Shown here in pieces: positions 1-47,489 of a DNA stretch of 47,489 nucleotides (positions are counted from its first letter, which is position 1; every line of letters starts with the position of its first letter). The stretch is taken from the NCBI GenBank assembly GCA_028409275.1, contig JAOOML010000002.1, positions 1 to 47,489 on the forward strand, read 5' to 3'. A program made the position numbers and the translations under genes. The DNA comes from Prochlorococcus sp. AH-716-I09 (GTDB lineage: Bacteria; Cyanobacteriota; Cyanobacteriia; PCC-6307; Cyanobiaceae). The notes below the pieces were generated by a model, which made no database searches, was not told where the DNA came from, and worked only from the letters and a program-made list of their open reading frames with translations.

Positions 1-141
1 TATACGAATAAATCTTCTGGTGCAGAAGGTTGGGAAGATAGAAGTTATGGAAACACATCTGAAAATTCCGAATATGAAAGTGGTAGAAGTAGGAGAAAAA
101 GAGGAGTTTCAAATGACAGTAATGTATCAAATGAGAATTAG
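1..141 (+). CDS. C-terminal end of a truncated hypothetical protein with a polar, basic tail
   Basis: Open from base 1: YTNKSSGAEGWEDRSYGNTSENSEYESGRSRRKRGVSNDSNVSNEN*, stop at 139-141. The 5' end lies outside the window. Confidence 0.55.
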   Translation, partial: YTNKSSGAEGWEDRSYGNTSENSEYESGRSRRKRGVSNDSNVSNEN

Positions 142-1142
142 TAACCCATCTCTTTTAGTAAAGAGGTTGATTTAAGTAGAAACTCAATATCTAACTCTTT
201 TTTTATAGATTTATTTGAAATTTGATTTCTCCAAACTTTAGCTTTTGGGATACCTTCAACTAAATTTATAAGATGTTTGCAAATATCCCAAGATTTTCCT
301 CCATTAGTAAGATGCTCTTCTATGTATGGGATTAAGGAGAAGATGATATCTGAGGCAGATTTGGATTTTGTATTAACCCCATAAATTTTCTCGTCAATGT
401 CAGACCATCTTAGGGGATGTTTATAAACTGATCTCCCAATCATTACGCCATCAAAATCATTTAATGCTTTAATCGATTCATTGATATTAGTGAACCCTCC
501 GTTTATCTCTATTAATAATTCTGGATTCAATTTTTTCAATTTTTTTACCACATCGTACTTCAGTGGAGGTATGGTCCTATTTTGTTTTGGATTTAGACCT
601 TTTAATATCGCTTTCCTTGCATGAACTGTAAATCTGTCCGCACCAGCATTAGCTATACATCTTACGAAATTATTCAAATTAATAAAACTATCGTCGTTGT
701 CTACACCTATTCTGTGTTTAATCGTAACCGGTAAGTTGCAGTTATTTTTTAAGGATTCTATACATTTTGCTACTTTCTCAGGATTTTTCATAAGTGAAGC
801 GCCAAAATTTCCAGAACAGACTCTTGGACTTGGACAGCCAACATTAAAGTTTATTTCGTCATAACCCCAATCTTCTGCCATTTGCGCAGCCTCTTTAAGG
901 ATTTCAGGCTCGTCGCCACCAAATTGAATGGAGATTGGGTGTTCTTCATCATTAAAATCTAGAAAATTTTCTTTTTTATTTGTATAAGTTAAACTCTGGG
1001 CCACAATCATTTCTGTATACAAAAGAGCTTTAGAGCTTATTTTTCTCATTATCATCCTGAAATGTTTATCAGTACAATCCATCATTGGAGCAATACTTAA
1101 TTTATGAATATTTTTCATAGAATTAGGTTGATTAAAACTCAT
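138..1142 (-). CDS. dusA: tRNA-dihydrouridine synthase (DusA-like)
   Basis: SIAPMMDCTDKHFR, NVGCPSPRV..GNFGASLM, KHRIGVD, FTVHARKA and INGGF are typical Dus motifs. Confidence 0.9.
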   Translation of the reverse strand: MSFNQPNSMKNIHKLSIAPMMDCTDKHFRMIMRKISSKALLYTEMIVAQSLTYTNKKENFLDFNDEEHPISIQFGGDEPEILKEAAQMAEDWGYDEINFNVGCPSPRVCSGNFGASLMKNPEKVAKCIESLKNNCNLPVTIKHRIGVDNDDSFINLNNFVRCIANAGADRFTVHARKAILKGLNPKQNRTIPPLKYDVVKKLKKLNPELLIEINGGFTNINESIKALNDFDGVMIGRSVYKHPLRWSDIDEKIYGVNTKSKSASDIIFSLIPYIEEHLTNGGKSWDICKHLINLVEGIPKAKVWRNQISNKSIKKELDIEFLLKSTSLLKEMGY

Positions 1143-1165
1143 TATTTTTTATGTGATTTAAATAT

Positions 1166-1660
1166 ATGAATCAATTTCTAAAAAGAAGATCTTTTATTCT
1201 AATTCCTATTATGTCAATCTTAAAAATAATCTTTAAGCCTATGAAAGTTTTAGCTTCTTCACTTAATGCCAAAGAAGAGTGGAATTTATCAAAAGAAGAA
1301 TGGAAATCCAGGCTTAGTCCAGAATCTTACTATATCTTAAGGGAGGAAGGAACTGAAAGAGCCTTCAGTAGCCAACTAAATAATGAAAAAAGAAAAGGAG
1401 TCTTTCATTGTGCAGGATGTGATTTGCCTCTTTTTCTCTCAGATAAAAAATATGATAGTGGTACAGGATGGCCAAGTTTTTGGGATTCAATTCAAGGATC
1501 AGTTGAAACAAAGGTTGATTTCAAGTTAATTGTCCCAAGAACCGAATATCATTGTTCTAGATGTGGAGGTCATCAAGGGCATGTCTTTAATGATGGTCCA
1601 GCTCCTACAGGAAAAAGATATTGCAATAATGGCTTAGCATTAAGGTTTGTTCCTGATTAA
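1166..1660 (+). CDS. msrB: Peptide methionine-(R)-S-oxide reductase MsrB with N-terminal signal-like segment
   Basis: GVFHCAGCDLPLF, SGTGWPSFW, YHCSRCGGHQGHVFNDGP and RYCNNGLALRF match MsrB. Confidence 0.93.
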   Translation: MNQFLKRRSFILIPIMSILKIIFKPMKVLASSLNAKEEWNLSKEEWKSRLSPESYYILREEGTERAFSSQLNNEKRKGVFHCAGCDLPLFLSDKKYDSGTGWPSFWDSIQGSVETKVDFKLIVPRTEYHCSRCGGHQGHVFNDGPAPTGKRYCNNGLALRFVPD

Positions 1661-1735
1661 ATATTTGTGCGGCCTTCCGCAACTTGTTTTGTGCATCATT
1701 TTAATGGAAAATAGTCTTATTAAATTTTTAGAAAA

Positions 1736-2455
1736 ATGATTGAAAATCAATCAGACAATATTGATGATAAAGAAAATGTTATATCTGATCAGGATAATGT
1801 TCCTGAAGATTCCTCATCTCCAGAAGATTCAATAATTGAAAATGATGAATCATCATCTCAGAAAACAGAAGAAATAAATACTGAAGAATTAAAAAATACT
1901 ATTTCTAATAATGATGCACGCCTAGAACAGCTAGAAAAAGAGCATGAAACTTTAAAAAATCAATATGTCAGAATTTCAGCAGATTTTGATAATTTTAGAA
2001 AAAGGCAGTCTAGAGATCAAGACGATTTAAAAATCCAACTTGTTTCTAAGTCTCTAACTGCAATACTTCCTATTGTTGATAATTTTGAGAGAGCAAGGCA
2101 ACAACTGAAACCAGAAAGTGAAGAAGCTCAAGCTCTTCATAGAAGTTATCAAGGATTATATAAACAATTAGTAGAGGTTTTAAAACAACAAGGAGTTGCA
2201 CCGATGAGAGTTGTTGGGCAGCAATTTGATCCTAATTTACATGAAGCCGTATTAAGGGAGCCTAGTGATGAATTTAAGGAAGATTTTATTCTAGAAGAAT
2301 TGCAGCGAGGATATCACCTAGAAGGGAAGGTTTTGAGACATGCTTTGGTTAAAGTTTCAATGGGACCTGGCACACAAAATTCACAAGAGGAAGTAGAAAA
2401 GGATAAAGTTGAAGGGGATATTGATTCAGAGGAAAATACTTCTGAAGATGTATAA
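1736..2455 (+). CDS. grpE: Nucleotide exchange factor GrpE
   Basis: Acidic N-terminus, coiled coil, [36 protein letters not shown]. Adjacent to dnaJ. Confidence 0.93.
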
Positions 2456-2485
2456 AATTCCAAATTTTTACTTGAGTATTACCTA

Positions 2486-3610
2486 ATGGCTGATTTTTAC
2501 CAGATACTTGGAGTTTCAAGAGATGCTGATGCGGATACCTTAAAAAGGGCTTATAGAAAATTAGCAAGGCAATATCATCCTGATGTTAATAAAGAACCAG
2601 GGGCTGAAGATAAATTTAAAGAAATTGGTAAGGCTTATGAAGCATTAGCCGATCCTGAAACAAGAGCTAGATATGATCAGTTTGGAGAGGCGGGCCTTGG
2701 AGGCGCAGCTGGAATGCCTGATATGGGTGATATGGGTGGCTTTGCAGATTTATTTGAAACCTTTTTTAATGGCTTCGGTGGACAAAATCCACAGGGAGGA
2801 AGAACTCAAAGAAGAGGCCCTCAACAAGGAGATGATTTAAGGTATGACCTCAATATTGACTTTAAAGATGCAATATTTGGTCAACAAAGAGAAATCAAAA
2901 TTCCCCATCTTGAGACATGTGAAGTTTGTAGGGGAACAGGTGCTAAACCAGGAACAGGACCAAAAACTTGTTCAACATGTGGAGGAAGTGGACAAGTGAG
3001 AAGAGCTACTAGAACGCCTTTTGGTAATTTTACACAAGTAGGTGAATGTCCTTCATGTAATGGAACTGGTCAAATAATTGCAGATCCATGTGTAAGTTGC
3101 GGCGGTAATGGAGTAAAGCAAGTCAGAAAAAAATTAAGAATTAATATTCCTGCAGGAGTTGATACTGGTACTAAATTAAGAGTTTCCGGAGAAGGAAATG
3201 TTGGTTTAAGAGGGGGCCCACCTGGAGATCTTTATGTTTTTATCAAGGTTAAGAATGATTCAAAACTTAAAAGAGATGGAGTGACTATTTACTCAGAAAT
3301 AGCCGTGAGTTATCTACAGGCTATTTTAGGAGACACTGTTGAAATTACTACTGTTGATGGGAATGTTAATTTAAAAATTCCAAGCGGCACGCAACCAAAT
3401 ACAACTCTTTCACTTGAGAATAAAGGGGTACCTAGACTTGGTAATCCAGTTGCTAGAGGAAATCATGAAGTTTTAGTAAATGTTAAATTACCAACTCGCA
3501 TAACTGATGAAGAACGAAAGCTTTTAGAGGGTTTAGCTTCTCAATATTCAGATAAAAATATAAATTCCAGTAGTGGACTATTTAGTAAATTATTTGGTAA
3601 AGAATCCTAA
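2486..3610 (+). CDS. dnaJ: Chaperone DnaJ
   Basis: J domain with HPD (YHPDVNK), Gly/Phe region and CxxCxGxG zinc-finger repeats. Confidence 0.97.
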
Positions 3611-3840
3611 TGCCTTCTTTAAAGTATTTGGATCTTAAATCGGTTCCATGTCCTTTAAATGTTGTCAAAATGAAATTGGCTTTAGAGAAGTTATCCAAAA
3701 ATGAACAACTAATAATTGAACTTGATAAAGGTGAACCAGAAGAAATGGTATTAAAAAATTTAAAACAAATGGGATGTTTCTTTAAACAAATAAACGAAAA
3801 TGAAAAATTCCTAAAAATAACAATATTGAATGAAAAATAA
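3610..3840 (+). CDS. TusA/SirA-family sulfurtransferase-like protein
   Basis: 76 aa with VPCPLNVVKMKLALEKL (CPxx motif of TusA). Overlaps dnaJ by 1 nt and rsgA by 11 nt. Confidence 0.82.
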   Translation: MPSLKYLDLKSVPCPLNVVKMKLALEKLSKNEQLIIELDKGEPEEMVLKNLKQMGCFFKQINENEKFLKITILNEK

Positions 3841-4747
3841 TAGTAATCATTTAGGTTTAGTTACTAAAAAATTTAATGAATTTTTTTTAGTTGACTTAAA
3901 AAATCAAGAAAACTTTGGAAATGTTGAGAGATTTTTATGTAAGGCGAGGAAGTCTGTAAATTTCAAAAATCAACTGATTTATGTAGGAGACGAAGTAGTA
4001 ATTGATAATATTGATTTAAAAAGTAAACGTGCAGTAATAATAAGTCAAAAAAAAAGAAAAAATTTACTAGCTAGACCTTCAGTTGCAAATATTTCTAACA
4101 TATATATTACTTTTTCCGTTGCAGAGCCAGAGTTAAACTTATCTCAGGTGAATAGGTTTTTGATATCAGCAGAATCGATTGGAGTTGAAGTGTCATTAGT
4201 TTTGACAAAGTGTGATTTAATTTCAAACAAAAGAAGATCATTTTTACTTGATAAATTCGGGAAATGGGGTTATCAAGCAATAACTTTAAATTTAGGGAAA
4301 TCTGATCAATTTAAAAATTTATTAGCTGAGTTAAAGCAAAAAGAGTGTTCAATTTTTATGGGTCCATCTGGTGTTGGCAAAACTACTTTACTAAATATGA
4401 TAATCCCAGGTCTTCAAAATAGTACTGCTCCAGTTTCGAATAAAATTAAGAGAGGTAAAAATACTACTCGAAATGTTGAGTTATTTTCCATCTCAAATCA
4501 AAGTTATATTGTGGATACACCAGGTTTTAACATGCAAAATCTAGATGTTGATATTAGGAAGTTACCAAATCTTTATTCAGAAATATATAAACAAATAATC
4601 GATGAAGGAATTAAGTGTAAATTTCGTAACTGCTTACATTTGAATGATGAAGGTTGTAATTTAAATAAATCCTTCGAAAGATATTCTTTTTACAAAGAAA
4701 TGATCGAGTCTTCTAGGAGTCACTATTATCAAAACCAGGAAGATTAA
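3830..4747 (+). CDS. rsgA: Ribosome small-subunit-dependent GTPase A (RsgA/EngC)
   Basis: Circularly permuted GTPase: [24 protein letters not shown] and a C-terminal [14 protein letters not shown] zinc motif. Confidence 0.93.
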
Positions 4748-5102
4748 GATTTAATCCACCAGTCAGATCATTCATTCTTTCTTTCATAGTTGTAGAAGAT
4801 AATTCATGAGCTTTTTGAATAGCTTGTAAAATATTTTGCTCTATTTTTTCTTTATCTGAATTTAAAATATTTTCTTGCACTTCTACCTTTAAAGGTAGTT
4901 GGTTGCCACTTATCCAGACTTTTATCATTTCATCATCACTTTTTCCTTCAATCTCCATATTTTCAAGCTCATCTTGTAATTTTTGAGCATCTTGTTGAAT
5001 TTGCTTTGCTTTTTTAAAAGCTTCTGTCAGTTGTCCAAAGTTAGGAAGTCCAAAACCCGCCATTTTGTAAAAAGTTTCTTTAATTAGGATAGTCAAAACC
5101 AA
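4713..5102 (-). CDS. YbaB/EbfC family nucleoid-associated protein
   Basis: [38 protein letters not shown]. Start probably at the internal Met MAGFGLP. Confidence 0.88.
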
Positions 5103-5973
5103 TCATTCTTACTTCCGGTTGCAAATAAATTCCTTTGTTTTGTAGTACTTTTTGTTGAATTGCAGTTATTAATTCATAAATCTCTTTTGAAGTTGCTGAA
5201 GAATTATTAATTATAAAATTTGAATGCATTGAAGAAACTTCTGCACCCCCAATGTTTAATCCCTTTAAACCCATATCATCAATTAATTTTGCTGCATAAT
5301 TATTTGCAGGATTTTTAAAAACACTGCCAAAACTCGGTTGGTGATATGGCTGAGTTTCTTTCTTTAATTTAAGGTTATTTTTGGTTGTTTGAATTAATTG
5401 TTCAATATTTCCATTAGGCTCAAAATGTAGTCTTGCACTAATAATTGTTAAATTATTTCTTTGAAAAGAGCTGAATCTATACTCAAAGTTGATATCTTTT
5501 TTTTTAATTTCAAGTTTTTCATGAGTTTTATTATCAATAACTTTTACAGAAATAAGATTTTTTGCAAGCGATAATTTACCTGTACCAGCATTCATATAAA
5601 TTGCTCCTCCTAATGTCCCTGGAATTCCCACAGCCCATTCACCTCCTTGTAATCCATGCTTAGCAAGAGAATTAGATAATGTTGGAAGCATTACACCTGC
5701 TTCCGCTTCAACTATTCCTGAATATGGCTCTATCGTTAATGACCTCATTTTTTTTGTACATATAACTAAACCTTTTATGAAAATATTATTTATTAAAAGA
5801 TTAGAACCTGCTCCAATTATTTGGCATCTTTGTTTGTTTAAATGTGCCCATTTTATTAGATACGAAAATTCGTTTAAATTTCTTGGCTCAGCAAAATATT
5901 CAGCTATTCCTCCTACTTTGATAGTTGTATAACTACTTAGATTACAGTTCTTAGAAAAAATTTTTTTATTCAT
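5080..5973 (-). CDS. murB: UDP-N-acetylenolpyruvoylglucosamine reductase
   Basis: [46 protein letters not shown]. Confidence 0.94.
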
Positions 5974-5986
5974 AAATTAGTTAAGT

Positions 5987-7396
5987 TTAATTGTTTTCCC
6001 CATTTAAAATTGACCAGAAATTATGACAATCACCAGCTCCCATATTTAAAATTAAATCCCCTTTTTGAGTTAATTCGTAAAAATTCTTTGTAATTTCATG
6101 ATAATTATTTATGTAAGCAACATTTTTGTTTTGCTTATAAATTAAATCAGTGATAATTTTCGAAGTAATTTCATCTTCGTTTTTTTCTCCTGCTCCATAA
6201 ATATTAGTTACATAAATAACATCTGCTTTTGATAATTCTTCAGCAAATTCTTTAGAAAATTGCTTTGTTCGAGAGTATCTATGAGGTTGAAATATCGCAA
6301 TTAATCTACTTTTATGAGGTATATTCTTATTTTTTTGATTAATAAATAATCTTCCTAATTTAATTGTCTCTTTTATTTCATTTGGGTGATGTGCATAGTC
6401 ATCATATAAATTTCTTTTATCTATTTGCCCTCTGAATTCAAACCTTTTTTTTGGTAGTTTAAGGTATTTTATATTTTTCTTAATTTCTAAAAAGTCTATA
6501 CCTATCATTCTTGAAGCTGCTATGGCAGCCGTGATATTAGATAAATTGTGTAGTCCTGGAATTGGAATATTTACACTGCTTATGAAATTTCCATTTTCAT
6601 AATATTTTCCAATCGTATGACTTTTATTAATTTCAGTTGGAATTAAGGCATAAGCAACGTTGATGGGTTTAGTGTTTGACCACTTATTTTCAGAATAAAA
6701 ATTATTCCGAGTGATTTCGCAATCAAAATTAATTAATAATTTTTTAGATTTTGTAGCAAATTCTTTAAAAGAAGATATGACTTCCCCTACATCAGAGAAA
6801 TGATCACAATGATCAAAATCAATGTTATTAATTATTCCAATATCAGATTTATATCTAATTATTGTGCCATCAGATTCATCAACTTCAGCTACTAAGAATT
6901 TTGTATCTTCTAAATGACAATTAGAATTGTAGATAGGAATTATTCCCCCAGTTATTGAAGAAGAATTATGAGTACATAACTCAAGCAGTGTGGACAGAAA
7001 TGTGCTTGTTGATGTTTTTCCATGGCTGCCTGCAACAGCCAATGAAGTATAAGACTGCATTAAAAGTGCAAGAATCTCTGAACGGTGTTTTACTGTTAAA
7101 TTTTTTTCTCTACAGTACATTAATTCTTTATTTTCTGACTTGATAGCTGTGCTTACAACAAAATTAATCAATTTGTTGTTAAATTTCGAAGTTATAAATT
7201 CAATATTTTGTCCAACTTGAGAATTAAAGATAATTGCACCTAATTTTTCTAATTTATTAGTTTCATTGTTTTTAACTACATCAGATCCTGAAATTGAATA
7301 ACCTTTTTTCAGTAAACCTATTGCAATTGCTGACATTCCAATACCCCCAACTCCAATAAAATGGAAATGATTTTTAGGTATTAATTCTTTATCCAA
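5987..7396 (-). CDS. murC: UDP-N-acetylmuramate-L-alanine ligase
   Basis: FIGVGGIGMSAIA, AGSHGKTSTSTF, YDDYAHHPNEI, FQPHRYSRT. Confidence 0.95.
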   Translation of the reverse strand: MDKELIPKNHFHFIGVGGIGMSAIAIGLLKKGYSISGSDVVKNNETNKLEKLGAIIFNSQVGQNIEFITSKFNNKLINFVVSTAIKSENKELMYCREKNLTVKHRSEILALLMQSYTSLAVAGSHGKTSTSTFLSTLLELCTHNSSSITGGIIPIYNSNCHLEDTKFLVAEVDESDGTIIRYKSDIGIINNIDFDHCDHFSDVGEVISSFKEFATKSKKLLINFDCEITRNNFYSENKWSNTKPINVAYALIPTEINKSHTIGKYYENGNFISSVNIPIPGLHNLSNITAAIAASRMIGIDFLEIKKNIKYLKLPKKRFEFRGQIDKRNLYDDYAHHPNEIKETIKLGRLFINQKNKNIPHKSRLIAIFQPHRYSRTKQFSKEFAEELSKADVIYVTNIYGAGEKNEDEITSKIITDLIYKQNKNVAYINNYHEITKNFYELTQKGDLILNMGAGDCHNFWSILNGENN

Positions 7397-7590
7397 TGTT
7401 TATCTTTTCCTTAAATTAAAATAACTGCAAAGTAAAAGTTTGGTATTTTTTCTTAAAAAAAAATGATTTTTTTTCTGGAATTAATACAAAATTAGACTTA
7501 TTTGCTTAATAAATCAAAAAAAACTTACTTTATTGCACAAAATTCAGTATGATCAGCAACTTAGGTTATCCATTTAGAAATTTATTAGTT

Positions 7591-8613
7591 ATGACTTTGC
7601 GTGTTGCAATTAACGGCTTTGGGAGAATTGGTCGAAACTTTATGCGTTGTTGGCTCAGTAGAGGTGCTTACACCAATATTGAAGTTGTTGGTATTAACGT
7701 AACTTCGGATCCTAAGACTAATGCTCATCTCTTAAAATACGACTCAGTCCTTGGTCAACTTGATGGTGTTGATATTCAGTATACTGATGATACTTTTGTA
7801 ATTAACAACAAGACAATCAAGTGTTTCTCTGATAGAAATCCAATGAATCTTCCCTGGAAAGATTGGGGTGTAGATCTAGTAATAGAATCCACTGGAGTTT
7901 TTAATACAGATGTTGGAGCAAGCAAGCACTTAGAGGTGGGAGCAAAAAAAGTTATCCTAACTGCTCCGGGTAAAGGTGCTGGCGTTGGTACATATGTAGT
8001 TGGGGTTAATGCGGATACATATAACCATAAAGACTATGATATTTTGAGTAATGCTAGTTGCACTACCAACTGCTTAGCTCCAGTAGTTAAAGTTCTAGAC
8101 CAAACTTTTGGTATCAACAAAGGTCTGATGACTACAATCCATAGCTATACAGGTGATCAAAGAATTCTAGATAATAGTCATAGAGATTTAAGAAGGGCTA
8201 GGGCCGCTGCTACTAATATCGTTCCAACTTCTACAGGAGCTGCTAAAGCAGTTGCACTGGTTTACCCAGAAATGAAAGGCAAATTGACAGGAATTGCAAT
8301 GAGGGTCCCTACACCTAACGTTTCAGCTGTGGATTTCGTTTTCGAATCTTCTAAATCTGTCACAAGCGAAGAAGTAAATAATGCTTTAAAGGAAGCATCT
8401 TTAGGTTCAATGAAGGGCGTTATTAAGTATGGTGATGAACCTTTAGTGTCAAGCGATTATGCAGGCACTAATGAATCATCAATTGTAGATAGTGACCTCA
8501 CTATGTGCATCGGTGATAATCTTGTTAAGGTCCTTGCTTGGTATGACAACGAGTGGGGTTATAGCCAAAGGGTTGTAGATTTAGCAGAGATTGTTGCTAA
8601 GAAATGGGAATAA
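7591..8613 (+). CDS. gap2: Glyceraldehyde-3-phosphate dehydrogenase, cyanobacterial Gap2 type
   Basis: [62 protein letters not shown]. The track start at 7549 adds 14 unlikely residues; ATG 7591 is preferred. Confidence 0.96.
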
Positions 8614-9600
8614 CTAAAAGTGCTTAAAAGGTGTATTTTTTAATAATGCGTCTTTTTTATTATCTTTAAACTCTATTGATGGTTCACCATTATCAAAGTA
8701 ACCAATTTCGTTGATATTTTCATCTATTTTAGATAAGTTTTTTGCCCATTTTTTGGGCAATGAGAAAACTAATTCGTAATCTTCGCCTCCAAAAAAATAA
8801 TATTCGTCCCATTTATCTCCTTTTGGCCAATACTTGTCTTTAGGGATTTTTTCATAATTCAAGATTGCTTTACAGTTGCTGGCTATTGCTAAATCTTGTA
8901 TTGCTTGAAATAGACCATCACTACTATCAGTACATCCTATGCGCTTTATTTTTTTATTGGATTGAGTTTTAAGGAGATTTTTTAGAAAATTTGGGTAAAT
9001 TTGAGGGCGACAAAAACGTTTAATGGACTTACTGATTAATCTTTCATTAAGAGAAACATTATTTTCGAAATTAATTTTACTTCGTATTATAAATCCCAGT
9101 TTGCTAAGACCATGAATTCCAGTAGTTAAGATAATATCTCCTGGTTTACATGCATTTCTTCGTAATTCAAGTTTGCCTTGTATACCAAAGGCTGTAATTG
9201 AGATGATTTTTTCATTTCCGTTTGAGCAATCTCCTCCCAGAATTACCCCGCCATATTCTTTTAAAGCTTCATTTATTCCTTTATATAACTCTTCAACCCA
9301 AACCCACTGAGTTTTAGAAGGCAGAATTAGACTTATTGTGATTCCTATAGTTTTCTTGCTGCCACTGGATAATAAGTCAGAGAAGTTGCTGACTACAGCT
9401 TTCCATCCAAGGTCTTGAGGGCAAATAGTTGTGTCATTAAAATGAACATTTTCTACCAAAGAATCATTATTAATAAGTAAATTGTCATTTTTAGTTTTGA
9501 TTGAAGCGCAATCATCTGTTACTTGATTTTCAGGCATAAATTTTCTAAGCCTGTTTATTAATTCTTTTTCTCCTATATCTTTTAAAGTTTCTTTATGCAT
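8614..9600 (-). CDS. thiL: Thiamine-monophosphate kinase
   Basis: DDCA, NNDSLVENVHF, GGDCSNG and CTDSSDGL motifs of ThiL. Confidence 0.92.
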   Translation of the reverse strand: MHKETLKDIGEKELINRLRKFMPENQVTDDCASIKTKNDNLLINNDSLVENVHFNDTTICPQDLGWKAVVSNFSDLLSSGSKKTIGITISLILPSKTQWVWVEELYKGINEALKEYGGVILGGDCSNGNEKIISITAFGIQGKLELRRNACKPGDIILTTGIHGLSKLGFIIRSKINFENNVSLNERLISKSIKRFCRPQIYPNFLKNLLKTQSNKKIKRIGCTDSSDGLFQAIQDLAIASNCKAILNYEKIPKDKYWPKGDKWDEYYFFGGEDYELVFSLPKKWAKNLSKIDENINEIGYFDNGEPSIEFKDNKKDALLKNTPFKHF

Positions 9601-10684
9601 TTAATTTAAGCTTTTCAATCCCTTCTAAAACTTCAATTTCTATTATTGTGTCATCTTTAGTTAGCTCTTCTAATACATCAAAACCATCTACAACATAACC
9701 AAAGGCAGCATTCCTTCCATCAATTAAATTTCGACCTGCCGGATTTAATTCTGCTTCATATAAAAAGAAGAAGAATTGCGATGACCCATCATCAACTGCG
9801 GTATTTGAATGAGACCATCCTAAAGTTCCAAGAGTTGCGAAAGGTAATGTAGGTGTCTCTGTGTAAAGTCCTAAATCCTCAAAAGTTTGATTATAAAAAG
9901 TATCCTTTTCATCAGGAATTCTAATTTCGAGAGGAACGTGACGTTCTTCATTTGTTTCAGGATCTATGTAACCAATTGCCTCACCAATTGGATCACCTGT
10001 TTGTAGTACAAAAAATTCTTCTGCTCTGTTAATAGGTAAATCTTTATAGAAATTTTTTGAAGATAAATCAACAAATGCTCCTGCTGTAAGAGGGGCGTTA
10101 AATCCATCTACTATAGCTTTCATGTCTCCTTTGGAGGTTTTTATATTGACTTTTGCTCGACCTAGTAATCTTGGTAGATTATCAAACTCTTCTGGAATAT
10201 TGTAAGGAAATTGATTTGGTAGAAAATATTCTTCTAAACCACCAATTTTATCTAAAGCTTCTTTTCGGGTCGTTATAAATGAGTACTTATCTTTAGATTT
10301 GGAATGATCTAGAAGGCTATCAAAATTATCCTTGAGTTCTAAAAATGTTTTTTCAGCAATTTTATTTTTATCATTTGGTAATTCTTGAATGATTCTACTT
10401 TGGTATTTTTTTAGTAAAGATTGACATTTTGTAACAGTTTTTGTAAGAGCGGGCCATCTTCCTCCTCTTACAAGGTCACTAGTTTCCTCCAATTTGTGTT
10501 GAATTTCTTGCAACTCAACTTGCTTGATAGGGAGAGCGTTTCTGAGGATTGCATTAGGGTCTTTTACTGCATTTCCAGTAGGTAAATCGGCTAGTACTTT
10601 AATCGGTTTAAAGAGAAAAACTGGTAAAATTATGATTGATATTATTAAAAAAAGTTTGTTCTGATTTGATAAGAATTTTTGCAT
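9593..10684 (-). CDS. Cyclophilin-type peptidyl-prolyl cis-trans isomerase, exported/lumenal (TLP38-like)
   Basis: Signal peptide, lumen-type N-terminal helical region, then cyclophilin motifs ([24 protein letters not shown]). Confidence 0.87.
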
Positions 10685-10727
10685 AGCACTCTTGCAGGTT
10701 TATGATCCTTGGGGATGTAATACAGGA

Positions 10728-11288
10728 ATGATTTCCAGTAACGATTTTCGCACAGGTACCACCATTGAATTAGATGGACAAGTTTGGCGTGTTGTAGAAT
10801 TTCTACATGTCAAGCCTGGTAAGGGTTCTGCTTTTGTGCGAACAAAATTAAAATCGGTTCAAAGCGGCAACGTGGTTGAAAAAACTTTTCGAGCCGGAGA
10901 ATCAGTACAGCAGGCTATCCTTGAGAAGTCTAACCTGCAACATACTTATGTGGAGTCTGGAGATTATGTTTTTATGGATATGACAAGTTTTGAAGAGACA
11001 AGACTTTCCTCTGAACAAATAGGTAAAGGTTCAAAGTATTTGAAAGAAGGAATGGAAGTGAATGTAATTTTCTATAATGGTAAAGTTTTAGAAGTCGAAC
11101 TTCCAATATCTATTTCTTTAAAAGTTACAGAGACTGACCCTGGAGTTAAAGGCGATACTGCTAGTGGGGGCACTAAACCAGCTATTCTAGAAACAGGTGC
11201 TCAAATTATGGTTCCTTTATTTATTTCTGTGGGAGAAATGATTAAAGTTGATACTCGTAATGATAGTTATCTTGGACGTGAAAATTAA
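10728..11288 (+). CDS. efp: Translation elongation factor P
   Basis: [45 protein letters not shown] at 10728 is preferred to TTG at 10692. Confidence 0.96.
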
Positions 11289-11794
11289 TGACTATGAAAT
11301 TAGATCATGAAGACTTAAATCGCTTAATAGATAAAATCTCTGCAAGCGATATTCAAGAATTCTCACTAGAGGGAGAAGATTTTAAACTCGAAATAAAAAG
11401 AAATTTATTTGATCAGAATCAAGTTAGTAATAATTTAGTTTCTCCTACTTCATTTGATACTGAAACAGTTGCTAACCAAAAATTCATCAATGATAATGTT
11501 TCTGTAGTTAATGAGCCTAACGTGCCTCAGGTAGCTCCTCCTGGACGTTCAGATCTCACTGAAATTACTTCTCCTATGGTTGGAACCTTTTATAGGGCTT
11601 CAGCTCCTGGGGAGGAGCCATTCGTCGAAGTAGGAAACAATGTTAAAGTTGGTCAAACGATTTGTATTTTAGAAGCTATGAAGTTGATGAATGAAATTGA
11701 ATCTGAATTTAATGCTGAAATAGTAGAGATTCTCGTTGAGAATGCAACGCCAGTTGAATTTGGCCAAGTTTTAATGCGTGTCAAGCAAAGTTGA
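11288..11794 (+). CDS. accB: Acetyl-CoA carboxylase biotin carboxyl carrier protein
   Basis: SPMVGTFYRASAPGEEPFVEVG and the ILEAMKLMNEIE biotinylation motif. Directly follows efp. Confidence 0.96.
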   Translation: MTMKLDHEDLNRLIDKISASDIQEFSLEGEDFKLEIKRNLFDQNQVSNNLVSPTSFDTETVANQKFINDNVSVVNEPNVPQVAPPGRSDLTEITSPMVGTFYRASAPGEEPFVEVGNNVKVGQTICILEAMKLMNEIESEFNAEIVEILVENATPVEFGQVLMRVKQS

Positions 11795-12805
11795 ATTTTT
11801 CGTCATTTCTATTGCAGCTTTTATAGCCTCAATCATGCTTTGAGATTGAGCTATTCCCTTGCCTGCAATATCAAATCCAGTTCCATGATCAGGAGATGTT
11901 CTTATAAAAGGTAAACCTATTGTGGTATTTACTGAATAATTAAGAGCTATAACTTTCATTGGTATTAAACCTTGATCATGATACATAGCAAGAATGCCAT
12001 CATGTCTTTCAGCATTTTTGTCTCTCCATGCTTTTGCTGAAGAATTCCAACAACTATCTGGTGATAATGGTCCCGATAATTTAATATCTTCATTCTTCTC
12101 GCTCCAAGTAATCAATGCATCATTGAGCCAATCTTTTTCTTCATTACCCAAAATCCCTTCTTCGCCAGCGTGTGGATTTAATCCTGCAACTTTGAAAGTA
12201 GGTTTATCAATATAGGTATTACAAAAATCTTTGAAAAGGTCTAGTTTAGAATGGATTAATTTTTGAGTTAATTTCTTTGGAACCTCACAAAGAGCTATGT
12301 GAGTTGTAGCTAGTAAAGTATTGAATCTCCAACCTGTAATTGGTGATTTTGCTGTGAATAACATTCCAACATTTTTTACTCCACACGATTTTGCTAGTAC
12401 CTCAGTTTGTCCAGAGAAGTAATGACCTGAAAGTGACCATGATTTCTTACAGATTGGGCCAGTTACAAGCGCTGAATTAGGACTTTGTTTTACAATTTCA
12501 ATTGCTTTTGTTAAATAATAAAAACTTGAATCACCATAATTTGATTTAGATTTACTTGTGGATGAAGAAATTTCGAGGTCACAAATTTGTAAATTATTGG
12601 GATTTGCGAGGTTTTTTAATCCTAAAGATTTAAGATGTTTATATGTGGTTTGTAAATTTTTTTTTGAACCAACTAATATAAAATTAATATTGTTTGGTAT
12701 CTCATCAGAGCCAAGAGCTTTTAAAATTATTTCAGGCCCAATTCCAGACTCATCTCCTACACTTAAAACTATTTTAAATTTATAATCTTTATTTTTAAAA
12801 TTCAT
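11771..12805 (-). CDS. pdxA: 4-hydroxythreonine-4-phosphate dehydrogenase PdxA
   Basis: GDESGIGPEI, TGPICKKSW, AGLNPHAGEEGILG, GPLSPDS, YHDQGLIPMK, TSPDHGTGFDIAG. Confidence 0.95.
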   Translation of the reverse strand: MNFKNKDYKFKIVLSVGDESGIGPEIILKALGSDEIPNNINFILVGSKKNLQTTYKHLKSLGLKNLANPNNLQICDLEISSSTSKSKSNYGDSSFYYLTKAIEIVKQSPNSALVTGPICKKSWSLSGHYFSGQTEVLAKSCGVKNVGMLFTAKSPITGWRFNTLLATTHIALCEVPKKLTQKLIHSKLDLFKDFCNTYIDKPTFKVAGLNPHAGEEGILGNEEKDWLNDALITWSEKNEDIKLSGPLSPDSCWNSSAKAWRDKNAERHDGILAMYHDQGLIPMKVIALNYSVNTTIGLPFIRTSPDHGTGFDIAGKGIAQSQSMIEAIKAAIEMTKNSTLLDTH

Positions 12806-12820
12806 AAAAAGCTTGTAAAG

Positions 12821-13708
12821 TTATTTTTTTAAACTATCCAAAAAGCAATTTTTTAAACCTTTTTTATAGTTTTTATAAATTAGTTTATATCCAAGTGTTT
12901 CGCATAACAGTTTATTAGAAACTCTTCTATTTTCCATCCAAAAAGATTGAGCGATAGGGGATAAATCCTTTTTTGCTTCTTCAAATAATATTGGCTTTGG
13001 CATTTTTAAGCCAAGTAAATCATAACAATATTGAATAACTTCTATTTGAGAACAGGGTTCATCATCTGCAATATTAATAATTTTGTGAAACTCTAAAGAA
13101 TCTTTATTTTGTAATAGATAGATAATTGCATTTGTAATATCAGCAACATGAATTCTTGAGAAAACTTGATTTTTTTTAATAATAACCCTAACTTTTTGAT
13201 TTTTGATCGTTTCAAAAGTGGATCTTCCAGGTCCATAAATACCAGGTAATCTAAAAATTTGTACAGGCAAACCAGATTCAACCCATTCTTTTTCGCAATT
13301 TAATCTCTTATGACTTCTTTTTTGAAAAGGATTTGGTTCATCAATTTCAGAAACCCAATCACCCCTAGTGTTCCCGTAAACTCCTGTTGTAGATAAATAG
13401 CCAACCCACTCTAGGGACAAACTTTTTAGTTTATTTTTAAGACTTCTCAATACTGGATCATTTCCATTTTTGTCGGGAGGTATGCAACTAAGAATGTGAG
13501 TTACTCCATCAAAAATTTTTGCATCAGGAACCACACTTTTTTCACTGTTGAAAACAAAACTATTTGGATCCCTACTTATAGATCTTGAGCTTGTTAAAAC
13601 AGTGCAACCGAATTTTTTAAGAGTTTTTGCAAAATAACTACCGCTGTAACCACATCCTAAGACTAAAAATTTATTTTTATTTCCGATTAAACTTGCAGGC
13701 TTATTCAT
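12821..13708 (-). CDS. NAD-dependent epimerase/dehydratase (extended SDR)
   Basis: VLGCGYSGSYFAKTLKKFG nucleotide-binding motif, YLSTTGVYG, FRLPGIYGPGRSTF. Confidence 0.85.
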   Translation of the reverse strand: MNKPASLIGNKNKFLVLGCGYSGSYFAKTLKKFGCTVLTSSRSISRDPNSFVFNSEKSVVPDAKIFDGVTHILSCIPPDKNGNDPVLRSLKNKLKSLSLEWVGYLSTTGVYGNTRGDWVSEIDEPNPFQKRSHKRLNCEKEWVESGLPVQIFRLPGIYGPGRSTFETIKNQKVRVIIKKNQVFSRIHVADITNAIIYLLQNKDSLEFHKIINIADDEPCSQIEVIQYCYDLLGLKMPKPILFEEAKKDLSPIAQSFWMENRRVSNKLLCETLGYKLIYKNYKKGLKNCFLDSLKK

Positions 13709-13737
13709 GCTGGGTTAAAGTAGTACATATGTATTAA

Positions 13738-13971
13738 TTGATGATGAAGACAGCTCTTAAGCCCGATTTAAAATTAAAAACTTTCTCTCTTAGCAAAAGT
13801 TATCCCCTTCTTATAGAGAAAGAAGTTTGTCTAGTTAATTCTAAATTCTACCAAAAATTATTTGTCTTTCTTCTTGCATTTTCGACAATTTTAATATTTC
13901 CAGAATCCCCAAAAGAATTGGAAAATATATGTGAGAGTTATAACTCTAGAAAAATATGTATTGTTTGGTAG
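13738..13971 (+). CDS. Small hypothetical protein with one hydrophobic segment
   Basis: 77 aa ORF in an otherwise empty gap between divergent genes. No family recognised. Confidence 0.45.
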   Translation: MMMKTALKPDLKLKTFSLSKSYPLLIEKEVCLVNSKFYQKLFVFLLAFSTILIFPESPKELENICESYNSRKICIVW

Positions 13972-14373
13972 TCAAGCTGCTCTATATTCTGATTCATCTT
14001 TTTCGTAATTTTTATTTTTTACCTTAAAGTTAGGATTAGCCCATTGTAGTAATCTAATAGCTAATCTTAAATCTCCCTCTAACCAAGCTCTAATAGCCAT
14101 TGCTCTTCGAGGATCATAAAATTTTTGCCTTCTATACCAATACAAAGCATTTTCATCTGATTTATCCCCATTACAGGAAAGACATGCAGGTACGCAGTTT
14201 TCTGTTGTACTTAAGCCTCCTTGGCATCTTGGTATTACATGGTCAATAGATTCAGATGGTTTTCCACAATATATACAACTTTTTCCTGTAAACCTATGAA
14301 TAGATTTTCGCCATTGTCTCAATCTGAACTTAGGACATAAATCCTCTAAAAACACCGCATCATTAATATGCAT
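13972..14373 (-). CDS. HNH endonuclease family protein
   Basis: CIYCGKP..IDHVIPRCQGG...ENCVPACLSCNGDKSD is a classic HNH/zinc arrangement. Confidence 0.9.
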   Translation of the reverse strand: MHINDAVFLEDLCPKFRLRQWRKSIHRFTGKSCIYCGKPSESIDHVIPRCQGGLSTTENCVPACLSCNGDKSDENALYWYRRQKFYDPRRAMAIRAWLEGDLRLAIRLLQWANPNFKVKNKNYEKDESEYRAA

Positions 14374-14538
14374 TCAGAATATTTAATTAAATAAATAATG
14401 GCTTGAATATATTAAAAGTCAATAATTACTCACCTTTTTTAGTTTAAATTTGCTAGTAAAAATATGTTTTAGTGTGTTTAGATACAAAATAGTATTTAGT
14501 AAATTTGGACAAAAAGTATTATCTTTCTAAAAACTTGA

Positions 14539-15009
14539 TTAATAACTATATCTATCAAGTGTTTCATCAGTAAATTCTTCAGAAATTTCTTTATTAGTTT
14601 CTTCTAATTCCTTTTTTAATTTTATTCTTTTGTTTTCTCTATCTTGTGCTTCTTTTTCTTTTCTTTTTTCTTCTTTTTCTAGATCTCGTATTAGTTTTCT
14701 ATTTGGATGAAGATTATCTAAATATTCAACGCAATAACTAAATTTTTCTCTTTCTCTTATAACTGTTTCAGTAATTTGCGCTGCTGCATTTTTAGGTGAA
14801 ACTTTGAATAATCCTCCCTTTTGTTTTTTTATATATGTATAAGCTGCGTCCCAACTACTTTCATGGTCATTTCCGCCATCTCGCATAGTACAAAAAATTT
14901 CTGCCCCAAATGAACTTGCATTAACTTTTGTATTAGTGAGGATTAGAGGAGTGAAAACTCCCAACGATACTAATATTAGTTTTTTATCCTTAAATCTTTG
15001 CATTAGCAA
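14539..15009 (-). CDS. Secreted hypothetical protein with charged coiled-coil C-terminus
   Basis: Signal peptide-like N-terminus, then AEIFCTMRDGGNDHESSWDAAYTYIKKQKGGLFK and a Lys/Glu-rich tail. Confidence 0.7.
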   Translation of the reverse strand: MLMQRFKDKKLILVSLGVFTPLILTNTKVNASSFGAEIFCTMRDGGNDHESSWDAAYTYIKKQKGGLFKVSPKNAAAQITETVIREREKFSYCVEYLDNLHPNRKLIRDLEKEEKRKEKEAQDRENKRIKLKKELEETNKEISEEFTDETLDRYSY

Positions 15010-15059
15010 TTTATCTTCTATTTAAAAATATCTTTTATTGTGAATATGTCTATAGAAAT

Positions 15060-15572
15060 TTAAGATTTTATTACTCCAAATATATTCAAGCATTTCACAA
15101 CTAAAGGAAGAATTAGAAGCACAGTAATCAACCTAACTGCGTGTAGGGTAGCTACTGCAGCTCCTACCCCATACTCTGACCCTACAAGACTCATACCGCT
15201 AATACCTCCTGGTGCTGCACCAAGAATTGTTGTTATCACATCGATATTAAGTAATCTGCTTGTCCATAATCCAATTGCTAATCCTGTAATAACTAAAGTA
15301 AAAGTTATTAAAATAGCAGGCCTCCATAAGGTTTGAAGATCCATTAATGAGTCTTTGGTTAATGATGTACCAATAACTGTTCCAATGCCGATTTCTAAAA
15401 TTGTTCTTGTGCCTATTGGCCACTCTGCAATATCGACTTTGCCACTTATGCTAAGTATGCTTGCGCCTATTAAAGCCCCTGCAAGAGGAGCTGCAGGGAT
15501 ACCTGTTTTTAGAGCTAAAGCTCCAAAAATGCCGCCAGCAAGAAGGTAATATATGAGATTTATGTTTGGCAT
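15060..15572 (-). CDS. AbrB-family (ammonia monooxygenase-like) membrane protein, single-repeat form
   Basis: Multiple TM segments, GIPAAPLAGALIGA, ILGAAPGGISGMSLVGSEYG, ATLHAVRLITVLLILP. Confidence 0.82.
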   Translation of the reverse strand: MPNINLIYYLLAGGIFGALALKTGIPAAPLAGALIGASILSISGKVDIAEWPIGTRTILEIGIGTVIGTSLTKDSLMDLQTLWRPAILITFTLVITGLAIGLWTSRLLNIDVITTILGAAPGGISGMSLVGSEYGVGAAVATLHAVRLITVLLILPLVVKCLNIFGVIKS

Positions 15573-15704
15573 GAATTTAAGTGATGTTTGGACATAATAT
15601 TAGAAAAAAATTTATTTGCTCAAGTTTATAGTCAAATAATATTTTGATTTCCTCTCGTAATGTCCCCTTTTGTTGGCATAATATTATTTAAAGCATGAAT
15701 TTTT

Positions 15705-15902
15705 ATGTCTTCACAAATTTCATACAAGGATAATAAAAACCTCATAAGGAAAAAATTATCTTTTATTGAGGGTGGCCACCAGCTCGAAAAATTAGAGTTT
15801 GCCCTTGCAATCGCTCAAACCAACGGTGATGAAAAAAAATCAATTGTTCTTAGAAAAAAGATTGTTGAATTAGGCGGAAATGTTGAAGAGCCAGGGACTT
15901 AA
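15705..15902 (+). CDS. Small conserved-looking hypothetical protein
   Basis: 65 aa soluble ORF with good start context between two minus-strand genes. Confidence 0.6.
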   Translation: MSSQISYKDNKNLIRKKLSFIEGGHQLEKLEFALAIAQTNGDEKKSIVLRKKIVELGGNVEEPGT

Positions 15903-15903
15903 C

Positions 15904-17067
15904 TTAATTTTCTTCAAGATATCTAGATGCCACAACTAATGCTTCACCGGCTTGTTGGGGTGTGATTTTTCCAATTTTGAGAAGTGTATTACTAATAGCA
16001 GAAACTACCGTGATAATATCTCTATCGTTAACATATCCTAAGTGTCCGACTCTAAATATTTTTCCCTTCATATGATCTTGACCACCAGCAAGTAAAATAT
16101 CAAAATTATTTTTTATAGTTTTTCTAAATTCTTCAGCATCTATTCCTTCAGTTTTTACCGCAGTAATTGATGGGCTCAAGTATTTTTCATCAGCAAATAA
16201 TTTAAGATTTAAAGCCTTTACAGCATTGCTCATTGCTAATTTATGTTTATTGTGTCTGAAGAAAATGTTATCTAAGCCTTCTTCTTTCATCATTTTTAAG
16301 GATTCATCTAAAGCAAAAACCAAATTAACTGCTGGAGTATATGGATTACTGTTACTTAAAAGACTTTTTCTATAGGATTTTAAATTTAAATAAAATTTCG
16401 GTAAATTAGATTTTTCTGCAGCTTCCCATGCTTTTTGGCTCATTGCTATAAAACTAAGCCCTGGAGGTATCATATATCCCTTTTGTGATCCTGAAGCAAC
16501 GATATCTAATTCCCATTCATCTACAGGTACATTGCAAGCTCCAAGACTTGTAACGCAATCAACAATTGATAAAGCTGTATTGTGTTTGCGAATATACGAA
16601 CTGATAGTTTTTAGATCATTAATTACACCTGTTGAGGTTTCAGAATGAGTCAAAATAACAGCTTTTATTTCTTTTTGTGTATCTTCCTCTAATACCTTTT
16701 TGAATTTTTCTGGATCAAGTGGAGTACCCCATTCGGAATCAATTTTTATTACTTCTAGACCAAATTCTTTAGCAACTTTTACCCATCTTTCGCCAAATTT
16801 TCCATTTTCTCCACAAATTACTTTATCTCCTCTACTTAATGTATTTATTATTCCAGCCTCCATTGCAGCCGTCCCACTTCCAGTGATTGTTAGAACATCA
16901 TTTTGAGTTTGATGAAGCCACTGTAAATTTTTAGTAGTACTCTCTACGAGATCTTGGAATTCTTTACTGCGATGGCCTATTGGATGTTTACTTAATGCTT
17001 GTAAAACTTTTTCTGGAACTGGCGTGGGTCCAGGAATCATCAATGATAATTTTTGTTGTATGGCCAC
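15904..17067 (-). CDS. Class V aminotransferase (serine-/alanine-glyoxylate aminotransferase-like)
   Basis: MIPGPTPVPEKVL, HRSKEF, TGSGTAAMEAG, GSQKGYMIPPGLSF (PLP Lys), GHLGYVNDRDI. Confidence 0.9.
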   Translation of the reverse strand: MAIQQKLSLMIPGPTPVPEKVLQALSKHPIGHRSKEFQDLVESTTKNLQWLHQTQNDVLTITGSGTAAMEAGIINTLSRGDKVICGENGKFGERWVKVAKEFGLEVIKIDSEWGTPLDPEKFKKVLEEDTQKEIKAVILTHSETSTGVINDLKTISSYIRKHNTALSIVDCVTSLGACNVPVDEWELDIVASGSQKGYMIPPGLSFIAMSQKAWEAAEKSNLPKFYLNLKSYRKSLLSNSNPYTPAVNLVFALDESLKMMKEEGLDNIFFRHNKHKLAMSNAVKALNLKLFADEKYLSPSITAVKTEGIDAEEFRKTIKNNFDILLAGGQDHMKGKIFRVGHLGYVNDRDIITVVSAISNTLLKIGKITPQQAGEALVVASRYLEEN

Positions 17068-17103
17068 TTTTTGTTAAATAGGTCATTCTTAGATTAGTTC
17101 TCA

Positions 17104-18240
17104 TTGTATATTTTTCAATTACTTGATTTGAAAAAAGGATTTTCTTTACCTTTGTGGGTTGCTGGAGCTGCTAGGTCAGCATTAAAAAAACTAGTAGGGT
17201 TACCATTTGAGAATTATGAACTAATAAAAATTCCTAATGAAAAAAAAGAAATAAAAATCGAGATTCATTCTGTTGGTTTACTTAAAGATGACTCTCATGC
17301 ATTAGGAATTACTTTTGCAAAGTCAGGCTTAGATCTTGACATTACACAAAACTTAGAAATATGGACAATAGTTTCTTTAGAAAAAATTTCTTTCAATAAT
17401 CCTGTCCAAACAATTCCAATAAATATTGTTGCAGGATCTGGTGTAGGTATAAAAGAAGATACATCAGATATATGCATTTCTAATTTTGCAAAAGAAGTTT
17501 TATATGCAAATTTATTAGATAGTATTCCTGAAGGCTTTAATTTAGAATTAGAAATTATTTTTCCAAAGGGCGCATTTTTAGCTGAAAGAACTAGTAATAA
17601 GTCATTTGGTATTGTTGATGGATTATCTATTATTGGTACTTCCGCTGAGACTTATTCGAGTGCTTCACCTGATCAATTAGAAGAGGCTAAAACTAATCTA
17701 GCAAAGTTAATTCAAAATGATTTTAGAGGAGAAGTTGTTTTTGTTATTGGTGAAAATGGGTTAAATTTAGCCAAAACTTATAATATTAATTTGCCAATTA
17801 TCAAAATTGGAAATTGGATAGGACCATTATTAGTTGATGCTGCAATAAAAAAAGTTAAAACTGTAATTCTTTTTGGTTATCACGGAAAATTAATTAAATT
17901 AGCAGGTGGTATTTTTCATACACATAATCATTTAGCTGATGCAAGAATTGAGATTCTTGTTTATTTAGCTGTTCAAGAAAAGGTACCACCTGAAATAATA
18001 GTTGAATTATCTCAGTTAAATAATCTTGAGGATGCATTAATACTTCTTGAGAGATTTAATCAATTTTTAACTGATAAATTATTCAAGAATTTATCAAATA
18101 CGATTGAAAAGCGTTCTTTTACTTATGTAAATAGGTATGTAAAAACTGATATGCAAATCGCCTCAATCATTTTTGATAGAAAAAGAAAAATAAGGTGGGC
18201 TGGAATTCACGGGAATAAGTATATTTCTTATTTTCAATGA
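17104..18240 (+). CDS. cbiD: Cobalt-precorrin-5B (C1)-methyltransferase CbiD
   Basis: GSGVGI, ISFNNPVQTIPINIVAGSGVG, GIVDGLSIIGTSAET, GNWIGPLLVDAA, LFGYHGKLIKLAGGIFHTHNHLADAR. Confidence 0.88.
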   Translation: MYIFQLLDLKKGFSLPLWVAGAARSALKKLVGLPFENYELIKIPNEKKEIKIEIHSVGLLKDDSHALGITFAKSGLDLDITQNLEIWTIVSLEKISFNNPVQTIPINIVAGSGVGIKEDTSDICISNFAKEVLYANLLDSIPEGFNLELEIIFPKGAFLAERTSNKSFGIVDGLSIIGTSAETYSSASPDQLEEAKTNLAKLIQNDFRGEVVFVIGENGLNLAKTYNINLPIIKIGNWIGPLLVDAAIKKVKTVILFGYHGKLIKLAGGIFHTHNHLADARIEILVYLAVQEKVPPEIIVELSQLNNLEDALILLERFNQFLTDKLFKNLSNTIEKRSFTYVNRYVKTDMQIASIIFDRKRKIRWAGIHGNKYISYFQ

Positions 18241-18293
18241 GATTAATTTTGATTCATTATGCTTTTGTAAATAAATTGAGCTAACTTTTATAC

Positions 18294-19880
18294 ATGAGTC
18301 AAACATCTTTAAAAAAAGAACGAGATCCTTCAATATTAATTTTAGATTTTGGATCTCAATATTCTGAATTGATTGCAAGAAGAATTAGAGAAACTAATGT
18401 TTTCTCTCTTGTAGTAAGTAATTTTATTTCAATTGAGGATATTAATAAAATTAATCCTAAAGGGATCATTTTGAGTGGAGGCCCAAATTCTGTATATGAA
18501 CTAAATGCTCCGAGATGTGATGAAAAAATTTTTAATTTAGGAATTCCTATTCTTGGCATATGCTATGGAATGCAATTAATGGTCAAAGAACTTGGAGGAT
18601 CTGTTATTTCAGCAACCAAAAAAGCTGAATATGGTAGAGCACCACTAAATATAGATCAAGAATCTGACCTCCTTTTTGATGTAGAAGATAAATCTATAAT
18701 GTGGATGAGTCATGGCGATTCAATTAATTGTTTGCCCGATGGATTTCATAAGATTGCTCATACCGAGAACACACTCCATGCAGCAATTTCAAATGATGTA
18801 AAGAAATTATTTGGCGTACAATTTCATCCTGAAGTTGTTCATTCAGAGTTTGGAATGACGGTAATTAAAAATTTTGTTTATAAAATTTCTTGTTGTGCGG
18901 CTGATTGGACCACCGAAACATATATAGACGAAACTATTCCAAGAATAAGAGAGCAAGTTGGCAACAAAAAAGTATTGCTTGCCTTGTCAGGAGGAGTTGA
19001 TTCCTCAACTCTTGCTTTTCTTCTCAATAAAGCAATTGGAAATCAGCTTACTTGTATGTTTATAGATCAAGGTTTCATGAGAAAAGGTGAACCGGAATTT
19101 TTAATGAATTTTTTTGATGAGAAATTTCATATCAAGGTTGAATACATTAATGCTAGGGAAAGGTTTATTTCCAAATTAAAAGGGATTATTGATCCAGAGC
19201 AAAAAAGGAAAATTATTGGTGAAGAATTTATTAGAGTATTTGAAGAAGAAAGTAACAGATTGGGACCTTTCCAGTACTTGGCGCAGGGTACTCTTTATCC
19301 TGATGTTATTGAAAGTGCTGGTACTAATATTGATCCCAAGACAGGTGAAAGAATAGCAGTAAAAATTAAGAGTCATCATAACGTAGGTGGACTACCAAAA
19401 GATTTACAATTTAAACTGGTTGAGCCATTAAGAAAACTTTTTAAGGATGAAGTCCGAAAACTTGGCGCTGCTTTAGGTTTGCCGGATGAAATTATAAAAA
19501 GGCATCCATTTCCAGGGCCAGGGTTAGCGATAAGAATTTTGGGAGAAGTGACCAATGAAAAACTTGACTGTTTAAGAGATGCAGACTGGATTGTGAGAGA
19601 CGAAATTAAAAAAGCGGGCCTTTATAATGATATTTGGCAAGCTTTTGCAGTATTGTTACCGGTTAAAACTGTAGGAGTTATGGGTGATAAAAGGACTTAT
19701 GCATGGCCAATAGTTTTACGTTGTGTTTCTAGTGAAGATGGTATGACCGCAGATTGGTCGAAAATTCCCTTTCAGATTTTAGAGAGAATTTCAAATAGGA
19801 TTGTAAATGAAGTAGTGTCAGTTAACAGAGTTGTTTATGATATTACAAGTAAACCTCCTGGAACTATTGAGTGGGAATAG
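18294..19880 (+). CDS. guaA: GMP synthase (glutamine-hydrolysing)
   Basis: [73 protein letters not shown]-terminus. Confidence 0.97.
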
Positions 19881-19982
19881 TCAAAGGGGTATAAAGTCAT
19901 TTATAGTCTAAAAAATTTGGTTACACGTGAAGGTAAAATCCAATCTCTATAGAGAAATCGTAGAGTAGTAGTTTTCTCTACA
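19861..19982 (+). repeat. Direct repeat copy A: guaA 3' terminus plus downstream flank
   Basis: Shares the 14-nt core ATTGAGTGGGAATA (19866-19879) with copy B, then ATAAA.ACATT/TCATTTATAGTCTA.AAAA, AGGTAAAA and TCTCTATAGAGAAATC.TAGAG...TTTCTCTA. Confidence 0.8.
19944..19979. other. Palindrome TCTCTATAGAGA plus inverted repeat AGAGAAA..TTTCTCT downstream of guaA
   Basis: 12-nt perfect palindrome 19944-19955; AGAGAAA 19951-19957 pairs with TTTCTCT 19973-19979. Conserved in copy B. Confidence 0.7.
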
Positions 19983-20045
19983 TATTGTTTTTTATTTGCA
20001 GATCTTATTCTTTGATTAATATTTCAGGTTCTTATAGTTTTTATA

Positions 20046-21752
20046 TTAATATTCAAAATAAGAGACCCATTTCTCTAGGTATTGATGACAATTCTCAAAG
20101 TATTTCTCATAGTTTTTCCATTTTTCTACAGACGACTTGTACAAAGGTTGAATAATTTGGGTATATGAAGGAGTGATTATGTTACTTCTCTCTAAGGCTG
20201 TTTTTCTGTAGTTTTTGACATTTTCATTCCATTCAACGCCTAAAAACTCTAAAATAATACCGATATGATCTTCAAATTTTTCAATGAGATTCTCATATTT
20301 TGATGTTATAAAATTAAGAGATAGATTATTTTTATATGCATCCCACGCATTCATAACTTGATCATAGAGTATTGAAGATGATTGTAGACTTATTAGGTTT
20401 GCCGTTGCTGCATTAGGTTTGAAATATTGTTGAAAGCAAGAAAGAACTGTATCGTAAGGATGCCGATGGGCAAAAATTATTCTAGCGTTAGGGAATAATA
20501 GATTAATTAAGGGTAAGGATACTGTATTTAATGGCAGTTTATCTATTACTACCTTCGTTTTAATATTCAAATATTTTTTTAAAAGTTCAAAATATTTTTT
20601 TCTAAGGATAATTAAATTATTTTCAGGAAGACTATAAAGGTTATAAAGTTCCGTATTAAACTTTTCTTGTATTAACTTTTCAATAGTCGCGATAAATGGT
20701 TTTTCTTCTATTACTTCAATTTGAGGATGACTTCTTAGGATACTATCTAGTAGGGTGGTTCCTGATCTAGGAAATCCAACTAAAAACACAATATTAGAAT
20801 CATTTATTTCATCATTAAATTTAATTGAAACTGGTTTTTTTGTTTTGATATTTTTTTTATAAGAATTAATAAAGTTTAAGTATAAATTTTTGTTATATTT
20901 CAAATACGAAGGATCATCTTGGCTCATCTTAAAGCAATGATAAGCAAGATCATAGTTTTCTATTTTATCTTCGATGAATCCTTTATAATTCCAGAAAATG
21001 ATGCCTTGATTATTTTTACTTTTCTCTATCCATTCAACAGAGATATTATCAATTAGTTTTTTTGCAGTTTTATATTCTTTATTTCTAAAGCTTAATCTAG
21101 CTTTGAAAAGTAGTAATTCATTTTTAATACAATTTACTTTGTCAAATTCGTTTAATGATTCTTTTAATTTTTTTATATTATTTAATTTTTCATAGTGGCG
21201 AAAAAGGTTGCAATATGCAACTTCTAAATCAGGATTGATTTTAATTGCTTTGCGGTACGAGATTTCTGCATCTTTCAATTTATCAAGATCAAATAATATG
21301 TTTCCTAGATTTGAAAAAGCATTAGCAAAATTAGGATTGATTTTAATTGCTTTGCGGTACGAGATTTCTCCATCTTTCAAATTACCAAGATCAAATAATA
21401 TGTTCCCCAGATTAAAATGCGCATTTGCAAAATCAGGACGAAGATTTATTGCTTTGCGAGTAAATAATTCTGCATCTTTCAAATTACCAAGATCAAATAA
21501 TATGTTCCCCAGATTGTAATGAGCACTAGCGAAATCAGGACGAAGATTTATTGCTTTGCGATACCACTGTGCTGCTTCTTCTAATTTCCCTAAAGCCTGA
21601 ATAATTGCTCCATAATTAGAAAATATTCGAGGATCATTAAAACCTTGAGTAATACAATATTTATAATATTTTGTTGCTTCTGGAATATTTCCTTGCAAAT
21701 GAAATTTAATTGCCTGATTAATTATTTCTTCTTTAGAGGGATTATTATTCAT
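20046..21752 (-). CDS. TPR-repeat sulfotransferase fusion protein (subtype 1)
   Basis: N-terminal 34-aa TPR units (AHYNLGNILFDLGNLKDAE...), C-terminal FLVGFPRSGTTLLDSILRSHP (5'-PSB loop) and IIFAHRHPYDTVLSCFQQYF. Confidence 0.9.
   Translation of the reverse strand: MNNNPSKEEIINQAIKFHLQGNIPEATKYYKYCITQGFNDPRIFSNYGAIIQALGKLEEAAQWYRKAINLRPDFASAHYNLGNILFDLGNLKDAELFTRKAINLRPDFANAHFNLGNILFDLGNLKDGEISYRKAIKINPNFANAFSNLGNILFDLDKLKDAEISYRKAIKINPDLEVAYCNLFRHYEKLNNIKKLKESLNEFDKVNCIKNELLLFKARLSFRNKEYKTAKKLIDNISVEWIEKSKNNQGIIFWNYKGFIEDKIENYDLAYHCFKMSQDDPSYLKYNKNLYLNFINSYKKNIKTKKPVSIKFNDEINDSNIVFLVGFPRSGTTLLDSILRSHPQIEVIEEKPFIATIEKLIQEKFNTELYNLYSLPENNLIILRKKYFELLKKYLNIKTKVVIDKLPLNTVSLPLINLLFPNARIIFAHRHPYDTVLSCFQQYFKPNAATANLISLQSSSILYDQVMNAWDAYKNNLSLNFITSKYENLIEKFEDHIGIILEFLGVEWNENVKNYRKTALERSNIITPSYTQIIQPLYKSSVEKWKNYEKYFENCHQYLEKWVSYFEY
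21232..21560. repeat. Tandem ~102-nt TPR-encoding repeat units in the 20046-21752 gene
   Basis: Recurring ATTGCTTTGCGGTACGAGATTTCT.CATCTTTCAA.TTA.CAAGATCAAATAATATGTT.CC.AGATT blocks at 102-nt spacing. Confidence 0.8.
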
Positions 21753-21764
21753 TAAATGCTTTTT

Positions 21765-21800
21765 TTAAGTTAAATATTTTGCTGATCCTAAATTTCTCAT
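21765..21800 (-). other. Upstream mini-ORF / relic N-terminus, MRNLGSAKYLT*
   Basis: ATG at 21800, TAA at 21765-21767, in frame with the downstream TPR gene ATG. Resembles the MKGFGEKFKYK start of the 26601-28157 gene. Confidence 0.5.
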
Positions 21801-22076
21801 TTTCAAGAAATGCTTTTTTACTTAGTGTAGATTATAGTCTTGGTTAAAAAACTCTAGAACATTATTTTGTAAGTGTAAAAAATTTTGGTTCTTACTAACC
21901 AATTCTCGACAATTAGTCCAACAAGTAAGTTCGATTTTCATAATATTAGTAATATTTCGGTTTGCCATAGGTTTTCACGCAAAATCCACCCCTGTCGTAG
22001 TGCTGGTTTAGAGCAATTGAATAATTGAGTGGGAATAAAAAGAAGGATATAAACACATTCATAGTCTAGAAAAATT

Positions 22077-22098
22077 GGTTTCACATAGGTTTCACATA
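22077..22098. repeat. Tandem 11-bp direct repeat GGTTTCACATA x2 inside copy B
   Basis: GGTTTCACATA at 22077-22087 and 22088-22098, perfect. Confidence 0.85.
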
Positions 22099-22112
22099 TA
22101 GGTAAAAATATA

Positions 22113-22148
22113 TCTCTATAGAGAAATCTTAGAGTTTTAAATTTCTCT
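22113..22148. other. Palindrome TCTCTATAGAGA plus inverted repeat AGAGAAAT..ATTTCTCT, copy B
   Basis: Palindrome 22113-22124; 8-nt stem 22120-22127 / 22141-22148. Confidence 0.7.
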
Positions 22149-22161
22149 AAACCTTAATAAA

Positions 22162-22479
22162 TTAGTTTTTTAATTTTTTAATTTTTTCTAAATTCCATTT
22201 ATCAAATATTAATTTCATTTCTCTTTCGTAGTATCTTACTTTCTTTGAGAAAGGTAGTGTTTGAATAATTATCCCAAAGGGAAATTTAAAGAAAGAAGAA
22301 ACATAAACAATATAAAACTCGATGAAGGAAGGTTTTTCAGGAAGAGGTAAATTTTTTAAATATGCCCAATCAATGCATGCTTTTAGTTGCTCATCACTAG
22401 CAGTAATATTTTTTTTACATCTCCAGTAAGAGAAAAGATAAATGCCAATAAAAATTGGTAAAGGAAGAAGTCGCAACAT
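22162..22479 (-). CDS. Hypothetical small protein with N-terminal hydrophobic segment
   Basis: 105 aa ORF, MLRLLPLPIFIGIYLFSYWRCKK...; plausible gene between TPR genes, no family recognised. Confidence 0.55.
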   Translation of the reverse strand: MLRLLPLPIFIGIYLFSYWRCKKNITASDEQLKACIDWAYLKNLPLPEKPSFIEFYIVYVSSFFKFPFGIIIQTLPFSKKVRYYEREMKLIFDKWNLEKIKKLKN

Positions 22480-22603
22480 TAAATATCAAGGATTATTTCT
22501 TCTTATTGATTCTATAAATGATAGTTTAGTTTTTATGGAAATTCTGCTTATTGGATTATTATTTTTAGGTCACATCAAAATTTGAGATCATTACCTTATG
22601 GAA

Positions 22604-22648
22604 GGAAGTGTTTATGTCCTAGGCAATTCACTAGGCTTTAGCACTTCC
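22604..22648. other. Imperfect long hairpin GGAAGTG..CCTAG....CTAGG..CACTTCC
   Basis: 7-nt outer stem, 22604-22610 with 22642-22648, and a 5-nt inner CCTAG/CTAGG stem. T-run follows on the plus strand. Confidence 0.5.
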
Positions 22649-22684
22649 ATTTGTCATTGTTTTTTTGCAAATATTATTTTTTGA

Positions 22685-24325
22685 TTAAAATTTAAGGTCT
22701 TTATATTTATCTTTTTGTGTAATTATTTCCATAGCCGGTTTAAGTAATTCTTTGTAGTTTTTCCAACCACCGCATGATTTTGAATTAATTGGGGAACGAA
22801 CTTGAACAGCGCTTGCTGTTGAAACTGAACGAGGATTCAGATGTGGTGATAAATATTTATCGTCCCACTTCCAACTGAACCAAGATGTCAAAGACTTAAT
22901 TTCTCTAGTAGGATTACAAACTAATGAGTCATAATTTAAGTCATATATTTTTGCTTTAAATTTTTTCTTATATTTAGTCATTACTATTTCTTGATCTAAA
23001 TATACTTTTGCACAATCAACTAAGGATGATGAATATTGATTTCCTTCAGCAAAATTTGCACGATAAATTGAAAGAATATTATCTAAAGGATTCCTAAAAC
23101 AATGAATGATTTTCGCATTTGGAATTAAAGAGCAGATAATGCCTGCGTATTGATAGTTATACAACCATTTGTTGGTTGTCGATTTTAATTCTTTATAATA
23201 GATATTGGCTTTTTGTAAATATATTTCAGCAAGTGTTAATTTCTGTTTAGATGTTTTCCAAATTAAAAATGATTCCTCAAGGATATTGACTTCACCTAAA
23301 TCTTTAACATTATTATTCATACTAAGAATCGATTCTAATAATGTAGAACCACTTCTAGGCATTCCTACAATAAAAATACTTTGAGGAAAGTTTTTAAGTT
23401 CTTTTTTATAGTCTATTTTTTTATTTGATTCTAAAAGTAATTTTTTAGATTCATTCAGTAAATATTCAATATTAGACGGTTTAAGATTTAGTTTCAAATT
23501 GTTCGCTAATTGTAGATATTTGGAACTGCCTTCATATTTTTTTTCTTTGTGAAGAACATTTGCTCTTGCAAAGTAAATAAAAACTTTTTCTTTCGAAGAC
23601 TTATTTTTAATGAAATCTTCAGATAATAATCTAGTTTGCCATTTTTGACTTTTATTTGATGATTGTGTTGTTGATAGGTAGGAATATGCCTTTACAAAAT
23701 TGGGATCTAGATCGATAGTTTTGCTATAGAGTGATTCTGCTTCTTTTAATTTGCCTAAACTTCTAAGCAAATTTCCAAGATTGCAGTGCGCTTCTGCAAA
23801 ATTAGGATTTAATTGAATTGCTTTTCGATATGACAATTCTGCTTCTTTTAATTGTCCTAGACTTTCAAGCAAATTTCCAAGATTGCAGTGCGCTTCTGCA
23901 AAATTAGGATTTAATTGAATTGCTTTTCGATATGACAATTCTGCTTCTTTTAATTTGCTTAGATCCGTCAATATGTTTCCAAGATTAAAGTGAGAATTGG
24001 TGTGTTTAGGATTTAATTGAATTGCTTTGCGGTAAGAAAATTCTGCTTCTATTAATTGTCCTAGATCCCTTAAAATAACCCCAAGATTAGAGTGTGCAGT
24101 TGGGTAATTAGGATTTAATTGAATTGCTTTTCGGAAACAAAATTCTGCTTCTTTTAATTTTTTAAGACTTTTTAAAAGCACACCATAATTAGAAAAAACT
24201 CTGTAGTCGTTAAAACCTTGATTTATACAATATTGATAAAATTTTACAGCTTCAGAAATATTTCCTTGGGAATGAAACTGAAATGCTTTATTGATTATTT
24301 TTTCTTTAGAGGGATTGTTATCCAT
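22685..24325 (-). CDS. TPR-repeat sulfotransferase fusion protein (subtype 2)
   Basis: TPR units AHCNLGNLLESLGQLKEAELSYRKAIQLNPNF; FIVGMPRSGSTLLESILS and IIHCFRNPLDNILSIYR sulfotransferase motifs. Confidence 0.9.
   Translation of the reverse strand: MDNNPSKEKIINKAFQFHSQGNISEAVKFYQYCINQGFNDYRVFSNYGVLLKSLKKLKEAEFCFRKAIQLNPNYPTAHSNLGVILRDLGQLIEAEFSYRKAIQLNPKHTNSHFNLGNILTDLSKLKEAELSYRKAIQLNPNFAEAHCNLGNLLESLGQLKEAELSYRKAIQLNPNFAEAHCNLGNLLRSLGKLKEAESLYSKTIDLDPNFVKAYSYLSTTQSSNKSQKWQTRLLSEDFIKNKSSKEKVFIYFARANVLHKEKKYEGSSKYLQLANNLKLNLKPSNIEYLLNESKKLLLESNKKIDYKKELKNFPQSIFIVGMPRSGSTLLESILSMNNNVKDLGEVNILEESFLIWKTSKQKLTLAEIYLQKANIYYKELKSTTNKWLYNYQYAGIICSLIPNAKIIHCFRNPLDNILSIYRANFAEGNQYSSSLVDCAKVYLDQEIVMTKYKKKFKAKIYDLNYDSLVCNPTREIKSLTSWFSWKWDDKYLSPHLNPRSVSTASAVQVRSPINSKSCGGWKNYKELLKPAMEIITQKDKYKDLKF
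23765..23955. repeat. Perfect 89-nt direct repeat at 102-nt period (duplicated TPR unit)
   Basis: 23765-23853 is identical to 23867-23955, reading AAGCAAATTTCCAAGATTGCAGTGCGCTTCTGC...TTCTTTTAATT. Confidence 0.92.
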
Positions 24326-24339
24326 AATTAATTTGTGCT

Positions 24340-24372
24340 TTAGAAATATTTTGCTATTCCAAAATTTTTCAT
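24340..24372 (-). other. Upstream mini-ORF / relic N-terminus, MKNFGIAKYF*
   Basis: ATG at 24372, TAA at 24340-24342, in a different frame from the downstream TPR gene. Homologous to the 21765-21800 mini-ORF. Confidence 0.5.
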
Positions 24373-24610
24373 TCTCTACAAATAGTGATAAACATAATTT
24401 AATTATAATCTTTTATTAAAATTAACTTTTGTATTGATAATTTTCAAATACAATTTAAAGACATTTCTTATACAGGTGAAAGTGATCGCATATATAAAGT
24501 CTTTTATTTTCTCAATCCTTTCCAGTTTGTATTGTTTATAGAGTTGAGTGAAAATAAAAAATATTTTTCTAGAAGAAGTAAAACAATAAAAAAAAGTCAA
24601 AAAATTAGAT

Positions 24611-24638
24611 GGTTTTAGTTAGATTATTTGTTAAAACC
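24611..24638 (-). terminator. Probable intrinsic terminator for the 24705-26294 gene
   Basis: Minus strand GGTTTTAA...CTAAAACC hairpin followed by ATCTAATTTTTTGACTTTTTTTT. Confidence 0.6.
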
Positions 24639-24704
24639 AAAACCGATATATTGCTTTTAAAGTGATGGGATTTTTTTTCAGAGCTTGCCTGTTTTGTATG
24701 TTTT

Positions 24705-26294
24705 TTAGGAGATTATGTCTTGATATTTTTCCGTTTGAGTCAGGATTTCAATAGCAGGTTTAAGCATCTCTTTATAGTTCTTCCACCCTCCAATTGATTT
24801 TGCATTGATTGGGGAACGGACTTGGACTTTGCTTGCTGTGAATACTGAGCGTGGATTTAGATGTGGTGATAAATATTTATCGTCCCACTTCCAACCTAAC
24901 CAAGATGTCAAAGACTTAATTTCTCTAGTAGGATTACAAACTAATAAGTCATAATTTAAATCATATATTTTGTCTCTAAATCTTTTCTTATATTCAGTCA
25001 TTACTTCATCCTGATTTAGATAAACTCTTGAACAATCAATTAAGGAGGAGGAATACTCATTTCCATGCGCAAAATTAGTGCGATAAATTGAAAGAATATT
25101 ATCTAGAGGATTTCTAAAACAATGAATTATTTTGGCATTTGGAATTTGAGTAGAAATAATACCTGTAAATGAATAATTATATAAGTTTTTATTAGTTGTT
25201 TTATTTGTTTGTTTGCTATGAATGTTAATTTTTTCCCAATACCTTTCAGCAAGATTTAAACCTTGGTTACTTTTTTTACTATCTTTAAATGATTCCTCTA
25301 AGATCTCACTCTCTCCTAAATCATATACATCAGAATTAACGCTGAGAATTGATTCTAATAATGTAGAACCACTTCTTGGCATTCCTACAATGAAGATACT
25401 TTCTTGTGCTTTTGTATATCTTTTTTGATTTATTTCTTGTTTAATAGTTTCAATATATAATGTTTTAGATTTGTTGATAAGAACGTCAGAATTTGATGGA
25501 TGAATAATAAGATTTAATTGATTTCCTAACTTAATAAATTTAGAACTGTCTTCGTAATTTTTTTCTTTGTGAAGAATATTTGCTCTTGCAAAGTGAATAT
25601 CAATTTGATCCTCTTTTGATTTTTGATTCAAGATGCTGTTAGAAAATAGTTGTTTTTTCCATATCTTATGTTCATCAGAATTTTTAAATAATGATAGTGC
25701 ATAGTATGCTTTTATGTAATTAGGATTGATGTCAATTACTTTGCAATATGATGATTCTGATTCTTCTAATTTTCCAAGACTAGAAAGTATATTACCAAGA
25801 TTATAATGAGCTTCTGCGTAATCAGGTTTGATGTTAATAGCTTTGCGATATGATAATTCTGATTCCTCTAATTTCCCTAGATCTTTCAAAACTATTGCCA
25901 GATTGTAATGCGCAGTTGAATCTTTTGGATTAAGTTCAATTGCTTTTCTTATAAAAAATTCTGCATCTTTAATTTTTCTTTGATTTTTTAAAATCCCTCC
26001 CAGATTGTAATGTGCATTTGAATCTTTTGGATTCAGTTTAATTGCTTTTCTTATAAAAAATTCTGCATCTTTTAACTTCCCAGAATTGATTAGAATTACT
26101 CCATAATTTGAAAAAATAGTACTATTCTGACAGCCTTTATCTATTAATAATTTATAAAGCTGACTTGCTTGAAAAATTTTCCCTTCATAGTGAAAATTAA
26201 TTGCTTTTTTAAGAATTTCATTCTCATCATATTTTTGTCGTAAGTGAGATATGTTTCTTTTCTTTGATTTGTTAGTTTCCCCAAAACCCGACAT
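24705..26294 (-). CDS. TPR-repeat sulfotransferase fusion protein (subtype 2 paralogue)
   Basis: MSGFGETNKSKKR leader, TPR units, FIVGMPRSGSTLLESILSVNS, IIHCFRNPLDNILSIYRTNF; C-terminus closely matches the 22685-24325 product. Confidence 0.9.
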   Translation of the reverse strand: MSGFGETNKSKKRNISHLRQKYDENEILKKAINFHYEGKIFQASQLYKLLIDKGCQNSTIFSNYGVILINSGKLKDAEFFIRKAIKLNPKDSNAHYNLGGILKNQRKIKDAEFFIRKAIELNPKDSTAHYNLAIVLKDLGKLEESELSYRKAINIKPDYAEAHYNLGNILSSLGKLEESESSYCKVIDINPNYIKAYYALSLFKNSDEHKIWKKQLFSNSILNQKSKEDQIDIHFARANILHKEKNYEDSSKFIKLGNQLNLIIHPSNSDVLINKSKTLYIETIKQEINQKRYTKAQESIFIVGMPRSGSTLLESILSVNSDVYDLGESEILEESFKDSKKSNQGLNLAERYWEKINIHSKQTNKTTNKNLYNYSFTGIISTQIPNAKIIHCFRNPLDNILSIYRTNFAHGNEYSSSLIDCSRVYLNQDEVMTEYKKRFRDKIYDLNYDLLVCNPTREIKSLTSWLGWKWDDKYLSPHLNPRSVFTASKVQVRSPINAKSIGGWKNYKEMLKPAIEILTQTEKYQDIIS

Positions 26295-26600
26295 AAAAAT
26301 TTTTTTATATTTATTATATCTTTTCTTTTGTTTTCACTAAAAAGTATAAAGTATCTAAACTTCTTTTTAAAAGGAAAGAATTCTTCACTACATATATAAA
26401 TAATTCTTAGGAAACCAAAAGGATTAAATTAACTAAGTTAGTATCTATTCTTTCTATAAAGGTCAGTTGAGGTTAATCCTTTTTCGAAAATCCGAACATT
26501 TATAAATATATGGACCAAGAACTCAAGAATTATATTAGGGTTCTTATTTGTTAATTAAGAGATCTAATTACTACTTTTTAAAGACATTTTTGATTAGGGC

Positions 26601-28157
26601 TCAACTGTGTTTATTCGGTGTTTGCTTAGAACAAAAGTCCCTACTGGAAAATTTTAAACTTTTAGGAATATTTATTTGCTCATTAGTTATTTTTTTTACA
26701 CTTTCGTCTCCTATCTTCTGAGCATATGAGATCCAGTTTCTTATGATAAGGAAGTCATTTAAACTAAATCCCTGAATACTTTCGTTTGATTCCCCCCAAT
26801 TTTTGTTACCTTCATCTATTTCTTTTTCTATATTTTTCCATTTCTTGTTATATTCCATCGGTTGCTTTCCATTTATATTTATCTCCTTATATTTAGGGAA
26901 TTCTAGCGCATATTCAGAGCAACCTCTCTTTATTTTGGATGATAAATTAACTCTAATATTATTTTGAAGGTGAATGTTTAATTTTTTTGAAATATCTAAT
27001 GCTTCAGGTAGGTTTGCGCAATATATCAATCCTTTATAAAATCCTGAGATATTTTCTCTTATTTCGACCATACATTTTCTTGTATTGGAATTTTCAAGTT
27101 CTAGAGTATTGAAAACTAAAAATAGTTTGATTAATTCAACGATTGAATCTACTTCAACTTGAACTTTATAGCATTCAAAACAAAATTCAGGGATTATTTT
27201 TTTTTGATTAAAAATTAGCTTATGCCTGTTGCAATTTAAATTTATTTCATTTCTTTTATAGATTTGTGATAAAGAAGTTTCTAGATCTAAATTATATTTT
27301 CTATAGATCTCAAATCCATCTTTGTAAACTTGTATTGCTTCTTTGTCAGTGATAATAGAGTTATCTTGCTTGCGAAGACTTAGATTTCTAAATTCTTCAT
27401 TTAATATATATATTTGATTGGAAAATTGGATTTTCGGTTTGTATACAGTTAGTAAACTGATTAAATTACTCTTAATAGATTTATTTTCAGGATCTAGTTC
27501 AATAGCTTTGTTAATAGAGACATCTGCATCTTGTAACTTGCCAAGATCGCTTAATATGCTTCCCAGATTGGAATGTAACTCTGCGTAATTAGGTTTAATT
27601 TCAATTGCTCTGCGGTATGAAATTTCTGCTTCTTGCAACTTCCCAAGATCTTTTAATATGCTTCCCAGATTAGAATGTGCTTCTGCGTAATTAGGTTTAA
27701 TTTTAATTGCTCTGCGGTATGAAATTTCTGCTTCTTGCAACTTGCTAATATCTCTCAATATGTTCCCAAGATTGTAATATGCATCTGCGAAATCGGGTTT
27801 GATTTCAATAGCTTTTTTGAGAGATAATTCTGCTTCTTTTAATTTGCCTAGACTGCTTAATATACTTCCCAGATTGGAATGTGCCTCAGCGAAATCAGGT
27901 TTGATTTCCAGAGCTTTGCGAGTAAATAATTCTGCTTCTTTTAATTTACCAACTCTTTGTAAAATTCCTGCATAATTCGCAAAAACTCTGTGATCATTAA
28001 TTCCCTGATTTATACAATACTGATAACATTTTGCTGCTTCTCTAATATTTCCTTTTAGATGAAAATGAATTGCTTGATTAATTATTTGCTCTTGAGAAGA
28101 TATGTTCTTCGCAGTTTTTTGCTTTTTATATTTAAACTTCTCTCCAAAACCTTTCAT
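26601..28157 (-). CDS. TPR-repeat protein with distinct Cys/His-rich C-terminal domain (not sulfotransferase)
   Basis: MKGFGEKFKYKKQK leader and TPR units (AEAHSNLGSILKDLGKLQEAEISYRRAIEIKPNY), then CNRH...CFECYKVQVEV...RGCSEYALEFPKY; no PRSGTT motif. Confidence 0.85.
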   Translation of the reverse strand: MKGFGEKFKYKKQKTAKNISSQEQIINQAIHFHLKGNIREAAKCYQYCINQGINDHRVFANYAGILQRVGKLKEAELFTRKALEIKPDFAEAHSNLGSILSSLGKLKEAELSLKKAIEIKPDFADAYYNLGNILRDISKLQEAEISYRRAIKIKPNYAEAHSNLGSILKDLGKLQEAEISYRRAIEIKPNYAELHSNLGSILSDLGKLQDADVSINKAIELDPENKSIKSNLISLLTVYKPKIQFSNQIYILNEEFRNLSLRKQDNSIITDKEAIQVYKDGFEIYRKYNLDLETSLSQIYKRNEINLNCNRHKLIFNQKKIIPEFCFECYKVQVEVDSIVELIKLFLVFNTLELENSNTRKCMVEIRENISGFYKGLIYCANLPEALDISKKLNIHLQNNIRVNLSSKIKRGCSEYALEFPKYKEININGKQPMEYNKKWKNIEKEIDEGNKNWGESNESIQGFSLNDFLIIRNWISYAQKIGDESVKKITNEQINIPKSLKFSSRDFCSKQTPNKHS

Positions 28158-28281
28158 TTTTATATTTTTAAGGAAGTCTACTTTTTTCTATAATACTAAG
28201 TTCTTCTAATAGTCAATTTATTTATATCTTGTAAACCAAATTTAGATTACAAAAATTTATAAAAATTAGAATATTCAAATT

Positions 28282-28521
28282 ATGCAGTTTTATTTTCTAG
28301 AGTTAGGTGATTTAGGAAATTTAAATATATCAAGTCTTTATTTAATAAATGTTCAAAAAAAAATTAATGAACTTATTACTCTAAAAATATGCTCTAATTA
28401 CTTACTTTTATTATTTAGTTTTCATAATTGTTTTCATGAGGGGGAATATTCAATATTAAAATTACAAAAATTTTGCCACTACTTTGTTCTTTTTTCTGAA
28501 TTTGCGGTAGCATTCAAATGA
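28282..28521 (+). CDS. Hypothetical small ORF
   Basis: 79 aa plus-strand ORF in an AT-rich gap at the island edge. No family recognised. Confidence 0.3.
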   Translation: MQFYFLELGDLGNLNISSLYLINVQKKINELITLKICSNYLLLLFSFHNCFHEGEYSILKLQKFCHYFVLFSEFAVAFK

Positions 28522-28595
28522 AGCAAATTAACAAATTTTTAAAATTTAAAGTTTTAATTCATATAAAAAAAATTCTAAATCAAATTTAAAACGCA

Positions 28596-29306
28596 ATGAG
28601 CGAGATTATTAAATTAAGTAGATCTACTGTCGAGAAATACCTTAGTTGTCCAAGATGTTGTGTACTTGATAAAAAATATAAAATAAAACCACCATCATTA
28701 CCATTTACTCTAAATATAGCTGTAGACAGTTTATGTAAAAATGAATTTGATCACTATAGAAGGATTCAGGAGCCACATCCTTTGTTAATTGAAAATGGTA
28801 TTGAAGCTGTTCCTTTTCAACACAAAGATTTAGAACGATGGAGAAGTAATTTTCAAGGTATTAGATATAAGTCAACTGAACATAATTATGATTTTGGTGG
28901 AGCTGTGGATGATATTTGGCAGAAAAAAAATGGAGAACTTATAATTATTGATGTTAAAGCAACATCAAGAAATAAGTTTGATTGGTTCGAGACTTTTAAT
29001 AAATATGATTACGCAAAAGCTTACAAGAGACAATTAGAAATGTATCAGTGGTTATTTCAAAAAAACGGTTTTGAAGTTTCCAAAGAAGCTTATCTTTTAT
29101 ATTTTAATGGAAAGAAAAATGAAGAGGTTTTTAATAATCAATTAAATTTTGATGCTCATTTAATTAGATTGGATTGTTCTACATCTTGGGTAGAAAATAA
29201 GATAATTGATACAGTCAATTTATTACGTTCGGATATTTTTCCTAAACCTTCTCTTAATTGTGAGTACTGTAATTATTTAAAAAAGCGTTGGCAGCTAATT
29301 ACTTAA
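28596..29306 (+). CDS. PD-(D/E)XK nuclease family protein (Cas4/RecB-like)
   Basis: STVEKYLSCPRCC, GGAVDDIWQKKNGELIIIDVKATS (D..DxK core), KRQLEMYQWLF (motif QxxxY), C-terminal CEYCNYL. Confidence 0.83.
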   Translation: MSEIIKLSRSTVEKYLSCPRCCVLDKKYKIKPPSLPFTLNIAVDSLCKNEFDHYRRIQEPHPLLIENGIEAVPFQHKDLERWRSNFQGIRYKSTEHNYDFGGAVDDIWQKKNGELIIIDVKATSRNKFDWFETFNKYDYAKAYKRQLEMYQWLFQKNGFEVSKEAYLLYFNGKKNEEVFNNQLNFDAHLIRLDCSTSWVENKIIDTVNLLRSDIFPKPSLNCEYCNYLKKRWQLIT

Positions 29307-29386
29307 GTACTAATAGAGAAATTACTTGAAATTTCTGGAAAAATGGGAAATAAAAGATAATCTTGAAATAGATTAAAAATTTAGCT

Positions 29387-29995
29387 TTGATAAAATCGAA
29401 AAACCCTGAAAGAAAAATAACTAATCATCTTCAAAAAGATGTGGTAAAAGTATCTGGCAAAATAATTTTTATTAATCCTTTTTTGTATTGGCGAAGGTTT
29501 GACGAAAATACCAATAGATGGCTTCGAGAACCTGGTCAAATGTCAGAAGATCAAATTCAACCTAATAGGAATCGTTTTTATCCAGAAATAGAGTGGGATG
29601 ATTTAAGTCATGAACAAAAACTCATAAAAGATGGGACTGTTGAGATGTTTTTGAAAACTCTTGAATTGATTAGTACATTTCACCCTTATCTTAATTCGGG
29701 TCAGCTATTAGAAATTGAGAGAAAAATGGCGGTTGTAAAAAAGATACCTTTTGAGAAGTGGGTAACAAAATCTTTTGCTAAAAAAGCAAGATCATTGGAA
29801 ATTGAAAAAAGAAAATTTCAACGAGAAAGGCTTTTTAGTAGTTGGAGGGAATGGATTAGTCTAGAAAATACTCAACAAGCTATTTTACCCCTGATCATCG
29901 TTATATTTATTTCATCATTCATTGGCTGGTCTTTAGGAATATCAAAGAATAGTTGTAATCCCTATTTTGAACAAAATATAGATCAATTAAATTAA
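29387..29995 (+). CDS. Conserved-looking hypothetical protein with C-terminal TM segment
   Basis: 202 aa; soluble N-terminus and AILPLIIVIFISSFIGWSLGI near the C-terminus. Start TTG or later. Confidence 0.7.
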   Translation: MIKSKNPERKITNHLQKDVVKVSGKIIFINPFLYWRRFDENTNRWLREPGQMSEDQIQPNRNRFYPEIEWDDLSHEQKLIKDGTVEMFLKTLELISTFHPYLNSGQLLEIERKMAVVKKIPFEKWVTKSFAKKARSLEIEKRKFQRERLFSSWREWISLENTQQAILPLIIVIFISSFIGWSLGISKNSCNPYFEQNIDQLN

Positions 29996-30104
29996 TTTAT
30001 TTATGATATTTTTTCGATATCGGACTAAATATTAATATTATTTTGAAATAGTAAATTTTTTATTTAAAATTGTATTAAATAATGACCTTAAAGAGTATAA
30101 CTTC

Positions 30105-30248
30105 ATGAGTGAAAATTTGACTCCCAATAATATTGAAAATGATGATTTAAAATTGAATAATCAAGATGATGATTATAAAAATTTAATCACTAGACTTAAT
30201 GAGATAAAAATAACCATTGCTCTATTGGAAAAAATAATTTATAAATAA
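30105..30248 (+). CDS. Small acidic hypothetical protein (47 aa)
   Basis: ATGAGTGAAAATTTGACT...: MSENLTPNNIENDDLKLNNQDDDYKNLITRLNEIKITIALLEKIIYK*; amphipathic C-terminus, absent from the ORF track. Confidence 0.5.
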   Translation: MSENLTPNNIENDDLKLNNQDDDYKNLITRLNEIKITIALLEKIIYK

Positions 30249-30259
30249 ATTTTATATTT

Positions 30260-32050
30260 TTGATAAACCCTAGTCCTAATAAAAAACTTATTTCATTAAA
30301 GAGACAGCCTTTAATCTTATTTATCTTGTCGTCTATTTCGTTTTTATTGATTCTCTTTAGGTTAATTTTTTTACAACTTATAAATTATGAATCTTTTAAA
30401 GAAATGTCTGATGAGAACAGGATTAGACTCATTGCGTCTCAACCAATACGCGGAAGAATATTAGATAAAAATGGTTATGTTTTAGCAGATAGTAGAGTGA
30501 GATATTCTTTAATAATAAAGCCTCAATCTATCAAGAAAAGCAATTGGGAAAAACATAAATCAAGCATTTCTGATTTGTTAAATATTGATATTAATGAAAT
30601 TCAAAATATATATTTTGAAGGTCTAAAAAATCAAAAACTTTTAGTAACTATTATTGATGACTTAAATATAGATCAGTTAATAAAATTTAAGGAAAATGAA
30701 GAAAGTTTATTTAGTTTTGAAATAGCTACGAAATTAGTTAGGAATTATCCTTATAAATCTGTTGCAGCGCATTTAGTTGGTTATACACAGCCAATCACTG
30801 ATTCAGAATATCAATTTTTATCAAAGAGAGGATATAAATTAAATGACTTAATAGGCAGAACTGGTATCGAATATGTTTATGAAGATTATATAAGGGGTGA
30901 ATGGGGAGGAGAAATGGTTGAAGTTAATTCTTTAGGTGAATTTCAAAAATCATTGGGGATTAAACCTTCAGTAAAAGGTAATGACATTGAATTGACAATT
31001 GATATGAATTTGCAATTAGTTGCAGAGGAAGCTCTTAGAGACAAAAAAGCAGGAGCGATAATAGTGATGGATCCAAGAGATGGTGCGATAAGAGCGATGG
31101 TAAGTAGACCTACTTTTGATTTGAATTTTTTTTCAAAGGATTTTAAGCCTGAAAATGAATATAATGAGATATTTAATTCTCCTGAAAAACCTCTTTTTAA
31201 TAGAGCATTAAATGCTTATGATCCAGGAAGTGTTTGGAAAATTGTAACGGCTTTAGCTGGCTTAGAAAGTGGCAAATTTCCTGCTAATACTATGCTAGAG
31301 ACTAAATCATGTATAACTTATGGAAGCCAATGTTTTAGGGAGCACAATGATTTAGGCTTTGGGGTAATAGGTTATGAAGATGCTTTAAGAGTTTCAAGTA
31401 ATACATTTTTTTATCAAATTGGATATGGTGTAGGAGTTGATCAAATTTATGAGATCTCTAGAAAGCTTGGTTTTAATTCTTTATCTGGAATTGAAATTTA
31501 TGAACAAGAGAATATAGGATTAGTAGCTAGTAGTGAATGGGCGAAAGAAGGAAGAGGATGGGGTCAACCAGGTAGAACTCCTTGGGTTCCAGAAGATATT
31601 GCGAGTATGTCTATTGGACAATTTGTTGTTCAAGTTACTCCCATTCAAATTGCTAGAGCATACGCTGCTATTGCAAATGGAGGTTATCTAGTTACTCCCC
31701 ATTTAGTTAAAGAGGTTAAGGAAAATAATGTAGTAAAAAAACGTACTAAAATTGATATTGATCCAAATAATCTTCAGTTAATAAAAAGTGGTCTAAGGAA
31801 AGTAGTAGAGTCTGGAACAGGAGTATCAATAAATTATGGAGTTTCAAATTTACCTCCAATATCAGGAAAAACTGGAACTGCTGAAGATGGCGAAGGTGGC
31901 TTAGATCATGCTTGGTTCGTTTGCTTTACTCCTAGTGAAAAGAGTGAATTACTTATAGTTGCTTTTGCTCAAAATACTCCTGGTGGGGGTTCTGTACATG
32001 CACTTCCTATGGCTAGAGAAATTTTAAAAGTTTGGAATGAAAAAAAATGA
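30260..32050 (+). CDS. mrdA: Penicillin-binding protein 2 (peptidoglycan transpeptidase)
   Basis: PIRGRILDKNGYVLADSR, NAYDPGSVWKIVTALAGLE, VSSNTFFYQIG (SxN), SGKTGTAE (KTGT). Confidence 0.92.
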   Translation: MINPSPNKKLISLKRQPLILFILSSISFLLILFRLIFLQLINYESFKEMSDENRIRLIASQPIRGRILDKNGYVLADSRVRYSLIIKPQSIKKSNWEKHKSSISDLLNIDINEIQNIYFEGLKNQKLLVTIIDDLNIDQLIKFKENEESLFSFEIATKLVRNYPYKSVAAHLVGYTQPITDSEYQFLSKRGYKLNDLIGRTGIEYVYEDYIRGEWGGEMVEVNSLGEFQKSLGIKPSVKGNDIELTIDMNLQLVAEEALRDKKAGAIIVMDPRDGAIRAMVSRPTFDLNFFSKDFKPENEYNEIFNSPEKPLFNRALNAYDPGSVWKIVTALAGLESGKFPANTMLETKSCITYGSQCFREHNDLGFGVIGYEDALRVSSNTFFYQIGYGVGVDQIYEISRKLGFNSLSGIEIYEQENIGLVASSEWAKEGRGWGQPGRTPWVPEDIASMSIGQFVVQVTPIQIARAYAAIANGGYLVTPHLVKEVKENNVVKKRTKIDIDPNNLQLIKSGLRKVVESGTGVSINYGVSNLPPISGKTGTAEDGEGGLDHAWFVCFTPSEKSELLIVAFAQNTPGGGSVHALPMAREILKVWNEKK

Positions 32051-32072
32051 TATTAATTTCTAGTTTTAAAGT

Positions 32073-32597
32073 TTATGTTTTTAATTTTTTCATTTGCAAA
32101 AGTCTTTGAATGATATCTTCAATACTCTTGGTATCTATCGGTTTATTATATGAGGACAAAAGTTGTCTACCTAATACCTGACTTCCTAAATGCACTAATT
32201 GAATGCGCAATGAGGTAAGTAGTTCTAAGCCAATCCCACCAGAGAATGTTGCAATTGCAATAGGTTGACCATTAAATAAATCCCTAAAGTCATCTCCTGA
32301 AATTGAGAGCCATGCTATCAAGTTGGAGAGAATGGGAGGTATAGATCCATTATATTCAGGAGCACAAATAACCCATTTTTTTATTGAAAAAAGCTTTTTC
32401 TTAATCGCTTCTATTTCAACTGGGATATTTTCTTTGCTGTGAATTCTAGGATTAAATAGCGGAATATCAAAAGTCGTAAGATCTAATATCTCAGAACTTA
32501 TTTTAAGTTCATTACTTTTTTCAAGGAATTTTTTAGAAAGTTCTAGATTCTTACCACAACTAGCCGTAATGATTATTAGATCTTTTGATTCAGTCAT
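32073..32597 (-). CDS. NAD(P)H-dependent FMN reductase-like flavoprotein
   Basis: IITASCGKNLELS, WVICAPEYNGSIPPILSNLIAWLS, FSGGIGLELLTSLR. Confidence 0.86.
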   Translation of the reverse strand: MTESKDLIIITASCGKNLELSKKFLEKSNELKISSEILDLTTFDIPLFNPRIHSKENIPVEIEAIKKKLFSIKKWVICAPEYNGSIPPILSNLIAWLSISGDDFRDLFNGQPIAIATFSGGIGLELLTSLRIQLVHLGSQVLGRQLLSSYNKPIDTKSIEDIIQRLLQMKKLKT

Positions 32598-32614
32598 AAA
32601 TTAGATAAATAAAT

Positions 32615-34417
32615 TTAATAGTTAGCACCTGTTTTACGGTGATGAACTGCAGTTAGACTATCGGATTTTAGTATATTACCGTGTTGTACTTCAGCGTATA
32701 TTACCCAATGATCTCCACATTCCATCCGTTCTTTTACAGACGCATCCAACCATGCTAAAGAGTTAGGAATTATTATCTGTTCATTAGGAGTTAATTCAAT
32801 ATTTAAACCTTCGAATCTATCTTCGCCTGGTGAAAAAGGTTTTGTGAATCTTTTCAAAGGTTCTTTAAAATCTTTTTCACTTAAAATATTTAATGCAAAT
32901 GAATCTCCAACTTGAAGTAGAGACTCTACCGATCTATCTTTTGCTACTGCAATACTTAATCCCGGTGGAGAAAAACTTGCTTGACTAACCCAAGATGCAA
33001 GCATAGCTCCTCTGATATTATTCTCATCTTTTCCTTTAGAGGCAGTTAGAACACAAAGTGAGCCAATTACTCTTCCAAGAGCTTGTAACTTTGGATCCGT
33101 TTTACTTGTAATCATTCCAGTATCTGATTTTCTAGGTTTTTTCTTAGCTTTCTTTATAATTTTTCTCCCAAAATGAGTTCCTATTTCTTCTAGCTCTTTA
33201 ATTTTTGGTTTATTTGGACTGAATTTAATTCTTATAGGATCAAAACTAAATTGAAAACCGCCGTCTTTTAATTTTGATTCAAGTAAATCTATCGCCTCGC
33301 CGCTCCAGCCAAAACTACCAAAAATCCCAACTGGTTTATCTCGATTTCCTTCTGATAACAATGTGCCTAGTGCACTTACTATAGGAGTTGGGGCGTGCCC
33401 CCCGAGAGTGGGAGATCCTATTAAATATCCATCAGCATTTTGGATGGATTTTATAAGTACATCATTTGATGTGAATTCACAATTAATACTTTCAACTTCA
33501 ACAGAAGTTCTATTTATCCCTTTCGCCAAAGCATCCCCTATAGAGGCTGTATTTCCATAAGCACTTGCATAAACAAGAGCGATTTTAGGATTATTTGTTG
33601 TGAGATTTGCACCCCATCGAATGTAGTCATTTAAAAAGCTTTTTAAGCTATATTCGATAGCTGGACCATGCAATGGTGCAATAGTTTTAATTTCATAATC
33701 TGCAATTTTTTCAGTTATTGATATCACTTGATTAGACATTGGTGCCATCAAACAATCATAAAAGTGTTTTCTATCAATTTCTGTACTAATTCGATTTGTC
33801 TCAGACCAATATTCAGATGCAATGTGTGCAGAGAAAATTTTTTCACTTAGAAGTATTTCTTGATTACGTTCATAAATTATTAGGCCTCCAGGCCAACGTG
33901 CAGTTGGAATAGGAATTAACTCTAGTGAAATATTACCCAATTCTAAATTCAGTTCCTTTTTGACTATAGTTATTTTGGGTAATTGAATTTCAACGAATTC
34001 TTCTAAGTTAGGATTTCTTTGATTCCAAAGTTCACTAATAAGTTTAAAGCCAGGGTTTGAGCAAGTTATAGTTAAGTCTTGAAATTGTTTACTAACGTTT
34101 TTTATGGTTTCTATGATTTGGGGATTGATATGTCCAGATATGACGTTAATTTTTTTTAATTTATATTGATTAAAAAAGTTAAATATTATCTCATTAAATG
34201 AATGTAAATATTGCTTTTCAGGTGGATGGATAATAAAAAGTTCTTCATTATTTCTTATTAAAAAAGTGTTAAAAGAGGTTCCTTTTTCGAGATTAAATTC
34301 AAGTTCAAATCTTTCTTTATTACGATCAAGAAATCTGATGCAAGTAAAATTTTCAGCAATTTCAAATTTTGATAAGTTTTGATTTTCTGAAAGTAAGCTT
34401 ACATTAATCTCTGACAT
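32615..34417 (-). CDS. flv1: Flavodiiron protein, non-canonical diiron ligands (Flv1-like)
   Basis: Lactamase-like, flavodoxin (YASAYGNTASIGDALAKGI) and flavin-reductase (WVSQASFSPPGLSIAVAKDR) domains. HINPQI replaces HxExDH. Confidence 0.85.
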   Translation of the reverse strand: MSEINVSLLSENQNLSKFEIAENFTCIRFLDRNKERFELEFNLEKGTSFNTFLIRNNEELFIIHPPEKQYLHSFNEIIFNFFNQYKLKKINVISGHINPQIIETIKNVSKQFQDLTITCSNPGFKLISELWNQRNPNLEEFVEIQLPKITIVKKELNLELGNISLELIPIPTARWPGGLIIYERNQEILLSEKIFSAHIASEYWSETNRISTEIDRKHFYDCLMAPMSNQVISITEKIADYEIKTIAPLHGPAIEYSLKSFLNDYIRWGANLTTNNPKIALVYASAYGNTASIGDALAKGINRTSVEVESINCEFTSNDVLIKSIQNADGYLIGSPTLGGHAPTPIVSALGTLLSEGNRDKPVGIFGSFGWSGEAIDLLESKLKDGGFQFSFDPIRIKFSPNKPKIKELEEIGTHFGRKIIKKAKKKPRKSDTGMITSKTDPKLQALGRVIGSLCVLTASKGKDENNIRGAMLASWVSQASFSPPGLSIAVAKDRSVESLLQVGDSFALNILSEKDFKEPLKRFTKPFSPGEDRFEGLNIELTPNEQIIIPNSLAWLDASVKERMECGDHWVIYAEVQHGNILKSDSLTAVHHRKTGANY

Positions 34418-34433
34418 TTTAAAGACTTATTTA

Positions 34434-36209
34434 TTAATAATGATTAGCAACTTTTCTGTGATGAACTGCTGTCTTGCATGATAAGTCAGATACATTTCCA
34501 TTTTCAACAGTTCCATAAATTATCCAATGGTCTGGAGTCTCTAGTCTGGAACTAACTTTACAATCTAAAAAGGCGAGTGAATCTGAGAGGACTGGTCCTC
34601 CTTTTGCGATGTTGCTAATTACATCTACATCTGCAAATCTATCAGCTCCAGGAGCAAATCTTTTTAAAAAATGTCTGAACATTTTTTGATAGTTATCTTC
34701 TCTCAAGATATTCACAACAAAACCTTTGCCAACTTGCATATATGATTCAATAGCTCTATCTTTTGCTACTGCAACTGTTATGCCTGGTGGAGAAAAACTT
34801 GCTTGACTAACCCAACTTGCTACCATCGCACTTTGTCTAAATGTCGAACCTTCTCCTTGGCTCGCTGTAACTACGTATAATCCTCCACTTAATCTACCTA
34901 AAGCTTTATCTAAATTTGAATCAAGGCTTTTCATAGAGGCAATATTTTTCTTTTTATTGATCAATTGACCTAAGTCAGTTCCTGCTTCTTCGAATTGTTG
35001 ATAAACAATCGGATCTGGAATGTTTTTAACTCTTAAAGGAGAGAAAGCTTCTTTTTGACCAAGTTCTCTTAATTTATTTGCTAAAGAATCTATTGGTTCA
35101 TCATTTCCGCCAAATGCATCATAGACAGCTGTATATTGTTTTGATTTTAGTGCTGCAAATAAAGTACCAAGAGATTCTTTTAATTCATTATCTGAATCTA
35201 CTGGCCATGTGGGAATGACTACTGCTTTTGAATCCGAAATTAAACTTGTTAATTCTTGAGGATCAGAAGATCTCAAATCAAGTAATTGTACTTGAGCATC
35301 TGCTTTACTTATTCCATGTGATATGGCTTGGCTTAGTCGATCACAATATCCATAGTCACTGATATAGCAAACAGCTACAAATTCGTTGCCTTTACTTTTA
35401 TTGCTACTCCATTCTTGATATTTTCCTTTCCAAAAATTAACTTGATTATGAAGCAAAGGCCCATGACCTACGGCTATTGTTTTTAATTTAGGTAGCTTAT
35501 CTATTCTTTTAATTGCTTGAAGAACGCTTCTAGCGTTTGGACCCATTAGGCAATCGTAATAAAAACGAAAATCATCATATATTTCTTTTTGATCAGTGTC
35601 ATAAAATTCATTAGAACAATAATGGAGTCCAAATGCATCGCATGTGTAGAGAACATGAGTGCTGTGGTCATATGAAAAAATTGTATCTGGCCAATGTAAA
35701 TTTGGTGCGCTTATAAATTCAATATTATGTTCTAGACCGCTATTAGGATTAGTTCCGAGATTTAAAAACTCTCCACTCTTAACCTCTAGACGATTAAAGG
35801 GAACATGTATTTGGTCTTCAATAAATTTAAGAGCTAATTTTGATCCTACTACAGTGATATTTTGGTTTAATTCTAAAAGTTTACCTATTAAACCAGAATG
35901 ATCAGGTTCTGTATGGCTAGTAATTAAATAATCCAATTCTTGTGGATTTACCTCTTTCAGTAATTCTTCAAACCATAATTCTTCGAACTTTGCGTGACTG
36001 GTATCAATAATTGCTAGTTTTTCACCTTTAATAATAAAACTATTGTAAGTAGTTCCATTTCTTAAGCCAAATTCAATATCAAATCTACTGCGATCCCAAT
36101 CCAAAGATCTTATGGCACATGAATCATCAGCGAAGTTTTGAGATTGAACTGTCAACTTGTTATTTATTTGTGCCAATTTAGAATTACTTGTCTGGGCAGA
36201 GGCTAGCAT
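34434..36209 (-). CDS. flv3: Flavodiiron protein, canonical diiron ligands (Flv3-like)
   Basis: SHTEPDHSGLIG (HxExDH), CDAFG, GHGPLLH, flavodoxin and flavin reductase domains. Confidence 0.88.
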   Translation of the reverse strand: MLASAQTSNSKLAQINNKLTVQSQNFADDSCAIRSLDWDRSRFDIEFGLRNGTTYNSFIIKGEKLAIIDTSHAKFEELWFEELLKEVNPQELDYLITSHTEPDHSGLIGKLLELNQNITVVGSKLALKFIEDQIHVPFNRLEVKSGEFLNLGTNPNSGLEHNIEFISAPNLHWPDTIFSYDHSTHVLYTCDAFGLHYCSNEFYDTDQKEIYDDFRFYYDCLMGPNARSVLQAIKRIDKLPKLKTIAVGHGPLLHNQVNFWKGKYQEWSSNKSKGNEFVAVCYISDYGYCDRLSQAISHGISKADAQVQLLDLRSSDPQELTSLISDSKAVVIPTWPVDSDNELKESLGTLFAALKSKQYTAVYDAFGGNDEPIDSLANKLRELGQKEAFSPLRVKNIPDPIVYQQFEEAGTDLGQLINKKKNIASMKSLDSNLDKALGRLSGGLYVVTASQGEGSTFRQSAMVASWVSQASFSPPGITVAVAKDRAIESYMQVGKGFVVNILREDNYQKMFRHFLKRFAPGADRFADVDVISNIAKGGPVLSDSLAFLDCKVSSRLETPDHWIIYGTVENGNVSDLSCKTAVHHRKVANHY

Positions 36210-36327
36210 AGAACAAATCGCGTTATAGAATAACTTTAGTTATGTAGAATATAAATCCGCGTGATTATTTTTGCGAAATAACCGAAATTACGCTTTTCTT
36301 TAATTTTTGTTCTTTTATTCTGGATAA

Positions 36328-38988
36328 ATGACATCTCAACTAATTAAAAAAATAGTTACTGGAGATGAGATAAGAAATGCTTTTTTAAAATTTTACAGTA
36401 ATAAATTACATAAAATCATTCCAAGTGCATCTTTAATTCCAGATGATCCCACGGTTATGCTCACAATTGCTGGAATGCTACCTTTCAAACCAGTTTTTTT
36501 AGGTTTAAAAGAAAGACCATCAAAAAGGGCTACATCTAGCCAAAAGTGCATCAGAACAAATGATATAGAAAACGTTGGAGTTACAGCCAGACACCACACT
36601 TTTTTTGAAATGCTTGGTAATTTCTCTTTTGGAGATTATTTTAAACAAGAGGCTATTGAGTGGGCTTGGGAATTAGTTACTAATATTTATCAACTTTCTG
36701 CTGAAAATATAATTGTGAGTGTCTTTCACGAAGATAGAGAGTCTTCAAAAATTTGGAGAGATGAAATTGGTATTCATCCAGATAGGATAGTGAAACTAGG
36801 TGAGAAAGATAATTTTTGGTCTTCTGGAAAAACAGGTCCATGTGGACCTTGTTCAGAACTTTATTATGATTTTTATCCTGAAAAAGGTCTTCAGAATATT
36901 GATTTAGAAGATGGAGATCGTTTTATTGAATTTTATAATCTTGTTTTTATGCAATACAATCGCGATCTTAATGGAAAATTGACAGATTTGAAATTTAAAA
37001 ATATTGATACAGGAATGGGCCTTGAAAGGATGGCTCAAATATTGCAAAAAAAGCAAAATAATTATGAGACAGATTTAATTTTTCCTATCATTCAAAAAAC
37101 TTGCGAGATTGCAAATATTGATTATTTTTCTTCAAATGATAAAAATAAAATTTCTTTAAAAATTATTGGAGATCATACAAGAGCTGTTATTCATTTAATT
37201 TCTGATGGAGTAGCAGCAAGTAATCTCGGCAGGGGTTATATACTAAGAAGGCTTATTAGAAGAATGGTTAGACATGGGAGATTATTAGGAATAACAAATG
37301 AATTTTTACCACATATTGCTACAGTCGGGATCAATTTAATGCAAAATAATTATCCTGATTTAAAAAATAATAATGATTTAATTTTGAATGAGATAAAAAT
37401 TGAAGAAGTAAGGTTTAGGGAAACTCTTGAAAGGGGAGAGAAATTGCTAGATGAGTTAATTTCCTCAGGGCAGAAATTAATTTCTGGTTTTAAAGCTTTT
37501 GAACTTTATGATACTTATGGATTTCCTCTAGAGCTTACAAAAGAAATTGCTGAAGAAAATAATATCAGTGTAGATGTAAAGGGTTTTGAAGAAGAAATGA
37601 ATGCACAAAAAGAGAGAGCTAAAGCTGCTTCGAGTAATATTGATTTGACATTGGAGGGATCATTAGAGCGAGAAATAGATCTTTTTAACAAAACTGTTTT
37701 TAATGGTTATGATTCACTTCTTTCGGAAGCTGAAATAAAGGGCATATTCTTGGATTCAACATTAGTTAAGCAAGCAAGTGAAGGTCAGAAAGTTTTAATT
37801 GTTCTTGATCAGACAACTTTTTATGGAGAATCTGGCGGTCAAGTTGGTGATATTGGAACGATATTTTCAAAAGATGTAGAGGTCTTAATTGATAATGTTA
37901 TTCGGAAGAAAAATGTTTTTTTACATTATGGAACGATCAAAAAAGGAATGTTAACAATTGGACAAAAAGTTAAGACTAATGTTAACTCCTCTAATAGAGC
38001 TAAGGCTGCAGCCAATCATACATCTACTCATTTATTGCAAGCTGCTCTCAAATCAATTGTTGATGAAAGTGTTGGACAAAAAGGTTCTCTAGTAGCCTTT
38101 AATAAATTAAGATTTGACTTTAATTCTTCTAATCCTATTTCTAAAGATCAAATTTCTAAGATTGAGAATCTAGTTAATTCTTGGATTATGGAAAATCATA
38201 TCCTAGAAATAAAAAAAATGTCTAAGAGTGAGGCTCTTGAACAGGGTGCAGTGGCTATGTTTGGAGAAAAATATGATGATGAAGTGCGCGTTGTTAATGT
38301 GCCAGGAGTTTCAATTGAACTTTGTGGTGGCACACATGTTAAAACTACATCCCAATTAGGTTCTTTCAAAATAATCACTGAGGAAGGAATCTCAGCCGGA
38401 GTAAGAAGAATCGAAGCATTATCAGGTCAATCAGCATTCGACTATTTCAGTGATAGAAATGCTTTAGTAAATCAACTCAGTGATTTGTTAAAAGCAAATC
38501 CTAATCAACTTTTTGAAAGGGTTAATAATTTGCAAGCAGAGCTTACTAATAAGAATAAAGAGATACAAAAAATGAAAGATGAAATTGCATATTTTAAGTA
38601 CTCTTCTATAAAATCATCCGCAGAAATAGTAAATTCTTTTTCAATTTTAGTAAATCAGATTGATGGCTTAGATGGAAATTCTTTGCAATCTGCAGCACTT
38701 AATTTAACTTCTCATTTAGGAAATAAAGCAATAGTGATTCTTGGGGGAATACCAAATCCAGAAAACAGAAAGTTGTTATTTGTAGTTTCTTTAGGTGATG
38801 ATGCGGTAAAAATAGGATTGCATGCAGGTAAATTAATTAATGAGATTGCAAGAATTTGTTCTGGAGGTGGAGGAGGAAAGCCTAGCTTTGCTCAAGCAGG
38901 TGCTAAAGATATTGATAAGTTGAGTGTTGCATTAGATTATGCTAAAAATTATTTGCAAAAAACATTAGAAAGTTATTCTGATAAATAA
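36328..38988 (+). CDS. alaS: Alanyl-tRNA synthetase
   Basis: [62 protein letters not shown]. Confidence 0.97.
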
Positions 38989-40919
38989 CTACTTTTTCTG
39001 AGACTCATTTCGATTTGATCAATTAATTTCCTTGCTTCTTCAATAGTTAATCTTTTTTGATCAATTGCTGATTCAGTATTGATTCTAATAGATTCAACCA
39101 AGGAAGCTGAACTGTAATCCAATAATTGTAAAATTTCAGATTTACTGTCCTCTTTAATAATATTTTTGACCTTATATGAATTATCTTGATTTATATCTAT
39201 ATGAACAACGTTTGTATTCCCAAATAAATTATGCAAGTTTCCTAATGCTTCTTGATAGGCTCCAGTCATAAAAATTCCAATTAGATAATCTTTATCTTGC
39301 TCTGGCTTATGTAAATCTAGTAATGATTTAGTTTTCCCATCATCAATAAAATTATTTAGTTTCCCATCTGAATCACAAGTTAAATCTGCAAAGTTGCCTT
39401 TGCAGAACGGCTCTTCTAAGTGCCTATGTATTGGTACTATTGGAAAAATTTGATTGATTGCCCAGCTATCGGGAATAGATTTAAAGATAGATAAATTTGC
39501 ATAATAAGTTGATGCAAGAGTTTCTGTAATTTCAGATAAATCAGGGTGATTGATTTCATCATTATTCAAGTTATTAGAAATTTCTTTTGCGCAAGCCCAG
39601 GTCAGTTCTTCGGCATAAGCTCGTTCTGCTAAACTTAAAAATCCTAATCTAAAGGCAACTAAGCAATCTTCTTTAAACTTTTTTGCATCATTCCATAGTT
39701 CAATTATTTGAGATAAATTTATTTTTTTATTTTTAAGTTTTTTTAATTCGTAGAAAGTTTCAAGCAAATTTGAAATGATTAATTGTTGATTTTTGTTATC
39801 AAAAATTTGTAGTTTGGAACTGACATGGCTTGTTCCTAAGACATTAAAAATTAAAACTGAAGAATGACTAATTATTGCTCTTCCACTTTCTGAGATTATG
39901 ATTGGATGATTGATATTATTTAATTCACATGAATCTTTAATAGTTGCAATTACATCGTTAGCATAATTTTGAAGAGAATAATTAGTAGAGGTGTTGGAGG
40001 AGGTTTTAGTTCCATCAAAATCTATCCCTAATCCTCCCCCAACGTCGATATATTGCATTGGGGCTCCTAGTTTGCATAGTTCAACGTATATTTGACTCGC
40101 TTCTTGTAATGCGTCTTTGATTACAGCAATATCACTTATTTGACTACCTATATGAAAATGGAGCAATTTCATTTCATTTATAAGATTTGCTTCTTTAAGT
40201 TCTTTTATTGTCGACATAATCTCTGGGATTGATAATCCAAATTTGGAATTATCTCCAATAGATTTGCCCCACCTACCACTACTTTTACTTGATAACTTTG
40301 CTCTAATTCCTATCAATGGAGTCGCGTTAAGTTCTTGAACTGCTTGAATAATTCTTTTTACCTCATCTCGTTGTTCAATAACTATTATTGGATTTTTACC
40401 GAGTTTTCTGGCCAAAGTAGCAATCTCAATATATTTTTTATCTTTATATCCGTTGCATATCAATAATGAATTTTGGTTTTCAAGAAGTGCAAGGCCAATT
40501 AATAGTTCTGCTTTACTTCCTACTTCTAAACCAAAATTCCATTGGCTACCAAACTCTATTATCTTTTCCAATACATTTTTTTGCTGATTACATTTGACAG
40601 GAAAAACGCCTTGATAAATATTCTCATATTTGTAGGTTTTTATTGCTTTTAAAAAAGCATCATGTAGGGCATTTATTCGATCTTTCAAGATATCGTTAAA
40701 TCTTATGATTAATGGAGGATTTATTTTTCTACTTTTAAGTTCTTTGACAAGCTTGAAAAGATCAATCTTATTTTCAGATTTTATATCTTTAGTTACTGAT
40801 ATATTTCCTTTGGAATTTATAGAAAAATATTTTTCCCCCCATTTGTCTATGTTGTAAGTCGAAATACTATCTTCAATAGTCCAAATATTCTTTAATTTTT
40901 TCGGCTCAAAATTGGTCAA
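38973..40919 (-). CDS. speA: Biosynthetic arginine decarboxylase
   Basis: [61 protein letters not shown]. Confidence 0.95.
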
Positions 40920-41041
40920 TTTATGTCTTAGTGATTAATAAATGTTTTTGAAAATTACTCAAAACAATATCTTTTATTTTAATGATTACTTGCCAAGTTA
41001 CCACCCAAAAGTTGAATATACATAGAGTGATTATTAACTAA

Positions 41042-41500
41042 ATGACCAAAGAGAGAACCTTTATTGCAATTAAACCAGATGGAGTTCAAAGAGGTTATGT
41101 TGCTGAGATTATTGGCAGATTTGAAAAAAAAGGATTTAAATTGGTTGGATTAAAGCAATTAATCCCCTCAAAATATCTTGCTCAAAATCATTATGGTGTA
41201 CATAGAGAAAGACCTTTTTTTGATGATTTAGTAGACTTTATTTCAAGTGGTCCTATTGTAGCGATGGTGTGGGAAGGCGAAGGAGTTATTTTGAGTGCTA
41301 GAAAACTAATAGGTGCAACAAAACCTCTTGAAGCAGAGCCCGGAACAATTAGAGGTGATTTAGCTATAGATATTGGGAGGAATATTATTCATGGTTCTGA
41401 TGGAGAAGATACTGCAAAATTTGAAATTGATCTATGGTTTAACGTAGAGGAATTATGTGAGTGGGAAACTTCTGATTCGAAATGGCGATCTGAAAATTAA
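41042..41500 (+). CDS. ndk: Nucleoside-diphosphate kinase
   Basis: [31 protein letters not shown] active-site His motif. Confidence 0.97.
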
Positions 41501-41503
41501 AAT

Positions 41504-42613
41504 TTAAATTTCAAATCTATCTATACTAAATTTTTTTAAATAGCTTTTTTCTACTTCTTTGAGACTTTTATTTTGAACTATTTTCAAAAGAAGATTACTT
41601 GTTATTGCAGAAAATAAAACTCCATTTCTGTAATGTCCTGTAGCTATAAAAAGATTTTCAATTTTTGATTTTCCAATTATTGGTTTGAGATCTGGTGTGC
41701 AAGGTCTAAATCCCCACCAATGTTCCATTTGTGGCCAGTTAATAGCTTCTGGTAATAAGGAGTAAATGCCTTCTTGCAGTTGTTTTATTCCATTAGGAGT
41801 ATTACCCTGATTAAATTTTGAATCTTTTTCAACTGTCGCTCCAACGATAATAAGTCCATCATCACGTGGAACTAGATAAGTCTTTGGACCAAAAATAACT
41901 CTTTTTAAAAAATTTGTTGGACCTTGTATTGATAGCATTTGTCCCTTTACAGGAAACACTGGAATCTTATTAAAAATTTTTTTACTCCAAGCACCACTGC
42001 ATATAATTGCTTTTTCGCAGGTAATTTTTTTTAGTTCCCCAGTGGCACATAAAACTGTTGCACCAATAATTTTGTTTTTTTCTAATATCAAATCCTCTAC
42101 TTCTGATCCTTCTTGAAATTCAACTCCATGTAAGGAGCATGCTCTCTCAAGAGCACGCATAAGTCTTCTTCGGTTATCTATTTGTCCATCTTGTTCAAAA
42201 AGTAAACCATGTTTCCAAATAGAATTCATTCCATTAATTTCTGTTTGAAGATCTTTGCGATTTAAATATTTTCCATATTTATAAGTGGGAAACTCTTCAA
42301 GATCTTCTTTATTTTTAAAAGGAACTAATATGCCACATTTTTTTAAACCGCATTTAATATTACTATCTTGTTCAATACTTTTTATCCACTTTGGAATTAG
42401 ACTTTGACTTTCTTGGCCAAATTTTAGTAATTCATCTTCAAGCCCTTCGGCATGAGTAGCTAACATTCCTGCAGCAACAAATCCAGCTGATTCATTTCTG
42501 TTTTTGCTTAAAACTATAACTTTGAAGTTATTTCTAGAAAATTCATAAGCAATAGATAATCCTATAAGCCCACCGCCAATAATTAATATTGAATTTTTTG
42601 TTTCTTGTGTCAT
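41504..42613 (-). CDS. thiO: FAD-dependent glycine oxidase-like protein (ThiO)
   Basis: SILIIGGGLIGLSIAYEFSR, AGMLATHAE, PVKGQMLSI, WGFRPCTPDLKPIIG, ATGHYRNGVLFSAIT. Confidence 0.87.
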   Translation of the reverse strand: MTQETKNSILIIGGGLIGLSIAYEFSRNNFKVIVLSKNRNESAGFVAAGMLATHAEGLEDELLKFGQESQSLIPKWIKSIEQDSNIKCGLKKCGILVPFKNKEDLEEFPTYKYGKYLNRKDLQTEINGMNSIWKHGLLFEQDGQIDNRRRLMRALERACSLHGVEFQEGSEVEDLILEKNKIIGATVLCATGELKKITCEKAIICSGAWSKKIFNKIPVFPVKGQMLSIQGPTNFLKRVIFGPKTYLVPRDDGLIIVGATVEKDSKFNQGNTPNGIKQLQEGIYSLLPEAINWPQMEHWWGFRPCTPDLKPIIGKSKIENLFIATGHYRNGVLFSAITSNLLLKIVQNKSLKEVEKSYLKKFSIDRFEI

Positions 42614-42691
42614 TTAATAATTAATATTTTTCTTGTGTTTTGGTCCTCTTTTCCTTTATATCCAATAATATTAATAAAGAGACTTTTGATA

Positions 42692-44164
42692 ATGAACAAT
42701 TTGGAACCTTGGGAAGCTGTGATTGGTTTGGAAACTCATGTACAGCTTAATACGAAAAGTAAAATATTCACATCTGCGTCAACAGCTTTTGGGGATGCGC
42801 CTAACACCCATATAGATCCAGTAGTTTGTGGGTTGCCAGGAACTCTTCCAGTTTTGAATGAGACTGTTCTTGAGTATGCTGTCAAAACTTCTTTAGCATT
42901 AAATTTAAATGTTGCAGAACATTGTAAATTTGATAGGAAACAATATTTTTATCCTGACTTGCCCAAAAATTATCAAATTTCACAATTTGATGAGCCACTA
43001 GCTGAGAATGGTTGGTTAGAAGTTGAAATAATAGAAAAGGATAAAGAATCTTATATAAAAAAAATTGGGATAGAAAGGCTACATATGGAAGAGGACGCCG
43101 GTAAATTAGTTCATTCTGGTAGTGATAGATTAGCTGGTTCTAAGTATTCCTTAGTTGATTACAACCGAGCTGGAATAGCACTTTGTGAAATTGTAAGTAA
43201 ACCAGATATTAGAACAGGTAAAGAGGCGTCTGAATATGCTTCTGAGATTAGAAGAACAGTTAGATATCTAGGAGTATCAGATGGAAATATGCAGGAGGGT
43301 TCATTAAGGTGCGATGTCAATATTTCAGTTAGAAAAGGACCTAATGCTCCTTTTGGTACCAAAGTCGAAATTAAGAATATGAATTCATTTTCTGCAATTC
43401 AAAAGGCTTGTGATTATGAAATAGCTAGACAAATAGAAGTTTATGAAAATAGAGGAAAGATTTTCCAAGAAACAAGGTTATGGGATGAAGCAAAGCAAAT
43501 CACGAAAAGTATGAGATCAAAAGAAGGGAGCAGTGACTATAGATATTTTCCTGATCCTGACTTAGGACCAATTGAAGTAACAAAAGCCCAAAAAGAAATA
43601 TGGTTTAAAGAACTACCAGAACTACCTTCTGAGAAAAGAAGTAAATATGTAAGTGAATTTGGATTGTCTGCATATGATGCAAGGGTAATTTCTGATGAAA
43701 TTAACATGGCAAACTTTTTTGAAGAAACAGTAGCTAATGGTGCTGAGGCCAAACTAGCTTCAAATTGGGTAACAAGTGATATTGTGGGTTATCTAAAAGC
43801 AAATAAACTTAGTTTTAGTGACTTAAAACTAAGTCCCGAAAATCTTGCTGAAATGATTAGTATGATTTCAAATAAAACTATCAGTGGAAAAATTGCAAAA
43901 GAAATTTTACCTGAACTAATTCAAAAAAATATTTCACCGAAAAAATTAGTTGAAGAAAAAGGGTTATCTATGATTTCTGATTCTTCAAGCATTTTACCAA
44001 TAATTGATGAAATCATAACTGAACATCCAGATGAGGTTCAAGCATTTAGAAATGGTAAAACTAAATTACTTGGTTTTTTTGTTGGTCAACTAATGAAAAG
44101 AACAAAAGGTAAAGCTGACCCTAAACTTGCAAATAAACTTCTTGCAGAAAAATTGAATAGTTAA
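42692..44164 (+). CDS. gatB: Aspartyl/glutamyl-tRNA amidotransferase subunit B
   Basis: WEAVIGLETHVQLNTKSKIF, CGLPGTLPVLN, DRKQYFYPDLPKNYQISQ, DYNRAGIALCEIVS. ATG 42692 preferred over 42605. Confidence 0.96.
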   Translation: MNNLEPWEAVIGLETHVQLNTKSKIFTSASTAFGDAPNTHIDPVVCGLPGTLPVLNETVLEYAVKTSLALNLNVAEHCKFDRKQYFYPDLPKNYQISQFDEPLAENGWLEVEIIEKDKESYIKKIGIERLHMEEDAGKLVHSGSDRLAGSKYSLVDYNRAGIALCEIVSKPDIRTGKEASEYASEIRRTVRYLGVSDGNMQEGSLRCDVNISVRKGPNAPFGTKVEIKNMNSFSAIQKACDYEIARQIEVYENRGKIFQETRLWDEAKQITKSMRSKEGSSDYRYFPDPDLGPIEVTKAQKEIWFKELPELPSEKRSKYVSEFGLSAYDARVISDEINMANFFEETVANGAEAKLASNWVTSDIVGYLKANKLSFSDLKLSPENLAEMISMISNKTISGKIAKEILPELIQKNISPKKLVEEKGLSMISDSSSILPIIDEIITEHPDEVQAFRNGKTKLLGFFVGQLMKRTKGKADPKLANKLLAEKLNS

Positions 44165-44168
44165 AGCT

Positions 44169-44786
44169 TCAAAGAAGCTCTCTTATTGTCTTGATCCATT
44201 TATTTTGATCATCTGAATTATCTAAAATAATGTCTGAAAATTTTCTTTTTTCTTCAAAACTTAATTGAAGATTTATGGAGTTATATGCTTCTTTTTCGCT
44301 AATTTTATCTCGTGTCATAAGTCTGTTTTTTTGTGTTTCTCTAGGACATTTAACTAACCATATTTCAGTGCAAATATCTTCAAATTTTGCTTCAAATAAT
44401 AATGGAATAACCAATACTAAAGTTTGAGTATTTTTGTATTGACTGCATTCTTCTATCATTTTTTCTTTAATTAATGGGTGAAGTAGTTTTTCAATCCATT
44501 CTTTACTTTCTGAATGTTTAAAAATAATGTTCCTTAAAAGTTTTCTGTTTATTGATTTTTCTGAATTCTTCTTATTATCAATAATTTTATTTCCAAAATA
44601 ATCTAAAATTTTCTTATATCCATATGTGTTAGGTTTGATTAATTCTCTTGATAAATTATCTGCATCTAATATTGGAATGTTCTTATGTTTTCTAATGTAA
44701 TTAGTTATGGTTGTCTTCCCACTGGCAATACCTCCTGTTAAACCAATTCTTCTTTGGTTGTTTTTTGATTTTTGAAGAATATCCAT
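44169..44786 (-). CDS. coaE: Dephospho-CoA kinase
   Basis: IGLTGGIASGKTTITNY, ILDADNLSRELI, VIPLLFEAKFEDICTEIWLV. Confidence 0.93.
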   Translation of the reverse strand: MDILQKSKNNQRRIGLTGGIASGKTTITNYIRKHKNIPILDADNLSRELIKPNTYGYKKILDYFGNKIIDNKKNSEKSINRKLLRNIIFKHSESKEWIEKLLHPLIKEKMIEECSQYKNTQTLVLVIPLLFEAKFEDICTEIWLVKCPRETQKNRLMTRDKISEKEAYNSINLQLSFEEKRKFSDIILDNSDDQNKWIKTIRELL

Positions 44787-44861
44787 ATATTTAATAATAA
44801 TCTAATTACCTGTTTCTTTAGTATTAAAGAGTAGTTAGTATGAATTAAAATACCAAAAAAT

Positions 44862-46100
44862 TTGAGCCAGTTAGATTCCAATTGGTCGTTTGTTGATGAC
44901 AGTAAGGTAACACCTAAGGGGTTTCTTTTTGCTGGTATATCTGCTGGATTAAAAGCTTCTAATAAAAAAGATTTAGCACTAATACTCGCTCCAGAAGGGA
45001 GTATTTTTAGTGGGATGTTTACCCAATCAATAGTTCGCGCTTCATGTGTGGATATTTGTGAGGAAAGAATTAAAAGAGCTTCGGGTTTTGTACGAGCAAT
45101 ACTAATTAATTCTGGACAAGCAAATGCATGCATAGGAAATCTGGGAATTCAACACTTTCAAATTGCTACAGCAAAGATTGCGGAACTTTTAGGAATAAAA
45201 GAAGAAGAAGTTTTAATGTGCTCAACTGGTGTAATTGGTGTTCCTATGCAAATAAATGATTTAGTAAAAAATTTACCGAATTTAGTTAAAGATTTAAAAG
45301 TTAATAATTTTCAAAATGCAGCTGAAGCAATTTTAACTACTGATTTGACTTTGAAAAAAGTTTTAATAGAGACGATTATTCAAGGCAAAAAAATAACAAT
45401 AGGAGGATTTGCAAAAGGTTCAGGAATGATTTATCCCAATATGGCTACAATGCTTGCTTTTCTTACCTGTGATGCCTGTATTCAAAAAGAGGAATGGGAC
45501 AAAATGATTGCTATTGCGGTTAAAAAATCTTTTAATGCAATATCAGTTGATGGAGAGACAAGTACAAATGATTCCTTTGTTGGAATAAATGCAGGAGAGA
45601 AAATTGAAAAAAGGTTTTTCCCAATTATCCAAGAAGGGATTGATATTGTATGTCAAAACTTGGCAAAAAATATTGCAAGAGATGGAGAAGGAGCAAATTG
45701 TTTATTAGAAGTTTTGGTTCAAGGAGCAAAAAGTACTGATGATGCAATTATGCTCGCGAAATCTATCTGTAATTCAGCTTTGGTGAAAACTGCGATACAT
45801 GGTTGTGATCCGAATTGGGGAAGAATCATTTCTGCTGCAGGTAATTCTGGAGTTCAATTCAACTTAAATGACGTTGACTTGTATATAGGTAATGCTCAGA
45901 TTTTGGAAAATGGAAATTTAAGTAAATATGATCCACAAAAAGTTACAGACTATATTAAGTCCAGAATGAAAGGTAGATATTTAGTTGATGATATTGTAAA
46001 AATTATGATTAATTTAAATTCTGGCGAATCGAAAGGTACAGCTTGGGGATGCGATCTTTCTAAAAAGTATGTTGAAATAAATAGCGAATATACTACTTAA
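44862..46100 (+). CDS. argJ: Bifunctional glutamate N-acetyltransferase/amino-acid acetyltransferase ArgJ
   Basis: ILINSGQANACIG, KGSGMIYPNMATMLAFLTCDA (ATML cleavage motif), SVDGETSTNDS, HGCDPNWGRIISAAGNSG. TTG start. Confidence 0.95.
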   Translation: MSQLDSNWSFVDDSKVTPKGFLFAGISAGLKASNKKDLALILAPEGSIFSGMFTQSIVRASCVDICEERIKRASGFVRAILINSGQANACIGNLGIQHFQIATAKIAELLGIKEEEVLMCSTGVIGVPMQINDLVKNLPNLVKDLKVNNFQNAAEAILTTDLTLKKVLIETIIQGKKITIGGFAKGSGMIYPNMATMLAFLTCDACIQKEEWDKMIAIAVKKSFNAISVDGETSTNDSFVGINAGEKIEKRFFPIIQEGIDIVCQNLAKNIARDGEGANCLLEVLVQGAKSTDDAIMLAKSICNSALVKTAIHGCDPNWGRIISAAGNSGVQFNLNDVDLYIGNAQILENGNLSKYDPQKVTDYIKSRMKGRYLVDDIVKIMINLNSGESKGTAWGCDLSKKYVEINSEYTT

Positions 46101-46359
46101 GTTTTAGTAAATCTATTGGTAGATACTCATTTATATAAAGAAAAAGTATTGTTAAAGTTCCAATTACAGAGCCTATAAAACCTCCCAAAAAATTAACTAA
46201 TAATACAGATTTTCTAATTATTGTTTGTTCGTTTTCTTCTTCTTCAAAATTAGGAGAATCAACTACTTTTAAGCGCTGATTGGTTGTTGGTTGTTTAACT
46301 TGTTGGTGTCGGATGAGGGCTTCGAAATCAGGCATGGAATTTGTGAGGCAATTGAACAA
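46093..46359 (-). CDS. Small protein with single TM segment overlapping the parA 3' end
   Basis: NEQTIIRKSVLLVNFLGGFIGSVIGTLTILFLYINEYLP. Possible start at internal ATG 46332 (MPDFEAL). Overlaps ParA in another frame. Confidence 0.55.
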   Translation of the reverse strand: MFNCLTNSMPDFEALIRHQQVKQPTTNQRLKVVDSPNFEEEENEQTIIRKSVLLVNFLGGFIGSVIGTLTILFLYINEYLPIDLLKLK

Positions 46360-46940
46360 TAAGCAGACCAGCCCGTCATTCGACGAGGATCTGATCTACC
46401 TAAATCGTCTACAGCTTCAAATACGGCATTACCAGATGCTTCTGCCTTATCAAATGCTGAAAGTAAGGGTATAAATGTATCAAAAACATATAAACCAAAG
46501 TTTTCTAAAGCTGCTTTGGCTTGTTGAGCTGCTTTTTGCTGTCTAAAATCAACTTTTACTATTACTACTGCATGATTAACTTTTAAGTTGCTTAATAAAT
46601 TAGCTAGTTCAACAGTTAATTCCACTGATCTTGCTTTTGCAGTTGTAGGTAAGATAACTAAATCTGAACCATACGCTAAGTGTTTAAGTTCTTCTTGATC
46701 ACTGCTAGCCTGACCATCAGTTATTACAATTTCTGATGATCTTGATGCTTTAGCAGCTGAACTGACGGGAAAAACTGGAAATGGAAGATTGCCTCTTGAT
46801 GCGTATGCTAATGCAGATCTGTTTTTGTCGGCATCGACTATGCAAACTTTTTTACCTTCAGAATGCCAAACACTAGCAAGGTGAATACTTGTGCAGGTCT
46901 TGGCCACACCCCCTTTTTGTCCGCAAACGGTAATGAACAA
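46269..46940 (-). CDS. ParA/MinD-family ATPase
   Basis: FITVCGQKGGVAKTCTSIHLA (deviant Walker A), CIVDADKNRSALAYA, DLVILPTTAKARSVELTVEL. Confidence 0.9.
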   Translation of the reverse strand: MFITVCGQKGGVAKTCTSIHLASVWHSEGKKVCIVDADKNRSALAYASRGNLPFPVFPVSSAAKASRSSEIVITDGQASSDQEELKHLAYGSDLVILPTTAKARSVELTVELANLLSNLKVNHAVVIVKVDFRQQKAAQQAKAALENFGLYVFDTFIPLLSAFDKAEASGNAVFEAVDDLGRSDPRRMTGWSAYCSIASQIPCLISKPSSDTNKLNNQQPISA

Positions 46941-46951
46941 TTTTTTATTTT

Positions 46952-46997
46952 AATTTCTCTTACTTTGGAGAAAAATTTCTTAATGTCAAGAGAAATT
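46952..46997. promoter_or_regulatory. 9-nt perfect inverted repeat upstream of parA
   Basis: AATTTCTCT (46952-46960) and AGAGAAATT (46989-46997), just upstream of the parA ATG at 46940. Confidence 0.3.
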
Positions 46998-47090
46998 GAT
47001 TGTTAATGCTTTAAAACTTATTTTTTGAAATATTTTAAAGAGGTTAATATTTTTAGATAACCTTATAAAGTTCCTCATTTAAATAGGCTA

Positions 47091-47489
47091 GTGAAGAAAA
47101 GAATTGGATTAGGTACTTGGTCTTGGGGAAATAAGCTTTTTTGGAATTACCAATCTATAAATGACCATGATTTACGTGAGACATATAATGAAGCGTTACA
47201 AAGAGGTTTTGATCTAATTGATACTGCAGATTCCTACGGTACTGGGAATCTTCAGGGTAGAAGTGAATTATTGATAGGCAAATTTTTACTAAATACTCCT
47301 TCAGCAAAGAAGAAAAAAATTCAAGTAGCCACCAAACTTGCCCCTTATCCCTGGAGAATCGGTGACAGAGGTTTAAATAAACCTTTTATGAAAAGTTTAG
47401 GAAGACTTAATAACAAATTGGATATAGTGCAATTACATTGGTCAACTGCAAAATACAATCCTTGGCAGGAATTAGGGCTGTTGAATAAT
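47091..47489 (+). CDS. Aldo/keto reductase, N-terminal part (truncated by window end)
   Basis: GTG start, VKKRIGLGTWSWGNKLFWNY...EALQRGFDLIDTADSYG...VATKLAPYPWR...LDIVQLHW; open to the last base. Confidence 0.85.
   Translation, partial: MKKRIGLGTWSWGNKLFWNYQSINDHDLRETYNEALQRGFDLIDTADSYGTGNLQGRSELLIGKFLLNTPSAKKKKIQVATKLAPYPWRIGDRGLNKPFMKSLGRLNNKLDIVQLHWSTAKYNPWQELGLLNN

Follow-up and report, generated by a model that had tools for sequence, protein, structure and literature searches.

The guaA locus and its four TPR genes

The window, a stretch of 47,489 nucleotides from Prochlorococcus sp. AH-716-I09, belongs to a genome assembly of 784 kb that is 56% complete. Four genes encoding TPR proteins, here called A to D, are bracketed by guaA (GMP synthase; 18294..19880, plus strand; NCBIfam NF000848, E = 3e-239), the last bases of which are the integration site, and by a PD-(D/E)XK/Cas4-like gene that forms the conserved right flank (28596..29306, plus strand; PF12705, E = 6e-10). 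The interval between these flanks is 8,718 bp, and the window contains no tRNA gene. All four TPR genes lie on the minus strand with open reading frames, in agreement with a preliminary description of this DNA that had placed four genes at the same positions.

Pfam identified TPR_1 in A, B, C, and D (E = 1e-30 to 1e-53) and Sulfotransfer_3 (PF13469) in A, B, and C, each above the curated cut-off of 27 bits, but not in D; this bears out the earlier count of three sulfotransferases and one non-sulfotransferase. Gene A (20046..21752; PF13469, E = 8.9e-31, 108 bits) ends in a TPST-like sulfotransferase tail with the motif PRSGTTLLD, and genes B (22685..24325; E = 1.4e-24, 88 bits) and C (24705..26294; E = 3.5e-27, 96 bits) end in sulfotransferase tails of the PRSGST type with the motif PRSGSTLLES, so the previously noted division into one PRSGTT-type and two PRSGSTLLES-type tails also stands. 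Gene D (26601..28157) has an undescribed tail with an invariant C-x2-H and C-x2-C.

The N-terminal module that all four proteins had been said to share is real, with pairwise identities of 41–62% among A to D, but it is actually a degenerate first TPR, to which a leader is added in C and D. This leader (M[KST]GFG[EDN]..K.KK; MSGFGE in C, MKGFGE in D) comes before the first TPR in most relatives as well as in C and D, and a simple pattern recovers it in 59 of 69 proteins of the window's genus; it is absent from A and B. An in-frame TAA separates a leader-like start from the ATG of gene A, and we considered whether the gene is broken. We dropped this reading because B and genes in three other genomes (G054, G072, and G101) begin equally short. 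Within the window, the B tail is nearest that of C (64% identity), and the B N-module is nearer those of A and D.

Structure prediction, which had been proposed for each tail, was run for C and D. The AlphaFold model of C contains a confident TPR superhelix (pLDDT about 90), for which the closest folds are those of designed TPRs and of the TPR domains in O-GlcNAc transferase (OGT) and SPINDLY; the leader is disordered in this model, and the tail is only weakly modelled. For the D tail the model was poor, with a pLDDT of 57.

Searches against solved structures paired A and C with protein-tyrosine sulfotransferases 1 and 2 (E = 1e-8 to 3e-9), and the nearest to A is protein-tyrosine sulfotransferase 1 (E = 1.9e-8). 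In 34 of 34 family members, the P-loop RSG[ST]T and the PAPS-binding and catalytic residues (R, E, K, R, S, and S) do not vary. By alignment to TPST1/2, they include positions that correspond to the TPST Glu, Lys, Arg, and Ser, which we take to be the catalytic residues; the sulfotransferase active sites are thus intact by the PAPS-binding check that the preliminary description had suggested. The window's own genome has an APS kinase gene, and so PAPS can be made. No signal peptide or membrane segment is evident by eye in A, B, or C. Judging from sequence, A, B, and C are likely PAPS-dependent sulfotransferases that act inside the cell.

The D tail could not be assigned to a known enzyme, as no family or PDB sequence matched it and no fold match was significant. 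Its invariant C77-x2-H80...C94-x2-C97 suggests a zinc site, and D probably carries a zinc-binding domain. In several genomes (G025, G099, G234, and some named contigs), the D tail is found beside a TPR-sulfotransferase.

Insertion-site copies, attachment modules, and island variation

The 3' end of guaA, ATTGAGTGGGAATA, which includes the known island core GAGTGGGA, has exactly two matches in the window, where 0.02 exact matches are expected from shuffled sequence. The first (19866..19880, plus strand) is the core ATTGAGTGGGAATAG, which contains GAGTGGGA and opens cassette 1; the second, ATTGAGTGGGAATAA (22024..22038, plus strand), opens cassette 2. Repeats of 11 bp and a hairpin lie after each copy. 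Using nhmmer with an attachment-module profile built from relatives' islands, the window's own two modules included, we found matches in the window only at 19917..19987 (plus strand, E = 7.5e-17), where the module consists of an arm-type repeat and the hairpin TCTCTATAGAGAAATC...TTTCTCTA, and at 22075..22155 (plus strand, E = 3.9e-18), where it consists of tandem GGTTTCACATA repeats and a hairpin. A gene for a 105-aa protein (22162..22479, minus strand), located between A and B, recurs directly behind attachment modules in 9 islands; a Pfam search with this protein gave no match.

Because a guaA-end copy with its module stands between A and the other TPR genes, we assign A to one insertion, and the 105-aa gene together with B, C, and D to at least one more. 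The earlier description of a single four-gene cassette therefore does not hold. Between B and C, a possible decayed core, GTTGAGTGAAAATAA (24543..24557, plus strand), has four mismatches, a count at chance level when taken alone; it does sit where a core would be expected, ahead of the 3' end of a gene, and may mark a third insertion. No core parts C from D in the window. The probable right end of the array (28511..28539, plus strand) is a degenerate core, after which comes the sequence that adjoins guaA in genomes where the site is empty.

To compare this locus across relatives, we used those genomes of the genus in which both flanks are on a single contig, 99 of 151. The gap from guaA to the PD-(D/E)XK gene is 47–78 bp in 29 of these 99 (empty sites), and the largest is 15,539 bp. 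We read 54 islands of approximately 1 kb or more, the window's island counted in, and the window's four-gene set was found in none of the others. The interval is a hypervariable island and not core, as the preliminary description had anticipated for neighbouring strains. An N-module gene is present in 23 of the 54 islands, and 30 of 32 N-module genes in them are oriented against guaA; the remaining island genes are mixed in orientation (84/93). Among the other genes carried by the islands are those for type IIG restriction enzymes, DNA methylases, an SGNH-domain acyltransferase, resolvases, and phage-type integrases.

Islands of relatives hold up to six guaA-end sites, oriented like guaA. Allowing up to two mismatches, ATTGAGTGGGAGTAA has 72 internal island copies in guaA's orientation, some of which are right-end copies, and one reversed copy, compared with 0–1 in shuffled sequence. 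Where a module is present, it mostly follows a core at a distance of 77–100 or 139–160 bp, and it is made up of tandem 11-bp repeats (of the GGTTTCACATA, GGTTTCCCTCA, GGTTACACGTG, GGTTTTACGTG, and GTTTGTCACGG types) and a hairpin (TCTCTATAGAGAAATCGTAGAG..AAATTTCTCTACAC). In 41 of 56 modules, the tandem repeats agree with each other at 7–8 of 8 positions, versus about 2% in shuffles. Some of the relatives' cores and modules are degenerate, and the module is absent from the empty sites that we read.

No integrase is encoded among the window's island genes, and most islands are likewise without one. PF00589 integrases do occur at the guaA site in three relatives (G009, G027, and G096; the domain was tested in one of the three, and similarity identified the other two) and, in another genus, in one array (G234). 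Integration at guaA has been described elsewhere: GAGTGGGA is the core of guaA-integrating islands bounded by direct repeats (PMC9376610; PMC7775301), one of which is ICERspD18B (PMC7775301, through which guaA-integrating genomic islands are also credited to Song et al. 2012). In GIsul2, the integrase also moves the integrase-less CR2-sul2 unit, which is bounded by a third core copy (PMC9376610). Given this precedent and the integrases at the guaA site, integrase-less cassettes in Prochlorococcus are likely moved in trans.

We also considered a phage origin, and rejected it: the N-module, the D tail, the sulfotransferase tail of C, and exact attachment-site patterns had no match in viral contigs, in which we found no transfer vehicle, and the D tail had no match in phage records. 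A single weak match between the B tail and a fragment of phage AS-1 (22% identity) was set aside.

A shared front half with many tails

In the window's own genome, the N-module profile finds matches (E = 7e-35 to 3e-42) that are confined to the guaA locus, and across the genus the module occurs in 64 of 151 genomes. Elsewhere, N-module genes are often away from guaA, some of them near tRNAs, so guaA cassettes are not their sole vehicle. Among 292 cyanobacterial genomes, strong matches to the protein family fall only within the taxonomic family of Prochlorococcus, with one weak match beyond it.

More than 10 types of tail are found on the shared front half across the protein family. Those in the window's genus comprise two sulfotransferase types, GT41, GT9-like, GT2-like, several 2OG-Fe(II) oxygenase-like, SAM methyltransferase, and SGNH-like tails, and the D tail, along with TPR-only proteins; the GT9-like, SGNH, and two of the oxygenase types fall below Pfam cut-offs and were assigned from motifs. 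Sulfation, the role put forward in the preliminary description, is only one of more than 10 chemistries on the same N-terminal half, and that idea needs widening.

In a second Prochlorococcus genus, with genomes of 1.7–2.0 Mb, most carriers have 12 to 20 or more N-module copies, and tails assigned by eye as TylF-like, FkbM-like, and hydrolase-like are added to the repertoire. The leader in this genus (..VKTFPVPFALGEIKENI..) is unlike the MKGFG type. Leaders across the family are of the MKGFG or the TFPVPFALGEIKENI type, and both occur in one protein (G308 796599). In four genomes of the second genus, guaA lies directly before an array of TPR genes, which were mapped in three of them; the arrays run from guaA to pbp2, with cores ahead of many genes, and span 51 kb in G234 and 47 kb in G308. 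TPR genes of this family are characteristic cargo of tandem guaA cassettes in Prochlorococcus, which is a larger finding than the gene set of this window.

Near-identical fronts joined to unrelated tails occur at the DNA level in relatives, which upholds the earlier suggestion of tail swapping. One pair of neighboring genes in G234, the first ending in a sulfotransferase and the second in a D tail, is 98.4% identical over 1,063 bp, a stretch that comprises the leader and TPRs, beginning 47 bp before the start codon and ending shortly before the tail. A GT9-like and an FkbM-like gene have fronts that are 97.6% identical over 923 bp, and a 2OG and an SGNH-like gene have fronts that are 91% identical over 864 bp. 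These exchanges are seen in relatives; the window's own genes have no visible recent exchange. The window's D tail is mostly nearer to sequences of the second genus (up to 74% identity) than to those of its own genus (58–59%), and yet the D gene keeps the leader of its own genus. For 39 of 111 proteins, the nearest N-module neighbor has the same tail class, compared with a mean of 15 after shuffling, so the N-module and the tail are not fully uncoupled. In favor of exchange, the same protein is the nearest neighbor for both halves in only 13 of 107.

A probable cassette array, its alternatives, and known systems

We consider it probable that the locus is a tandem array in which site-specific cassettes, integrated at the guaA 3' end, bear members of a modular enzyme family of Prochlorococcus. 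Each cassette would open with a guaA 3'-end copy and an arm-repeat/hairpin module and then hold one gene or a few, and a tyrosine recombinase encoded by few elements at the guaA site probably acts in trans to move the rest. The cargo proteins, as we picture them, start with a disordered leader and a degenerate first TPR, continue as an OGT-like TPR superhelix, and finish in an exchangeable catalytic domain. Leader and TPRs would bind a common acceptor or complex, which each tail would decorate (with sulfate, sugar, hydroxyl, or methyl groups), and the outcome would be a strain-to-strain difference in a surface or secreted molecule on which phage or grazers might exert selection. The many chemistries on one dock fit what decoration of a glycan or glycoprotein would lead us to expect. 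Tentatively, and as something possible but short of probable, the guaA site could be an integron-like platform at which a trans-acting tyrosine recombinase gathers and exchanges cassettes of modular enzymes (leader, TPR dock, and interchangeable catalytic tail), so that a common surface or secreted acceptor would be modified in combinations specific to each strain.

As to the acceptor, the enzymes could instead modify intracellular proteins in the manner of O-GlcNAc transferase, by tyrosine sulfation, O-glycosylation, or hydroxylation, and not surface glycans; we regard this as rather unlikely. The TPR superhelix is most like those of OGT and SPINDLY, some family members have GT41 tails, the nearest solved sulfotransferases act on protein tyrosines, and no signal peptide is evident by eye; however, the GT9-like, GT2-like, SGNH, and FkbM tails suggest glycan decoration, and a hypervariable site that also houses restriction enzymes and an O-acyltransferase is in keeping with a product that faces outward. 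As to the array, a static island might have grown by ordinary homologous recombination, both between flanking core genes and between TPR repeats, leaving the guaA-end copies as relics of past insertions with no present role. Most islands are without an integrase, some cores and modules are degenerate, the TPR repeats provide homology, and the common fronts stop near the tail boundary. Set against this are the one-sided orientation of the cores and their mostly fixed distances from a conserved module amid unrelated cargo, the retention of near-perfect tandem repeats, and the intact-looking integrases at the same guaA site, which together make a static island improbable. That the four genes entered and work together as a single co-inherited sulfation unit is very improbable: they are adjacent on one strand, three of the four have the same chemistry, and the D tail adjoins a TPR-sulfotransferase in several genomes, but a guaA-end copy and attachment module separate A from the rest, gaps of 306–932 bp lie between the genes, no other island that we read has the set, and B, with a tail like that of C, has an N-module nearer those of A and D.

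If the guaA locus is a cassette array, it matters for an organism that is photosynthetic and hugely abundant and has a streamlined genome, yet retains about 50 kb of guaA arrays in some lineages. Such arrays could account for a large and poorly annotated share of the variation among Prochlorococcus strains; cassettes together with tail exchange offer a concrete route of diversification, and variation of the surface in response to phage and grazers becomes testable at one defined locus. In the literature that we searched, mostly in non-subscription journals, we found no description of TPR-sulfotransferases or guaA islands in Prochlorococcus.

Several known systems resemble parts of this one. 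Like PF13469 TPR-sulfotransferases and TPSTs, the proteins A, B, and C have the PF13469 domain, the RSG[ST]T P-loop, and the aligned catalytic Glu, Lys, Arg, and Ser, and the similarity of A and C to protein-tyrosine sulfotransferases is remote (E about 1e-8); unlike them, the Prochlorococcus family has an MKGFG or TFPVPFALGEIKENI leader, and the same front is found on more than 10 other tails. O-GlcNAc transferase and SPINDLY likewise have a TPR superhelix followed by a transferase domain, and some family members have a GT41 tail; however, the window's tails are sulfotransferase or undescribed, the TPR arrays are short, and a leader is added. Tycheposons are integrative elements of Prochlorococcus that carry cargo and have tyrosine recombinases (PMC10872708), and the guaA elements resemble them in being cargo-carrying integrative elements in the same organism, but tycheposons use tRNA genes as their site, whereas the site in the window is guaA and no tRNA is present. 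Integrons, too, are arrays of small cassettes in which the repeated sites all point one way and most cargo has no recombinase; in Prochlorococcus, by contrast, each site is a guaA 3'-end copy accompanied by tandem arm repeats, cargo is found in both orientations, and the few elements seen with an integrase have a PF00589 protein at guaA. With guaA-integrating islands, the locus shares insertion at the guaA 3' end and direct repeats with the core GAGTGGGA, the right-end copy in the window being degenerate. It differs from them in that Prochlorococcus has up to six copies per island and arrays of 47–51 kb, and in that its cassettes hold one or few genes, mostly without an integrase, and carry a conserved arm-repeat and hairpin module. 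A further difference is that in some Prochlorococcus lineages, one modular enzyme family dominates the cargo.

Flank and cargo of the guaA island

The guaA island, a variable stretch adjacent to guaA, has as its conserved right flank a gene encoding a PD-(D/E)XK/Cas4-like protein (28596-29306, plus strand), and many genomes carry a second paralogue (35-38% identical) elsewhere. A 105-aa membrane-like protein (22162-22479, minus strand) recurs in nine islands; several times among these, it lies immediately behind an attachment module, the repeats and hairpin that follow a copy of the guaA 3' end. This protein may be part of a cassette type. Genes resembling mreB and EPSP synthase (aroA) occur as joint cargo in some guaA islands (L058, L061, L065, L069, and L071 in genomes G041, G106, G039, G137, and G124, respectively).

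Possible decay of array genes

Two matches to the C-terminal part of gene D in the second genus (Prochlorococcus with long guaA arrays), L227 and L232, run through a stop codon, suggesting that some array genes may be decaying.

N-module genes outside guaA

Among proteins with an MKGFG-type leader, a sub-family of 650-757 aa with sulfotransferase tails of the type in gene A is recurrent outside the guaA site (L116, L124, L132, and similar loci); in several genomes, a second sulfotransferase is located ~5 kb from the sub-family gene. Away from guaA, genes that carry the N-module, the N-terminal module common to the TPR genes, often have tRNA genes nearby (L103, L104, L106, L110, L200, L210, L213, L215, L216, and L217), namely those for Ala-GGC, Ser-GCT, Lys, Phe, and Ser-CGA; tRNA genes are the usual island sites in Prochlorococcus.
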